Shown here one piece after another: positions 1 to 64,000 of a stretch of 64,000 bases of DNA; within the stretch, counting starts at the first letter, position 1; each line of letters begins with the position of its first letter. This stretch comes from Actinokineospora diospyrosa. GTDB taxonomy: Bacteria > Actinomycetota > Actinomycetes > Mycobacteriales > Pseudonocardiaceae. The notes below the pieces were generated by a model. That model saw only the letters and a program-made list of their open reading frames with translations. It was not told where the DNA came from and did not search any database. The translations under genes and the position numbers were made by a program. Location of the stretch: the NCBI RefSeq assembly GCF_024171925.1, contig NZ_JAMTCO010000011.1, forward strand, positions 1 to 64,000, in the 5' to 3' direction.

Positions 1-111
1 GCATGCCCGGGCTGGGAGTGCGTCGCAAGGGATTCGGGCCTCCGCCTTCGGCTCCGGGAAACGCCTCGTCGCCTGGCGGCAACATCGGCGGGAAACGCGG
101 CAATGCGACAA

Positions 112-255
112 GCTCGATGGGGCGAACTTGTTTTGCGCGGGGCCCCTACAACACCCGACGCAGAACCGCAAAGCAGGGGCCCAAAAGCAGGCCCTGCCGC
201 GTGGAAACGCTACGGGTGTTGTCCCCCCACGCAAAACAAGTCCGCCCCATCGAGC
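112..255. repeat. 144-bp imperfect inverted-repeat element
   Basis: The left arm (112-157) and right arm (213-255) are near-perfect reverse complements. Over about 43 pairs I see two mismatches and one small internal loop. The 55-nt middle holds smaller self-complementary pieces around 173-200 and 210. The whole could fold as a long stem with a branched head, as DNA cruciform or RNA. No open frame of note lies in it. It could be a structured RNA, a MITE-like remnant or a large terminator. The first 111 bases of the window show nothing else I can name. Confidence 0.75.
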
Positions 256-260
256 CGGCC

Positions 261-790
261 TGGCACCAGCGAGTCCGACTGTCCAGGTGCTGGGTTGGCA
301 GGGCAGACGAGAGCGGGCTGAGATGGCACCGCAACTTCCGAGTGTCCAGGGGCTGGGCATGTGGGCTGGGGCGGACCTGACGGGGCGCAGATTGGCACCG
401 CTGAGTCCGAGTGTCCAGGGGCTGGCCAGGTGGGCTGAGGCGGACCTGGCGGAAGGCCAGTTGGCACCGGCAGGTCCGAGTGTCCAGGGGCTGGGCAGGT
501 GGGATGGGGCCGGTCCTGACGGACGCTGGGTTTGGCACCGCCAGGGCCGAGTGTCCGCTGGTCGGCCAGGTGGGTTGGGGCGGACCTGACGGGGGGCGGG
601 TGGCACCGCTGCGTTCGAGTGGCTAGGGGCTGGGTTTGTGGGCTAGGGCGGACCTGACGGAAGCCGGGATGGCACCGACGGGTCCGAATGTGCACGGGCT
701 GGCCAAGTGGGATGAGGCAGACCTGACGGAAGTCGGGGTGGCACCGCTGGGTTCGAGTGTCCAGTGGTCGATCAGGTGGGCTGGGGTTGG
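261..790. repeat. Degenerate 69-bp tandem repeat array, about eight units
   Basis: Units begin with TGGCACC at 261, 324, 393, 462, 533, 601, 670 and 739, so the period is 63, 69, 69, 71, 68, 69 and 69 bp. Each unit carries a conserved GTCCGAGTGTCCAGG-like block, a GGTGGGCTGGGGCGGACC-like block and a CTGACGG block. Units differ from each other at many positions. The period is 23 codons, so a minus-strand frame runs through it, but I see no start or ribosome site supporting translation. It fills the space downstream of eccC. Confidence 0.85.
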
Positions 791-861
791 GGCTGGCGGG
801 GGTGGGATGGCGGCGGCGACTGCCCTCGCGTTGATGTCTTTTGGGCGAAAGGGAAAAGAGA

Positions 862-899
862 CAGCGGCCCGCTCCATGGGAAGGGGGAGCGGGCCGCTG
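862..899 (-). terminator. Intrinsic terminator after eccC
   Basis: A perfect 14-bp GC-rich stem (862-875 with 886-899) and a 10-nt loop lie 12 nt downstream of the eccC stop. On the minus strand the stem is followed by a T-rich TCTCTTTTCCC tract. Confidence 0.85.
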
Positions 900-911
900 G
901 GAGTGAGGGGG

Positions 912-3900
912 TTATTCGGGTTGGATCCAGGCGATGTGCATGAGGGATTGGCCTACCTTGCGGCTGACCAGGGTGCCTCGGCCAGGGGGGAGGGCGGAGG
1001 GTTTGACGGTGCCCAGGAGGGCGCCTTCGTCTTTGCTGCCGCTCATGACGATGCCCGGGCTGGCGATTTCGCGGAGTTTGCCGAGGACCGGGTCGAACAT
1101 GGCGCGGCTGGCGCCGCCGGTGCGGCGGACGGTGATGACGTGCAGGCCGACGTCCTTGGCTTGGGGGAGGAACTCGGCGATGGGCTGGAGGGGGTTGTTG
1201 CCCTGGGTGGCCACCAGGTCGTAGTCGTCGACGATGACGAAGAGTTCGGGGCCCTTCCACCAGGAGCGGTTCTTCAGCTGCTCCTGGGTGACGTCCGGGC
1301 CGGGGAGGCGCTTGAGCATGGAGCCGCGGACGTCCTTGATCATGTCGCCGAGTTGGTTGGAGGAGACGGCGTAGCCGAGGAGGTGTTCGGTGTTGATGTA
1401 GCCCAGCATGGTGCGGCGGTAGTCGACCAGGATGATGACCGCTTCCTTGGGGGTGTAGCGGTCCATGATGCCGCGCACGATGACGCGCAGCAGGTTGGTC
1501 TTGCCGGACTCGCCGTCGGCGAAGGCGACGAAGTGGGGTTCGGACTCGAGGTCCAGGTAGACCGGGGCGAGGTCGTTCTCGTCGACGCCGATGGGGACGA
1601 GTTTGCTGTCGCGGCGGGGGTCCTGGGCGATGAGGTCCTCGTAGGGCAGCACCTCGGGCAGCAGGCGGACCTTCGGCGCGCTGCGGCCGCGCCAGGCGGA
1701 CTTGATCTTGGCGACCGCGTCCTGCACGCCACCGGCGACGTCCTCTGGGTTGCTGGAGCCGTCGACGCGGGGCAGGCCGGTGAGGAAGTGCAGCTTGTCG
1801 CGGGAGAGGCCGCGGCCGGGGCGACCGGCTGGCACGTTCACCGCGACCCGGCGGTCCACATCGGACTCCGATGGGTCGCCGAGGCGGAGTTCGAAGCGGG
1901 TGCCGAGCAGGTCCTTCAGGGCGGGCCGGATCTCGGCCCAGCGGTTCGCGGCGACGATCACGTGGATGCCGTAGGACAGGCCCTGAGCCGCCAGGTTGAC
2001 GACCTGCATCTCCAGCGTCTCGAACTCCTGGCGGAAGTTCAGCCAGCCGTCGACGATCAGGAAGACGTCGCCGAAGAGGTCGTCCTTGAGCTCACCGCGG
2101 CGCTTGCGGTTGCGGAAGTCGGTCATCGAGTCGATGCCTACATCGCGGAAGCGCTGTTCGCGTTCGGTCACAAGACCGGTCACCTCGGCCACCATCCGGC
2201 GTGCCTTGTCCGGGTCGATACGACCGGCGACACCGCCGACGTGCGGTAGGCCTTCCAGCGTGCCGAGCGTGCCACCGCCGAGGTCGAGACAGTAGAACTG
2301 GACCTCTTCGGCCGTGTGCGTAAGAGCCATGGACATGACCAGCGTGCGCAGCATCATCGACTTACCCGACTGCGGCCCCCCAGCGATGGCGGCGTGGCCC
2401 GAGGCACCGGAGAAGTCCGCCCACAACAGATCGCGGCGCTGCTCGAACGGCTTGTCGATGATGCCCAGTGGCACCTGGAGCCTGCCGTTGCCATAGAACC
2501 CGACCGGCGACAGACCTCGGTCGTCAGTGGGCTGCAACGGCGGGAAGAGCGTGTCGAGCGAGTTCGGCTCGTGCAGCGGCGGCAGCCATACCTCGTGTGC
2601 GGGCGGTCCTTGCCCCACAAGACGGTTGACGATGACGTCGAGCTCGCTGGCCTCTTGCCCACCCTCGGGCTTCTTCTCCTCAAGGACAGGCTCTAGCGGC
2701 TTCTCCGGCTCCTTGGGGATCTCCACATAGTCCGGCACGAACAGCTTCGCCCGCCGGTCACCGGAGACAGCTGCGACAGGTCCTGCTGCCTGCATGCCCG
2801 CAGGCCGGTACGGCCCGGACACGTATGCGGCCTTAAAGCGCACCATGGTGCTCGTGTCGAACTTCAGGTACCCGGAACCGGGAATCGACGGCAGCTCAAA
2901 CGCGTCTGGCACACCAATGGCGGCGCGCGACTCAGCAGCGGAGAACGTCTTAAGACCGATCCGGTAGGACAAGTGCGAGTCGAGACCGCGCAGCTTGCCC
3001 TCTTCCAACCGCTGCGAGGCGAGCAACATGTGCATCTGCAGCGAGCGACCAAGTCGTCCGATCGCGACGAAGAGATCGATGAAGTCCGGCTTGGCCGAGA
3101 GCAGCTCGGAGAACTCGTCGACCACGATGAACAGGGCGGGCAGCGGGTCGAGGTCGGCGCCGTTCTCGCGGGCCTTCTCGTACTCCCAGACGTTCTTGAA
3201 GTTGCCGCCGTTCTTCAGCGCCTCCTGGCGCCGGTTCATCTCACCGGCCAGCGCGTCCTTCATGCGGTCGACCAGCGTCAGGTCGCCCTGCAGGTTGGTG
3301 ATGACCGCGGCGACGTGCGGCGCGCTGTCGAGGCCGAGGAAGGTCGCGCCACCCTTGAAGTCGACCAGCACGAAGTTCAGCGTCGAGGACGAGTGCGTGG
3401 CCAGCATGCCCAGCACCAGCGTGCGCAGGAACTCCGACTTGCCGGAGCCGGTCGCGCCGATGCACAGGCCGTGCGGGCCCATGCCCTCCATCGCCGCTTC
3501 CTTGATGTCGAGTTCGACGGCCTGGCCGAACTCGCCGACGCCGAACGGGACCCGGTAGCGGTCGCGCACCGGCCGGGGCCGCCACGCCTGCTGCACGTCG
3601 AAGGTCATCGGGTCGCCGGGGATGCCGAGCAGCTCCAGCAGCGTCGGGTTGGACAGCAGCGGTTCCTCGTCACCGGAGTCCGCGGCCGCGGCGGAGAGCC
3701 GGTACGGCGACAGCTTGCGCGCCAACGCCTCCGCCTCGGCGACGCTGAGCACGTCCGGGCTGGCGAACCACTCCACGCCGGAGGCGCTGCGCGCCCCGAG
3801 CCGGTCGGCCTCGACCACCAGCCGCAGCCCGCGCCGGGCGGTGAGGTTGCCCAGGCACTCGGAGAGGTCGACCAGGGTGACCCCGACCAGCCCCTCCTCG

Positions 3901-4904
3901 AGGATGATCTGCTCCTCCTTGGTGACCTCGCCGTCGTCGATGACGATCACCACGTGCGGCTGGTCCGGCTGCGGCGGGGCGTTGCGGGTGAACCGCTGCC
4001 GGTCGCGCAGCTCCTCGTCCAGCCAGGCCTCGATCTGGGCCAGCGAGCCGCTCATCATGCGCAGCTGGCCGATGCCGTCGAGCAGGTTCGGGTGCTGGGC
4101 GTGCGGCAGCCACTTGACCCACTCCCACTCCGCCTTGGCCTTGCCCGAGGTGACCACGGCGATCAGCACGTCGTCGGGGGTGTGGAAGGTGACCAGCTGG
4201 GCGAGCAGGGCGCGGGTCAGGCCCCGGGTGAGCGCCTTGTCGCCGGTCAGCCCGACCGCGGCGAACCCGCGCACGGCGACCTGGATGGGCAGGTCGGGCA
4301 CGATCGAGTGGGCGCGCACGAACCGGCGCAGCGCCAGCGTCGCGATCGGCTCCAGCTCGTCGACCGGACCGGTCTGCGGCGGCACCAGCCGGGTCGCCAA
4401 CCGCTGCGAGCCGCGGCCCACGCGCAGGTGGCAGAAGTCCGAGTCGGCCTGGCGGCGCTCCCACATCCGCCTGCTGGTCGCGATCGACCACAGCGCCTGC
4501 GGGTCCGGGTGCGTCCACTCCAGCGACGAGCGCTGGTCCAGCGCGGCCTCGCGGGCCCGGTCGCGCATCTGGCCGAGGTAGCGCAAGTAGTCCTTGCGGT
4601 CCTCGTTCATCTCGGCCTTCTTCTGGCCGCCGCCGCGCCCGCCCATGCCACCGGCCATCATGCCGACCGTCGACATCAGGAACATGCCGCCGAACAGCAG
4701 CGAGGTGGGGTTGCGCCCGCCGATGACGAACATGAAGACCATCATGCCCACCGAGGCGACGATCATGACCCCGGGCAGGATCTTCATCAGGATGTTGCCC
4801 GGGATGACCCGGGGCACCTCGGGTGGCGGTTCGAGGTGGACCTCGCCGCCGGGCTGCCTGGGCGCGGCAAGGCGGGGCGAACGCTTGAACTGCAGCGTGC
4901 TCAC
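912..4904 (-). CDS. eccC: Type VII secretion FtsK/SpoIIIE-type ATPase EccC
   Basis: This is the motor ATPase of the ESX translocon; it recognises substrates and powers export across the inner membrane. The product is 1330 aa, usual for fused EccCa-EccCb. Two membrane segments lie at about 38-62 and 67-89. Three ATPase domains follow: ATPase 1 with Walker A GATGSGKS (483-490) and Walker B LFIVVDEF (591-598); ATPase 2 with GGPQSGKS (842-849) and a degenerate VDGW; ATPase 3 with ADGESGKT (1129-1136) and VIVDD. Only ATPase 1 keeps the full Asp-Glu Walker B, as in the family. I chose the GTG at 4904, with GAGG about 10 nt upstream, over a 30-codon N-terminal extension. Gene order resembles mycobacterial ESX-4. 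Confidence 0.95.
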   Translation of the reverse strand: MSTLQFKRSPRLAAPRQPGGEVHLEPPPEVPRVIPGNILMKILPGVMIVASVGMMVFMFVIGGRNPTSLLFGGMFLMSTVGMMAGGMGGRGGGQKKAEMNEDRKDYLRYLGQMRDRAREAALDQRSSLEWTHPDPQALWSIATSRRMWERRQADSDFCHLRVGRGSQRLATRLVPPQTGPVDELEPIATLALRRFVRAHSIVPDLPIQVAVRGFAAVGLTGDKALTRGLTRALLAQLVTFHTPDDVLIAVVTSGKAKAEWEWVKWLPHAQHPNLLDGIGQLRMMSGSLAQIEAWLDEELRDRQRFTRNAPPQPDQPHVVIVIDDGEVTKEEQIILEEGLVGVTLVDLSECLGNLTARRGLRLVVEADRLGARSASGVEWFASPDVLSVAEAEALARKLSPYRLSAAAADSGDEEPLLSNPTLLELLGIPGDPMTFDVQQAWRPRPVRDRYRVPFGVGEFGQAVELDIKEAAMEGMGPHGLCIGATGSGKSEFLRTLVLGMLATHSSSTLNFVLVDFKGGATFLGLDSAPHVAAVITNLQGDLTLVDRMKDALAGEMNRRQEALKNGGNFKNVWEYEKARENGADLDPLPALFIVVDEFSELLSAKPDFIDLFVAIGRLGRSLQMHMLLASQRLEEGKLRGLDSHLSYRIGLKTFSAAESRAAIGVPDAFELPSIPGSGYLKFDTSTMVRFKAAYVSGPYRPAGMQAAGPVAAVSGDRRAKLFVPDYVEIPKEPEKPLEPVLEEKKPEGGQEASELDVIVNRLVGQGPPAHEVWLPPLHEPNSLDTLFPPLQPTDDRGLSPVGFYGNGRLQVPLGIIDKPFEQRRDLLWADFSGASGHAAIAGGPQSGKSMMLRTLVMSMALTHTAEEVQFYCLDLGGGTLGTLEGLPHVGGVAGRIDPDKARRMVAEVTGLVTEREQRFRDVGIDSMTDFRNRKRRGELKDDLFGDVFLIVDGWLNFRQEFETLEMQVVNLAAQGLSYGIHVIVAANRWAEIRPALKDLLGTRFELRLGDPSESDVDRRVAVNVPAGRPGRGLSRDKLHFLTGLPRVDGSSNPEDVAGGVQDAVAKIKSAWRGRSAPKVRLLPEVLPYEDLIAQDPRRDSKLVPIGVDENDLAPVYLDLESEPHFVAFADGESGKTNLLRVIVRGIMDRYTPKEAVIILVDYRRTMLGYINTEHLLGYAVSSNQLGDMIKDVRGSMLKRLPGPDVTQEQLKNRSWWKGPELFVIVDDYDLVATQGNNPLQPIAEFLPQAKDVGLHVITVRRTGGASRAMFDPVLGKLREIASPGIVMSGSKDEGALLGTVKPSALPPGRGTLVSRKVGQSLMHIAWIQPE

Positions 4905-4950
4905 CGGGTGGACACCTCTTCGACTCGGCTGGCGGGAGGACGGGGAAAAG

Positions 4951-5310
4951 CTACCGAACCACCGGTCCGTTCCCGGTGGACTTCGACCGCGCACCGGGTA
5001 AGACCGCGCTCACGAACACCGCGACCAGGAACAACGCGCCGCACAGGGCGCCGACGAGACCGCCGCCGGAGATCGCCTGGAAGTAGGTCAGCCCCGCGGC
5101 GACCGCGAGCCCCAGCACGGCGACGGCGAAGCGGCCCGGCCCGCTGGAGCGGCGACCGAGCAGCACGACCACGGCGACCAGCAGGAACAGCCCGCCGAGG
5201 ACCAGCCTGGTCGTGGTGGCCCCGGCGACGAGCAACGGCACCGCGGCGGCCACCGCGGCCGCCCCGAGGACAGCCGCTGGCAGCACAGGACTCTGGTCGT
5301 GCGCGGCCAT
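4951..5310 (-). CDS. Small four-helix membrane protein upstream of eccC
   Basis: The product is about 119 aa and almost wholly hydrophobic. It has four predicted membrane segments, a small positively charged loop (GRRSSGPGR) and a basic tail. It lies 46 nt upstream of eccC on the same strand, so it is probably co-transcribed, and is divergent from eccD. A GAGGGGGG ribosome site precedes the ATG at 5310; a GTG one codon earlier is possible. I do not recognise a family. The context suggests an accessory membrane part of the ESX system, which is inference. Confidence 0.75.
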   Translation of the reverse strand: MAAHDQSPVLPAAVLGAAAVAAAVPLLVAGATTTRLVLGGLFLLVAVVVLLGRRSSGPGRFAVAVLGLAVAAGLTYFQAISGGGLVGALCGALFLVAVFVSAVLPGARSKSTGNGPVVR

Positions 5311-5413
5311 CACACCCCCCTCGTTGCCGACTTCCGCCGAACCGGCGCATCCCGGGATATCGGTGCGGCCATACTAGGACCGATTCCGGTCGCGCCGGGG
5401 TCGGTCCGAGCAG

Positions 5414-5426
5414 ACCTGTGGACAAC
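5414..5426 (-). promoter_or_regulatory. DnaA-box-like site in the eccD/four-TM divergent region
   Basis: The 13-mer ACCTGTGGACAAC contains TTGTCCACA on the minus strand, the preferred actinobacterial DnaA box. It sits 17 nt before the eccD start. The same 13-mer occurs at 13178-13190 between eccB and eccE. Confidence 0.4.
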
Positions 5427-5443
5427 TCACGAGGGGGCGGGCA

Positions 5444-6838
5444 GTGGCAGCCGGTACGACCGTGTTCAGCAGAGTGACCGTGGTCGCGCCGAGAACGCGC
5501 ATCGACGTGGCGCTCCCGGCCGACGTCTCGGTCGCCGACCTGCTGCCGATGCTGCTGGAGATGGCCGGGGAGACCACCCCGGACGGCGGCGCGCGCCACG
5601 GCGGCTGGTGCCTGGCCAAGCTGGGCGACAACCCGCTGGACCCGAGCCGCACGCTCGGTTCGCTCGGCGTCGTCGACGGCGACATGCTGCAGTTGCGCAA
5701 GCGCGCCGAAAACCCGCCGCCGCCGCTGTTCGACGACGTCGTCGACGCCATCGCCGAGTCCACCCCGGACAGCTACCGGCCGTGGACCAAGGAAACCGCC
5801 AACCGGATCGGCCACATCGCTGGCGCGCTCGCGTTGATCACAGGCGCGTTCGCGGTGCTGATGGCCGGACCGCTGTGGGGCGGCGGCCACCTGGGCCCGG
5901 CGATCGCGGCGGGCACCGGCGCGGTGATCGCGGTCGCGCTGGGCGCGGTGTTCGCCCGCGCCTACCAGGCGCGCACGACCGGCGTGCTGATCGCGGCCGC
6001 GGGCGGGTTGCCGCTGGCGTTCGTCAGCGGGCTGTCCATCGTGCCCGGTGAGCCGGGGCGGCCGAGCCTGCTGCTCGCCTCGGCGCTGGTGCTGATCGTG
6101 GCCTCGGCGTCGATCATGGTCATCGGCTCGGGGATCACGACCTTCGTCGCGGCCGGGACCGCCGCCGCGCTCGGTGTGATCGCCTTCGCCGTGGCGACGC
6201 TGATCGCGCACCCCGCGCCGGGGATCGCGGCCGGGACGGTCGCGGTGGCGCTCGGCGCGCTGTCCGTGCTGCCCCGGCTGACCATCCAGCTGGCGCGGCT
6301 CCCGCTGCCGAACGTGCCGGGCAGCGCGGAGGACCTGAAGGAAGACACCGGGTTCCCGGACTACCGCTCCATCGAGCGGCGCGCGGGCCTGGCGCACGAG
6401 TACATGACCGGCATGATCATCGGCTGCGGGTCGGCCGCCGCGATCGGCGCGATCGTCTCGGCGAGCGCACCGGGCGTGTGGGGCGTGCTCCTCGGTGTCG
6501 TGGCGACGCTGGTGCTGCTGCTGAGGGCGCGCACCTACGCCAACGGCAGCCAGGCGATCGCGCTGCTGGCGACCGGGATGCTCGCCGCGGCGGGGATCCT
6601 GCTCGGCTGGCTGTTCACCGCGGACACCTTCGGCAGGCTGCTGTGGGTCTTCGGCACGCTGGTGGTGCTGTCGGCAGGCGCGCTCGTGCTCGGGGTCGTG
6701 TTCCCGGAGCAGCGCTTCTCCCCGCCGCTGCGCCGGACCGTGGAGATCATCGAAGCCATCTGCATCGCGGTGGTGCTGCCGATCGCGCTCGCGGTGATGG
6801 ACCTGTACTCGACGCTGCGAGGTGTGAGCTTCTCATGA
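5444..6838 (+). CDS. eccD: Type VII secretion integral membrane protein EccD
   Basis: EccD forms the central membrane vestibule of the ESX complex. The 464-aa product has an N-terminal ubiquitin-like (YukD-type) domain at about residues 1-88. A linker with PPPPLFDD follows, then a long run of about eleven hydrophobic helices to the C terminus. This order and length match the family. The GTG start follows a GAGGGGG ribosome site. The stop overlaps the mycP start in ATGA, indicating translational coupling. Confidence 0.93.
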   Translation: MAAGTTVFSRVTVVAPRTRIDVALPADVSVADLLPMLLEMAGETTPDGGARHGGWCLAKLGDNPLDPSRTLGSLGVVDGDMLQLRKRAENPPPPLFDDVVDAIAESTPDSYRPWTKETANRIGHIAGALALITGAFAVLMAGPLWGGGHLGPAIAAGTGAVIAVALGAVFARAYQARTTGVLIAAAGGLPLAFVSGLSIVPGEPGRPSLLLASALVLIVASASIMVIGSGITTFVAAGTAAALGVIAFAVATLIAHPAPGIAAGTVAVALGALSVLPRLTIQLARLPLPNVPGSAEDLKEDTGFPDYRSIERRAGLAHEYMTGMIIGCGSAAAIGAIVSASAPGVWGVLLGVVATLVLLLRARTYANGSQAIALLATGMLAAAGILLGWLFTADTFGRLLWVFGTLVVLSAGALVLGVVFPEQRFSPPLRRTVEIIEAICIAVVLPIALAVMDLYSTLRGVSFS

Positions 6839-8277
6839 GGACGGCCCGCCGGATCGCCGCGGTGGTCGGCGCGGCGGCCTTAGCCGTCGCGCTGCCGATG
6901 CCCGGGGTGGCGCAGACCAGCCCGACCCGGACACCAGCGGAGAAGGCCGAGCGGATCGCCTCGATGGCCGAGCCGCCGCCGCCGGACCCGGCGGTCCCGG
7001 TGCCGAGCGGGTCGGACCCGGACACCGCGTACACGTTGGCGAGCCAGTGCATCGGCTCGCTCAACCAGGGCACGGACCTGAAGAACAAGCCGTGGGGCCA
7101 GATGCAGCTGCGCTTCGACGAGCTGCACCGCTTCGCCACCGGCAAGGGCGTGCTGGTCGCGGTGATCGACACCGGCGTGCGCGCGCACCCGTTCTTCGGC
7201 GACCGGGTGCAGCCCGGCGGCGACTTCGTGGTCAAGGACAAGCAGGGCCTCGAGGACTGCGACGGGCACGGCACCGAGGTGGCCGGGATCATCGCGGCGA
7301 ACCCGCCCGCCAACAGCGACATCGGGTTCCGCGGCATCGCCCCGGAGGCGAGGATCCTGTCGATCCGCCAGTCGAGCGCGAACTACAAGGGCGTGCGGGT
7401 GCCCGGCGAGCAGGCGCTGCCCGCGGGCACGCTGGAGACCCTGGCCAAGGCCGTGGTGCTGGCGGCCGACCAGGGCGCGCGCGTGATCAACATGTCGGTG
7501 GACAACTGCCGCGCGGTCGCCGAGGGCCCGATCACCGCGGCGGAGCGGCAGCTGCAGGCCGCGCTGCGCTACGCCTACGAGCAGAAGGACGTGGTGCTGG
7601 TCGCCTCGGCGGGCAACACCGGCGAGAAGGGCTGCCCGGACCAGCGCAACGGCGTCGACCCGAACAAGCCGACGCACATCGTCACTCCGCCCTGGTTCGC
7701 CGACTACGTGATCTCGGTGGCCGCCATGGCCCGCAACGGCGACCCGGCGGAGTTCTCGGTGCAGGGCCCGTGGGTGAGCGTCGCCGCGCCGGGCACCGAC
7801 ATCATCTCGCTCGACCCGGCCACCAACGGCCTGGCGAACCTGCAGGTCCTCGCCGACGGCAAGCAGGTGTCCATCCAGGGCACCAGTTTCGCCGCGCCGT
7901 ACGTGGCGGGCCTGGCGGCGCTGATCCGCGAGCGCTTCCCCTACCTCAAGGCCAGCGAGGTCACCAACCGGATCAAGGTCTCCGCCTCGCACCCGGCGGC
8001 GCCGGGCGGCCGGGACAACCTGGTCGGCTACGGCATGATCAACCCGATCGGCGCGCTGACCACCCTGATCCCCAGCGAGCAGGGCGTGCGCCCGGACGCC
8101 GCGCTCGACATCAAGGCGGCGCTCCCGGCCCCGGAGATCAAGAACTGGGCCCCGATGCAGGTCGCCCTGGTCGGCGCGGCGGGTGGGGTGCTGTTGTTGC
8201 TGCTCACGCTGTTCGCGGTGCACACGATCCGCCGCAACCGCCCCGGCGCGCAGCGCGAGATCCGCGGCTCGGCTTGA
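6835..8277 (+). CDS. mycP: Mycosin, membrane-anchored subtilisin of the ESX system
   Basis: The 480-aa S8-family protease has a signal peptide (1-26, ending AQT) and a proline-rich N-terminal extension. The subtilisin triad is Asp112 (VIDTGV), His145 (DGHGTE) and Ser351 (GTSFAAP), with oxyanion Asn261 (SAGN). A C-terminal membrane helix at about 445-468 is followed by a basic tail. This layout is that of mycosins, which stabilise the ESX membrane complex and process some substrates outside the membrane. The ATG overlaps the eccD stop by 4 nt. A larger upstream extension of the frame exists, but the signal peptide and coupling fix this start. Confidence 0.95.
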   Translation: MRTARRIAAVVGAAALAVALPMPGVAQTSPTRTPAEKAERIASMAEPPPPDPAVPVPSGSDPDTAYTLASQCIGSLNQGTDLKNKPWGQMQLRFDELHRFATGKGVLVAVIDTGVRAHPFFGDRVQPGGDFVVKDKQGLEDCDGHGTEVAGIIAANPPANSDIGFRGIAPEARILSIRQSSANYKGVRVPGEQALPAGTLETLAKAVVLAADQGARVINMSVDNCRAVAEGPITAAERQLQAALRYAYEQKDVVLVASAGNTGEKGCPDQRNGVDPNKPTHIVTPPWFADYVISVAAMARNGDPAEFSVQGPWVSVAAPGTDIISLDPATNGLANLQVLADGKQVSIQGTSFAAPYVAGLAALIRERFPYLKASEVTNRIKVSASHPAAPGGRDNLVGYGMINPIGALTTLIPSEQGVRPDAALDIKAALPAPEIKNWAPMQVALVGAAGGVLLLLLTLFAVHTIRRNRPGAQREIRGSA

Positions 8278-8280
8278 TCC

Positions 8281-8302
8281 GATTCCGCAGTAATGCGGAA
8301 TC
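8281..8302 (+). terminator. Stem-loop after mycP
   Basis: A perfect 9-bp stem, GATTCCGCA/TGCGGAATC, with a GTAA tetraloop begins 3 nt after the mycP stop and is followed by TATT. The T tract is weak, so efficiency is uncertain. It also lies about 50 nt before the next start and could be a leader hairpin. Confidence 0.55.
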
Positions 8303-8350
8303 TATTAGGCCAGATGGCCGTATCCTCCTTGTGGGACAACGGGAGGAACT

Positions 8351-9157
8351 GTGGCTCGTCGGCTGCGCCTCGCAAAGACCAGGTTCTCCGCTGTCCTGAT
8401 CTGGCCGGTCGTCGGCGTGGTGCTGGTGGCTATGGTCCTGATCCGCGCCGCCGAGTCCGGCGAGCCTGCCGTGGGCGCAGCGCCCGGGACCACTACGCGA
8501 ACTGTTGAGCCCACCGTGGTCGACGACGTGGAGCGGGCGCAGATCGGCAACTGCTTCGAGGACTTGAGCATGGGCGACACCCACGACTTCAGGTTGACGG
8601 ACTGCGGTTACGACACCTACGAACTCCTAGAGCGGCGTCCTGGCGACACAGACACATGTCCGAAGGCGAACTGGTCCGCACGTTCGCACGACACGACTCT
8701 CTGCCTGCGGTACCGCTACCCGAATGGAACGGGCAACCTCGAGGTCGGCCAGTGCGCTGTGCGGACCTCTGGCGGTAAGACGGTTCCGGGTGACTGTCGT
8801 CCAGGTGCGTTCACCGTTTCTGGCAAGCACTACGGGACCGCGGACACGAGCAAGTGCGGCAAGGACGTACCGCTCGCTCAGCCCCATCCCACACGGGCGG
8901 CTCTTAGCGTTGTCTTGTGCTTGCGCTACCGGTACATCGACGACACAGGCGCGGCCGAAGTGCGGAACTGTCTTACGAAGGTCCTCGAGAACGGCATAGA
9001 ACTCCTGCGATTCGGCGACTGCGTCAAGGGCAACCTCTACCTGACCGGTCGAACCAAGGGGAACAACAAGCCCTACTGCAACAACGACGTCGCCGTGTTC
9101 TACGACCAGCCGCAGTTCCCCGAACTGGACTACACGGTGTGCCTGCGCTGGATCTGA
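8351..9157 (+). CDS. Membrane-anchored protein with three 4-Cys LppU-like repeats
   Basis: The 268-aa product has an N-terminal anchor helix (about 13-34), a Thr/Pro linker and an extracytoplasmic part with twelve cysteines. Three similar blocks each show Cys, then DC/GDC, then a third Cys, then CLR(Y/W): GNCFED-TDCGYD-DTCPK-TLCLRY; GQCAV-GDCRP-SKCGK-VLCLRY; RNCLT-GDCVK-PYCNN-TVCLRW. Cysteine spacing recalls the LppU-type lipoprotein domain of actinobacteria, but no lipobox is present. The GTG start has GGGAGG 4 nt upstream. Its codon use looks less GC-extreme than eccD and mycP. The role is unknown; its site within the ESX locus suggests a surface function. Confidence 0.8.
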   Translation: MARRLRLAKTRFSAVLIWPVVGVVLVAMVLIRAAESGEPAVGAAPGTTTRTVEPTVVDDVERAQIGNCFEDLSMGDTHDFRLTDCGYDTYELLERRPGDTDTCPKANWSARSHDTTLCLRYRYPNGTGNLEVGQCAVRTSGGKTVPGDCRPGAFTVSGKHYGTADTSKCGKDVPLAQPHPTRAALSVVLCLRYRYIDDTGAAEVRNCLTKVLENGIELLRFGDCVKGNLYLTGRTKGNNKPYCNNDVAVFYDQPQFPELDYTVCLRWI

Positions 9158-9179
9158 ACGCTCACGGCACGGCCCGGAA

Positions 9180-9716
9180 TCACCGGGGTAGACATCTTCG
9201 ATCCGATTGCCCGGACTTCGGATCGCCCTTGCGCTTCTGGCGCGCGGATTTGGGGTCGCAGTCGGACTGGGCGCCCGCCTGCGACGCGCCTCCGGTGTCC
9301 CAGCACGGGACCAGATCGTCGTCGATCTGCGCCACGGGAGAAGGCTGCGACACGGGAGACGGCACCGGGTCAGCGGGATCGGGTGGCTGGGGCGCGGAGG
9401 TGTCCAACAGGATGGTGAACCGCTGGCTCTCCGCCGGGCGCGTCAGGGGCAGCATGACCAATGCGGCTGCCGAGAGCGTGAGAACGACGACAGCGGTCGC
9501 GGCGACCACCGATCCGCTCGCCCGCCTGCCGCGGTTGACAGCGGTCGTGACGTGCACATCGCCGATGTTGTTCCCGATCTGGACCGAGTCACCGCCCACC
9601 GCGCTGACCTCGTTGCTACTCGCCCCGGGTTGTTCGCCGACCACGACCTGTTCACCGCGCCTTCCACGACCTGGTGTTGGGCGACCATGATCGCGCAAGG
9701 TGCTATCGGGTGACAC
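9180..9716 (-). CDS. Single-pass membrane protein with cytosolic GDSVQIGNN motif
   Basis: The 178-aa product has a basic N terminus, the motif VGGDSVQIGNNIGDVHVT at about 40-57 and a membrane helix at about 68-90. A Pro-rich extracytoplasmic tail carries three cysteines (138, 153, 175). Short GNxxQIGNN-like motifs before a helix recur in actinobacterial membrane proteins of unknown role. It converges on the cysteine-rich gene, only 22 nt away. The GTG at 9716 has no clear ribosome site, so an internal start is possible. Function not recognised. Confidence 0.6.
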   Translation of the reverse strand: MSPDSTLRDHGRPTPGRGRRGEQVVVGEQPGASSNEVSAVGGDSVQIGNNIGDVHVTTAVNRGRRASGSVVAATAVVVLTLSAAALVMLPLTRPAESQRFTILLDTSAPQPPDPADPVPSPVSQPSPVAQIDDDLVPCWDTGGASQAGAQSDCDPKSARQKRKGDPKSGQSDRRCLPR

Positions 9717-9833
9717 CCGATGTGATCAGCTTTGTGGTGTCTGTTTTCCTCCGCGGTCGCGGAAGTTCGACAAAGGCCGGAAGCGAATGTCCAAGTTCTG
9801 CCAACCGCGTCGAAGAGTTGGCCGGAATCCGGC

Positions 9834-11057
9834 TCAGTCGTCGCCGATAACCGGTGGGGAGGACTTGGTGGGCTTGCCGAAGATCTCTTCGGGGTCGCCC
9901 GATAGGCGGGTGCGGCGCTTGTGGTCTGTGCTGCCCCCGCCGCCGCCCATTCCGCCCATGCCCATGGGCATGCCGCCCATCATGCCGCCTGCGCCGGTAG
10001 CGCCACCGGATGCGGCAGGGGCACCTGCGACGGGCATGCCCGCGGGCCTGCTTGGGCCTGCCTCGCCCAGGGTTACGTAAGCGCCGGGCTGTGGCTGGGT
10101 TCCGGGGGCGGAGCTAAGACCGCTACCCGTGCCGCCGAAGCCTCCACCGCCGCCCCCCAAGCCGCCGGACCCGCCGAAGTCGGGCGAGGACGGGATGGTG
10201 GACGAAGACGGCACGGAGGTGCCGGGGCCGCCGGGGACCGTCACGGAGGGGACCTGGACCGGGGTGACGGCCCAGTTGTCCTCCGGGAAGGTGTGCGCCA
10301 TGGTGATCGGCTCGAACACCTTGGACCCGTCCATCCCGTCGAACAGCCGCACCAGGGCTTCCATGATCTGGCGGACCGCCTCGAACAGCTGCCGGGTGGG
10401 GCGGTTCATCTGGTCCAGGTACTGGCGGGTGCGGTCCTCGCCGCGGCCCGGCTGGGCCATCGCCTGCGAGGTGTTGTGCGCGACCTCCGCGAGCACCCCG
10501 GCCATCTCGATGACGACCTCGCGCAGGCCGTCCGCGGTGAGGTCGAGGACCTCGCCCATGGCGATCATGGCGTCGGACATGTCGTTGCCAGCCAGGCCGA
10601 CCCGGGTCATGTACTCGATGAACGAGTCGGCGTCGGCCCCCTGCCAGGCCGCGTCGAGGCCGCCGAGGGGCTTGGTCAGCTCGCCGACCACGACCTCGGA
10701 GTACGCGCCGACCGCCCGCCAGCGGTCGGCCTCGGCGTGCAGTTCGCTCCACCGGCCGACCACCGGCGCGAAGTACTCCTCGACCGGGTCGGGCACGCCG
10801 AGCTCACGGCACAACCGGCTCAGGAAGTCCAGGTACGCCGCGTAGTTCGACTCGATGTCGGCGCCGTCCAGGCCACCGCGCGCGGGCAGCGGCTGGGCCG
10901 CCGAGGCCAACTCCGGTTGCCCCCACGGCTGCTCGGCCGCGGCGACCGGTTCGGCGGCGGTGGCCAGCGCGGCCTCCTGCCGCGTCGGCTGCCAGTCGTC
11001 GGTGGTGCTGACGACCGGTGCCCAGTCCCAGCTCTCGTTGTCGTCGGCTCGCCGCAT
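9834..11057 (-). CDS. Probable ESX substrate, WxG helical protein with glycine-rich tail
   Basis: The 407-aa product has an N-terminal disordered segment and a helical domain (about 65-255) with a W138-Q-G turn (DAAWQGADADSF), typical of WXG100/PPE-like substrates. Ser/Thr/Pro and then Gly/Met-rich low complexity (about 270-385) follow, with a charged end (PPVIGDD). It lies 10 nt downstream of the EspC-like gene and in the eccB transcription unit. That arrangement suggests the two are co-secreted, possibly as a heterodimer. I do not see a mycobacterial PPE motif. Substrate status is inferred from fold signature and position. Confidence 0.8.
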   Translation of the reverse strand: MRRADDNESWDWAPVVSTTDDWQPTRQEAALATAAEPVAAAEQPWGQPELASAAQPLPARGGLDGADIESNYAAYLDFLSRLCRELGVPDPVEEYFAPVVGRWSELHAEADRWRAVGAYSEVVVGELTKPLGGLDAAWQGADADSFIEYMTRVGLAGNDMSDAMIAMGEVLDLTADGLREVVIEMAGVLAEVAHNTSQAMAQPGRGEDRTRQYLDQMNRPTRQLFEAVRQIMEALVRLFDGMDGSKVFEPITMAHTFPEDNWAVTPVQVPSVTVPGGPGTSVPSSSTIPSSPDFGGSGGLGGGGGGFGGTGSGLSSAPGTQPQPGAYVTLGEAGPSRPAGMPVAGAPAASGGATGAGGMMGGMPMGMGGMGGGGGSTDHKRRTRLSGDPEEIFGKPTKSSPPVIGDD

Positions 11058-11067
11058 CGCCGCCCCC

Positions 11068-11382
11068 TCAGCCCTGGCCGCTGCGCTTGATCGACTGGGC
11101 GCCGTCGTCGTCGGAACCCTGGTGCTTGTCGGCGATCTGCGACAGCGCCGTGGACGCCGCCGTCAGCGCCTCGACGCCGCGGGTCAACTGCGAGCGCAGC
11201 AGGTCGGCCGCGCGCAGGTACGAGTCGGTGACCCGGGTCGTCTTGCCGATCGACCCGAAGGACTCCGGGGTCAGCGGCGCGGTGCGCAGGGTGTCCGCGC
11301 CCTTGCCGAGTTCGTCGGCGGCGGTCGCCACCGTGGTGGCGTACCCGCTGATCCAGGCGGGATCTACCTCGATTGCAGCCAT
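11068..11382 (-). CDS. EspC-like (DUF2580-type) ESX substrate
   Basis: The 104-aa protein is mostly helical with a central turn PESFGSIGK, as in the EspC/DUF2580 family of type VII secreted proteins. It has no signal peptide, no cysteine and no strict YxxxD/E export motif that I can find. It lies 79 nt downstream of eccB and 10 nt upstream of the larger WxG protein. In this family such small proteins are usually secreted with a neighbouring partner. Confidence 0.75.
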   Translation of the reverse strand: MAAIEVDPAWISGYATTVATAADELGKGADTLRTAPLTPESFGSIGKTTRVTDSYLRAADLLRSQLTRGVEALTAASTALSQIADKHQGSDDDGAQSIKRSGQG

Positions 11383-11461
11383 GGCGGACCTCCCGGTCGT
11401 CGAGTCCGGTGCCGGTTCGACGTCGATGCTCCCCGCTTGGTTCCCGGCTGGGAAGGGGAGA

Positions 11462-13096
11462 TCAGCCGCCCGGCGTCGGTTGCGGTGCTGGGGCGGGTAG
11501 CGCGGACGGTGTGGTGGACGGGAACTTGCCCGCGCCGACCGGCACCACGTCGTAGGTCTGCAGCACGTCGCGGGTGTTGAGCGACGCCCCGTTGGGCAGC
11601 AGCCGCACGATCGCGTCCGGGGCGGGCAGCTGGTCGGCGAGGCCGAGCGCGACGGCCGTGCGCTGGTCGGGGATGCCGAACTTCACGCCGCGGTCGGAGA
11701 TCAGGTAGATCGGCCCGGTCGCGAAGTCCTGCCTCGAGGTGGCGCCGCGGACGACGGCCGCGCGGCCGGGCGGCATGTAGAAGTGGTTCAGCCGCTGCCC
11801 GTCGGCGCTGGGGGTGGTCACCTCGATGGAGGCGGGCTTGCCGGACGCGTCGCGCGGCAGCGGCAATTCCTTGCCCACGTGCACCTCGGTGTGCTGGTCG
11901 GCGGTCGGGCCGGTGCCGACGATGTTCCACCCCAGGCAGGCGACCGGGTAGTTCGCCGGGCTGAGCACCTCGGGCACGGACTCCGGGTACGTGGTGTCGT
12001 CGACGACGCGGGTGGCCGAGGCGGCCGGGATCTGGTCCGGCCGGACCTTGGTGATCTCCGCGCCGCCCTCGGTCGTGGTGAACCGGATCAGGTCCGCGGT
12101 GGTCTTCTTCACCTGCTGCACGCGGTCGAGCAGCAGCACGTAGTAGTCGGTCTGCCCGGCGCGCTCCACCTGCACGACCGTGCCGACCGGCATGCCGTTC
12201 ATGTTGATCTGGCTGCGCTCGCCGCGGCCGGGGATGGTCGGCGGCGTGAGCGCGGGGGCCTCCGGGATGGCGTTGAGCAGGCCGGTGGTGATCTTGCGCA
12301 CCGAGCCGTCCGACAGCGCGAGCGCGGCGCGGACGTTGCCCTTGCTCATATCCACCTTGGCGCGCACCGTGTTGGCGTTCTTGATGTTCGCCGTCGACGG
12401 GGTCCGGTAGACCAGGTACGTCTCGCCGGTGTCGGACTTGACCAGCAGCGCCTCGTTGACCGCCAACTCCGGGCCGAGGTCGGTGTGCCCGCCAGCCACG
12501 GTCGTCTCGATCTTGTTGTCGGCGGCCGGGTTGTTCAGGCTCTGGTCGATCTTGTACTCGTCGCACACCGCCCAGTCGGCGCCGATGCGCTGACCCGCGC
12601 CGGGCAGCAGCTGCGGGCCGTCCTGGATGCCGGTGAGCCGGTCGCGGGCGATGCCGACGAGCTTGTCGTCCGGGATCACCTCGGCCTCCATCGGACCGGT
12701 CCCGCCACCGGCGTCGGTCTGGCTGCCCGGCTGGCCCTGGGCGCCCGGGTTGGTGCGGGCGAGCAGCAGCAGCCGCGCCGAGGCGAGGTTGAAGGTGGGG
12801 ATGAGCACCTTGCCCTTCTCGGTGTTGGTGAGCAGCACGTACACCGCGCCCGAGGGCTTGGCGATGATGATCCCGGACTCGTTGGGCAGCTTCGGCGCGG
12901 GCTTGAGCAGCCCGTAGACCAGGAAGCCGATCACGGCGACGGCGGCGATGCAGACGCCGACGACGGTGGCCCTGCTGTGCGTGCGCATCGGGTCGTGGAG
13001 CATGACCGCGTCCTTGCGCACCAGGGCGGACTGCATCCGCCGCAGCACGAAGCGGTACGCCTGGACCTGGGACTTGGTTGTCGGTGTTGATGGCAT
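11462..13096 (-). CDS. eccB: Type VII secretion protein EccB
   Basis: EccB is the mostly periplasmic ESX membrane component; mycobacterial versions were reported to have ATPase activity. The 544-aa product begins MPSTPTTKSQVQAYRFVLRR, the usual family start. It has one membrane helix at about 43-64 and a large extracytoplasmic domain with a conserved Cys pair region (WAVCDEY ... VACLGW), ending in a Pro-rich tail. The open frame continues far upstream, antisense to eccE, but the family-type N terminus and a GGGGAGAGCAGC site set the ATG at 13096. It is divergent from eccE and heads the eccB/EspC-like/WxG unit. Confidence 0.94.
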   Translation of the reverse strand: MPSTPTTKSQVQAYRFVLRRMQSALVRKDAVMLHDPMRTHSRATVVGVCIAAVAVIGFLVYGLLKPAPKLPNESGIIIAKPSGAVYVLLTNTEKGKVLIPTFNLASARLLLLARTNPGAQGQPGSQTDAGGGTGPMEAEVIPDDKLVGIARDRLTGIQDGPQLLPGAGQRIGADWAVCDEYKIDQSLNNPAADNKIETTVAGGHTDLGPELAVNEALLVKSDTGETYLVYRTPSTANIKNANTVRAKVDMSKGNVRAALALSDGSVRKITTGLLNAIPEAPALTPPTIPGRGERSQINMNGMPVGTVVQVERAGQTDYYVLLLDRVQQVKKTTADLIRFTTTEGGAEITKVRPDQIPAASATRVVDDTTYPESVPEVLSPANYPVACLGWNIVGTGPTADQHTEVHVGKELPLPRDASGKPASIEVTTPSADGQRLNHFYMPPGRAAVVRGATSRQDFATGPIYLISDRGVKFGIPDQRTAVALGLADQLPAPDAIVRLLPNGASLNTRDVLQTYDVVPVGAGKFPSTTPSALPAPAPQPTPGG

Positions 13097-13177
13097 TCTC
13101 GGCCTGCTGCTCTCCCCGTCGCGGTACGGTTCCGCAGGATAGCCGTACGGTGTCGGCCGGGAGCGGGTCTCCGGGAA

Positions 13178-13190
13178 ACCTGTGGACAAC
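13178..13190 (-). promoter_or_regulatory. DnaA-box-like site between eccB and eccE
   Basis: The 13-mer ACCTGTGGACAAC (TTGTCCACA on the minus strand) lies 38 nt before the eccE start. It is identical to the site at 5414-5426 in the other divergent ESX intergenic region. Confidence 0.4.
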
Positions 13191-13228
13191 CCGCGCGGTG
13201 GCCGGAACGAGGGGAAGAGAACGAGCGG

Positions 13229-14800
13229 ATGTCGGTGAGCACGTCTGGACGGCACGGCCGCACGCCTCCCCCCGGTCAGCCACCCCGCCCGGTTGGCCCG
13301 CCGCCGGGGCCCGGTGGTCCCGGCCGCCCGCCCGGCCCGCCGCCCGGTGGTCAGCACTCCGGTCAACACCCCGGACAGCACCCTGGTCAACACCCCGGAC
13401 CGCCGCCCGGCAGCCAACCCCCGGGCAACCAGCCCCCCGGCCCGCCGCCCGGTCCGCCCCCTGGGCCACCGCCCGGCAACCAACCACCCGGCCCACCCCC
13501 CGGTGCCAAGCCGCCCGGACCGCCGTCCGGGGGGCACCCCCCGCAGCCGCCGAAGCCGACCACCCGGGTGTCCGCGCGCAGGCGCAACCGGGGCGCGAGC
13601 CTCGGCGCGCTGCCGGTCGCGAACCTGGTGGTGCTGGAGGTCGGCGTCGCGATCGGCCTGGTGCTGCTGGCGATCGACACGAAGCTGGTCTACATCGCGA
13701 TCGCGGTCGCCGCGGTCGCGCTGGTGATGGCGTTCCTGCGCTGGCGCGGTCGCTGGTTCACCCAGTGGATCGGCTTGACCGTGCGCTACACGTTCCGCGC
13801 GCACTCGCGGGTCAGCAAGCCCGCCGCCCCGGTGAGCATCGAGGAGTTGGCCGCCACCGACGGGTCCGCGGTCACCGGCCCGGACGACCCCCGGGTGAGC
13901 CTGCTGCGGTTGGCCGTGCCGGACCTGGTCGTCGCTCACGGGGTGGACCACGAGCGCAGGCCGCTGGGCATGGCCTGGCACGAGGGCACCTGGACCGCGG
14001 TGCTGCTGGTCGACCCGGCGCCCGCGCTGGTCAGCCAGGTCGGGTCCACGCCGAGCCTGCCGCTCGGCGCGCTGGCGCCGTGCCTGGAGGACCGCGGTGT
14101 GGTGCTCGACGCGATCCAGGTGATCTGGCACTGCTACCCCGGTAGCGCCGCCCTCCCCCCCAACTCCCCCGCGCTGGCGTCGTACCTGGAGGTGCTCGGC
14201 CCGCTGTCGGCGGCCGCCCGGCGCACCACCTGGGTCGCGGTGCGGCTGGACCCGAGGCGGTGCCCGGCCGCGGTCCGCGAGCGCGGCGGCGGTGTCGTCG
14301 GCGCGCACCGGGCGCTGATCGGTGCGCTGTCGCGGGTCCGCAACGCCCTGGAGTCGCGGGGCGTGCCGACCCGACCGCTCGACCCGGACGAGCTGCTCAA
14401 GGCGGGGATCGCCGCCGCGGAGCTGACCGGGGTCGCCGGGTCCAACACCCAGGTCGGGCTGCGCGAGCGCTGGACCGGGGTCACCGCGGCGGGCATCGGC
14501 CACGCGAGCTACGCGATCACCGGCTGGCCGCAGGGCAAGGCGGCGACCAGCCTGAACGCGCTCACCGGCGTGCGCGCGCTGTCGGCGACCGTGGCGATGT
14601 CGATCTCGCCGGGCGCCGACGAGGGCCAGGTCGGCCTGCGCGGCCTGGTCCGGGTCAGCGCCCGCACCCCGGAGGAGCTCAGCCACGCCGACGAGCGGCT
14701 GGACGCGATCTCCGACCGGCTGGGCATCACGCTGACCCCGCTGCGCGGCCTGCAGGTCGCCGGGCTGGCCGCCACGCTGCCGCTGGGCGGCCAGGCATGA
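13229..14800 (+). CDS. eccE: Type VII secretion protein EccE with proline-rich N terminus
   Basis: EccE is the peripheral membrane component of the ESX complex. The 523-aa product opens with about 115 residues of PPG/QHPGQ-type low complexity. Two membrane helices (about 129-148 and 152-170) and the C-terminal EccE domain (about 190-520) follow. The Pro-rich extension is not part of the usual mycobacterial protein. The ATG follows a GGGGAAGAG site. It is divergent from eccB and 40 nt upstream of the next ESX gene. Classic mycobacterial ESX-4 loci mostly lack EccE, so this is a fuller version. Confidence 0.88.
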   Translation: MSVSTSGRHGRTPPPGQPPRPVGPPPGPGGPGRPPGPPPGGQHSGQHPGQHPGQHPGPPPGSQPPGNQPPGPPPGPPPGPPPGNQPPGPPPGAKPPGPPSGGHPPQPPKPTTRVSARRRNRGASLGALPVANLVVLEVGVAIGLVLLAIDTKLVYIAIAVAAVALVMAFLRWRGRWFTQWIGLTVRYTFRAHSRVSKPAAPVSIEELAATDGSAVTGPDDPRVSLLRLAVPDLVVAHGVDHERRPLGMAWHEGTWTAVLLVDPAPALVSQVGSTPSLPLGALAPCLEDRGVVLDAIQVIWHCYPGSAALPPNSPALASYLEVLGPLSAAARRTTWVAVRLDPRRCPAAVRERGGGVVGAHRALIGALSRVRNALESRGVPTRPLDPDELLKAGIAAAELTGVAGSNTQVGLRERWTGVTAAGIGHASYAITGWPQGKAATSLNALTGVRALSATVAMSISPGADEGQVGLRGLVRVSARTPEELSHADERLDAISDRLGITLTPLRGLQVAGLAATLPLGGQA

Positions 14801-14840
14801 GGGCCGCCACCACACGGTCGCCGCTGAAGGGGCAGGCAGC

Positions 14841-15569
14841 ATGAGCTCGAGCCGGTTGCTCGACACCAAGGGCGGTGCCGGGGGCATCGCGCCGGAGTTC
14901 CTCGTCTCCCCGGACATGCTCGACGCGGTCAGCCCGTCCGGGGACCGCGGCGGGATGGTGCTCGGTTCCGGGCTCCAGGGGGAGCCGCTGACGATCTCCG
15001 CGCTGCGGCCCGCGCCGACCAGGATCGTGCTGGTGGGTGGTCTGTACCTGGCCAGGCAGGTGGCACTGCGGGCGATGGCCGTCGGCGCTTGGGTCGTCGT
15101 CGCGACCGGGCGACCTGCGGCGTGGCAGGTGCTGCAGAAGGCCGCGGGCACCGGGCCGGACGGGCGTCCAGCGCCTCTTGTGCAGATCCGCAGGCTTAGC
15201 CCGGTAGAGCTACCGCGCCCGTCAGAGGATGGGCCACTGCTGGTCGTGCACGACGGTGGGCCTACCCCGCAGGAGTTGTTCCCGCCGCGCTCGCCGTGGC
15301 AGACCACTGTCTATGTGCTGCCTTATATGCACCCGCAGGCAGGCGCGACCGCCAACGCCGCGGACTTGGTGCTGCTGCAGCGCCTCCCGGTCGGGCAGGC
15401 CCAACTGGCCGCTCGGGTGTGGCGCCTCCCGCCGCCGATGGTCCAGCAGCTGACCACGCTCGCCGACGACCAGGTGGTCGCGCTCGGCAAGAACCTGTGG
15501 CGGCCGCTGCGGCTGGTGACCACCCAGAAGGAACAGCAGATCCTGGGGCCGGTCCGCCGCGGAGACTAG
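14841..15569 (+). CDS. Conserved-looking ESX-linked protein of unknown function
   Basis: The 242-aa product has no signal peptide or clear membrane helix. A central Rossmann-like stretch (IVLVGGLYLARQVALRAMA, then VVVATG) is followed by a LLVVHDGG strand and a C-terminal LRLVTTQKEQQ segment. It starts 40 nt after eccE on the same strand, preceded by GAAGGGGCAGGCAGC. It probably acts in or beside the ESX complex, on the cytosolic side. I do not recognise the family. Confidence 0.75.
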   Translation: MSSSRLLDTKGGAGGIAPEFLVSPDMLDAVSPSGDRGGMVLGSGLQGEPLTISALRPAPTRIVLVGGLYLARQVALRAMAVGAWVVVATGRPAAWQVLQKAAGTGPDGRPAPLVQIRRLSPVELPRPSEDGPLLVVHDGGPTPQELFPPRSPWQTTVYVLPYMHPQAGATANAADLVLLQRLPVGQAQLAARVWRLPPPMVQQLTTLADDQVVALGKNLWRPLRLVTTQKEQQILGPVRRGD

Positions 15570-15980
15570 GGTCACACGGGTGCGCGCACGGTAATCGCAC
15601 GGGTGCGTTCCGTTCCTTTTCGCGCCCTTTTCCGCCACTACCGTCCCGCTACCGTCGCGCACCGGAACCGAATACGAACACCCGGTGTCCTAGACCGGCG
15701 ACATACCGGCGCAGCAGGGCGCCCATCACACCCTCCGCAGTCATGACACCTCAGAAGTGTGCCCGATCGGCCGAACTGACAGACCCGAGCGGAGTTAGCG
15801 GGTAACCGAGAGCTCCGTGATTGTCGGTCTCAGGCACACGAACGGGTCGGTCCTCCCTTCGCGGCAGCGAGATCACCAGACAGGAAAGTCGTCGTTTCCG
15901 CGCGCCTGATCCTGTTGGTGACCCCGCCACCGCGAAACGGTCCGGAACGCTTGGTGTCCTCCTGTGAAGGAGTCCAAGGA
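15570..15980. other. 411-bp intergenic region before the secreted protease
   Basis: This region must hold the protease promoter. I see no convincing -35/-10 pair and no strong terminator for the ESX genes, only short GC-rich partial palindromes near 15575-15610. Confidence 0.4.
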
Positions 15981-17609
15981 ATGGGTATGTCTCGCGCCGC
16001 ACGGATGCGGCGAATTGGCGGAATCGGTCTCGCGGTCACCGCGACGGTCGCCACCGCCGCTGTCGGTTTCAGTCTGTCCAACTCGGCGACGGCCGCGGAG
16101 GGTCCGATCCTGGGCGCCGACAAGCCGACCGCCATCGCGGGCAGCTACATCGTCGTGCTCAAGGACGGGGTGAGCGCCCAGGCGGCGACCGCCACCTCCG
16201 ACGGCATCACCAAGAAGTTCGGCGGCACGATCAAGCAGCGCTTCTCCCAGACGGTGAAGGGCTACTCGGCGAAGATGACCGAGCAGCAGGCCAAGTACAC
16301 CGCGGCCGACCCGTCGGTCGCCTACGTCGAGGCCGACCAGAAGATCACCGCCAACGTCGACCAGCTGACCCCGCCGTCGTGGGGCCTCGACCGGGTCGAC
16401 CAGGCCGCGCTGCCGCTGAACACCAAGTACACCTACTCGACCACCGCGTCGAACGTGAACGTCTACGTCATCGACACCGGTGTCAACCTGACCCACGCCG
16501 ACTTCGGCGGGCGCGCGGTCAGCGGCACCGACAAGGTCGACAACGACAACAACGCCACCGACTGCAACGGCCACGGCACGCACGTGGCGGGCACCATCGC
16601 GGGCAGCACCTACGGCGTCGCCAAGGCCGCCAAGATCATCGGCGTCCGGGTGCTGGACTGCAACGGCTCCGGCAGCACCGCCGGTGTCATCGCCGGTGTC
16701 GACTGGGTGACCGCGAACCGGGTCAAGCCCGCGGTCGCCAACATGAGCCTCGGCGGGGCGGCCTCCACCGCGCTCGACCAGGCCGTGCAGCGCTCCATCG
16801 CCGCGGGCGTCACCTTCGCGGTGGCCGGTGGCAACTCCAACGCCAACGCGTGCAGCTACTCCCCGGCCCGCGTGCCGGAGGCGATCACCGTCGGCGCCAC
16901 CACGAAGACCGATGCCCGCGCCAGCTTCTCCAACTACGGCTCGTGCACCGACATCTTCGCCCCCGGCGACGGCATCACCTCGGCGTGGATCGGCGGCACC
17001 ACCGCCAAGAACACCATCTCCGGCACCTCGATGGCCTCCCCGCACGTGGCGGGCGTCGCCGCGCTCTACCTGGCCACCAACCCGAACGCCACCCCGGCGC
17101 AGGTCGCCACCGCCCTGCTGGGCGCAGCGGCCACCGGCAAGGTCACCAACGAGGGCACCGGCTCGCCGAACAAGCTGCTGCAGGTCGTCGCGGCCCCCAC
17201 CACGACGCCCACGCCCACCCCGACCCCCACGCCGACCCCCACCCCGACGCCGACCCCGGTCGGCTGCGCGGCGGTCACCGGCGCGACCAAGGTCACCATC
17301 CCGGACATGGGCGCGGCGGTCACCAGCCAGGTCACCGTCAACTGCACCGGCAAGGCGGACGCGGCCAGCAAGGTCACCGTCGACGTCATCCACACCTACC
17401 GCGGTGACATCAGCATCGACCTGATCGCGCCGGACGGCACCACCTACCGGCTGAAGAACACCTCCACCAGCGACTCGGCGGACAACATCAAGGAGACCTA
17501 CACGGTCAACCTGTCCGCCAAGAACGCCGCCGGGCTCTGGAAGCTCTCCGTCAAGGACGGCTACAAGGCCGACGTCGGCTACCTCAACAGCTGGACCCTC
17601 GACGTCTGA
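15981..17609 (+). CDS. Secreted subtilisin-like protease with P-domain
   Basis: The 542-aa preproprotein has a Sec signal peptide (1-40, cleaving near ATAAEG), an I9 propeptide (about 52-125) and an S8 catalytic domain. The triad is Asp165 (VIDTGV), His198 (NGHGTHVAG) and Ser350 (GTSMASPH). A (PT)n linker (about 408-426), encoded by CCCACC/ACCCCG repeats, leads to a C-terminal kexin-like P-domain (about 430-542). This is the layout of extracellular proteinase K-like enzymes. The ATG at 15981 has GAAGGAG 8 nt upstream; earlier TTG/GTG codons lack a site. It is not a second mycosin because it has no C-terminal anchor. Confidence 0.95.
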   Translation: MGMSRAARMRRIGGIGLAVTATVATAAVGFSLSNSATAAEGPILGADKPTAIAGSYIVVLKDGVSAQAATATSDGITKKFGGTIKQRFSQTVKGYSAKMTEQQAKYTAADPSVAYVEADQKITANVDQLTPPSWGLDRVDQAALPLNTKYTYSTTASNVNVYVIDTGVNLTHADFGGRAVSGTDKVDNDNNATDCNGHGTHVAGTIAGSTYGVAKAAKIIGVRVLDCNGSGSTAGVIAGVDWVTANRVKPAVANMSLGGAASTALDQAVQRSIAAGVTFAVAGGNSNANACSYSPARVPEAITVGATTKTDARASFSNYGSCTDIFAPGDGITSAWIGGTTAKNTISGTSMASPHVAGVAALYLATNPNATPAQVATALLGAAATGKVTNEGTGSPNKLLQVVAAPTTTPTPTPTPTPTPTPTPTPVGCAAVTGATKVTIPDMGAAVTSQVTVNCTGKADAASKVTVDVIHTYRGDISIDLIAPDGTTYRLKNTSTSDSADNIKETYTVNLSAKNAAGLWKLSVKDGYKADVGYLNSWTLDV

Positions 17610-17632
17610 TCGAGACAACCCATTTCTAACCG

Positions 17633-17664
17633 GCCCCCGGGAGACACGGACGTCTCCCGGGGGC
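17633..17664 (+). terminator. Intrinsic terminator after the protease
   Basis: A perfect 13-bp stem (17633-17645 with 17652-17664) and a 6-nt loop are followed by TTTCCC, 23 nt after the stop codon. Confidence 0.9.
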
Positions 17665-17689
17665 TTTCCCTGCCTTTTGTTCGCTGCCC

Positions 17690-17895
17690 GACCAGGTGAA
17701 TCCCGCCCGCTTGTCCGCGCATCCCCTGGACATTCCCCAGGTCAGCGCCTGGCTGCAGTTGTCCACAACGCCCCAGTTATCCACAGATTTCCGCCGACCC
17801 CCCGTTTGATCTTGACCCGCGATAGACTGGCACCGGGGACGCCCCCCGTGGTGTGGTGGGGGCTGGGGCCAACGATCTTGATCGGCGGCGGGACG
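17690..17895. repeat. DnaA-box element, copy A (206 bp)
   Basis: This is the first of three copies that align without gaps. Fixed landmarks from the left end are GACC(A/G)GGTGAA at offset 0, GTCAGC at 51, DnaA box 1 at 69, DnaA box 2 at 87, TAGACT at 133 and a CGATCTTG block near the end. The last third contains CACCGGGG...CCCCGTGGTG, which can pair as a bulged hairpin. No open frame explains it. Confidence 0.9.
17759..17785 (+). promoter_or_regulatory. Paired DnaA boxes, copy A
   Basis: TTGTCCACA (17759-17767) and TTATCCACA (17777-17785) lie on the same strand with 9 nt between them. Both match the bacterial DnaA-box consensus TT(A/G)TCCACA. Confidence 0.75.
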
Positions 17896-18008
17896 TCGGC
17901 GGACCTCAGCGCAGGTTGCTCGATCGGACTCCCAGCCGACGATCGAGCCCATCCTGGGCGGTCGCCGAGCACCTAGCGCGCACACCTCATCGTCCGGCGA
18001 GCCTGCCC

Positions 18009-18214
18009 GACCGGGTGAACCATCGCGATCGATCCCGCCCTGACCTGCCATCCGCCCAGGTCAGCGCGCTGCGCAAGTTATCCACAACGCCCCGGTTATC
18101 CACAGATTCTCGCCAGCACCCCATTTGATCTTGACCCGCGATAGACTGGCACCGGGGACGCCCCCCGTGGTGTGGTGGGGGCTGGGGCGAACGATCTTGG
18201 TCGGCCGCGGGACG
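18009..18214. repeat. DnaA-box element, copy B (206 bp)
   Basis: The second gap-free copy lies 113 bp after copy A; landmarks fall at the same offsets. Similarity to copy C extends about 25 bp further left (CGTCCGG block), so the original unit may have been longer. The spacer between A and B shows nothing I can name. Confidence 0.9.
18078..18104 (+). promoter_or_regulatory. Paired DnaA boxes, copy B
   Basis: TTATCCACA at 18078-18086 and TTATCCACA at 18096-18104 have the same 18-nt start-to-start spacing as in the other copies. Confidence 0.75.
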
Positions 18215-18351
18215 CCGGAGGGCTCCGGTGGGGGCTTCGAAGCAGGGGCGTCAGGGCCCCGGTTGATTGGCCGACGGTCGAGGTCTGGGGATGCGACCGG
18301 GCGGCCGATAGGCACAGAATGCGAGCGCTTCGTCGTCCGGTGAATCGGCTC

Positions 18352-18557
18352 GACCGGGTGAATGATCCCGATCAATCCTGCCTCGACCTGCTATTTGCCC
18401 TGGTCAGCTCGTTGCGCGAGTTATCCACAACGCCCTAGTTGTCCACAGATTTTCGCCAGCACCCCGTTTGATCTTGACTGTCGATAGACTGGCACCGGGG
18501 ACGCCCCCCGTGGTGTGGTGGGGGCTGGGGCGAGCGATCTTGGTCGGCCGCGGAGCG
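18352..18557. repeat. DnaA-box element, copy C (206 bp)
   Basis: The third gap-free copy lies 137 bp after copy B and ends about 90 bp before the truA stop codon. The box-to-TAGACT distance is again exactly 37 nt. The spacer 18215-18351 has no recognised feature. Confidence 0.9.
18421..18447 (+). promoter_or_regulatory. Paired DnaA boxes, copy C
   Basis: TTATCCACA (18421-18429) and TTGTCCACA (18439-18447) have the same orientation and spacing as in copies A and B, with the two box variants in reverse order to copy A. Confidence 0.75.
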
Positions 18558-18647
18558 TCAGGCTGCGGAGCGTCGGGGGTGGGCGCAGCGTGCGGGGTGG
18601 TGGGGCGGAGAAGGTGCGCGGGAGAGCCGGGGCGGAGCGGGGAGTGG

Positions 18648-19493
18648 CTACAGGGTTCGCACGCGGCGGGTTTGTTCGGCGCGGGTGGCCAGGTCTTCGT
18701 CCGCCGGGTAGTCGACGGCGGTTAGGGAGAGGCCGTGGGCGGGGGCGACGGTGATGGCGCTGGGGCGCTCGGTGGCGGTGAGCATGGACGCGGGCCAGTC
18801 CGGGTCCTTGCGGCCCTCGCCGACGGCCAGGAGGGCGCCTACGAGGCTGCGGACCATGGAGTGGCAGAAGGCGTCGGCGGAGACCCGGGCGGTGAGGGTG
18901 CCGTCGGGCTCGCGGGACCACTGCAGGCGCTGGAGTTCGCGGATCGTCGTGGCGCCCTCGCGGCGTTTGCAGAAGGCCACGAAGTTGTGCTCGCCGACCA
19001 GCAGGGCGGACGCGGCGTTGAGGGCGTCCAGGTCGAGCGGCCGGGGCCAGGTGACGATGTGGTTGCGGCGCAAGGGATCCGCGAGCCACTGGCGGTCGCA
19101 CACGCGGTACGCGTAGTGCCTGCGGAGGGCGCCGAAGCGGGCGTCGAACGCGGGCGGCACCCGTCGCGCGCCGGTAACCCTCACGTCAGCGGGTAAAGCG
19201 CGCGCGAGCCGGAACACCAGCGCCTCGGGCTCGACGTCGGCGGGCAGGTCGACGTGGGCGACCTGGCCGGTGGCGTGCACGCCCGCGTCCGTGCGGCCCG
19301 CGACCGTGAGCCGGGCCTTGCGGCGCAGCACGTGGAACAGCGCCTCCTCGAGCACGCCGCACACCGTGCGCCGCTCGGGCTGCACGGCCCACCCGGAGAA
19401 ATCCGTGCCGTCGTAAGCGATGTCGAGCCGAACGCGGACGAGCCCGCCGTCCCCGGTGGGGGCGGCGGGCTCGTCGCGGTGCTGCTGGGTCAG
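18648..19493 (-). CDS. truA: tRNA pseudouridine(38-40) synthase TruA
   Basis: TruA isomerises uridines 38-40 in the anticodon stem-loop of many tRNAs. The 281-aa product has the N-terminal [14 protein letters not shown] strand and the catalytic motif [12 protein letters not shown] (Asp69). The conserved N terminus lies in frame upstream of the first GTG (19385), so that GTG cannot be the real start. Going upstream, the only plausible initiator before an in-frame stop is CTG at 19491-19493. It overlaps the rplQ stop as CTGA and gives [10 protein letters not shown] non-canonical start coupled to rplQ is therefore likely. It is the last gene of the infA-to-truA operon; no clear terminator follows. 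Confidence 0.92.
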
Positions 19494-20056
19494 GACTTGT
19501 CCCCGGCTGCCTTGTCCTCAGTGGACTCAGCGGACTCGGCGGCGTCGGTCGCGGTGGTGTCGGCCTCGGGGGCGTCCTCCACCTTGTCCTCGACCTTGGC
19601 GTCCTCGACCTTGGTGTCCTCCGCCGCGGGCGCCTCGTCCTTCTTGGCGTCCTTGGCGAACTTGGTCTTGCGCGCGGCCTCGGCCTCGGCGGTGACCGTC
19701 TTCTCCTGGATCAGCTCGATCACGGCCATGGGGGCGTTGTCGCCCTTGCGCGGCAGGGTCTTGGTGATCCGGGTGTAGCCACCGTTGCGGTCGCTGAAGA
19801 ACGGGCCGATCTCGGTGCACAGGCGCTGCACGACGTCCTTGTCGCGGATCACCTTCATGATCTCGCGGCGGTTGTGCAGGTCACCGACCTTCGCCTTGGT
19901 GATGAGCTTCTCGGCGTAGGGGCGCAACCGCTTCGCCTTGGCCTCGGTGGTGGTGATCCGGCCGTGCTCGAACAGCGCGGTGGCCAGGTTGGCCAGCAGC
20001 AGCCGCTCGTGGGCCGGACCGCCGCCGAGGCGGGCGCCCTTGGTTGGGGTGGGCAT
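19490..20056 (-). CDS. rplQ: 50S ribosomal protein L17
   Basis: L17 binds 23S rRNA near the exit side of the large subunit. The 188-aa product has the conserved core ([11 protein letters not shown] ... NGGYTRITK) in residues 1-118. A long Ala/Glu/Asp/Lys-rich tail (about 125-188) follows, as usual in actinobacteria and absent from the 127-aa E. coli protein. The ATG lies 46 nt after rpoA, with AAGGAG upstream. The stop overlaps the presumed truA start. Confidence 0.97.
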
Positions 20057-20102
20057 TGCTTGCTCCTTGGGGAAATCCGCTGCTCAGGGAGTCCAGTCCG
20101 GA

Positions 20103-21152
20103 CTAGAGCTGCTCGGTCTCTGCGTAGTCCTGGCCGTCGTCGGTGCCGGTGTCCGCGCTGTCGGTCCACGTGTCGGCAGCGAAGTCGGTCGCGGCCGCGG
20201 TGGGGTCGAACCCGGGCGGGCTGTCCTTGAGCGCCAGGCCCAGGCCGACGAGCTTCATCTTGACCTCGTCGATGGACTTGGCACCGAAGTTGCGGATGTC
20301 CAGCAGGTCCGCCTCGCTGCGCGAGACGAGCTCACCCACGGTGTGGATGCCCTCGCGCTTGAGGCAGTTGTAGGAGCGCACGGTGAGGTCGAGGTCCTCG
20401 ATCGGCATCGCGTAGGCGGCGATGGTGTCCGCTTCCTGCGGCGACGGGCCGATCTCGATGCCCTCGGCGTCGACGTTGAGCTCGCGCGCCAACCCGAACA
20501 GCTCGACCAGCGTCTTGCCAGCGGACGCCACGGCGTCGCGCGGGGTGATCGACGGCTTGGTCTCGACGTCGAGGATGAGCTTGTCGAAGTCGGTGCGCTG
20601 CTCGACGCGGGTGGCCTCGACCTTGTAGGTGACCTTGAGGACCGGCGAGTAGATCGAGTCCACCGGGATCCGGCCGATCTCCGCGCCCGCCTGCTTGTTC
20701 TGCACGGCCGGGACGTAGCCGCGACCGCGCTCGACGACGAGCTCGATCTCCAGCTTCCCCTTGCCGTTCAGGGTCGCGATGTGCAGGTCGGGGTTGTGCA
20801 CCGTGACGCCCGCTGGCGGCACGATGTCACCGGCGGTCACCTCACCGGGGCCCTGCTTGCGCAGGTACATCGTCACCGGCTCGTCCTCCTCGGAGGAGAC
20901 GACGAGCTCCTTGAGGTTGAGGATGATGTCGGTGACGTCCTCCTTGACCCCCGGCACGGTGGTGAACTCGTGCAGCACGCCGTCGATGCGGATGCTGGTG
21001 ACCGAGGCGCCGGGGATCGAGGACAGCAGGGTCCGCCGCAGCGAGTTGCCCAGGGTGTAGCCGAATCCGGGCTCGAGCGGCTCGATGACGAAGCGGGAGC
21101 GGGTCTCGTTGACCGGCTCCTCGGCGAGGCCAGGACGCTGTGAGATGAGCAC
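20103..21152 (-). CDS. rpoA: RNA polymerase alpha subunit
   Basis: The alpha dimer nucleates core enzyme assembly, and its C-terminal domain touches UP elements and activators. The 349-aa product starts MLISQRPGL, as in mycobacteria. The N-terminal domain (about 1-230) includes [15 protein letters not shown]. The alpha-CTD (about 245-315) includes [18 protein letters not shown]. An acidic, disordered tail (about 320-349) follows. The gene lies in the standard rpsD-rpoA-rplQ order, with a 129-bp spacer after rpsD. Confidence 0.98.
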
Positions 21153-21281
21153 TTCTTGGTTCTTCCTTCCCGTTGGCGCCCGCTATTTGACGCCGGTGGT
21201 GACTGGGACGACCGCCCACTCCCGACAGTGCGGGGGCGGGCGGTCGGGGCGGCGGCTCTCGGCGCCGCCGCCCCACACGCC

Positions 21282-21887
21282 TTACTTCGAGTAGAACTCG
21301 ACGATCAGCTGCTCGGTGACCGGCACATCGATCTGCGCGCGCTCGGGCAACTGGTGCACGAGGATCCGCAGGGTCGACGGCACGACCTGCAGCCAGCCCG
21401 GGATCGGGCGGTCGCCGACGGACTCCTTGGCGGCGACGAAGGGCAGGGTCGGCAACGACTTCGGCTTCACGTCGATGATGTCGAACTTCGACACCTGGAA
21501 GCTGGGGATGTTGACCTTCTTGCCGTTCACGATGAAGTGCCCGTGGTTGACCAGCTGCCGCGCCTGGCGGCGGGTGCGGGCCAGGCCAGCGCGGTAGACC
21601 ACGTTGTCCAAACGGGACTCGAGCAGCTGGAGCAGGACCTCGCCGGTCTTGCCCTGGCGGCGCACGGCGGTCTCGTAGTAGCGGCGGAACTGCCGCTCGA
21701 GGATGCCGTAGGTGTAGCGCGCCTTCTGCTTCTCCTGCAGCTGCTGCAGGTACTCGGTGTCCTTGGTCCGCCCGCGGCCGTGCTGGCCGGGGGGGTACGG
21801 ACGCCGCTCGAACGCCTGGTCGCCGCCGACGAGGTCGACCTTGAGCCGACGGGAGATCCGGGTGGCCGGACCGGTGTAACGTGCCAT
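21282..21887 (-). CDS. rpsD: 30S ribosomal protein S4
   Basis: The 201-aa primary 16S rRNA binding protein nucleates assembly of the small-subunit body. It has the S4 RNA-binding module (SRLDNVVYRAGLARTRRQAR ... VNGKKVNIPS) in the middle. It lacks the N-terminal zinc cysteines, so it is the C-minus form. It follows rpsK by 23 nt. Confidence 0.98.
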   Translation of the reverse strand: MARYTGPATRISRRLKVDLVGGDQAFERRPYPPGQHGRGRTKDTEYLQQLQEKQKARYTYGILERQFRRYYETAVRRQGKTGEVLLQLLESRLDNVVYRAGLARTRRQARQLVNHGHFIVNGKKVNIPSFQVSKFDIIDVKPKSLPTLPFVAAKESVGDRPIPGWLQVVPSTLRILVHQLPERAQIDVPVTEQLIVEFYSK

Positions 21888-21910
21888 GACTGCTTAGTCC
21901 TCCCCGTTCC

Positions 21911-22318
21911 TCAGACCCGGCGCCGCTTGGGCGGGCGGCAACCGTTGTGCGGCTGCGGGGTCACGTCCTGGATGGTGCCGACCTCGAGGCCCGCCGCCTG
22001 CAGCGAGCGGATCGCGGTCTCCCGGCCGGAGCCGGGGCCCTTCACGAACACGTCGACCTTCTTCATCCCGTGCTCAGCGGCCTTGCGGGCGGCGTTCTCA
22101 GCAGCCATCTGCGCGGCGAACGGGGTGGACTTGCGGGAGCCCTTGAAGCCGACGTGACCGGAGGACGCCCACGCGATGACGGCGCCGGTCGGGTCGGTGA
22201 TCGAGACGATGGTGTTGTTGAACGTGCTCTTGATGTGGGCGTGCCCGTGCGAGACGTTCTTCTTTTCCTTGCGCCGGACCTTCTTGACTCCGGCGCCGGT
22301 ACGAGACTTCGGTGGCAT
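21911..22318 (-). CDS. rpsK: 30S ribosomal protein S11
   Basis: This 135-aa protein of the small-subunit platform lines the mRNA exit path. Conserved features are [32 protein letters not shown] and the C-terminal [35 protein letters not shown] leader supplies the ribosome site. A 195-bp gap to rpsM, unusually long for this pair, contains a 60-codon open frame. Confidence 0.98.
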
Positions 22319-22333
22319 GTCTTCGGGTTTCTC

Positions 22334-22516
22334 CTAGCTGGGGCGCGAGGTGGTGAACTCGGGAGCTGCGTTGCGGATGATTGATCCGGCGTCCGTGTAG
22401 AGCTCGCGCAGTGCAGCCGGGCGGGCGCACTTCGGCGCGACGGTGAGGGCCATGAAGGCCCGGTTCCGACGTCGTTGGGGAACGACGGCGACCACGGTCT
22501 CGCAGCTCTTGCTCAC
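22334..22516 (-). CDS. Candidate 60-aa small protein between rpsM and rpsK
   Basis: The GTG start overlaps the rpsM stop (GTGA), and the TAG stop lies 15 nt before the rpsK ATG, so the frame exactly fills the gap. Counted codon by codon, G+C is about 63% at position 1, 60% at position 2 and 83% at position 3, a coding-like bias though weaker than in neighbours. The product (MSKSCETVV ... EFTTSRPS) has two cysteines and a basic centre (PQRRRNR). I recognise no family. It may be chance or a real translationally coupled small protein. Confidence 0.35.
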
Positions 22517-22893
22517 TTCTTGCCGGCCTTCTTCTTGCCGGCGACGGTCTTCTTAGGGCCCTTGCGGGTGCGGGCGTTGGTCTTGGTCCGCTGTCCGCGG
22601 ACGGGAAGACCGCGGCGCCAGCGCAGACCCTCGTAGCAGCCGATCTCGATCTTGCGCCGGATGTCGGCCTGCACCTCGCGGCGGAGGTCACCCTCGACCT
22701 TGTAGTTGTTCTCGATGTGATCGCGGAGCCGGACGACGTCCTCGTCGGTCAGGTCCTTGGCCCGCAGATCCGGGCTGATCCCGGTGGCGTCCAGCAGCTC
22801 CTTGGAGCGTGTCCGGCCGATACCGAAGATGTAGGTCAGCGCGATCTCCATCCGCTTTTCGCGGGGGAGGTCGACGCCTGCGACGCGTGCCAT
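22513..22893 (-). CDS. rpsM: 30S ribosomal protein S13
   Basis: This 126-aa protein of the small-subunit head contacts the P-site tRNA and forms bridges with L5. It has the typical start [21 protein letters not shown], the helix-hairpin-helix region ([14 protein letters not shown]) and a basic tail (GKKKAGKK) that reaches the decoding area. Confidence 0.98.
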
Positions 22894-23068
22894 TGCGGCG
22901 GTGTCTCCTCGTTGTCATCCAGGTCTGCTCCCGCACCGCCCCGAGTGTCGACTCGGGCCCCGGCCTGGAGTCCGGGGGTGAATCGGGTCCCAATGACCCG
23001 ACAGGTGGCGGGAGGTCCTCTTTCCTTGCTGTCGCGTAGGTCGGCGACCGGCTAGGCGGTGAGTTCGC

Positions 23069-23182
23069 TCAGCCCTGGCGCTGCTTGTGGCGCAGGTTCT
23101 CGCAGATCACCATGACCCGGCCGTGGCGGCGGATCACCTTGCACTTGTCGCAGATCTTCTTGACGCTCGGGTTGACCTTCAC
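23069..23182 (-). CDS. rpmJ: 50S ribosomal protein L36, zinc-binding form
   Basis: The 37-aa product starts with GTG ([19 protein letters not shown]). The Cys-Cys-Cys-His set (CDKC ... CENLRH) binds one zinc ion, so this is the C-plus paralogue replaced under zinc starvation in some actinobacteria. It lies between infA (81 nt) and rpsM (175 nt), the usual order. Confidence 0.97.
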
Positions 23183-23263
23183 GTCTGTCTTCTCCTGCTT
23201 CGGCCGCGTGCCCCAGTGCTGGGGCACCAGTAGTGGCTTCCCGGGCTGGTCGGCCCGGGAACG

Positions 23264-23485
23264 TCACTTGTAGCGGTAGACGATGCGGCCGCGGGACAGG
23301 TCGTAGGGCGAGAGCTCTACGACAACCCGGTCCTCGGGCAGGATGCGGATGTAGTGCTGCCGCATCTTGCCGCTGATGTGTGCCAGCACCTTGTGGCCGT
23401 TCTCCAACTCGACGCGGAACATCGCGTTGGGGAGTGGCTCGACCACGCGGCCTTCGACCTCGATGGCCCCGTCCTTCTTGCCCAT
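23264..23485 (-). CDS. infA: Translation initiation factor IF-1
   Basis: The 73-aa OB-fold protein blocks the A site during initiation. Sequence [20 protein letters not shown] through GRIVYRYK matches the family. I took the ATG at 23485; the frame opens further upstream, but family length and a GGAGGACATG context support this start. First gene of the infA-rpmJ-rpsM-rpsK-rpsD-rpoA-rplQ-truA unit. Confidence 0.97.
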
Positions 23486-23809
23486 GTCCTCCGCGTTTCG
23501 TGACGGTGGGTGTAGCTTCGGCTTGCCGACGGGCGCGAGCGAGGGCGGGATTACCCCACCGGGTGACACGCACGACGGAATCGGCGCCTATACAGCACCA
23601 GCGGTCAAGTGTACGCGCGTGTACACCAAGGCCCCAAATCGGGGGTCCCGACCGGGCGACGTGCGGGCGCCGGATCGCTCGCAGCACCGGCCCGGCCCGC
23701 CTTCCCCCAGCTCAGCGCCCAGGGACGGCGAAGCGGCCAGTACCCCGAACCGGGGGTACTGACCGCCTGTGCCGCCACTTGGGAAGCGCTACCGCTCCCT
23801 AGAGCGCGA
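23486..23809. other. infA upstream region
   Basis: These 324 bp hold the promoter for the infA operon: TATAGG on the minus strand (23587-23592) is a good -10 about 100 nt before the start. The rest is GC-rich with no frame I would support. Confidence 0.5.
23609..23626. promoter_or_regulatory. Inverted repeat GTGTAC-N6-GTACAC upstream of the infA -10
   Basis: Two 6-bp arms (23609-23614 and 23621-23626) are separated by 6 nt, next to the -35 zone of the presumed infA promoter. The geometry suits a dimeric regulator. Confidence 0.4.
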
Positions 23810-24172
23810 TCAGATCATCTCGTCGCAGGGCAGGCCCTTGGACTCGAAGCCGCCGCTGGGCTTGTGGTAGAAGAGCTCGATGCAGACGGTGCCGCCGTCG
23901 GCCACGGGCACGCCGGGGTAGCTGGTCAGGGTCCCACCGCCGTAGTAGTGGTTGCCCAGGCTGCGCCGCGAGTAGTTGGTGCCCCAAATGTCGAAGTGGT
24001 ACGTGCCGCTCACGCCGCAGGTCTGCTGGACCGTGGCGCCCTGGTTGTAGGCCTGCAGGTAGGCGCAGCCGTTGCCGCCGTTGGTGGTCGCGGACGCGGT
24101 GCCCGCGCCCAGCCCGGACAGCACCAGAGCCGCCGCACCGACGACCGGTGCCAATTTGGCGAACTTGTTCAT
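23810..24172 (-). CDS. Small secreted protein, paralogue 1
   Basis: The 120-aa product has a Sec signal peptide (MNKFAKLAPVVGAAALVLSG, cleavage near TASAT). The mature domain of about 90 aa contains CGVSGTYHFDIWG and CIELFYHKPSGGFESKGLPC, with cysteines likely to pair. It is clearly homologous to the gene at 24494-24844. GGGGAGGTATTCG precedes the ATG at 24172. Function not recognised. Confidence 0.85.
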   Translation of the reverse strand: MNKFAKLAPVVGAAALVLSGLGAGTASATTNGGNGCAYLQAYNQGATVQQTCGVSGTYHFDIWGTNYSRRSLGNHYYGGGTLTSYPGVPVADGGTVCIELFYHKPSGGFESKGLPCDEMI

Positions 24173-24270
24173 CGAATACCTCCCCAGAATCAGATGATTT
24201 ACCGACAACCGAGTGAGCGGGCACCGCCACCGCAACACAATTCCGGTTTGATTTCCCGACCCCCTCGGTG

Positions 24271-24310
24271 AAACAACCATTTCACGGGTTTACCGGCAGG
24301 TACAATAGTC
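24271..24310 (-). promoter_or_regulatory. Upstream element shared with the second secreted paralogue
   Basis: An ACCATTTCACGGGTTTACCG-like block with GGCAGGTACAAT following lies about 100-138 nt upstream of the start. A closely similar block occupies the same place before the paralogue (24939-24974). The remainder of 24173-24493 shows nothing further. Confidence 0.45.
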
Positions 24311-24493
24311 CATCGGGGTAGTGACCCCGATCACCGATCTCCGGAAACACCCAGGACTTCAGCCCGAAACACTCCTTTGCCACCTTTCGAGGTGTTTCGA
24401 GATCGCACCCGGTCTGCTATGTGGACCCACGTCCGGATCTGCCGGTCCGCATACACCGAAATCGGCAGATCCGAGGAATCGGGCAACCACCGC

Positions 24494-24844
24494 TCACATC
24501 GGATCGCAGACGTTGCCCTTCGACTCGTACCCGCCCGCGGGCTTGTGGTACCAGAGCTCGGCGCAGACGTTGGACCCGACGGCCGCGGTGAACGGGAACG
24601 TCACCGAGTGCGGCGAACCGGTGTAGGTGTGCGCTGGCCGGGGTCCGGACGAGGTCCCGCCGTACACGGCGAAGTGGTACGTGCCGATCGTGCCGCAGAA
24701 CTGCTGGAGCTGGACCGTCTGGTTCTGCGCCACGATGCTGAAGCACAGCAACGACGGCGCCTGCGCGGCCGCGGACCCGGCGCCGAGACCGGACAGCACG
24801 AGCGCGGCGGCGCCCACAACCGGGGCGAACTTGGCCAAAGCCAT
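24494..24844 (-). CDS. Small secreted protein, paralogue 2
   Basis: The 116-aa product has a signal peptide nearly identical to paralogue 1 (FAPVVGAAALVLSGLGAG). The mature domain contains CGTIGTYHFAVYGG and CAELWYHKPAGGYESKGNVC. The ATG at 24844 follows GGGAGG by 8 nt. The mature parts have diverged more than the signal peptides. Extracellular; role unknown. Confidence 0.85.
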   Translation of the reverse strand: MALAKFAPVVGAAALVLSGLGAGSAAAQAPSLLCFSIVAQNQTVQLQQFCGTIGTYHFAVYGGTSSGPRPAHTYTGSPHSVTFPFTAAVGSNVCAELWYHKPAGGYESKGNVCDPM

Positions 24845-24938
24845 CTCGTTTACCTCCCGAGGATCGAATAGATGACATGCCGAGGAAACACCTGGTAAAT
24901 GGGGCTGAAATGCCACGAGTGGGCACCCCTCGACGGAG

Positions 24939-24974
24939 GAACCATTCCACGGGATAACCGGCAGGCGCAATGCG
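24939..24974 (-). promoter_or_regulatory. Upstream element of secreted paralogue 2
   Basis: An ACCATTCCACGGGATAACCG block followed by GCAGGCGCAAT lies about 95-130 nt before the start, matching the element at 24271-24310. It suggests the gene pair duplicated with its control region. Confidence 0.45.
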
Positions 24975-25011
24975 CGCGACCGAGCTGCCGGGGAACCGGA
25001 AGAATGAGAAA

Positions 25012-25038
25012 GCGCGGCACCGGTGACCGGTGCCGCGC
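25012..25038 (-). terminator. Intrinsic terminator of the secY-adk-map operon
   Basis: A perfect 12-bp stem, GCGCGGCACCGG/CCGGTGCCGCGC, with a 3-nt loop ends 19 nt downstream of the map stop and is followed on the minus strand by TTTCTCATTC. Confidence 0.88.
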
Positions 25039-25057
25039 TCTGCTCGAGGTGAATGGA

Positions 25058-25828
25058 CTATTCGGGGGCGGTGAGCACCCACGGGCCGTTGTCGGTGACC
25101 GCGACCGTGTGTTCCCAGTGCGCCGCGCGGGAGCCGTCGGCGGTGACGACCGTCCAGCCGTCCTCCAGTTCGACGGTCTCCTCGGTGCCCAGGGTCAGCA
25201 TGGGCTCGATGGCGATGGCCATGCCGACCCGGAGGCGGGGGCCCTTGCCGGGCTTGCCGTAGTTGGGCAGGAACGGGTCCATGTGCATGGAGCTGCCGAT
25301 GCCGTGGCCGCCGTACTCGCGGACGATGCCGTAGTCGCGGGCGTGGGCGCGTTCGCTGGCGTGGACCGAGGTCTCGATGGCGTGCGAGATGTCGGTGAGC
25401 CGGGCGCCGGGGGTGACCGCGGCGATGCCCGCCTCCATGGCCGCCTTGGTGGCCGCGGAGAGCGCGGACTCGGCGTCGGTGACCGAGCCGACGAACAGGG
25501 TGACGGCGGAGTCGCCGTGCCAGTCGTCGAGGATCGCGCCGCAGTCGACGGAGATGAGGTCGCCCTCGGCGAGCACCTGCCCGCGCGAGGGGATGCCGTG
25601 CACGATCTGCTCGTTGACCGAGGCGCAGATGCTGGCCGGGAAGCCGTGGTAGCCCTTGAACGAGGGCACCGCGCCCGCGTCGCGGATGGTCTGCTCAGCG
25701 AGCTCGTCGAGCTCCTGGGTGCTGACCCCCGGGCGGGCGGCGGTGGCGACGTTGGCCAGGGCCTTGGCCACGACCAGCCCTGCGGCGCGCATGGCCTCGA
25801 GCTGGGCCGGCGTCTTGATCTCGATCAT
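25058..25828 (-). CDS. map: Methionine aminopeptidase type I
   Basis: This enzyme removes the N-terminal methionine from nascent proteins in the cytosol. The 256-aa product has the pita-bread fold and all metal and substrate ligands: His77, Asp95, Asp106, His175 (GGHGIG), Glu208 (IEPM) and Glu239 (WEH). I use the ATG at 25828, with the family-like [18 protein letters not shown] at 25885 overlapping the adk stop (GTGA) would add 19 residues and cannot be excluded. It is the third gene of secY-adk-map. Confidence 0.95.
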
Positions 25829-25881
25829 CCGCGACTTCCAGGAGGCGATGGCAAGGCGCAATCCGCCGAGCACACCACCGG

Positions 25882-26436
25882 TCACGTCCGGTCGCGCAGC
25901 GCCGAGAGCACGCGCTGGGTGATGTCGTCGACCTCGCCGACGGCGTCCACGGTGATCACCGCGGTGCCGTAGTAGTCCAGCAGCGGCGCGGTCTCCGACC
26001 GGTAGATCTCCTGGCGGCGGCGGATGACGTCCTCGTTGTCGTCGGTGCGGCCCCTGGCCAGCAGCCGCTTGACCACGACGTCCTCGTCGACCTTGAACTC
26101 CACCACCGCGTCGATCGACTGGCCGGTGCTGCTGAGGATCTTGCCGAGCACCTCGGCCTGGCCGACGTTGCGCGGGAACCCGTCGAGCAGGAACCCGCCG
26201 CGCGCGTCGGCCTCGTCGAGGCGCTCGCGCACCATCTCGTTGGTCACCTCGTCCGGCACCAGCTGGCCGGAATCGAGGTACCGCTTGACGTCCTGGCCGA
26301 GCTCGGTGTTGTTCGTGATGTGCGCCCGGAACAGGTCCCCGGTGGAGATGTGCGGCACGCCCAGCTCCTCGCTGAGTGCGGCCGCCTGGGTGCCCTTACC
26401 CGCTCCCGGCGGTCCAACGAGAACAACACGCGTCAC
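25882..26436 (-). CDS. adk: Adenylate kinase
   Basis: It catalyses AMP + ATP = 2 ADP. The 184-aa short-lid form has the P-loop [10 protein letters not shown] (residues 8-17), the NMP-binding region (GDLFRAHI) and a LID with RGRTDDNED. There are no zinc cysteines. The start overlaps secY by 4 nt. Confidence 0.97.
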
Positions 26437-27740
26437 TTGAGGAACCCTTCGTAGTTGCGCTGCATCAACTGGCTCTCGATCTGCTTCACGGTGTCGAGAC
26501 CGACGCCGACCATGATCAGCACGGCGGTACCGCCGAACGGGAAGTTCTGGTTCTGACCCGGGTCGGTGATCTCGAGGAAGAAGTTGGGCAGCACCGCGAT
26601 GATGCCGAGGTAGATCGAGCCAGGGAGCGTGATCCGGCTCAACACGAAGCTGAGGTACTCGGAGGTGGGGCGGCCGGGGCGGATGCCCGGGATGAAGCCG
26701 CCGAACTTCTTCATCTCGTCAGCGCGCTCGTTCACGTTGAACGTGATGGTGATGTAGAAGTACGTGAAGAAGATGATCAGCGCGAAGTAGACGCCGATGT
26801 GCACCCAGCTGGCCTGGTTCACGATGTGGTTGGAGATGAACCGCTGCCAGGCGGAGCTGTCCTGGCCGACCAACCGCGAGATCAGGTCGGGCAGGTAGAG
26901 CAGCGACGAGGCGAAGATGACCGGGATGACGCCAGCCTGGTTGACCTTCAGCGGCAGGTACGTCGAGGTACCGCCGTACATCCGGCGACCGATCATGCGC
27001 TTGGCGTACTGCACCGGGATCCGGCGCTGGCCCTGCTCGACGAAGACGACGCTGCCGATGATCAGCAGGCCGAACACCAGCACCATGGCGAACACCAGAC
27101 CGCCGTTGCGGTTGAGGATGTTGCCGCCCTCGGCCGGGATGCGCGCGGCGATGTTGACGAACATCAGCAGCGACATGCCGTTGCCGATCCCGCGCTCGGT
27201 GATCAGCTCACCGAACCACATGATCAGCGCGGTGCCCGCAGTCATCGTGATGACCACGACGGCCAGCGTGAACACGTTGCTGTTCGGGATGATGTCGTCC
27301 GGGCAGTTGCCGAACAGCTGCTTGCGGTCGGCCATGGCGACGATGCCGGTCGCCTGCAGGACCGCGAGCGCGATCGTCAGGTAGCGCGTGTACTGCGTGA
27401 GCTTGCCCTGGCCTGCCTGGCCTTCCTTCTTGAGCTGCTCGAACCGGGGGATCACCACCGTCAACAGCTGGATGATGATGCTCGCGGTGATGTAGGGCAT
27501 GATCCCGAGCGCGAAAACCGACAGCTGCAGCAAGGCGCCGCCGCTGAACAGGTTCAGCAAGCCGAAGACGCTGCTGTTGCTGTCGGACACCAGGTCCAAG
27601 CACTTCTGCACGTTCGGGTAGGACACGCCCGGCGAAGGGAGCAGTGCGCCGACTCGGTAGACCACGATGATCCCGAGCGTGAAAAGGATCTTACGGCGCA
27701 AGTCCGGCGTCGCGAGAGCCGAGCGGAAGGCGCTGAACAC
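26433..27740 (-). CDS. secY: Preprotein translocase subunit SecY
   Basis: This is the channel-forming subunit of the Sec translocon in the cytoplasmic membrane. The 435-aa product has ten membrane helices. Conserved parts include the N-terminal [15 protein letters not shown], the periplasmic [19 protein letters not shown] plug region and the C-terminal cytosolic PGIRPGRPT loop. The GTG start follows an AGGAGG site. The 208 bp upstream (27741-27948) must hold its promoter; I see no clear hexamers. Confidence 0.97.
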
Positions 27741-27948
27741 GCAAGAACCTCCTCGGCGTCACCGGCAGCTCATTGCCGGTGAACGGCTTAACCGGCTAGT
27801 CGCCGGCGGTTACAGGGCCAGGGCTACCAGGTGTTGGCAGGCCAGGAGCGCTCCGGAGCAAGAGACCCCAAAGCGTGCTCTCGACTCTAACAGCACGGCT
27901 GTTGGGTTCAGCACCCCGAGGTACCCACAACCTGGCGCCCCGGGGCCG

Positions 27949-28563
27949 TCACCGGGGTGATGTGGCTAACAGGGCCGCCATGCCGAGGAGCACCACACCG
28001 GTCCCCTGGTCCAACCGGCGGTGCGCCCGCCGACTCATCCGCACCGCCCGCACGACCGCGCCGACCCCGACGTAGATCGTTCCGGCGACCAGTTCGGCGA
28101 CCAGGTACAGCGCGCCGAGCACCAGCACCTGGGCGGTCACCGAACCGCGGTCGGGCTCGACGAACTGGGGCACGAAAGCGGTGAAGATCAGCACCGCTTT
28201 CGGGTTGCTGACCGCGACGAGGAACTCCTTGCGCGCCAGGGCGAACAGGTCCGGCGCGGCCAGGTCATCGGGGGCGTCTTCCCGGGTGGACTTGGTCATC
28301 AGGATGCGGACGCCGAGGTAGACCAGGTACCCGACACCGAGCCACTTGACGACGGTGAGCGCGACCTCCGACGCGGCCAGCAGACCGCCCAGCCCGGCCG
28401 CGACGGCGGTGATCAGCAGCGCGAAACCGGTGAGCCTCCCCAGCAGCGCGGTGGTACCCCTGGCGGGCCCGTACCGCATGCCGTGGTGCATGCCCAACAG
28501 GTTGTTCGCACCGGGCGTCATGGCGACCAGGAAGGCGGCACCGAGGAAGACGAGGACCCACAT
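27949..28563 (-). CDS. LysE/RhtB-family amino-acid exporter
   Basis: The 204-aa membrane protein has about six helices. The N-terminal family motif TPGANNLLGMHHGMRYGPARG and the mid-protein SNPKAVLIF identify the LysE/RhtB superfamily, which exports amino acids or derivatives. The substrate cannot be told from sequence. It sits between secY and a divergent methyltransferase, inside the L15-secY junction. Confidence 0.88.
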   Translation of the reverse strand: MWVLVFLGAAFLVAMTPGANNLLGMHHGMRYGPARGTTALLGRLTGFALLITAVAAGLGGLLAASEVALTVVKWLGVGYLVYLGVRILMTKSTREDAPDDLAAPDLFALARKEFLVAVSNPKAVLIFTAFVPQFVEPDRGSVTAQVLVLGALYLVAELVAGTIYVGVGAVVRAVRMSRRAHRRLDQGTGVVLLGMAALLATSPR

Positions 28564-28639
28564 GAGGGAGTCCTATCATCCGACCTACCGGGTGGCCAAG
28601 GGGTTAATCCGGGAAATCACCAGAGTGCGGCGCGGCGGT

Positions 28640-28691
28640 CTGTCCACAGGGAGCGCCGAGTTGTCCCCAAGATCACGGGCAGTTGTCCACA
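28640..28691 (+). promoter_or_regulatory. Cluster of DnaA-box-like 9-mers
   Basis: CTGTCCACA (28640-28648), TTGTCCCCA (28661-28669) and TTGTCCACA (28683-28691) lie in the divergent region before the methyltransferase. Only the last is a perfect TTGTCCACA. Confidence 0.35.
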
Positions 28692-28712
28692 GGCGCCGGC
28701 TAGCCTCGGCCC

Positions 28713-29507
28713 ATGACACCTCGGAAGGCGGACGGCAGCGCGGGCGACGCGGACTACGGCGACATCGGGACGGTCTACACCGGGCACCGCAACCCGGACC
28801 CGCGCATCGCGGCGGCCATCACCGCGGCCATCGGCGACGCGCGGTCGGTGCTGAACGTCGGCGCGGGCGCGGGGTCGTACGAACCGCTCGACCGGGACGT
28901 GACGGCCGTCGAGCCGTCGGCGTCGATGCGCGCGCTGCGCCCGGCCAGCCGACCGGCCGTCGACGCCACCGCCGAGGCGCTCCCCTTCCCCGACGCCGCG
29001 TTCGACGCGGCGATGGCGACCTTCACCGTGCACCAGTGGAGCGACCTCGCCGGTGGCCTCGCCGAGCTGCGCCGGGTCACCAGGGGCCCGGTCGTGCTGC
29101 TGACCGCCGACCCGGACCTGGTGCGCGACTTCTGGCTCTACGAGTACGCCCCCGAGGTCCTCGACGTCGAGGCCCGCCGCTACCCCGCGATCACCGACCT
29201 GGCCAGCGGGCTCGGCGGCGGCGTCCGGGTCGACCTCGTGCCCATCCCCAACAACTGCGTCGACGGCTTCAACGAGGCCTACTACGGCCGCCCGGAGAAG
29301 TTCCTCGACCCCACCGCCCGCCAGGCCTGCTCCGCCTGGAGCTTCGTCGACGGCGCCGTGGCGGACCGGTTCGCGACCCGCCTCGAGGAGGACCTGGCCG
29401 ACGGGACCTGGGACCGCAAGTACGGGCAGCTGCGCAACCAGCCCACCTACGCGGGCTCCCTGATCCTGGTCACCTCGCACCCGGCCGCCACGGACACGAG
29501 CGCCTGA
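28713..29507 (+). CDS. Class I SAM-dependent methyltransferase
   Basis: The 264-aa product has SAM motif I (VLNVGAGAGSYEP, about 46-58), an acidic loop (AVEPS, 65-69) and the EALPFPDAAFDAA stretch (about 88-100) of the Methyltransf_11 group. It has no signal or membrane segment. The substrate is unknown. It is the only plus-strand gene inside the ribosomal block and converges on rplO across a strong terminator. Confidence 0.88.
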   Translation: MTPRKADGSAGDADYGDIGTVYTGHRNPDPRIAAAITAAIGDARSVLNVGAGAGSYEPLDRDVTAVEPSASMRALRPASRPAVDATAEALPFPDAAFDAAMATFTVHQWSDLAGGLAELRRVTRGPVVLLTADPDLVRDFWLYEYAPEVLDVEARRYPAITDLASGLGGGVRVDLVPIPNNCVDGFNEAYYGRPEKFLDPTARQACSAWSFVDGAVADRFATRLEEDLADGTWDRKYGQLRNQPTYAGSLILVTSHPAATDTSA

Positions 29508-29516
29508 CAGCGCAAA

Positions 29517-29556
29517 GACCGCGGGGCCCCGGACAAACGCCCGGGGCCCCGCGGTC
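29517..29556. terminator. Bidirectional terminator between methyltransferase and rplO
   Basis: A perfect 16-bp stem (29517-29532 with 29541-29556) and an 8-nt loop lie between the two convergent stop codons. It can serve both strands. Confidence 0.88.
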
Positions 29557-29566
29557 TGAGCAGCTC

Positions 29567-30019
29567 TTACGCGCTGACGAGCGCGGTGGCGGTGCCACCG
29601 GCCGAGGCGAGCTTCTCCGCGGCGGACGCGGAGAACTTGTCGGCGGTGACGTCGAGCTTGACGCCGTTCAGGTCGCCGTCCGCGAGGACCTTGACCAGGT
29701 TGTTCTTGCGGACGAGACCAGCCGCGACCAGGTCGGCGATGCCGATCTTGCCGCCGTCGGGGAACGCGGTGGCGATGTCACCCACGTTGACGACCTGGTA
29801 CTCGACGCGGAAGCGGTTCTTGAAGCCCTTGAGCTTCGGGAGCCGCATCTGGATCGGCATCTGGCCACCCTCGAAGCGCGCGGGGACGTTCTTGCGCGCC
29901 TTGGTGCCCTTGGTGCCGCGGCCAGCGGTCTTGCCCTTGGAGCCCTCACCGCGACCGACACGGGTCTTGGCGGTGTTGGAGCCGGGGGCAGGCCGCAGGT
30001 GGTGGATCTTGATGGCCAT
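29567..30019 (-). CDS. rplO: 50S ribosomal protein L15
   Basis: This 150-aa late-assembly protein has the Gly/Arg/Lys-rich N terminus ([17 protein letters not shown]) that threads into 23S rRNA and the globular C-terminal L15/L18e fold. Last gene of the S10-spc run here. It overlaps rpmD by 1 nt. Confidence 0.97.
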
Positions 30020-30201
30020 CAGTCGACCTCCTCGACGGTGACGAGGTGGCGGACGGTGTGGATGAGGCCGCGCACCTCTGGCGTGTCCTCGCGCACGGTG
30101 GTCTGCCGGATCTTGCGCAGGCCGAGGGTGCGGAGGGACTCACGGTGGTTGCGCTTGGTGCCGATGGAGCTGCGCACCTGCGTGACCTTCAGCTGAGCCA
30201 T
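30019..30201 (-). CDS. rpmD: 50S ribosomal protein L30
   Basis: The 60-aa product ([22 protein letters not shown] on) is typical of the compact L30 family. I use the ATG at 30201 rather than the GTG three codons earlier because MAQLKVTQ is the conserved start. Confidence 0.96.
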
Positions 30202-30206
30202 GGTCG

Positions 30207-30872
30207 TCACGCCCCCGTACCCGCGGTGGCCGCGGCGGCGCGGGCGCGGAGCATGCCGGCGGGTGCCACGTCCTCAAGCGGCAAGCCGCGGCGGGCCGCG
30301 ACCTCCTCGGGGCGCTGCAGGCCGCGCAGGGCGGCCATGGTGGCGTGCACGATGTTGATGGCGTTGTCGCTACCCAGCGACTTCGACAGCACGTCGTGCA
30401 CACCCGCGCACTCCAGGACGGCGCGGACCGGGCCACCGGCGATGACGCCGGTACCGGCACTGGCCGGGCGCAGGAGCACCACGCCAGCCGCCTTCTCGCC
30501 CTGGATCGGGTGCGGGATGGTGCCGCCGATGCGGGGGACGCGGAAGAAGTTCTTCTTCGCCTCCTCGACGCCCTTGGCGATCGCGGCGGGCACCTCCTTG
30601 GCCTTGCCGTAGCCGACACCGACCATGCCGTCGCCGTCACCGACGACGACCAGGGCGGTGAAGCTGAAGCGACGACCACCCTTCACAACCTTGGCGACCC
30701 GGTTGATGGCGACGACCCGCTCGAGGTGCGGGGTCTTCTCGGCCGCGGCACCGCGGCCGCCGCCGTCACGGCGGTCGCGACGGTCACGGCGCTCGCCGCG
30801 GTCGTTACCGCCCTGACCGCCGCCCTGGCCGCCACCCTGGCCACCGCCGAACTGCCGTGTACGTCCCGGCAT
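30207..30872 (-). CDS. rpsE: 30S ribosomal protein S5
   Basis: The 221-aa product takes part in decoding fidelity and mRNA unwinding. A Gly/Gln and Arg/Asp-rich extension (about 9-45) precedes the S5 double-stranded RNA-binding domain ([19 protein letters not shown]). The C-terminal domain includes [16 protein letters not shown]. The extended N terminus is common in actinobacteria. ATG at 30872 chosen by homology; the frame stays open upstream. Confidence 0.96.
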
Positions 30873-30903
30873 CAGGCGTTCCTTCCCTTGTACAGAACAG
30901 TCA

Positions 30904-31305
30904 TCAGAACTCCAGCCCCGCTTCGCGGGCCGAGTCGGCCAGCGAGGCGATGCGGCCGGTGTACTTGTTGCCGCCCCGGTCGAAGACGACCTTGGCGATG
31001 CCAGCGGCCTTGGCGCGGTCGGCGAGCAGGGCGCCCACCTTGGCCGCGCGGGCCTTCTTGTCGCCGTCGACCGCGCGGACGTCGGCCTCCAGGCTGGAGG
31101 CGCTGGCCAGGGTGTGGCCCGCGAGGTCGTCGACGATCTGCGCGGTGATGTGGCGCGCGGACCGGTGCACGACGAGGCGGGGGCGCTCCACGGTGCCCGC
31201 GACCTTCTTGCGGAGCCGGAAGTGCCTGCGGGTCTTGGCAACGCGGCGGCGGGTCGAGATGTCCTTGCCCACCGGCTTGCGCTTGGTGACAGTCGTGTCG
31301 CTCAT
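30904..31305 (-). CDS. rplR: 50S ribosomal protein L18
   Basis: This 133-aa 5S rRNA-binding protein has a basic N terminus and conserved [20 protein letters not shown] and [12 protein letters not shown]. The ATG at 31305 ([10 protein letters not shown]) is preferred over the ATG two codons upstream because of spacing to the site. The gap to rplF is 2 nt. Confidence 0.96.
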
Positions 31306-31307
31306 GA

Positions 31308-31847
31308 TCACTTACCCGTCTTTCCGACCTTGCGGCGGATCTTCTCGCCCGCGTACCGCACGCCCTTGCCCTTGTACGGGTCGGGCTTGCGCAGCTTGCG
31401 AATGTTGGCCGCGACCTCGCCGACCCGCTGCTTGTCGATGCCGGAGACGGAGAACTTGGTGGGGCTCTCCACCGCGAAGGTGATGCCCTCGGGGGCAGCG
31501 ACCTTGACCGGGTGGCTGTAGCCGAGCGCGAACTCCAGGTCCGAGCCCTTCGCCACGACGCGGTAACCGACGCCGTGGATCTCCATCTTCTTCTCGTAAC
31601 CCGCGGTCACGCCGATGACGACGTTGTTGACCAGGGAACGGGTCAGGCCGTGCAGCGCGCGGTTCTGCCGCTCGTCGTTGGGCCGGGTGACCTGCAGCGT
31701 GCCGTCGTCGGCGCGCTCCACGGTGATCGGCTCGGACACGGTCAGCGACAGGGAACCCTTGGGGCCCTTCACGCTGACGCTCTGTCCCTCGATGGTGACG
31801 TCAACCCCGGCTGGGACGGGGATCGGAAGCCTTCCGATGCGAGACAT
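31308..31847 (-). CDS. rplF: 50S ribosomal protein L6
   Basis: The 179-aa protein with two L6 domains lies near the sarcin-ricin loop and the factor-binding site. Conserved start [17 protein letters not shown] and C-terminal [19 protein letters not shown]. It follows rpsH by 12 nt. Confidence 0.98.
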
Positions 31848-31859
31848 TCTGTTTCCCCC

Positions 31860-32258
31860 TTACCAGACGTACGCGAGGACTTCGCCGCCCACGCCCTGCT
31901 TGCCAGCCTGGCGGTCGGTCAGCAGGCCACCAGACGTGGAGATGATCGCCACGCCGAGGCCGCCGAGGACCTTGGGCAGGTTGGTCGACTTCGCGTACAC
32001 CCGCAGGCCGGGCTTGGACACCCGACGCAGACCGGCGATGCTGCGCTCACGGTTCGGGCCGTACTTCAGCTCGACGACGAGGTTCTTGCCCTTCTCGCCG
32101 TCTTCGTCGCGGTAGCTCGCGATGTAGCCCTCGCGCTTGAGGATCTCGGCGATGTTCGCCTTGAGCTTGCTGTGCGGCAGCACGACCGCGTCGTGGTACG
32201 CCGAGTTGGCATTGCGCAGACGCGTCAAGAAGTCTGCGATCGGGTCGGTCATCGTCAT
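31860..32258 (-). CDS. rpsH: 30S ribosomal protein S8
   Basis: This 132-aa central-domain 16S rRNA binder has [18 protein letters not shown] and the C-terminal [17 protein letters not shown] core. In E. coli it is the translational repressor of spc; whether that holds here is not visible. An unusually long 187-nt spacer separates it from rpsN. Confidence 0.98.
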
Positions 32259-32375
32259 GGTGACCTGTCAACCTTTCTCGCCGGGGTTCCCTGTGACGGG
32301 CCTACGGCGAACTGGGGGTGGAGAACTAGCTGTCCCGCTACTTGGCCTCAGGGGCACCGTGACGGCGGCCAACCC

Positions 32376-32391
32376 CGGAGTACGCACTCCG
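32376..32391 (-). other. Small hairpin in the rpsN-rpsH spacer
   Basis: CGGAGT/ACTCCG forms a 6-bp stem with a 4-nt loop inside the 187-bp spacer (32259-32445). It could be an S8-type mRNA target or an RNA processing site; I see no promoter pair I trust. Confidence 0.3.
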
Positions 32392-32445
32392 AGCCTGTCG
32401 CCGCCACGGCAACCACCCGTCAAAATTCCGGGGAGGCGGGACTGC

Positions 32446-32631
32446 CTACCAGCTGGACTTGCTGACGCCGGGGAGCTCGCCGCGGTGTGCCATCTGCCGC
32501 AGGCAGATCCGGCACAGGCCGAACTTGCGGAACACCGAGTGCGGGCGGCCGCAGCGGTTGCACCGGGTGTACGCGCGAACCGCGAACTTCGGCTTGCGCG
32601 CTGCCTTGGCGACCAGAGCCTTCTTAGCCAT
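32446..32631 (-). CDS. rpsN: 30S ribosomal protein S14, zinc-binding type Z
   Basis: The 61-aa short form has the CNRC ... CRIC zinc ribbon and ends [12 protein letters not shown]. It is the housekeeping zinc form; the zinc-free paralogue, if present, is elsewhere. Gap to rplE is 3 nt. Confidence 0.97.
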
Positions 32632-32634
32632 GGA

Positions 32635-33198
32635 TCACTGCTCCTTGAAGGGGAAGCCCAGGTGCTTGAGAAGCGCCCGGCCCTCCTCGTCGTTGGTCGC
32701 GGTGGTCACGATGGTGATGTCCATGCCGCGCTGCCGGTCGATGGAGTCGGGGTCGATCTCGTGGAACATGGACTGCTCGTTGAGACCGAACGTGTAGTTG
32801 CCGTTGCCGTCGAACTGCTTGCCCGAGAGGCCGCGGAAGTCGCGGATACGGGGCAGCGCGATGGTCAGCAGGCGGTCGAGGAACTCCCACATGCGGTCGC
32901 CGCGCAGCGTGACGCGCGCACCGATCGGCATGCCCTCGCGCAGCTTGAACTGGGCGATGGACTTGCGGGCCTTGCGGACCTCGGGCTTCTGGCCGGTGAT
33001 GGTGGCCAGGTCGCGCACGGCGCCCTCGATGAGCTTGCCGTCGCGGGCGGCGTCACCGACACCCATGTTGACGACGACCTTCACCACGCCCGGGATCTGC
33101 ATGATGTTGGCGTAGTCGAACTCGCCCCGCAGCGAGGTGACGATCTCCTCGCGGTAGCGGGTCTTGAGCCGGGGGATGACCTTCTCAGTGGTAGTCAT
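32635..33198 (-). CDS. rplE: 50S ribosomal protein L5
   Basis: The 187-aa 5S rRNA-binding protein of the central protuberance includes [15 protein letters not shown] and [20 protein letters not shown]. It contacts P-site tRNA and S13. Two nt separate it from rplX. Confidence 0.98.
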
Positions 33199-33200
33199 GA

Positions 33201-33518
33201 TCAGATCTCCTTCCCGTTGCCCTTGCCGCGGGCCACGCGGACCTTGCGGCCGTCGTCGTTGAACGCGTAGCCGACCCGGACGGCCTTGCCGTCGGACACG
33301 AGCATCACGTTGCTGACGTGGATGGGGGCTTCCTGGGTCACGATGCCGCCGGACTGCGCGCCGCGCTGGGTCTGCGAGATCCGGGTGTGCTTCTTGATCC
33401 GGTTGACGCCCTCGACCAGGACCTTGTTGGTGGTCGGGTAGGCCTGGATGACCTTGCCCTTGGCACCCTTGTCCTTGCCCGAGATGACAACGACGGTGTC
33501 GCCCTTTTTGATCTTCAT
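33201..33518 (-). CDS. rplX: 50S ribosomal protein L24
   Basis: This 105-aa assembly initiator carries an N-terminal KOW motif ([20 protein letters not shown]). It lies 1 nt after rplN. Confidence 0.97.
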
Positions 33519-33519
33519 G

Positions 33520-33888
33520 TCAGAGCACCTCCGGAGCCAGCGAGATGATCTTCATGAACTTCTTGTCGCGCAGCTCGCGGCCGACCGGGCCGAAGATGCG
33601 GGTTCCGCGCGGCTCGCCCTCGTTCTTGATGAGGACGGCGGCGTTCTCGTCGAAGCGGATGTACGAACCGTCCGGACGGCGACGCTCCTTGACGGTGCGG
33701 ACGATGACCGCCTTGACGACGTCACCCTTCTTCACACCGGCGCCGGGGATCGCGTCCTTGACGGTGGCGACGATGATGTCGCCGATACCCGCGTAGCGGC
33801 GGCCGGAGCCACCGAGAACACGGATGCAAAGGATTTCCTTCGCACCGGTGTTGTCGGCGACGCGCAGCCGCGACTCCTGCTGGATCAC
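33520..33888 (-). CDS. rplN: 50S ribosomal protein L14
   Basis: The 122-aa product starts [19 protein letters not shown] and ends [16 protein letters not shown], both typical. It forms an intersubunit bridge and is the target of the silencing factor RsfS. The 67-nt spacer before it marks the usual S10/spc boundary. Confidence 0.98.
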
Positions 33889-33955
33889 TTGCTCAACTCC
33901 CTGACCATTCGTGGCCTGCCAGATTTCCGACCTGACAGGCTCGGCCTAGCTGTGC

Positions 33956-34249
33956 TTACTTGGCCTTCTCGAGGATCTCCACCAGCCGCCAGCGCTTGGT
34001 CGCCGACAGCGGGCGGGTCTCCATCAGCAGGACCCGGTCACCGACACCCGCGGTGTTGGCCTCGTCGTGCGCCTTCACCTTGGTGGTGGAGCGCAGGACC
34101 TTGGCGTAGCGCGGGTGCTTCTTGCGGTCCTCGAGCGCGACGACGATGGTCTTGTCCATCTTGTCCGACACCACGAGGCCCTCGCGGACCTTGCGGTTGT
34201 TGCGCGCCTCGGTCTCGGTCTCGGTCACTGCGGTTTCGTTCTCGCTCAT
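33956..34249 (-). CDS. rpsQ: 30S ribosomal protein S17
   Basis: The 97-aa OB-fold 16S rRNA binder has a short acidic N-terminal extension ([13 protein letters not shown]) followed by [20 protein letters not shown]. It overlaps rpmC by 4 nt. Confidence 0.97.
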
Positions 34250-34491
34250 GCGGCACCTTCATTGCTGGACGCGTCCGGGGACGTCGACAGGCCGAGCTCG
34301 CGCTCGCGCATCACGGTGTAGACCCGGGCGATGTCGTGCCGGACGGTGCGCAACCTGCGGTTGTTGTCCAGCTGTCCGGTGGCCATCTGGAAGCGGAGGT
34401 TGAACAGCTCTTCCTTCGCCTCGCGCAGACGCAGCACCAGCTCCTCGTCGGTCAGCTCGCGCAAGTCCGTAGCGGTGGTCCCAGCCGCCAT
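34246..34491 (-). CDS. rpmC: 50S ribosomal protein L29
   Basis: This 81-aa helical hairpin protein lies near the exit tunnel ([20 protein letters not shown]). A C-terminal Ser/Asp/Ala tail extends beyond the usual ~65 residues. It overlaps rplP by 1 nt. Confidence 0.96.
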
Positions 34492-34910
34492 CAGAAGTCA
34501 CCACCCTCACGCGTGACGATCCGGCACTTCATCGGGAGCTTGTGGATGGCGCGACGCAGCGCCTCGCGCGCGACCTGCTCGTTCGGGAAGCTCATCTCGA
34601 AGACGACGCGACCCGGCTTGACGTTGGCCACCCAGTACTCCGGGGAACCCTTACCGGAACCCATGCGGGTCTCGGCGGGCTTCTTGGTCAGCGGCCGGTC
34701 CGGGAAGATGTTGATCCACACCTTGCCACCGCGGCGGATGTGCCGGTTGATGGCGATACGAGCGGACTCGATCTGCCGGTTGGTCACGTACGCGGGCTCG
34801 AGCGCCTGGATGCCGAACTCGCCGAAGGTGACCCTGGTGCCGCCCTTGGCCGCACCCGCCCGCTTGGGGTGGTGCTGCTTGCGGTGCTTGACCCTGCGGG
34901 GGATCAGCAT
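34491..34910 (-). CDS. rplP: 50S ribosomal protein L16
   Basis: This 139-aa protein near the A-site and 5S rRNA starts [19 protein letters not shown] and includes [23 protein letters not shown] at 34910 fixed by the universal N terminus; the frame is open upstream across rpsC. It lies 4 nt after rpsC. Confidence 0.97.
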
Positions 34911-34914
34911 GGGT

Positions 34915-35739
34915 CTAGCCCTCCCCGTTGGAAGCGGTCTCCGCCGCGGGGGCGTCGACCTTGGTCTGCGCCTCGGCGGCCGCGCGGCCCGCCTCGGTGC
35001 TGGTAGCGGTGGTGCCGGTGGCACCGGAGCGGCGAGCGCGGTTCGGGCGCTCGCGGCGCGGCTCGCGCCGGTTGTCCGGAGCGGCCGAGCGGACGTCGGA
35101 CTCGCGGCGACCGCCGACGACCTCGCCCTTGTAGATCCACACCTTGACGCCGATGCGGCCGAAGGTGGTGCGGGCCTCGAAGAAGCCGTAGTCGATGTCC
35201 GCGCGCAGCGTGTGCAGCGGGACCCGACCCTCGCGGTAGTGCTCCGAGCGCGACATCTCAGCGCCACCGAGGCGGCCACCGCACTGCACCCGGATGCCCT
35301 TGACCTGCGGCGAGCGCATGGCCGACTGAATGGCCTTGCGCATCGCGCGCCGGAAGGACACGCGGTTGGACAGCTGCTCGGCGGTCACCTGGGCGACCAG
35401 CTGGGCGTCGGCCTCGGGGTTCTTGACCTCGAGGATGTTGAGCTGCACCTGCTTCTTGGTGAGCTTCTCGAGCTCACCGCGAATGCGGTCGGCCTCGGCG
35501 CCGCGGCGGCCGATGACGATGCCCGGCCGGGCGGTGTGGATGTCGACGCGGACGCGGTCACGGGTGCGCTCGATCTCCACGCGGGAGATGCCAGCGCGCT
35601 CCATGCCCTTGGACAGCAGCTTGCGGATCTTCACGTCCTCAGCGACGTACTCCGCGTACTGCTTGTCGGCGTACCAGCGCGACCGCCAGTCGGTCGTGAT
35701 GCCGAGTCGGAAGCCGTGCGGGTTGATCTTCTGCCCCAT
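34915..35739 (-). CDS. rpsC: 30S ribosomal protein S3
   Basis: This 274-aa protein at the mRNA entry channel has a KH type-2 domain with the GRRG loop ([20 protein letters not shown]) and the S3 C-terminal domain. An Arg-rich and then Ala/Thr/Glu-rich tail (about 215-274) follows. The long tail is usual in actinobacteria. It overlaps rplV by 1 nt. Confidence 0.98.
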
Positions 35740-36164
35740 TAGCGGGCACCACCCTTCGTGCTCGTCCGGCGCTTGGGCGCCTGCTTGGCCACCGGACGCG
35801 ACTCCACCTCGACCGTGATGTGGCTCGTGCGCTTGCGGATCCGGTAGGCACGCCCCTGGGCGCGCGGCCGGAACCGCTTCAGCGTCGGGCCCTCGTCCAC
35901 GTACGCCACGGCCACCCAGAGGGTGTCGGGGTCGAGGTTGAGGTTGTTCTCTGCGTTGGCGACGGCGCTCGCGAGCACCTTGGCCACCGGGTCGCTGGCT
36001 GCCTGCGGCGCGAACCGGAGCACGGCCAGGGCCTCGCTGGCGCTACGTCCCCTGATGAGCTCGACGACGCGGCGCACCTTCATCGGCGTGGCGCGAACGT
36101 AGCGAGCCCGTGCCACGGCGCGCGGAAACTCTTCCTGCGCCTCGGCATCGTTACGGGCGTTCAT
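35739..36164 (-). CDS. rplV: 50S ribosomal protein L22
   Basis: The 141-aa product's beta-hairpin ([19 protein letters not shown]) lines the exit tunnel near the macrolide site and looks unmodified. The N terminus has an acidic leader before [20 protein letters not shown]. 50 nt from rpsS. Confidence 0.97.
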
Positions 36165-36214
36165 CGCTGCTTCCCTTGCTCTCTTCTAGCTTGCTCTGGT
36201 GATCGAGCCGCCGA

Positions 36215-36496
36215 CTAGCGGCGACGGGCCTTGCGGTCGTCCTTGATGTGGCCCTTGAAGGTGCGCGTCGGGGCGAACTCGCCCAGCTTGTGCCCCACCA
36301 TGGCCTCGGAGACGAACACCGGGACGTGCTTGCGGCCGTCGTGCACCGCGATCGTGTGCCCGAGCATGTCGGGGATGATCGTGGAGCGACGGGACCAGGT
36401 CTTGATGACGGTCTTCTTGCCGGACTCGTTGAGGACGTCCACCTTCTTGAGCAGGTGGTCATCCACGAACGGGCCCTTCTTCAGGCTGCGTGGCAT
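36215..36496 (-). CDS. rpsS: 30S ribosomal protein S19
   Basis: The 93-aa head protein contacts S13 and A-site t[23 protein letters not shown] through the typical [11 protein letters not shown]. 16 nt separate it from rplB. Confidence 0.98.
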
Positions 36497-36512
36497 TGTC
36501 TTAACCTCCTGC

Positions 36513-37349
36513 TCAGCGCTTCTTGCCGGTACGGCGGCGGCGGACGATCATCTTGTCGCTGGCCTTCTTGCGGCTGCGGGTGCGGCCCTCGGGCTTACCG
36601 GCCGGGTTCACCGGGTGGCGACCACCGGAGGTCTTGCCCTCACCACCACCGTGCGGGTGGTCGACCGGGTTCATCGCGACACCGCGGACGGTCGGGCGGC
36701 GGCCCTTCCAGCGCATGCGGCCCGCCTTGCCCCAGTTGATGTTGGAGTGCTCGGCGTTGCCGACCTCGCCGACGGTGGCGCGGCAGCGCACGTCGACGTT
36801 GCGGATCTCGCCGGACGGCATGCGCAGCTGCGCGTAGGGACCGTCCTTGGCGACCAGCTGCACGCTGGTGCCCGCGGACCGCGCGATCTTCGCGCCGCCA
36901 CCGGGGCGGAGCTCGATCGCGTGGATCACGGTGCCGACCGGGATGTTGCGCAGCGGCAGGTTGTTGCCCGGCTTGATGTCGGCGCGGGGGCCGTTCTCAA
37001 TCGGGTCGCCCTGCGACAGCTTGTTCGGCGCGATGATGTAGCGCTTCTCGCCGTCGGCGTAGTGCAGCAGCGCGATGCGCGCGGTGCGGTTGGGGTCGTA
37101 CTCGATGTGCGCGACCTTGGCGGGCACGCCGTCCTTGTCGTTGCGCCGGAAGTCGATCAGTCGGTACGCGCGCTTGTGACCGCCACCCTTGTGCCGGGTG
37201 GTGATCTTGCCGTGCGCGTTGCGACCGCCCCGTCCGTGCAGCGGACGGATCAGCGACTTCTCCGGCGTCGACCGCGTGATCTCGGCGAAGTCCGAGACAC
37301 TGGCGCCGCGACGACCCGGGGTCGTCGGCTTGTACTTGCGGATACCCAT
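36513..37349 (-). CDS. rplB: 50S ribosomal protein L2
   Basis: The 278-aa primary 23S rRNA binder is needed for subunit association and peptidyl transfer. The conserved [17 protein letters not shown] loop with the key histidine is intact. It begins [15 protein letters not shown]. Confidence 0.98.
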
Positions 37350-37363
37350 GTCTGCTCAGTCCC

Positions 37364-37663
37364 TTACGCGGCCGGGCCGCCGAAGATCTCGATCGGCTTG
37401 CTCTCGGCGGACAGCGTCACGATTGCCCGCTTCGTGTCCTTGCGCTTGCCGTACCCGGTGCGGGTCCGCTTGCGCTTGCCGTTGCGGTTCAACGTGTTGA
37501 CGCTGACGACCTTGACGCCGAACACCTTCTCCACCGCGATCTTGATGGCGGTCTTGTTGGCGTCGGGGTGCACCACGAAGGTGTACTTGTTCTCCTCGAG
37601 CAGCCCGTAGGACTTCTCGGAGATCACCGGCGCGAGAAGGATGTCTCGTGGGTCGGGGATCAC
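37364..37663 (-). CDS. rplW: 50S ribosomal protein L23
   Basis: The 99-aa tunnel-exit protein is the docking site for trigger factor and [24 protein letters not shown]. Overlaps rplD by 4 nt. Confidence 0.97.
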
Positions 37664-38352
37664 TTGTCCTCCTCGGACTTCTCAACCGCGACGGCCTCGG
37701 CCGAGGTGGCCCGCCCCTTGCCGACCTTGACCGGCCGGGACAGGAAGTCGTCGTAGGCGGCCTTGGTGAACACCACGTCGTCGTTGACCAGCACGTCGTA
37801 GGTGTTGAGCTGGTCGGGCGCGATCACGTGCACGTGCTGCAGGTTGCGCACCGACACCCAGGCGACGTCCTCGTCGCGGGTCAGCACGACCAGCACGCGG
37901 CGCGCGCTGGTGATCGACTCCAGCAGCAGGCGGGCGGTCTTGGTCGAGGGGGTGTCCCCGTCGGACAGACCGGTCACCACGTGCACCTGGCCCGCGCGCG
38001 CCCGGTCGGAGAGGGCACCGCGCAGGGCGGCCGCCTTCATCTTCTTGGGGGTGCGCTGCGAGTAGTCGCGCGGCTGGGGACCGTGCACGACGCCACCGCC
38101 GACGAACTGCGGTGCGCGGGTCGAGCCCTGGCGGGCCCGGCCGGTGCCCTTCTGGCGGTACGGCTTCTTGCCACCGCCAGCGACCTCGCCACGGGTCTTG
38201 GTCGAGTGCGTGCCCTGGCGGGCCGCGGCCAGCTGGGCCACCACGACCTGGTGCATCAGCGGCACGTTGGCCTGGACGTCGAAGATCTCGGCGGGCAGCT
38301 CAACGCTGCCGTCGGTCTTACCGCCCGGGGCCTTGATGTCAACGCTGCTCAT
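37660..38352 (-). CDS. rplD: 50S ribosomal protein L4
   Basis: The 230-aa product has a globular domain and an extended loop ([20 protein letters not shown]) that narrows the exit tunnel. L4 autoregulates S10 in E. coli, but that control is not generally conserved outside proteobacteria. A C-terminal charged tail follows. Overlaps rplC by 1 nt. Confidence 0.97.
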
Positions 38353-39002
38353 CAGGCACCGCCCTTCGCGGCAGTCTTGAGGAACACCAAGCCGCCCTTG
38401 GGGCCGGGAACGGCACCCTTGAGCAGGATCAGGCCGGACTCGGCGTCCACCTGGTGCACCGTGAGGTTCTGGGTGGTGACGCGCACGTGGCCCATACGGC
38501 CGGCCATGCGCAGACCCTTGAAGACGCGGCCGGGTGTCGCGCAGCCGCCGATGGAGCCCGGCGAGCGGTGCTTGCGCTGGGTGCCGTGCGAGGCGCCCAG
38601 ACCCTTGAAGCCGTGCCGCTTCATGACACCGGCGGTGCCCTTGCCCTTGGTCGTACCGGTCGCGTCGACCACCTGGCCCGCCTCGAACACCTCTGCGGTG
38701 ATCTCCTGGCCGAGCTCGTAGGACGCGGCGTCGGTGGTGCGCAGCTCAGCGAGGAAGCGGCGCGGGGTGACTCCGGCCTTGGTGAAGTGCCCACCCTCGG
38801 GCTTGTTCACCTTGCGCGGGTCGATGGCGCCGTACGCGAGCTGGACCGCGACGTAACCGTCGGTGTCCTGGGTGCGCACCTGCGTGACCACGTTGGGTCC
38901 CGCCTTGACGACGGTGACCGGGACGATCCGGTTGTTCTCGTCGAAGACCTGGGTCATCCCGAGCTTGGTGCCCAGGATTCCCTTCATCTGCCTGTCAGAC
39001 AT
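38352..39002 (-). CDS. rplC: 50S ribosomal protein L3
   Basis: The 216-aa assembly initiator binds near the peptidyl transferase centre. [20 protein letters not shown] and the central [18 protein letters not shown] loop (methylated Gln in E. coli) are present. Confidence 0.98.
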
Positions 39003-39037
39003 GACTGTGTTTCTCTCCGCCGCTCAGCGCCGCACGC

Positions 39038-39343
39038 TTACTGGATGTTGACGTCGACACTCGCAGGCAGATCGATGCGCATGAGCGCGTCGACCGTCTT
39101 CGGGGTCGGGTCGAGGATGTCGATGAGACGCTTGTGCGTGCGCATCTCGAAGTGCTCGCGCGAGTCCTTGTACTTGTGCGGCGAGCGGATGACGCAGTAG
39201 ACGTTCTTCTCCGTGGGCAGCGGCACTGGCCCCACGACCCGCGCGCCAGTGCGCGTCACGGTCTCCACGATCTTTCGCGCGGACGCGTCGATCGCCTCGT
39301 GGTCGTAGGCCTTGAGCCGGATGCGGATCTTCTGTCCCGCCAT
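39038..39343 (-). CDS. rpsJ: 30S ribosomal protein S10
   Basis: The 101-aa head protein and NusG/NusE partner ([20 protein letters not shown]) is first gene of the S10 operon. RBS GGAACGGCAAGCCACC lies upstream. 35 nt to rplC. Confidence 0.98.
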
Positions 39344-39652
39344 GGTGGCTTGCCGTTCCTCTAGTTCGTTGCGATGTCGGCAGACCTGTCAGGCCGAACC
39401 GCGCCGCTTCCCTGTTCACATGCTGCGATCCCGCGGCTCCCGGTCCACGCGGTCGGGCGTGTCGCGCCCGTTTCGCATGGCGGTCCCTTGGACGAAATCC
39501 TTGGGCAAGCCGAGCATCTGTCGTCTAGAGGGGTCTTCAGACCCCGGCTCTCACGCGGAGGCGGCCGGTTCGTGCGGTGGAACACCACAGCACCGGCCGC
39601 CCCGCGACGAGCAACCCATGAAGGATGCCACACGCGGGTGTGGCGATCCAAA
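39344..39652 (-). promoter_or_regulatory. S10 operon leader region
   Basis: This is a long untranslated region between the tuf terminator and rpsJ. A hairpin with perfect 6-bp arms and a tetraloop, GGGGTC/GACCCC (39530-39545), is followed on the minus strand by TAGACG, a possible -10. No good -35 is visible. No other gene is supported. Confidence 0.4.
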
Positions 39653-39686
39653 TCGGGGGGTCGAACCGGCTGGTCCGACCCCCCGA
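39653..39686 (-). terminator. Intrinsic terminator after tuf
   Basis: An 11-bp stem (39653-39663 with 39676-39686) and a 12-nt loop begin 5 nt past the tuf stop, followed by TTTGGAT. It separates str from S10. Confidence 0.8.
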
Positions 39687-39691
39687 GGGGA

Positions 39692-40885
39692 CTACTTGAT
39701 GATCTTGACGACCCGACCGGCGCCGACGGTGCGGCCACCCTCGCGGATCGCGAACCGCAGGCCCTCGTCCATGGCGATCGGCTGGATCAGCGCGACCGTC
39801 ATGCCGGTGTTGTCACCGGGCATGACCATCTCGGTGCCCTCGGGGAGGGTCACCACACCGGTCACGTCGGTGGTGCGGAAGTAGAACTGCGGGCGGTAGT
39901 TGTTGAAGAACGGGGTGTGCCGACCGCCCTCGTCCTTGCTCAGGATGACGACCTGGGCCTCGAAGTCGGTGTGCGGGGTCGTGGTGCCCGGCTTCACGAT
40001 GACCTGGCCGCGCTCGATGTCCTCGCGCTTGATGCCGCGCAGCAGGAGGCCGACGTTGTCGCCCGCCTGGCCCTGGTCGAGCAGCTTGCGGAACATCTCG
40101 ACACCGGTGACGGTGGACTTCTGCGCCTTCTCGCGGATGCCGACGATCTCGACCTCCTCGTTGACGTTGATGATGCCGCGCTCGATCCGGCCGGTCGCGA
40201 CGGTGCCGCGGCCGGTGATCGTGAAGACATCCTCAACGGGCATGAGGAAGGGCTTGACGACGTCGCGCTCGGGCTCCGGGATGCTCTCGTCGACAGCGTC
40301 CATGAGCTCGATCAGGCGGGCGCCCCACTCGGCGTCGCCCTCGAGGGCCTTGAGCGCGGAGACGCGCACGACCGGGAGGTCGTCGCCCGGGAAGTCCTGA
40401 GCGGACAGCAGCTCGCGGACCTCGAGCTCGACGAGCTCCAGGATCTCCTCGTCGTCCACCATGTCGGCCTTGTTCAGGGCGACCACGATGTAGGGCACGC
40501 CGACCTGGCGGGCCAGCAGCACGTGCTCACGGGTCTGCGGCATCGGGCCGTCGGTCGCGGCGACCACCAGGATGGCGCCGTCCATCTGCGCCGCACCGGT
40601 GATCATGTTCTTCACGTAGTCCGCGTGACCGGGGCAGTCGACGTGCGCGTAGTGGCGCTTCTCCGTCTGGTACTCGATGTGCGCGATGGAAATGGTGATG
40701 CCGCGCTGCTTCTCCTCCGGCGCCTTGTCGATCTCGTCGAACGGCGTGAAGGGGTTCAGGTCGGGGTACTTGTCGTGCAGGACCTTCGAGATGGCCGCGG
40801 TCAGCGTGGTCTTGCCATGGTCGATGTGACCAATGGTGCCGATGTTGACGTGCGGCTTGGTCCGCTCGAACTTGGCCTTCGCCAC
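39692..40885 (-). CDS. tuf: Elongation factor Tu
   Basis: EF-Tu delivers aminoacyl-tRNA to the ribosome as a GTP complex. The 397-aa product has P-loop GHIDHGKT (19-26), [17 protein letters not shown] and three domains ending [15 protein letters not shown]. 135 nt separate it from fusA, with a hairpin in between, so it may also have its own promoter. Confidence 0.98.
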
Positions 40886-40980
40886 TGGACTGTCCTCCTG
40901 GACTGGATTCGCTTTGTTCCACTTCCGGGCCGGACATTATCTGCCCGACCCGGGAGCGGCTATCTGGGTCTGTGCGGGCC

Positions 40981-41003
40981 GCGGGGGCCGTGGTGGCCCC
41001 CGC
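40981..41003 (-). other. Strong hairpin between fusA and tuf
   Basis: A perfect 9-bp GC stem, GCGGGGGCC/GGCCCCCGC, with a GTGGT loop lies 17 nt after the fusA stop. No T tract follows on the minus strand, so attenuation or mRNA processing is likelier than full termination. A GATAAT -10-like hexamer (40936-40941) lies between it and tuf, with no clear -35. Confidence 0.55.
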
Positions 41004-41020
41004 TTACGCGGGGTAGGGGA

Positions 41021-43126
41021 TTACTCCCCCGTCGCCTTGGCGATGATTTCCTTCGCCACGTTCGCGGGAACCTCGGCGTAGGAGTCGAACACCATCGAGT
41101 AGTTGGCTCGGCCCTGGGTCTTGGACCGCAGGTCGCCCACGTACCCGAACATCTCAGACAGCGGCACGAGCGCCTTGACGACGCGAGCACCACTGCGCTC
41201 CTCCATGGCCTGGATCTGGCCGCGGCGGGAGTTGAGGTCGCCGATGACATCGCCCATGTAGTCCTCGGGCGTGGTCACCTCGACCGCCATCATCGGTTCC
41301 AGGATCACCGGACCGGCCTTGCGGGCCGCTTCCTTCATCGCCATGGAACCGGCGACCTTGAACGCCATCTCGGAGGAGTCCACCTCGTGGTAGGCACCGT
41401 CGAGCAGCGTCAGCTTCAGCCCCACGAGCGGGTAACCGGCGAGAACACCGTACTGCATGGCGTCCTGCGCACCGGCGTCGACCGAGGGGATGTACTCGCG
41501 CGGGACGCGACCACCGGTGACCGCGTTGGCGAACTCGTAGAGCGCGCCGTCGCTGGTCGTGGTGTCCAGCGGCTCGAGCTTGATGACGACCTTCGCGAAC
41601 TGGCCCGACCCACCGGTCTGCTTCTTGTGGGTGTAGTCCAGCTTCTCGACCGTCTTGCGGATGGTCTCGCGGTAGGCCACCTGCGGCTTGCCGATGTTGG
41701 CCTCGACCTTGAACTCGCGGCGCATGCGGTCCACCAGGATGTCCAGGTGGAGCTCGCCCATGCCAGCGATGATCGTCTGGCCGGTCTCCTCGTCCAGGCT
41801 GACCTTGAAGGTGGGGTCCTCCTCGGCCAGCTTCTGGATCGCGGTGCCCAGCTTCTCCTGGTCGGCCTTGGTCTTGGGCTCGATGGCGACCTGGATGACC
41901 GGGTCCGGGAAGGTCATCGACTCGAGCACGATCGGGTTCGCCGGGTCGGACAGGGTCTCACCGGTGGTGGTGTCCTTGAGCCCGATGACGGCGTAGATGT
42001 GCCCGGCGATGGCCTCGTCGACCGGCTGCTCCTTGTTGGCGTGCATCTGGAAGAGCTTCCCGATGCGCTCCTTGCGGTCCTTGGTCGAGTTGATGACCTG
42101 GGCACCGGAGGCGACCCGTCCCGAGTAGACGCGGACGTAGGTCAGCTTGCCGAAGAACGGGTGCGCGGCGATCTTGAAGGCCAGCCCGGCGAACGGCTCG
42201 TCGACGCTGGGCTTGCGGGTCACCTTGGTCTCGCCGTCCTGCAGCGTGCCCTCGACGTCGGGGACGTCCAGGGGCGAGGGCAGGTAGTCGATCACGGCGT
42301 CGAGCATGGGCTGCACGCCCTTGTTCTTGAACGCCGAGCCGCAGAGCACCGGGTACGCCGAACCGTCGGTGACGATCTTGCGGATACCCGACTTGATCTG
42401 CTCGACGGTCAGCTCCTCGCCACCGAGGTAGAGCTCGGCCAGGTCGTCGTCGACGTCGGCGACGGCCTCGAGCAGCTTCTCGCGGTACTCCTGCGCCTTC
42501 TCGAGCAGATCCGCCGGGATCTCCTCGATGGCGTAGTCCTCGCCCTTCTTGACCTCGCCGCGCCAGGTGAGCGCCCGCATCTCGACCAGGTCGATGACGC
42601 CGATGAAGTCGCCCTCCGACCCGATCGGGAGCTGGATCGGCAGCGGCTTGGCGCCCAGGCGCTCGGAGATGGTGCGCACGGTGAAGTAGAAGTCCGCGCC
42701 GAGCTTGTCCATCTTGTTCACGAAGCAGATGCGCGGCACGTCGTACTTGGACGCCTGGCGCCACACCTGCTCGGACTGGGGCTCGACCCCCTCCTTGCCG
42801 TCGAACACCGCGACCGCGCCGTCGAGCACCCGCAGCGACCGCTCCACCTCGACGGTGAAGTCGACGTGCCCGGGGGTGTCGATGATGTTGATCTGGTGGT
42901 CTTTCCAGTAGCAGGTGGTGGCGGCGGAGGTGATGGTGATACCCCGCTCCTGCTCCTGCTCCATCCAGTCCATGACCGCGGCGCCGTCGTGCACCTCGCC
43001 GATCTTGTAGCTGATCCCCGTGTAGAAGAGGATCCGCTCGGTCGTCGTGGTCTTGCCCGCGTCGATGTGGGCCATGATCCCGATGTTGCGGACCTTGGCG
43101 AGGTCGGTCAGCACGTCGAGTGCCAC
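41021..43126 (-). CDS. fusA: Elongation factor G
   Basis: EF-G drives translocation and, with RRF, ribosome recycling. The 701-aa product has P-loop AHIDAGKT (19-26), DTPGHVDF and [10 protein letters not shown], and runs through domains II-V. The GTG at 43126 ([16 protein letters not shown]), with GGGGAAG upstream, is chosen; the frame continues upstream without a better start. Confidence 0.98.
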
Positions 43127-43193
43127 GGGTTCTTCCCCTGTCCTTGAGCTACGGCGCCGCTGAGGCGTCCACCGGGATGGCGGACGCCCGTGA

Positions 43194-43664
43194 TCACCAG
43201 CGGTAGTGGGCGAAGGCCTTGTTGGACTCGGCCATCTTGTGCGTGTCCTCGCGGCGCTTGACGCTGGCGCCAAGACCGTTGGAGGCGTCGAGGAGCTCGT
43301 TCATCAGCCGCTCGATCATGGTCTTCTCACGGCGGGCCTGCGAGAAGGACACCAACCAGCGCAGCGCGAGGGTCGTCGAACGACCCGGCTTGACCTCGAT
43401 CGGCACCTGGTAGGTCGCACCACCGACGCGGCGGCTCTTGACCTCCAGGGTCGGCTTCACGTTGTCCAGGGCGCGCTTGAGGGTGACGACCGGGTCGGTG
43501 CCGGTCTTGTCGCGGGCACCTTCCAGGGCGCCGTAGACGATGCGCTCGGCGACCGAGCGCTTGCCGTCCTTGAGCACCTTGTTGATGAGCTGGGTGACCA
43601 GCGGCGAGCTGTACACCGGGTCGGAGATCAGCGGCCGCTTCGGGGCCGGTCCCTTACGGGGCAT
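43194..43664 (-). CDS. rpsG: 30S ribosomal protein S7
   Basis: The 156-aa head-nucleating protein starts [20 protein letters not shown] and ends NKAFAHYRW, both typical. One nucleotide after rpsL. Confidence 0.98.
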
Positions 43665-43665
43665 G

Positions 43666-44040
43666 TCAGCTCTTCTCCTTCTTCGCGCCGTAGAGGCTGC
43701 GCGCCTGCTTGCGGTTCTTCACGCCCTGCGTGTCCAGCGAGCCGCGGATGATCTTGTACCGAACACCCGGGAGGTCCTTCACACGGCCGCCGCGGACGAG
43801 CACCATCGAGTGCTCCTGCAGGTTGTGCCCCTCGCCCGGGATGTACGCCGTGACCTCGATACCGCTGGTCAGCTTCACGCGGGCGACCTTGCGGAGCGCG
43901 GAGTTCGGCTTCTTCGGGGTGGTGGTGTACACGCGGGTGCACACGCCACGCCGCTGCGGGCTCCCCTTGAGAGCCGCAGTCTTCTGCTTGGCGACCTTGT
44001 CCTGGCGGCCCTTGCGGACCAGCTGCTGGATCGTGGGCAT
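43666..44040 (-). CDS. rpsL: 30S ribosomal protein S12
   Basis: This 124-aa decoding-centre protein heads the str operon. The residues whose mutation gives streptomycin resistance are wild type: Lys43 in [10 protein letters not shown] and Lys88 in [12 protein letters not shown] at 44040 fixed by the family N terminus ([12 protein letters not shown]); the frame extends upstream into the leader. Confidence 0.98.
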
Positions 44041-44572
44041 AGACCGGCTTTCTCTGATCACTCTCGACACCCGCGCGGGGTGCCGAAGGCACTGTGTACT
44101 TGCGGTTCCTGCTACTCCGCCCGCCCCCCGAGGTCGGGCGTGTCGCCCGCTCTCGCGGCTCCCGCACGGGAAGAAAACCATCCCAGCGGGGTTCGGGAGG
44201 AACTCCGGCGTGTCTGGCAGGAGTCCACCAAACGACATCCGGGTGACCGGCGTCGCCACAGCGGACCGCACGGCACAGGCACACGGACCGACCCGACATG
44301 GGTCGGGCACGAGTAGCAAAGATACCTTGGTCGTGACGGGGAGGTCAAAACGGGGGTACCCAAGCGGGCGCGCGGCTGGTCCACTCGAAGGAGTGTTCGA
44401 AAGCACCCGGTGGTGTGGTGTCGCTCTCAGTCAGCGCGGCGGCGCGGCCAACTCCGTTTGAAGATCCGGTGCGACCGGGCTAACCTTAGCCCTAGCTGCC
44501 GGTCCGCGGATGCGGCAGAAGTGAACCCGGGAACGTGCCCGCGTCGTCGTGGGACCCCGGGTTTCGCGCTGT
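44041..44572. other. str operon leader and upstream region
   Basis: These 532 bp hold the str promoter (44319-44348) and a transcribed leader of about 270 nt. The leader has a CCCGAC/GTCGGG hairpin near 44292-44307. Upstream of the promoter, 44349-44572 shows a short GCTAA-CC-TTAGC palindrome at 44479-44490 and no gene. Confidence 0.5.
44319..44348 (-). promoter_or_regulatory. Promoter of rpsL-rpsG-fusA-tuf
   Basis: On the minus strand TTGACC (44343-44348), an 18-nt spacer and TATCTT (44319-44324) fit the housekeeping sigma consensus, about 280 nt before rpsL. Confidence 0.65.
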
Positions 44573-45157
44573 TCAGAGCCGGGTCACGTCGACCAGGTGG
44601 CTCGCGCAGATCATCCCCCACGGCTCGCCCTCCGCGTGGAACGCGGCGGCGATGTAAGCGCCCGCGACGAAGTCCGGCAACCAGATCAGCGGCGTCGCCG
44701 ACTTGCCGACGTGGTCGACGCGGAAGTCGGTGGAGATGCGCCGGGACGAGCGGAGCCGCTCGCGGGTCCTGCGGTCGTGCCGGTCGGCGCCGGAGCGGCT
44801 CTCCAGGAAGACCTGTTCGACCCCCTCGTCGTATTGCAGCCGGGGCAGCAGGTGCGCGAGCAGTCGGACCCGCGCCCGCTCCTGCTGCTGGCTCGACGCC
44901 ACCTCGGTGCACAGGATGGCCCCGTCGAGGGGGAGGTTCGCGATGACCTTCGCGATGGCCGCCCGCCGGACCGGCGTCTCGTCGTAGTGGTGCAGGTAGT
45001 CGCGCCCGGGAGTCAGCGCGGCGGTCAGCTCGGCCTCGATCACCGGGTGGTCCCGGGCTTGGGTGAGCACCGCGGCGAGGCCGTAGAGACGGGTGCCCGC
45101 ACCCGTTTTCGCGCTCGTCTCGTCGATGTAGGCGATCCGCTGGGGGATGAAATCCAC
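44573..45157 (-). CDS. DUF3800-like protein (predicted RNase H-type fold)
   Basis: The 194-aa product has an N-terminal AYIDET (Asp12, Glu13), a middle HHYDETPVR, an acidic strand VFLESRSG and a C-terminal IWLPDFVAGAYIAA. This spread of acidic residues and the closing (A/P)DFVAGA motif resemble DUF3800 proteins, thought to have an RNase H-like fold and often found near mobile or defence genes. Catalysis is not shown. GTG at 45157 chosen where similarity begins. Divergent from a small zinc-ribbon gene. Confidence 0.7.
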   Translation of the reverse strand: MDFIPQRIAYIDETSAKTGAGTRLYGLAAVLTQARDHPVIEAELTAALTPGRDYLHHYDETPVRRAAIAKVIANLPLDGAILCTEVASSQQQERARVRLLAHLLPRLQYDEGVEQVFLESRSGADRHDRRTRERLRSSRRISTDFRVDHVGKSATPLIWLPDFVAGAYIAAAFHAEGEPWGMICASHLVDVTRL

Positions 45158-45216
45158 TGAACTTGCCCGTCCACATCCGATCGACGGCCAATGAAGTAGC
45201 GGAAAGCGTATCGGGG

Positions 45217-45459
45217 ATGGCGGACAGCGGGGATTCGCGCTGTGATGGGGCGGTGGATGACGACGAGGATGAGTTTGAGGATGGGCAGGATGTGCCGGAT
45301 GAGGTGCACACGGTGTGCCACCTGTGCGGGGGTGGTGGGCTGATCGCCGATCCGAAGTTCGCGGTGGTGGGCGGGGTCGCGAAGACGTTGGACAACGGGC
45401 GGCCGTGTTTGCACTGCGATACGGAGGGGCGGTTTCCGGGGATTGTGTTGCCGCTATAG
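45217..45459 (+). CDS. Small zinc-ribbon-like protein
   Basis: The 80-aa product has an acidic N terminus (DDDEDEFEDGQD) and two CxxC pairs (CHLCGGGGLI ... CLHCDTEGRF) resembling a half DnaJ-type zinc finger. ATG at 45217 is the likeliest start; an in-frame TTG at 45163 lacks a site. Divergent from the DUF3800-like gene by about 60 nt. Role unknown. Confidence 0.6.
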   Translation: MADSGDSRCDGAVDDDEDEFEDGQDVPDEVHTVCHLCGGGGLIADPKFAVVGGVAKTLDNGRPCLHCDTEGRFPGIVLPL

Positions 45460-45506
45460 CAACGGTCTGCCAGCCGCCGGGCACCTGATCACGGTATCTG
45501 GCGGGT

Positions 45507-45542
45507 GGCGCCCCTGACCCGGGATCGGGGGCCAGGGGCGCC
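45507..45542. terminator. Stem-loop between zinc-ribbon and DUF397 genes
   Basis: A 10-bp stem, GGCGCCCCTG/CAGGGGCGCC, with a 16-nt loop lies between convergent stop codons. No T run, so a modest terminator. Confidence 0.55.
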
Positions 45543-45547
45543 GGGGG

Positions 45548-45697
45548 TCAGCCCTTGAGGTGGCGGACCAGGTCGCGGACGTCGATGGAGATCGCGGCGC
45601 CCGTGGGGTTCTTGGAATCCCGCACAGCGGCAAGGTCGCTGCGGACCTCGACGCAGTCGGTGCCGTTGTTGCTGCGGGTGGACTTGCGCCAAGTCAT
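45548..45697 (-). CDS. DUF397-family small protein 1
   Basis: The 49-aa product MTWRKSTRSNNGTDCVEVRS through DLVRHLKG is typical of DUF397. These proteins occur throughout actinomycetes beside XRE/DUF5753 regulators and are thought to act with them, as in the bldB/abaA-like modules. It follows the second DUF397 gene by 2 nt, so it is in the same unit. Confidence 0.88.
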   Translation of the reverse strand: MTWRKSTRSNNGTDCVEVRSDLAAVRDSKNPTGAAISIDVRDLVRHLKG

Positions 45698-45699
45698 GA

Positions 45700-45858
45700 C
45701 TACCCCTTCAGGTGGCGGACCAGGGACTGGATGTCCACGGGCAGCGCGGGACCGCCGGGGTTCTTGGAATCCCGGACCGCGGAGAGGTCGCTGCGGACCT
45801 CGACGCAGTTGCTGCCGTTGCTGCTGCGGGTGGACTTGCGCCAGGTGGGGTTCTGCAC
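45700..45858 (-). CDS. DUF397-family small protein 2
   Basis: The 52-aa product starts with GTG (MQNPTWRKSTRSSNGSNCVE), with GGAGG 6 nt upstream. It is strongly similar to the downstream copy: a tandem duplication. It lies 13 nt after the XRE gene. Confidence 0.88.
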   Translation of the reverse strand: MQNPTWRKSTRSSNGSNCVEVRSDLSAVRDSKNPGGPALPVDIQSLVRHLKG

Positions 45859-45871
45859 AGGGGCCTCCGGA

Positions 45872-46738
45872 TCACTCGAACGCGGCCAGCCGGGTTCGGA
45901 TCGCGGTGGCGGACTCTGCCGGTGAGAGAGCCACCTCGGTGAGCTGGTCCGCGTTACGAGTGTACTGGGACACCTGCCGCTGCTCCTGGATGTAGATCGC
46001 GTCATCCGGGATCTCGACGTAGACAACCGACTGCGCCTGGAGGTTGTCCTCCGCGTCGCGGAAGTGGAGCAAGCTGAACTGCCCCTCGAGACCGTCGTGG
46101 CGGCCGATTGCCGTTGGCAGCACGCGAATCTCAATGTTGTCGCGCTCGCCCAGTTCGAGCAGGTGCCGCAACTGACCGCGCATCACTTCCAGGCCGCCTA
46201 TAGGCCGAGAAAGCACCGACTCCTCGAGGATCATCGTTAGGTGCAAAGGATTCTCATCGGCCAACACGCGCTCTTGGCGCTCCATCCGCAGATTCACCAA
46301 GCGTTCTTCCTGGTCTGGCCGCACCCTTGAACTTGGCGCTGTCACGCCTGCCGAGTACTCCCGTGTCTGCGTCAGCGCATTGAGCACCAATGGTGCGTAG
46401 GTGACAACGTGGGAGGCCAATCCCTCCAGGCCGATGTAGGTGCGCAGCCAGTCCGGGATGACGTCGTTCCAGCGCGCCAGCCAGCTGCTTTTATCGGCCC
46501 GACCTGCGAGGTAGCTCAGCCGGTCGATGTCGTAGCGCGGGGCGCCGTAGTGGGTGAGCATCACGTCTATCTGTTGCGGTGAGGGCAAATGCCGTCCGAC
46601 TTCGAAGTGGGCGACCATTCCGCCCGATATCTTCAAGGCCTTGCCGACCTCCGCCTGCGACGCGCCCGCCTGCTTGCGGTAGTTGGTCAGCTCGACACCG
46701 ATCAGCCAGCGCAGCGCCGAGGGGTCAACACGTTCCAC
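45872..46738 (-). CDS. XRE-type regulator with DUF5753 domain
   Basis: The 288-aa product has an N-terminal helix-turn-helix (YRKQAGASQAEVGKALKIS ... HFEVGRHLPS) and a C-terminal DUF5753 sensor-like domain (about 95-280). This is the common actinomycete pairing with DUF397. The GTG at 46738, with GGGAGAG about 8 nt upstream, is preferred; an ATG at 46786 would add 16 residues. It probably controls itself and its DUF397 partners. Confidence 0.9.
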   Translation of the reverse strand: MERVDPSALRWLIGVELTNYRKQAGASQAEVGKALKISGGMVAHFEVGRHLPSPQQIDVMLTHYGAPRYDIDRLSYLAGRADKSSWLARWNDVIPDWLRTYIGLEGLASHVVTYAPLVLNALTQTREYSAGVTAPSSRVRPDQEERLVNLRMERQERVLADENPLHLTMILEESVLSRPIGGLEVMRGQLRHLLELGERDNIEIRVLPTAIGRHDGLEGQFSLLHFRDAEDNLQAQSVVYVEIPDDAIYIQEQRQVSQYTRNADQLTEVALSPAESATAIRTRLAAFE

Positions 46739-46816
46739 GATCTTCGCTCTCCCGGTTGGTCGTTGAGGCAGCCCAGTGTGCCGCATTCGTCACCCTCAGC
46801 GATATCACCCGATAGT

Positions 46817-46847
46817 GTTATAGATCGAGCTGAGTTGATAGCTATAC
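46817..46847. promoter_or_regulatory. AT-rich divergent control region
   Basis: TATAG (46819-46823) and CTATA (46842-46846) form spaced inverted half-sites in the AT-rich gap between the XRE gene and the divergent 66-aa gene. It is a plausible operator and promoter pair. Confidence 0.35.
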
Positions 46848-46889
46848 CCTGACCGGGCACGCAACAGCAGCGACGAGGAGGAACTTCCG

Positions 46890-47090
46890 ATGTACGCGAC
46901 CAACACCGAGGTCCGGGTGAGCACCGGGCTCGAGGTCTCCGCCGACTGCGCCATGCGCAGCTACGACAACGGCGACGACTCGATCGTCATCGTGCTCGGC
47001 GACGGCAGGGACGGGGTCGAGATGGTCTACCGGACCGAGGGCCTGCGCCGCCTGGTCTCGGTCGCCACCGAGGCGCTGGCAGGCAGGTAG
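46890..47090 (+). CDS. Small 66-aa protein divergent from the XRE gene
   Basis: MYATNTEVRVSTGLEVSADC ... LVSVATEALAGR follows a strong GAGGAGG site. It is mostly beta followed by one helix, without signal or membrane segment. Divergence from the XRE regulator suggests co-regulation. Family not recognised. Confidence 0.7.
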   Translation: MYATNTEVRVSTGLEVSADCAMRSYDNGDDSIVIVLGDGRDGVEMVYRTEGLRRLVSVATEALAGR

Positions 47091-47339
47091 CCGGGGCGGA
47101 CACGGTCCCCGGGTGGTGTCGACACGCGGGGCACGTGTCCGGTGCGGACGGCCGGGTGAACGCATTCGGCCGCCCCCCGCCCGGCCCCCCGAGCTGGGCC
47201 GAGCCGCCCACTCGGGGTGTCGGCCGCCGCTCGTCGCAGTGGTCATGACCCGTGCGGCGCTAGTCACCCGCTTGGCCGCGTCCGGTCCTCCACCGGCTCG
47301 GTTACGTTGGCGCGCAACGTTTCCACCGAGGGAGGCACC

Positions 47340-48191
47340 GTGCGCCGTCTGGTCGCGCTCATCTTCGCCATCCTGCTGCTCACCCCGGGCACGGCCACCG
47401 CCGAGAGCCCCCGAGTCTGGGTCGACCTCCCCGTCGACAACGCGCTGGTGCCGGTCGACCAGTCGATCACGCTGCGCGGTCACTCCCTCGGCCTCCCGGG
47501 CGATGGCGTCAAGTACACCGAGATCGCGCTGCACGACCAGAACCACTTCGTCATCGTCGCGGGCGCGGGCCAGACCGACTGGGAATACACCTTCACCCCC
47601 ACCGCGCCGCAAGTAGGACCGCTGGTCGTCTTCGCGCGGGTTGTGCTCGACAGCAGGCAGACGACCACGGCTGAGGTGCTGAATCTTCGAGTCGGTGAAA
47701 GCCAGCGGCCCACGGCAATGTGTCCTTGCGTGTTTGAACCGCCGGGCGCGGGCAGGCTCTACAACGAGCGCACACCTCTAGAGCTCGGGCTGCGATTCTT
47801 CGTCGATCGCCCCGGCAGCATTACCGGTGTTCAGCTCGCGGCAGACCTGCCTTGGACTGAGGGGCTTACCGCGCATCTGTGGAGCGCCAAGGGATCCCTA
47901 CTCGCGACAACTACGGAGCACGGGAGTTATCCCCGTCTTAACTTCGCCACCCCGGTCGCTGTAGATCCCTATGCTGCTTATGTGGTCAGTTACACCTCAC
48001 CCAACGGGGTCTACTACGCCACCTCGGGCTACTTCACCCAGCGCGTCGGCATCCCGCCGATCGTCGCGCACTACGACAACTACGAGCCGTTCCCGCACTC
48101 GGCCCCCGGCATCTTCGGCGCACCCGGAGCGTTCCCGCGGTCCACCTACAACGGCGGGAACTACTGGGTGTCGCCCGTGTTCACCTCGTGA
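47340..48191 (+). CDS. Secreted DUF4082-type protein 1
   Basis: The 283-aa product has a signal peptide (about 1-22, LVALIFAILLLTPGTATAES) and an Ig-like beta domain (about 25-115). A C-terminal DUF4082-like domain follows: LELGLRFFVDRPGSITGVQL, a LWSAKGSLLA strand, a VAVDPYAAYVVSYTSPNGVYYATSGYF segment and the closing NYWVSPVFTS. GTG start with GAGGGAGG. First of four tandem paralogues. The 249 bp upstream show no clear promoter. Extracellular; role unknown. Confidence 0.85.
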   Translation: MRRLVALIFAILLLTPGTATAESPRVWVDLPVDNALVPVDQSITLRGHSLGLPGDGVKYTEIALHDQNHFVIVAGAGQTDWEYTFTPTAPQVGPLVVFARVVLDSRQTTTAEVLNLRVGESQRPTAMCPCVFEPPGAGRLYNERTPLELGLRFFVDRPGSITGVQLAADLPWTEGLTAHLWSAKGSLLATTTEHGSYPRLNFATPVAVDPYAAYVVSYTSPNGVYYATSGYFTQRVGIPPIVAHYDNYEPFPHSAPGIFGAPGAFPRSTYNGGNYWVSPVFTS

Positions 48192-48208
48192 ACCGGAGGA
48201 GACAACTC

Positions 48209-49102
48209 GTGTTCCGCAGGCTCGTCGCGCTGATCGCCGTCGTGCTACTCGTGCCGCTCACCGCTTCCGCTGCCGTACCTCCCGACCGGGTCTTGTCGTG
48301 GATCGACTCCCCCGGGCCGGACAACGTGCTGCCTCTTGGCAGCCCAGTGCTCCTCGCGGGGACCGCGCGACACTCCGTCTGGTCAGGTGCGCCGGAGCAG
48401 CCGATCACGGCGGTAGACCTATCGTTCGACGGCGGGCAGACCTGGGTTGGCGCTGTGGTGGGCAAGCGCTACTCAGCGACGACCTGGAGTCTTATTCACA
48501 CCTTTACCAGTCCTGGCCCGGTCACCGTGCTCTCGCGCGCCTCTACCGCTACCGAGGTGCAGGCCGCCCCGTTGGAGCAAGCGCACTACTGGGTCGGCTC
48601 TGGCCCGCTGCCTGCGCTGCCCTGCACGGAGTGCTCGCTACGCCTACCCACCCGTGCCGACGTCTCTTACGTCGACATAGACCCCGATCCGCGGCCGGTG
48701 GAGCTCGGCGTGCGGTTCGAGGTCGACCGGGCTGGTCACATCCAGAGCATCTGGGGTGGCAACAACTACTCCGAGGGCGAAGGCACCCGGACAGCCCGGC
48801 TTTGGAACACCGACGGCGAGCTGCTTGGAGAGGCGCCAGAGGGGTCCCCACGGACCTCGGAGTTCGTCTTCGATCCTCCGGTGGCGGTAGAGCCTGGCAA
48901 GACGTACGTGGCCTCTTACGTTGTCCCGTGGGGTCACTACCCCGTGGTCGAGGGCTACTTCACGGCTTCTGTCGTTCAGTCTCCCTTCATCATCAACGAG
49001 AATGCTGGGGTGTACAGGTACACAGACGAGGGCTCGGAGGGTGTTCCCACACAGACCTACCGTGGGAGCAGCTACTCGGTGGTCCCCGTTTTCACCTCTT
49101 AG
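48209..49102 (+). CDS. Secreted DUF4082-type protein 2
   Basis: The 297-aa product has a signal peptide (RRLVALIAVVLLVPLTASAA), an Ig-like domain with DLSFDGGQTW, a Cys pair (LPCTECSLR) and a DUF4082 domain ending SYSVVPVFTS. The GTG at 48209 has GGAGGAG 7 nt upstream; an earlier GTG overlapping the previous stop is less likely. 17 nt after gene 1. Confidence 0.87.
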   Translation: MFRRLVALIAVVLLVPLTASAAVPPDRVLSWIDSPGPDNVLPLGSPVLLAGTARHSVWSGAPEQPITAVDLSFDGGQTWVGAVVGKRYSATTWSLIHTFTSPGPVTVLSRASTATEVQAAPLEQAHYWVGSGPLPALPCTECSLRLPTRADVSYVDIDPDPRPVELGVRFEVDRAGHIQSIWGGNNYSEGEGTRTARLWNTDGELLGEAPEGSPRTSEFVFDPPVAVEPGKTYVASYVVPWGHYPVVEGYFTASVVQSPFIINENAGVYRYTDEGSEGVPTQTYRGSSYSVVPVFTS

Positions 49103-49118
49103 GCCTGGAGGGGCTTTG

Positions 49119-49991
49119 TTGCGCAAACTGGTCGCGCTCGTATCGGTTCTCTTGCTCGTGCCGGTCGCGGCGAGCGCAGATGTCGTTGCCGGGCACCCCG
49201 ACTCGTTTGTGCAGTCCCCGCTAGAGAGCAACGTCGTGCCTCTTGACGTACCGGTGGTGTTCGCGGGCGGGGCTGGGTACACCGGCAGCAATCCTCAGGC
49301 CATCACCTCGGTGGAGGTCTCGTTCGATGGCGGAGACACCTGGGAGTTGGCGGACGGTACGGGCACGTGGAGCCTGGTGAAGACGGTGACCACGCCGGGG
49401 CCGTTGGTCGTCATTTCCCGCGCTTGGGCGGGAAATGAGGTGGAGACCCCGCACCGGCAGCGTCATCTGTGGGCGGGAGCGGGTCCTCTCCCGGCCTTGG
49501 ACTGCACCCGCTGCGAGTTCTGGCAGCCCACCCGCGGCGACGTCACCTACGTCGACTCTGACTCCGACGCGCGCCCGGTGGAGGTGGGGACCCGCTTCCA
49601 GGTGGACCGCCCCGGTCACATCACCGCCGTCATGGGCTTCAACCACTACAACGGCGAAGGCACCCAGGTCGGCCGACTCTGGAGCTCCGACGGTGAACTC
49701 CTGGCGGAAGGCACCAAGTCTTACCCGTCTGCCATCGACTTCACCTTCGCCCAGCCGGTCCCCGTTGAGCCTGGCAAGACCTACATCGCGTCGTACTACA
49801 CCCCGTGGGGCCACTACGCGGTCTCCGAAGGTCACTTCACCGCGGCGACTGTCCGTGCCCCCTTCACGGCCCTACCGGACGCGGGTGTCTATAGGTACGG
49901 CGACGAAGGCCCCACGCCGACAGACGGTGGCTTCCCGGAACACACCTACGAAGGCAGCTACTACTGGGTTATGCCCGTGTTCAAGCCCTAA
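49119..49991 (+). CDS. Secreted DUF4082-type protein 3
   Basis: The 290-aa product has a signal peptide (LRKLVALVSVLLLVPVAASA), an Ig-like VSFDGGDTW, a Cys pair LDCTRCEFW and a DUF4082 domain with GYTGS- and YTPWGHYAVSEGHF-like strands, ending YYWVMPVFKP. TTG start at 49119 with GGAGGGG 5 nt upstream. Closest in sequence to genes 2 and 4. Confidence 0.87.
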   Translation: MRKLVALVSVLLLVPVAASADVVAGHPDSFVQSPLESNVVPLDVPVVFAGGAGYTGSNPQAITSVEVSFDGGDTWELADGTGTWSLVKTVTTPGPLVVISRAWAGNEVETPHRQRHLWAGAGPLPALDCTRCEFWQPTRGDVTYVDSDSDARPVEVGTRFQVDRPGHITAVMGFNHYNGEGTQVGRLWSSDGELLAEGTKSYPSAIDFTFAQPVPVEPGKTYIASYYTPWGHYAVSEGHFTAATVRAPFTALPDAGVYRYGDEGPTPTDGGFPEHTYEGSYYWVMPVFKP

Positions 49992-50003
49992 CCGGAGGCC
50001 CCC

Positions 50004-50867
50004 TTGCTCCGCAGACTCATCTCGATCCTGTCTGCTCTCCTGCTGCTCCCAACAGTCTCGCCAGGGATAGCGCACGCGATACCCGGAGCAATCATCACCA
50101 CGCCCTCCGACAACGGGGTGGTCCCTCTTAACGTGCCGATCACCTTCGCGGGCCACGTCAACCGCACCCTCTGGGACAACATCACCGCGGTAGACCTGTC
50201 CTTCGACGGCGGCACTACCTGGCAAGTCGCTCCCGGCACGGAGCAGTGGGCGATCATCTACACCCCGACGGTCCCGGGCATCCTCACCGTCCTCACCCGA
50301 GTCCGGGACGACACCACCACATTTCGCCCTCTTACCCGCCACTTCACCGTTGGCACCGGCCCAATCGGGTTCGTCGCTTGCTCCCCCTGCGAGTTCAAGC
50401 AGCCCAACCTCGGCCCCAGCACAACGTTCCTGCGCACCGACTCAGACCCGCGCCCAGTAGAGCTAGGTCTCCGCTTCCAGGTAGACCGCCCCGGCACCAT
50501 CACCGGCGTCAAGGTCACCCACTACGCCATCGGCCCCGGCACCCCGCACGTCCGCCTGTGGGCCGCAGACGGCACCCTGCTGGCCGAGGCCACCTCGGAC
50601 ACCTTCACCTTCACCTTCCCCACCCCGGTCCCCATCACCGCGGGCGCCACCTACATCGCGTCCTTCTTCACCCCCTGGGGCCAGTACGCCGTAACCGAGA
50701 ACCACCACCGCGGCGCCATAGTCCAACCCCCCTTCACCGCACCCCCCGACGCAGGCGTCTACTACTACGCCGACGAAGGCCCCGAACCCGAAACCGGCGG
50801 CTTCCCCACGAAGACCTACAAATCCAGCTACTACTGGGTCTCCCCGACTTTCCTGCCTACCCGCTAG
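50004..50867 (+). CDS. Secreted DUF4082-type protein 4
   Basis: The 287-aa product has a signal peptide (LRRLISILSALLLLPTVSPG), an Ig-like LSFDGGTTW, a Cys pair ACSPCEFKQ and a DUF4082 domain ending YYWVSPTFLPTR. TTG start with GGAGG 6 nt upstream, 12 nt after gene 3. Last of the run. A weak ATCACCC/GGGTGAT stem (50882-50909) follows. Confidence 0.87.
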   Translation: MLRRLISILSALLLLPTVSPGIAHAIPGAIITTPSDNGVVPLNVPITFAGHVNRTLWDNITAVDLSFDGGTTWQVAPGTEQWAIIYTPTVPGILTVLTRVRDDTTTFRPLTRHFTVGTGPIGFVACSPCEFKQPNLGPSTTFLRTDSDPRPVELGLRFQVDRPGTITGVKVTHYAIGPGTPHVRLWAADGTLLAEATSDTFTFTFPTPVPITAGATYIASFFTPWGQYAVTENHHRGAIVQPPFTAPPDAGVYYYADEGPEPETGGFPTKTYKSSYYWVSPTFLPTR

Positions 50868-50968
50868 CCACGGCCCACTAGATCACCCGGATGGGCTACT
50901 GGGGGTGATGGGCCCCGTCAGCGATGAACCCGGTACACGCAAGGCGGTACTGGACGAGGTAGGTGGAA

Positions 50969-51229
50969 ATGACGATCGAGGAGATCGCCGCAGCCGCGGG
51001 TGCCGCGGCGAGCAGCCGAGGTGCGAGACGGTTGGCCGAGACGGTGGTGGTCAGCCGGGGACACACGGTCCGAGGACGCGACCGCGGGACAACGATGGTG
51101 TCGTTGGTGGACAGCATCGCCGCCGCCGACGACCTCGACGCCGAGATCCACGTGGTCGAGCCGGACGGGAGCACGTGGTCGGTGACCCTCACCAGCGGGC
51201 ACGCATCGAGGGAGCCACGGGACCGGTGA
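50969..51229 (+). CDS. Small protein upstream of the ECF sigma gene
   Basis: The product is about 86 aa: MTIEEIAAAAGAAASSRGAR, then strands TVVVSRGHTV and EIHVVEPDGSTWSVTL. No membrane segment or cysteine. Its stop overlaps the sigma gene start (GTGA), so translation is probably coupled. ATG at 50969 follows GAGGTAGG; a GTG two codons earlier is possible. Family unknown. Confidence 0.6.
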   Translation: MTIEEIAAAAGAAASSRGARRLAETVVVSRGHTVRGRDRGTTMVSLVDSIAAADDLDAEIHVVEPDGSTWSVTLTSGHASREPRDR

Positions 51230-51816
51230 CGTCCGGGCACACCGACCAGGGCGCTGACGAGGAATCGCTCGCCGCCTTCCTGAAGCAGGAGTGGCCGGTC
51301 CTGTACGAGTACGTCAGGCACCGGGTCAACGACACCCACAGGGCCGAAGACGTGCGACAGCAGACTGCGACGGCATTCATCCTCTTGTGGCGAGCGCGAG
51401 CTGGGATCGAGGCGGCTGAGGCCGCCCCGCTGCTCTATGGCATCGCGAACAAGAAGGTCGCTGACCACTTCCGCTTCCTCATACGCGAACACAAGCGCAC
51501 TTCCCCGCTCACCGCGCCGCCGTGGGAGCACGGCAACAACGGGCACGACCTCGCTGACCCATCCGGCGAAGACTGGCTCGACGGGCTGCTGCAGCGCATG
51601 GTCGGTGCGACCAGGGACATCCCGTTGACCGATCGACAACAGCAGGCGATCGAATTGCACTGCCTCGAGGGACGTCAGCAGGACGAGACCGCCCGGATCA
51701 TGGGGGTGTCCATCAGCACGGTCCAGAAGCACCTCGCCGCAGCGCGCACGAAGCTGCGGAAATGGGACGTCAGCGACCAGTTCGGCATCAGCACAGACCC
51801 CAAGGAGGCGCGATGA
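51226..51816 (+). CDS. ECF-type RNA polymerase sigma factor
   Basis: The 196-aa product has sigma region 2 (about 10-85: YEYVRHRVNDTHRAEDVRQQ ... FILLWRAR) and sigma region 4 (about 125-180: LTDRQQQAIELHCLEGRQQD ... MGVSISTVQKHLAAARTKLR). It lacks regions 1 and 3. It overlaps both neighbours by 4 nt. No transmembrane anti-sigma gene is adjacent, which is unusual. Confidence 0.88.
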   Translation: MTSGHTDQGADEESLAAFLKQEWPVLYEYVRHRVNDTHRAEDVRQQTATAFILLWRARAGIEAAEAAPLLYGIANKKVADHFRFLIREHKRTSPLTAPPWEHGNNGHDLADPSGEDWLDGLLQRMVGATRDIPLTDRQQQAIELHCLEGRQQDETARIMGVSISTVQKHLAAARTKLRKWDVSDQFGISTDPKEAR

Positions 51817-52478
51817 CCACTCCCGAGCGTTCTCCGAAAGCCTTCGACATGGCCGCACTGACCGGGGCCATCGATGCGATGAGCGCCGAAGAGCGTCGAG
51901 CTGAACTCCAACTCGCCGAAGGGGTCGCCCTCGGTTTGGAGGCGGCTGCCCTCGGTGCGGAGTTCCTCGCCCGGGACGACTTGGCCCGTGCCAGGCAGTG
52001 GCTGGCTACTGCGGCCCGCAACGACGCCCCCGGTGCGGAGTTGATGCTCGCGGGGGTCGACGCGCGCATCGAGGCCACGGGCGGTCGTGGCACCCCTGCT
52101 GCCCCCAAGCCCGCATGGACGTTCGAGACCAGCCGCTTCGAGTCCGCACGGGCGATTGCCCAGGCCGAGGTCATCACCGGAGACAGCCAGGCGGCGGCGT
52201 TCGCGCGGATGCGCTCCACGCTCACCCGCGCGGCCGAAACCCGGGAGCGCGAGGAGCAGCAGGTCCTCAACACCCTGGACGAGGTGCGCGCCAGGCTTGC
52301 GGCGCTGGAAGCCATTGGGCCAGTGCGCGACAAGCTGGCCGAGCTGAACCGGCGGATCGAAGAGGTCTCAACCCGCATCGGCAAGGTGACCGGAAAGTCC
52401 GAACGCGGGCTGGCCAAGATCGACAAGATTCTCGCGGAGCACCCCCGTGGAAAGCCAGACATCGCGGCGGGCGCTTAA
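51813..52478 (+). CDS. Soluble coiled-coil protein coupled to the sigma gene
   Basis: The 221-aa, largely helical product has an Ala/Glu-rich helical repeat-like N half (ELQLAEGVALGLEAAALGAE). A long predicted coiled coil (about 135-205: LTRAAETREREEQQVLNTLD ... LNRRIEEVSTRIG) follows. No membrane helix. The ATG overlaps the sigma stop (ATGA). It could bind or control the sigma factor, which is inference. Confidence 0.75.
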   Translation: MTTPERSPKAFDMAALTGAIDAMSAEERRAELQLAEGVALGLEAAALGAEFLARDDLARARQWLATAARNDAPGAELMLAGVDARIEATGGRGTPAAPKPAWTFETSRFESARAIAQAEVITGDSQAAAFARMRSTLTRAAETREREEQQVLNTLDEVRARLAALEAIGPVRDKLAELNRRIEEVSTRIGKVTGKSERGLAKIDKILAEHPRGKPDIAAGA

Positions 52479-52481
52479 AAG

Positions 52482-52518
52482 CGGAACGCCCCCAGCCGTG
52501 GTGGCTGGGGGCGTTCCG
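52482..52518. terminator. Bidirectional terminator between sigma cassette and rpoC
   Basis: A perfect 16-bp stem (52482-52497 with 52503-52518) and a 5-nt loop lie between convergent stop codons. TTGTCT follows on the plus strand, TTTTAAGC on the minus strand. Confidence 0.92.
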
Positions 52519-52530
52519 TTGTCTATAGGA

Positions 52531-56427
<3,897 letters not shown>

Positions 56428-56526
56428 GTCTGTTCTTCTCCCCTTCTTGGTTACAGCACGTAAATGGGGGATCAGCGCCTGCCCGCCGGGACGGTTTTCC
56501 GAGCCGTCCCGGCGGCGGCAGCGAGG

Positions 56527-59500
56527 TTAATTCACCACGTCGTCGACGGACGGCGACTCGTTGCGGGACAGGTTGATGCCGAGGTTGGCCGCGGCGCGCT
56601 CCAGGTCCTCGTCGTCCCCGTCGCGCATCTCGATCGCGGCACCGTCGCTGGAGAGGACCTCCACGTTCAGGCACAGCGACTGGAGCTCCTTGAGGAGCAC
56701 CTTGAACGACTCCGGGATGCCCGGCTCGGGGATGTTCTCGCCCTTGACGATCGCCTCGTAGACCTTCACGCGGCCGAGGACGTCGTCGGACTTGATGGTC
56801 AGCAGTTCCTGCAGCGTGTACGCGGCGCCGTAGGCCTGCATCGCCCAGCACTCCATCTCACCGAAGCGCTGGCCACCGAACTGGGCCTTACCGCCGAGCG
56901 GCTGCTGGGTGATCATCGAGTACGGGCCGGTCGAGCGGGCGTGGATCTTGTCGTCGACCAGGTGCAGCAGCTTGAGGATGTACATGTAGCCGACCGAGAC
57001 CGGGTACGGGTACGGCTCACCGCTGCGGCCGTCGAACAGCTGCGCCTTGCCGTCCTCCTTGACCATCCGCTCACCGTCGCGGTTGGGCCGGGTGGAGGCG
57101 AGCAGACCGGAGAGCTCGTTCTCCTTGACGCCGTCGAACACCGGGGTGGCGGTGTTGGTGTCCGGCTCGACGTCGTAGAGGTCCTCGGGCAGCTTCGAGG
57201 CCCACTCGGGGTTGCCCTCGATCTGCCAGCCCTGTTTCGCGATCCAGCCCAGGTGCGATTCCAGGATCTGCCCGATGTTCATACGACGCGGCACACCGTG
57301 GGTGTTCAGCACGACGTCGACCGGGGTGCCGTCGGGCAGGAACGGCATGTCCTCGACCGGGAGGATCTTGCCGATGACGCCCTTGTTGCCGTGCCTGCCC
57401 GCGAGCTTGTCGCCGTCCTGGATCTTGCGCTTCTGGGCGACGTAGACCCGGACCAGCTCGTTGACGCCGGGGGGCAGCTCGTCCTCGTCCTCGCGGGAGA
57501 ACACCCGGATGCCGATGACCTTGCCGGTCTCGCCGTGCGGCACCTTCAGCGAGGTGTCGCGCACCTCGCGCGCCTTCTCGCCGAAGATCGCGCGCAGCAG
57601 CCGCTCCTCCGGGGTCAGCTCGGTCTCGCCCTTGGGGGTGACCTTGCCGACCAGGATGTCACCGGCGCCGACCTCGGCACCGATGCGGATGATGCCGCGC
57701 TCGTCGAGGTCGGCGAGCACCTCCTCGGAGACGTTCGGGATGTCCCGGGTGATCTCCTCGGCGCCGAGCTTGGTGTCGCGGGCGTCGATCTCGTGCTCGT
57801 CGATGTGGATCGAGGTGAGCACGTCGTCCTGCACGAGGCGCTGCGACAGGATGATCGCGTCCTCGTAGTTGTGGCCCTCCCACGGCATGATCGCCACGAG
57901 CAGGTTCTTGCCGAGCGCCATCTCGCCGTCTTCGGTGCACGGCCCGTCGGCGATGACCTGGCCAGCCTCGATCCGGTCGCCCTCGGCGATGATCGGCTTC
58001 TGGTTGATGCAGGTGCCCTGGTTGGACCGGCGGAACTTGTGCATCCCGTAGGTCTGCCGGGTGCCGTCATCGGCCATGATCGTGATGAAGTCGGCGGAGA
58101 GCTCCTCGACCACACCGGCCTTCGAGGCGGTGACCAGGTCGCCGCCGTCGACCGCGGCGCGCAGCTCCATGCCGGTGCCGACCAGCGGCGACTCGCTGCG
58201 CAGCAGCGGCACCGCCTGGCGCTGCATGTTGGCGCCCATCAGCGCGCGGTTGGCCGCGTCGTGCTCGAGGAACGGGATCATCGCGGTCGCGACCGAGACC
58301 ATCTGGCGCGGCGAGACGTCCATGTAGTCCACGTCGAACGGCTCGATGAACTCGACCTCGCCGCCCTTCTTGCGCACGAGCACGCGCTCCTCGGCGAAGT
58401 GGCTCTGGTCGTCGAGCGGCGCGTTGGCCTGCGCGATGACGTGGCGCTCCTCCTCGTCCGCGGTCAGGTAGTCGATCTGGTCGGTGACCTGGCCCTCGAC
58501 GACCTTGCGGTACGGGGTCTCGATGAAGCCGAACGGGTTCACCCGCGCGTAGCTCGACAGCGAGCCGATCAGGCCGATGTTCGGGCCTTCCGGGGTCTCG
58601 ATCGGGCACATGCGGCCGTAGTGGCTGTGGTGGACGTCGCGGACCTCCATGCCCGCGCGCTCACGCGACAGACCGCCGGGGCCGAGCGCGGACAGGCGGC
58701 GCTTGTGGGTCAGGCCCGCGACCGGGTTGGTCTGGTCCATGAACTGCGAGAGCTGCGAGGTGCCGAAGAACTCCTTGATCGCCGCCACCACGGGCCGGAT
58801 GTTGATCAGGGTCTGCGGGGTGATCGCCTCGACGTCCTGGGTGGTCATCCGCTCGCGGACCACGCGCTCCATCCGGGAGAGGCCGACCCGGATCTGGTTC
58901 TGGATCAGCTCACCCACGGTGCGCAGGCGGCGGTTGCCGAAGTGGTCGATGTCGTCGACCTCGACCGGCACGTCGATCGCGTTCTCGCCCTTGCCGACGG
59001 TCATGTTGGTGTCGCCAGCGTGCAGGCGGACCAGGTACTCGATGGTGGTGACGATGTCGTCCTCGGTCAGCACCCCGACCTGGGTCGGCGACCGCAGCCC
59101 CAGCTTCTTGTTGACCTTGTAGCGGCCCACCTTGGCCAGGTCGTAGCGCTTGTCCTTGAAGAACAGGTTCTCCAGCAGGGTCTGCGCGGACTCCTTGGTC
59201 GGCGGCTCACCCGGGCGCAGCTTGCGGTAGATGTCGAGCAGCGCCTCGTCGGTGCCCGCGGTGTGGTCCTTCTCCAGCGTGGCGAGCAGCGTCTCGGAGA
59301 AGGAGAACCGCTCGCGGATCGCCTCGGTGGTCCAGCCGAGCGCCTTGAGCAGCACGGTGACCGGCTGGCGGCGCTTGCGGTCGATGCGCACACCGACGGT
59401 GTCGCGCTTGTCGACGTCGAACTCGAGCCACGCACCCCGGCTCGGGATGACCTTGACGCTGAAGACGTCCTTGTCGGTCGTCTTGTCGATGTTGGTGTCG

Positions 59501-60030
59501 AAGTAGACACCGGGCGACCGGACCAGCTGCGAGACAACGACACGCTCGGTGCCGTTGATGATGAACGTGCCCTTGTTGGTCATCACGGGGAAGTCGCCCA
59601 TGAACACCGTCTGGCTCTTGATCTCGCCGGTGGTGTTGTTGGTGAACTCCGCGGTGACGAACAGCGGGGCCGCGTACGTCATGTCCTTGTCCTTGCACTC
59701 CTCCACGGAGGCCTTGACCTCGTCGAAGCGCGGGTCCGAGAAGGACAGGGACATGGAGCCGGAGAAGTCCTCGATCGGGGAGATCTCGTTGAGGACTTCC
59801 TCAAGGCCGCCGACGGGGTTCTCGTCACCGGCGTCGACGCGGCGCTGGAACCACGCCTCGGCGCCGGTGAACCACTCGAACGACTGGATCTGCAGGTCCA
59901 GCAGGTTGGGGGTACCCAGGGGCTCGCGGATCTTGGCGAACGAGACCCGGCGGGGGGCGTTCGGGATGCCCGAGTTCGAGGGGGTGGAGTTGGTCGCAGC
60001 AGTGGCCTTGGTCGCGCGGGAGACTGCCAA
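56527..60030 (-). CDS. rpoB: RNA polymerase beta subunit
   Basis: The 1167-aa product has all conserved beta regions. The rifampicin region reads [20 protein letters not shown]: His442 and Ser447 (E. coli 526 and 531) are wild type. Positions matching E. coli 518, 521 and 522 are Thr434, Val437 and Ala438 instead of Asn, Leu and Ser. The TTG start at 60030 has GGAAGGA 6 nt upstream. Two promoter-like sites lie upstream. Confidence 0.98.
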
Positions 60031-60066
60031 GATGCGTCCTTCCAGGACTATGAGCGGTTGACAGTC

Positions 60067-60095
60067 GCGCTAGCAACAGTTAGAGCGCCTGTCAA
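60067..60095 (-). promoter_or_regulatory. Proximal rpoB promoter
   Basis: On the minus strand, TTGACA (60090-60095), a 17-nt spacer and TAGCGC (60067-60072). The perfect -35 makes it the likelier main promoter, with a short leader. Confidence 0.7.
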
Positions 60096-60164
60096 GGGTG
60101 CCGTGGTGCCCAACATCCTAGCTCTTGGCAAAGGGCGTGCGGAAAGTGGGCAGCGCAAAGGGGC

Positions 60165-60193
60165 AGTCTAGCCACTATAGAGGCGACTGTCGA
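60165..60193 (-). promoter_or_regulatory. Distal rpoB promoter
   Basis: On the minus strand, TCGACA (60188-60193), a 17-nt spacer and TAGACT (60165-60170). Confidence 0.55.
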
Positions 60194-60364
60194 GGCCCGC
60201 CGCTCAATCGGTCCTCCCGCTCAGTACGTGCTGGGTAACAGACTGACCCCGAGTGGTCGCCGAGTCAAGATGCCACGCGAACCAGACCACTTTTGCAGCA
60301 GTCCGAATCCGTTCACCGATCAACGCTTGACCAGCGCAAACGCAGCTGCTAGCCCGTTCGCGCA

Positions 60365-61393
60365 CTAGCACCCGGTGGCCTGCTGGCCGCCCGGGAGGGC
60401 CTGGTCGAGCATGTCGAAATCCGTGATCTTCCACGCTCCGTCGACCTTCTCCGCGCGCACCCCGAAGACCGCGCCGCTGGCGGTCGTCTGGTTCTGGTCG
60501 GCCCGGGTGGTCGACTGGTCGACGAACACCAGGAGGTCGGCCTTGTCCCCGGCGAGCCGGGTGACGCCGATCTTGCGGACCTTGGTGGTCAGCACGAGCT
60601 TCTGCTCGGGGGCGAGCTTGCGCACTTGGCCGAAGAGCTTGTCGTACTCGCAGGTGGCGGTACCGGCGAGCGTCTCCTTCACCGCCTGGGCGTTCGCGTC
60701 GAGGTCTGTGTAGCTATAGGAGAGGGTGCGCTCGACGGCCACGGTGAGCCTGCCGGTGACCTCGCTGGTCAGGGCCGCGTTGACCAGGGCCTCGTTGGTG
60801 CTGTCGACGCCGGAGGTCTTCGAGTCGTACTGGCCCTTGAAGTAGAGCGCGCCCGCGGTGAAGAGGACCGTGAGCAGGACGAGCAGGAGGAGGACCGTGC
60901 CGCGGCCGGAGCGCTTCGGCTCGGTGTCGGCCGCGAGCTCGAGGACTTCGGGGATTCGGGCGGGCACCGGCGTGCCCGCCTCGCGGCGCTTGCCGGTCGG
61001 GCGGGACACCGGCTCGGCACCGATGACGCCGTCGGCGACGACCTGGTCACCGATCTGGTCCTCGACCTGGTCTTCGACACGGTCCGGGGCGGGCTCGGCG
61101 GGGGCGGGCACCGCTCGCGCGGGCGCGGCGAGGTCCACCGGCTGACCGAGGGCGACCTCGGGTTCCGGCTCCGGGGCAGGCTCGGGCTCGGTCACCGCAG
61201 GTTCGGTCACCGCGGGTTCGGTGAGCGCGGGTTCGGTGAGCGCGGGTTCGGTGAGCGCGGGTTCGGCCGGGATCGCTTCGTCCGGCGTTCCCGGTGTCTC
61301 CGGCGCGGGGGCGCTCGGCTTGCGCAGGCCCGCGACGCGGGGGCGGCGGGTCGGACCGGCGGCTGGCGTGCGGCGGCGGGGTGGGGTTGGCAC
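60365..61393 (-). CDS. Mce-associated membrane protein with TEP-repeat linker
   Basis: The 342-aa product has a basic N terminus and a long Ala/Pro/Glu-rich cytosolic linker with five tandem (A)(L/V)TEP units, encoded by 15-bp repeats at 61186-61260. A membrane helix at about 168-188 and an extracytoplasmic NTF2-like domain (about 195-335) follow. Such Mas proteins end mce operons and are thought to stabilise Mce complexes. Last gene of the unit. Confidence 0.82.
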   Translation of the reverse strand: MPTPPRRRTPAAGPTRRPRVAGLRKPSAPAPETPGTPDEAIPAEPALTEPALTEPALTEPAVTEPAVTEPEPAPEPEPEVALGQPVDLAAPARAVPAPAEPAPDRVEDQVEDQIGDQVVADGVIGAEPVSRPTGKRREAGTPVPARIPEVLELAADTEPKRSGRGTVLLLLVLLTVLFTAGALYFKGQYDSKTSGVDSTNEALVNAALTSEVTGRLTVAVERTLSYSYTDLDANAQAVKETLAGTATCEYDKLFGQVRKLAPEQKLVLTTKVRKIGVTRLAGDKADLLVFVDQSTTRADQNQTTASGAVFGVRAEKVDGAWKITDFDMLDQALPGGQQATGC

Positions 61394-61403
61394 GGGTGTC
61401 CTC

Positions 61404-61964
61404 TCAGCCTGCCGGGGTGAAGGGCACGGGGGTGACGCCGCTGAGCTTCCAGTCGTCGCCGACGCGGTCGACCGCGGCTTGCAGGCGCAGGTACTTCGGG
61501 GTGGCCTGCTTGCCCTCCGGGGTGACGTCCACCCGGACCGCGGCGATGACCTCGGCCTTGCCCTCGCGCTCGCGCAGGTCGGTCACCGCGATCTTGAGCA
61601 CGGTCGCGGTGGTGACCGTCTTGGCCTGCTCCAACGCGGCCTTGCTGGAGGTGCGCCGGGTCTCGAACTCCTCGCGCAGCGGGCCGGTCGAGGCGTTGAT
61701 CCAGCGGGTGAGGTCTTCGTCGACCTTGCGGTAGTCCAGGGTGCTGACGGTGACCAGCGCGGCGCTCGCGACCCGGGAGACCTCGTCGCGGGTGCCCGCG
61801 ATGTCCAGGTCGTCGTCGGTGCCCGCGCGCAACCAGGCGATGCCGAACCACGCGGCGAAGCCGAACGCTGCCACGGTGATCAGCAGGAGCGCGCCAAGCA
61901 TGCTCGCGGTGGCGCGGAACCGCGGTCGGCGCTCCCGCGTGTCCGGCTCGGTGTCGGCGGTCAT
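61404..61964 (-). CDS. Mce-associated membrane protein
   Basis: The 186-aa product has a short basic N terminus and one membrane helix (about 22-45). An extracytoplasmic NTF2-like domain (EVSRVASAALVTVSTLDYRK ... DDWKLSGVTPV) follows. It is similar in layout to the next gene but without the long linker. 27 nt after the mce gene. Confidence 0.85.
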   Translation of the reverse strand: MTADTEPDTRERRPRFRATASMLGALLLITVAAFGFAAWFGIAWLRAGTDDDLDIAGTRDEVSRVASAALVTVSTLDYRKVDEDLTRWINASTGPLREEFETRRTSSKAALEQAKTVTTATVLKIAVTDLREREGKAEVIAAVRVDVTPEGKQATPKYLRLQAAVDRVGDDWKLSGVTPVPFTPAG

Positions 61965-61991
61965 CGCACTCCTTCTCTACCCGGAGGTAGG

Positions 61992-63257
61992 TTAGCCCCC
62001 CAGGCCGAGCAGCCCGGCGAGGCTGGCCAACCCGCCGAGGCCGGGCTGGGTGATCGTGCCGGGGATGCTGTTCTGGGCCATGTCGGCGAGTTGCTGGGCC
62101 GGGCGGTCCCGGTTGGCGGCGAGGTCCTGCTGGGTCGGCTGGACGGGCTTGCCGCCGAAGGGCGCGTTCTGCGATCCGCGCACGTTAATGGGGCTGCCGA
62201 CCGGTTCGGCGCAGTAGGCCTGCGCGTTCTCCTGGACCGGGGCGGTGTCGTTGCCCGCGCGGCGCTGGGTGCCCTCGTAGCCGCGGGTGCAGGCGGGCGG
62301 GTCGAACAGGTTCAGCGCGAGGCCGAGGTGGGCGGTGCCGTCGCCGGGGACGACGGTCTTCGGGCCCACGGCGACCACGGGGTAGGCGACCAGCGCGAGT
62401 TCCAGGCCGTCGACCCGGGTGAGCAGGATGTTCGACGTGGTCAGCAGGTTCGCGGTGAGGTAGCCGATGCCCTGGCCGGATTCGCGCAGCAGGCCGGTGA
62501 CGGCGTCGGCAGCGCCGGGGGTGGCCGCGATCAACTGCCGGATGGCCGGGTCGGAGGTGCGCAGCTGCGCGGACAGGTCGCGTAGATCGGCGGCGAAGGA
62601 CTTGATGTTGCCGGACTGGGCGGCCTGGGTGCCGAGCACGATCGCGCCGTCGTCGATGAGCTTGATGGTCTGCGGCAGGCTCGCCTTGGCGGCTTGGGTG
62701 AACTCGCCGGTGGTGTCGATCAGCAGCCGCAGGTCGTCGCCGGTGCCCGCGAAGGCCTTGTCCAGCTCGTCGACCACCGTGCGCAGGGCGTCGGTCGGGA
62801 CCGAGGTGGCGAGGTTGTCCAGGTCGCGGATGACGGTGTCGGTGCTGACCGGGGTCTTGGCGCGGTCGGCGGGGATGACCGCGCCCTCGGTCAGGTGGTC
62901 GCCGCCCTCGGCGCGCGGGCGCAGGTCGACGAACTGCTCGCCGACGGCCGAGCGGTTGGCGATCACCGCGTCCAGGTCGGCGGGGATGTCCGGGGCGGAG
63001 GGCTCGATGTCGAGGTCGACGTCCATGCCCGCGCGGGTCAGCCGGATCTCGCCGACCCGGCCGACGTTCACGCCGCGGTAGGTGACCTCGGCGTTGGTGA
63101 AGATGCCACCGGAGTCGGTGAGCTGGAGGGTGACCCGGTAGCCGCTGGCGCCGAAGACCCGGCCGACGTCGGTGAACCGGAACGCGGCGTAGACCACGGA
63201 GACGACGGCGATCAGGAAGAACGCGACGAGCTGGAGGCGGACCTTCTTTGTGAGCAT
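61992..63257 (-). CDS. MCE family protein, MceF-like
   Basis: The 421-aa product has one N-terminal membrane helix (about 8-28), an MCE/MlaD domain (about 36-115: YRVTLQLTDSGGIFTNAEVTYRGVNVG) and a long helical domain. A Pro/Gln/Gly-rich tail ends LLGLGG. Mce hexamers form a lipid-transport tunnel across the envelope. It overlaps the upstream mce gene by 1 nt. Last Mce of the operon by position, hence MceF-like. Confidence 0.9.
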   Translation of the reverse strand: MLTKKVRLQLVAFFLIAVVSVVYAAFRFTDVGRVFGASGYRVTLQLTDSGGIFTNAEVTYRGVNVGRVGEIRLTRAGMDVDLDIEPSAPDIPADLDAVIANRSAVGEQFVDLRPRAEGGDHLTEGAVIPADRAKTPVSTDTVIRDLDNLATSVPTDALRTVVDELDKAFAGTGDDLRLLIDTTGEFTQAAKASLPQTIKLIDDGAIVLGTQAAQSGNIKSFAADLRDLSAQLRTSDPAIRQLIAATPGAADAVTGLLRESGQGIGYLTANLLTTSNILLTRVDGLELALVAYPVVAVGPKTVVPGDGTAHLGLALNLFDPPACTRGYEGTQRRAGNDTAPVQENAQAYCAEPVGSPINVRGSQNAPFGGKPVQPTQQDLAANRDRPAQQLADMAQNSIPGTITQPGLGGLASLAGLLGLGG

Positions 63258-64000
63258 CAGGAACCGCCTCCCAGCAGGATGTCGAACAGGCCGCCGAGCC
63301 CGGGCTGGTTCTGGGTCGGCTGCGGGATGCCGAGCGCGGGCAACGGCAACGGGGCGGGCGCGTTCGCGGGGACGCCGCTGGTGCCGCTGGTCGCCGGACC
63401 GATGATCGGGATGTCCTGCAACGGGTTCTGGCGGCTGCGGCTGAGGTTGTCGAGCACGCTCTGCAGGTTCAGGTCGATCTTCGCGTAGAGGTTGAAGTAG
63501 TCGCCCTGCACGCCTTTCACCGCTTGGTCGGTGAACGGGAAGGTCAGCATCAGCTCCAGCGACTTGGGCAGGTTCGCGCCCGCCTCGCCGAGCTTCTGCA
63601 GGGTGGGCGCGAGCGCCTTGAGGTCGGCGACGAGGTCGGCCTGGCTCTTGTTGACCGTGTCCACGGCGACGTCGGAGAGGGTGTCGAGGCTCTGCAGCAT
63701 CGTCACCAGCTGGCGGCGCTGGTCGGACAGGACCCGCAGGCCCGGGCCGATGTCGTCCACGGCGCCGACGAGCTGGTCCTTCTGCGCGTTGAGGGTGCTG
63801 GCGAGCCGGTTGACGCCGTCGAGGGCGCGGGTGATGTCGGACTTCCCGGCGTCGAGGGTGGTCACCATGGTGTTGACGTTGTCGAGCAGCGCGCGGAGGG
63901 CGGTCTCGTTGCCGGACGTGGCCGCGTTCAGCTCCTTGGTGATGGTCTGCAACTGCTCGACCCCGCCACCGTTGAGCAGCAGCGACAACGCGCCTAGTAC
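63257..64000 (-). CDS. MCE family protein, C-terminal part (cut by window edge)
   Basis: The C-terminal 247 residues are in frame to the window end with no start. The helical region LSLLLNGGGVEQLQTITKEL through LTFPFTDQAVKGVQGDYFN is typical of Mce proteins upstream of MceF (MceE-like lipoprotein in many operons). The N terminus with the MlaD domain or lipobox lies outside. Confidence 0.88.
   Translation of the reverse strand, partial: VLGALSLLLNGGGVEQLQTITKELNAATSGNETALRALLDNVNTMVTTLDAGKSDITRALDGVNRLASTLNAQKDQLVGAVDDIGPGLRVLSDQRRQLVTMLQSLDTLSDVAVDTVNKSQADLVADLKALAPTLQKLGEAGANLPKSLELMLTFPFTDQAVKGVQGDYFNLYAKIDLNLQSVLDNLSRSRQNPLQDIPIIGPATSGTSGVPANAPAPLPLPALGIPQPTQNQPGLGGLFDILLGGGS

Follow-up and report, generated by a model that had tools for sequence, protein, structure and literature searches.

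A dispersed non-coding repeat of Actinokineospora diospyrosa with DnaA boxes as the probable upstream operator of a predicted -10 element

The intergenic array between a subtilase gene and truA in the window (the whole stretch of 64,000 nucleotides from Actinokineospora diospyrosa that was analysed) is probably made up of a non-coding repeat that resembles a promoter, is dispersed in the genome and stands here in three tandem copies; its DnaA boxes would act as the upstream operator, a reading based on sequence comparison. In the general layout the inner box ended 37-41 nt before a TANNNT hexamer, the outer box lay 18-19 bp farther upstream and a G/C-rich block followed the hexamer. The layout was found again in several subfamilies of the repeat, in further species of Actinokineospora, in the copies from Kibdelosporangium and upstream of at least two ESX genes. 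The fixed distance between the box and the promoter -10 element, which recurs far beyond the window repeat, is the feature that a preliminary description of this DNA had missed.

The three copies aligned without gaps over 255 nt, starting at 17637, 17956 and 18299, with copy-to-copy spacings of 319 and 343; copies 1 and 3 were 70% and 84% identical to the middle copy. A blastn search with the middle copy recovered the other two at 83% and 87% identity over ∼220 bp. All six boxes of the array matched TTRTCCACA exactly, the 9-mer that equals the textbook DnaA box, and were located within 0.7 kb of non-coding DNA as three pairs, each spaced 18 bp start to start. From the end of the inner box to TAGACT there were 37 nt and from the end of the outer box 55 nt. 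No open reading frame (ORF) with a coding signature was found between the stop of the subtilase gene (17609) and truA (18648-19385, minus strand), both of which were named by Pfam. The array comprised the following features:

17633..17664, plus strand: inverted repeat resembling a terminator, 3' of the subtilase gene and followed by the array; also present in congener G298
17684..17902, plus strand: repeat copy 1 (core 17758-17867)
17759..17767, plus strand: outer DnaA box of copy 1, TTGTCCACA
17777..17785, plus strand: inner DnaA box of copy 1, TTATCCACA
17823..17828, plus strand: predicted -10 element TAGACT of copy 1 (putative role)
17980..18230, plus strand: repeat copy 2, used as query in the genome search (core 18077-18186)
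18078..18086, plus strand: outer DnaA box of copy 2, TTATCCACA
18096..18104, plus strand: inner DnaA box of copy 2, TTATCCACA
18142..18147, plus strand: predicted -10 element TAGACT of copy 2 (putative role)
18330..18553, plus strand: repeat copy 3 (core 18420-18529)
18421..18429, plus strand: outer DnaA box of copy 3, TTATCCACA
18439..18447, plus strand: inner DnaA box of copy 3, TTGTCCACA
18485..18490, plus strand: predicted -10 element TAGACT of copy 3 (putative role)
17837..17861, 18156-18180 and 18499-18523, plus strand: invariant G/C block of copies 1 to 3 with a C5-6/G5 inverted repeat, from the alignment

The preliminary description had reported three indel-free copies, same-strand TTRTCCACA pairs at 18 bp, TAGACT 37 nt past the inner box, a region free of genes and a position away from dnaA/dnaN, all of which held; the portion of the unit common genome-wide was a core of ∼110 bp. 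The genome (8.1 Mb in 29 contigs) carried a single dnaA on contig C7 and the window was part of contig C11; the array is not oriC, since dnaA and dnaN do not adjoin it. The genome-wide search for box pairs at 18-bp spacing, as proposed earlier, recovered the pair with its 9-nt gap ten times, including the three pairs of the array, and its reversed pattern not once. The sequence TTGATCTTGAC was common to the three copies and occurred together with TAGACTGGC at just one other place in the genome (up to three mismatches), so that the array has most likely grown by tandem duplication.

The G/C block had also been described as hairpin-prone. The inverted repeat was indeed present, but when the 45 nt starting 12 nt after the first base of TAGACT were folded in 106 copies, they did no better than their dinucleotide shuffles (mean z +0.32, one copy below -1), and a stable hairpin beyond the effect of composition was therefore discarded. 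A known structured RNA was ruled out by the absence of a match to Rfam at the gathering score, for which part of the window and five loci were searched.

The 3' module of the repeat, TAGACTGGCANCGGGGNCGCCCCCCG, matched the genome 111 times (53 and 58 matches on the two strands with two mismatches allowed; control, 1 and 0), and blastn of copy 2 against the same genome gave 49 matches. The examined set comprised 106 copies in 66 arrays, after one of 107 pattern matches (L119:2283) was dropped because it did not contain the motif. Single copies made up 37 of the arrays, while 19 were double, nine triple and one quadruple, and the copies within an array were on the same strand, head-to-tail. Based on their upstream motif, 56 copies were classed as type-1 (window-like) and 50 as type-2. 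The outer box of type-1 copies was exact in 47 of 56 cases and ended 55-56 nt before TAGACT in 48 of the 49 recognisable ones; it had an information content of 0.9-1.8 bits per position compared to 0.1-0.6 bits just upstream (56 copies). The inner box was exact in 15/56 and had at most two mismatches in 43/56; among the 43 recognisable inner boxes, 42 had TAGACT 37 nt past their end. The window copies are unusual in this respect, as all six of their boxes are exact. Type-2 copies had a single box (exact in 49/50) 49-50 nt before TAGACT, and TGTCRG 16 nt ahead of TAGACT in 41/50. According to the preliminary description, scattering of the element without conservation of its boxes would have spoken against a DnaA-related role; the copies were scattered, but the outer type-1 and the type-2 boxes were conserved at the frequencies given above.

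The TGTCRG motif pointed to RecA-independent P1 promoters (RecA-NDp), for which the consensus tTGTCRgtg, 8 nt, TannnT has been outlined (PMC5656591). PafBC is described as being activated by ssDNA and as reprogramming the housekeeping holoenzyme at P1 promoters (PMC11804915). Over the 106 copies, TGTCRG was in place in 45 and TGTCRGTG-N8-TANNNT was matched in 38. In contrast to P1/PafBC promoters, the repeats mostly had no gene behind them, were repeated and had DnaA boxes ahead, and the motif TTGTCRGTG-N8-TANNNT was absent from the window copies. There, TTGATCTTG occupied the P1 position, as TTGATCTTG-N8-TAGACT in two copies and with a changed spacer in the remaining one; in the absence of P1, the window copies would be DnaA-box promoters lacking the damage motif. 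The literature searched contained nothing that joins the DnaA box with PafBC, or DnaA with Actinokineospora, and nothing recognisable as a box/-10 repeat among the matches listed.

A blind sample of 20 stretches of 20 kb (400 kb) was picked by coordinates alone. It contained 28 boxes and one reversed motif. A TANNNT hexamer was located 39-41 or 57-59 nt downstream of 24 of these 28 boxes, many boxes in this and the following spacing counts being repeat copies and not independent; among random positions the share was 0.8%, with a slightly wider window. TGTCRG-N10-TANNNT followed 19 of the 28 boxes, and a box-like sequence was present within 65 nt upstream of all 12 P1-like sites of the sample and of all five strict P1 sites. 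Most of the 28 boxes belonged to a third form of the unit, present in eight of the 20 stretches, in which a box pair 19 bp apart was followed by TGTCRG-N10-TAGGCT and then GTATATCGGGGGC; some third-form units had a single box and TAAGCT.

In the window, the spacing was followed by 8/9 boxes. Two of these eight lie outside the repeat and are cases separate from its copies:

5417..5425, minus strand: DnaA box followed at 40 nt by TAGTAT (5376-5371); a 120-aa ORF and an FtsK/SpoIIIE-family (EccC-like) gene (912-4994) lie downstream
13181..13189, minus strand: DnaA box followed at 39 nt by TATCCT (13141-13136); an eccB gene (11462-13096, PF05108) lies downstream

Both of these non-repeat boxes stand upstream of ESX/type VII secretion genes. 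Outside the TAGACT repeats, 8/25 boxes obeyed the spacing (loci of the same genome around the elements and the dnaA region), as did two of four boxes each in congeners G298 and G302. For sister species G296 and G297, 40 boxes not retrieved previously were used in the order of the list. A spaced TANNNT was found for 16 of them (13 at 38-40 nt and three at 56-58 nt) and 24 did not follow the spacing; TANNNT occurred elsewhere within 0-90 nt in four cases and in the 100 nt upstream in one. Among loci of other genera, three of 20 boxes obeyed the spacing and seven had TANNNT at 68 nt instead. Some units of G297 differed strongly in sequence, with TAGAAT followed by AGGGGTTCCCC, which indicates that the box/-10 layout is common beyond close sequence identity. 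Part of this regular spacing is due to common descent from a small number of ancestors.

The genome contained 757 TTRTCCACA boxes and 35 copies of the reversed motif; the other 15 congeners had 100-520 and 13-40, respectively. In the 294 Actinomycetes genomes outside the genus the maxima were 116 and 113 (the sample of 296 genomes included two of Actinokineospora and no other genus of the Pseudonocardiaceae). The TAGACT repeats account for just part of this excess. In 607 kb of loci around these repeats, where copies are over-sampled, 116 of 138 boxes were situated in copies. The oriC boxes of the genome, in the dnaA-dnaN gap, include TTGTCCACA.

The position of the arrays relative to genes was analysed using a simple ORF caller based on GC3, and four of the 66 arrays were dropped because they were at the edges of loci. 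The remaining 62 consisted of 33 in convergent gaps, 18 co-directed and 11 opposed in same-strand gaps, and none in divergent gaps, whereas the background of gaps >200 bp in the 400-kb sample was 29 convergent, 41 tandem and 17 divergent. By this distribution, the elements avoid promoter regions and are seldom able to serve the next gene. A role as promoter of the downstream gene was rejected, with the next gene on the same strand for 18/62 arrays and convergent for 44/62, and no common downstream gene was apparent among the ORFs listed 3' of the arrays.

The truA gene was found in all 16 genomes of the genus, and in none of the 15 congeners was a TAGACT-type copy present within 1.5 kb of its 3' end. 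In the three nearest congeners, G298, G302 and G308 (TruA 90, 91 and 87% identical), the subtilase gene faced truA across ∼90-120 bp. The terminator-like inverted repeat of the window recurred in G298 immediately ahead of the end of truA, with no box; G302 had one TTGTCCACA at this place. The array-free site in relatives implies a gain of ∼1 kb in the lineage of A. diospyrosa or independent losses, of which the gain would be the simpler account. Elsewhere on the window contig, a triple array corresponded to one copy in G302 and to a short stretch resembling the 5' end of the repeat in G298; another copy was common to G298 and missing from G302. These differences show that copies have been gained and lost at the compared sites. 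The dominant repeat variants differed between species. Conservation of the array at the same site in sister species, which the preliminary description had proposed as support for a function, was not observed (0/15 congeners), and its suggestion of a single datA-like regulatory locus had to be given up: the box cluster is there, but the arrays are dispersed over many contigs. Its other suggestion, a mobile repeat carrying DnaA boxes, agreed better with the 111 dispersed matches and the presence/absence differences between close species. A phage or plasmid vehicle was rejected, because viral contigs had no match for three patterns and blastn of phage and plasmid records gave none either.

Named records matching TAGACTGGCANCGGGGNCGCCCCCCG were from Actinokineospora inagensis, A. 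globicatena and two Kibdelosporangium species only (25 stretches). With one mismatch allowed, TAGACTGGCANCGGGGNCGCCCCCCG matched only the A. diospyrosa genome and one congener among the 296 genomes of the class. The Kibdelosporangium copies (L088) had kept the two boxes, TAGACTGGC and the C/G block. A pattern of GTTATCCACA followed by a strict P1 occurred in 13 of 200 Pseudonocardiaceae genomes and in four of 46 genera. As it is found in other genera, the pairing of DnaA box and P1 may predate the repeats; this is a lead and not a count, since the search pattern required both.

If TANNNT is a sigma-A -10 element, transcription would start ∼7 nt beyond it, i.e., ∼12 nt after its first base, which would place the boxes at about -56 and -74. 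DnaA would bind there as an upstream operator, a position from which an activator or a repressor could act. DnaA is the presumed ligand because the same box is present in the dnaA-dnaN gap and because it is a known regulator, described as a transcriptional activator or repressor (PMC8203912). In many copies, PafBC may also be required, via the P1 motif, to transcribe a short G/C-rich RNA upon DNA damage. The invariant G/C block may serve as a terminator close to the transcription start or form R-loops, to which folding adds nothing beyond composition. Copies would multiply by local tandem duplication and reach new intergenic positions downstream of the 3' ends of genes. Together, they would provide the genome with a large pool of DnaA sites, and both the transcription and the occupancy of these sites would change in response to replication and DNA damage; simple arithmetic suggests that hundreds of sites would partly titrate DnaA unless it is very abundant. 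A bolder version, which we regard as improbable, is that Actinokineospora has made DnaA a genome-wide, damage-linked regulator, with hundreds of box/-10 units, many of them with a PafBC P1 motif, that would produce G/C-rich non-coding transcripts upon accumulation of ssDNA and would also spread a DnaA sink over the genome or even allow emergency starts of replication primed by R-loops.

The repeat could instead be selfish or neutral, a non-autonomous element amplified from a regulatory ancestor whose boxes and -10 element are passengers without a role, and we consider this a serious possibility with somewhat less than an even chance. The 111 module matches, the tandem arrays, the presence/absence of copies in close species with gain and loss at compared sites, the avoidance of divergent promoter regions and the species-specific dominant variants would all agree with it. 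However, boxes and spacing were retained while adjacent positions varied, and the spacing was also retained in unlike-looking subfamilies of other species and in the two ESX upstream regions. Terminal inverted repeats, target-site duplications or a transposase were not recognised in an unsystematic look, which for the repeats and duplications covered the window copies, whose type-1 boundaries are uncertain, and the compared sites.

It is rather unlikely that the boxes mainly titrate DnaA, as a spread-out version of datA or of the clusters in Bacillus subtilis and Streptomyces coelicolor. The 757 exact boxes in 8.1 Mb, far above the 294 genomes outside the genus, would fit such a sink, and datA-like clusters have been reported in S. 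coelicolor and B. subtilis (PMC5742627), but titration does not need a fixed distance to a -10 motif, and a range of 100-757 boxes within one genus means that no fixed dose is kept. That the bound factor is another regulator with the same 9-mer appears less probable still: the usage of the boxes does look transcription-factor-like, yet the 9-mer is the same as in the dnaA-dnaN gap and in the textbook box. DnaA itself, moreover, is among the described activators and repressors (PMC8203912).

The repeat resembles the Correia elements, MITEs of Neisseria outlined as intergenic repeats of 100-200 bp with >100 copies, sigma70-like promoters and an IHF site (PMC10969869), and shares with them the many intergenic copies of a short non-coding sequence (111 matches against 1 in the control). 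Correia elements are described as being mostly upstream of genes and as having terminal inverted repeats (PMC10969869), whereas the present copies are located behind genes, have DnaA boxes at a fixed distance and are arranged head-to-tail in arrays. With datA and the S. coelicolor and B. subtilis clusters, as far as these are summarised in PMC5742627, the array has in common that it is non-coding, contains several DnaA boxes and is intergenic, downstream of genes. Unlike them, the repeat is spread over many loci, has a promoter-coupled layout and is lacking from the corresponding site of the congeners.

Two open questions in actinobacteria are what amount of DnaA is kept from oriC and how DNA damage is linked to initiation. 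A genus with 100-757 exact boxes, many at a fixed distance from a -10 element and often beside a PafBC motif, provides natural variants, and its low- and high-copy species allow DnaA titration, DnaA-driven transcription and the damage response to be tested directly. Cells of this soil bacterium may bear a large and so far unexplained load of transcription-linked DnaA sites.

Several other elements were observed in the course of the analysis. A composite non-coding unit (L243:11698 minus, L244:18238 minus, L248:4430 plus and L054:1895 minus) contained two successive box-pair/P1-like promoters ∼130 bp apart, followed by a ∼150-bp palindrome and then by degenerate repeats in tandem, some tens of bases long; Rfam had no match for this or a similar unit in five loci. 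A palindromic element with arms like GATGGGGCGAACT was present at L054, L070, L132, L259 and L261, partly in a region absent from congener G298. An array at L044:5300-5500 contained a long homopolymer run of G/C that includes N and is probably an assembly artefact. At L113:4932-5500, a triple type-2 array ended ∼140 nt ahead of an ORF of 892 aa, which by eye appeared to be NACHT-type ATPase-like. Five loci from outside the genus were opened (L151, L152, L154, L155 and L158), and in four of them a YgjP-like metallopeptidase gene was located just downstream (Pfam on one of them, PF01863). In L151, L152, L155 and L158, from other genera of the Pseudonocardiaceae, this gene had a P1 promoter and DnaA boxes upstream.
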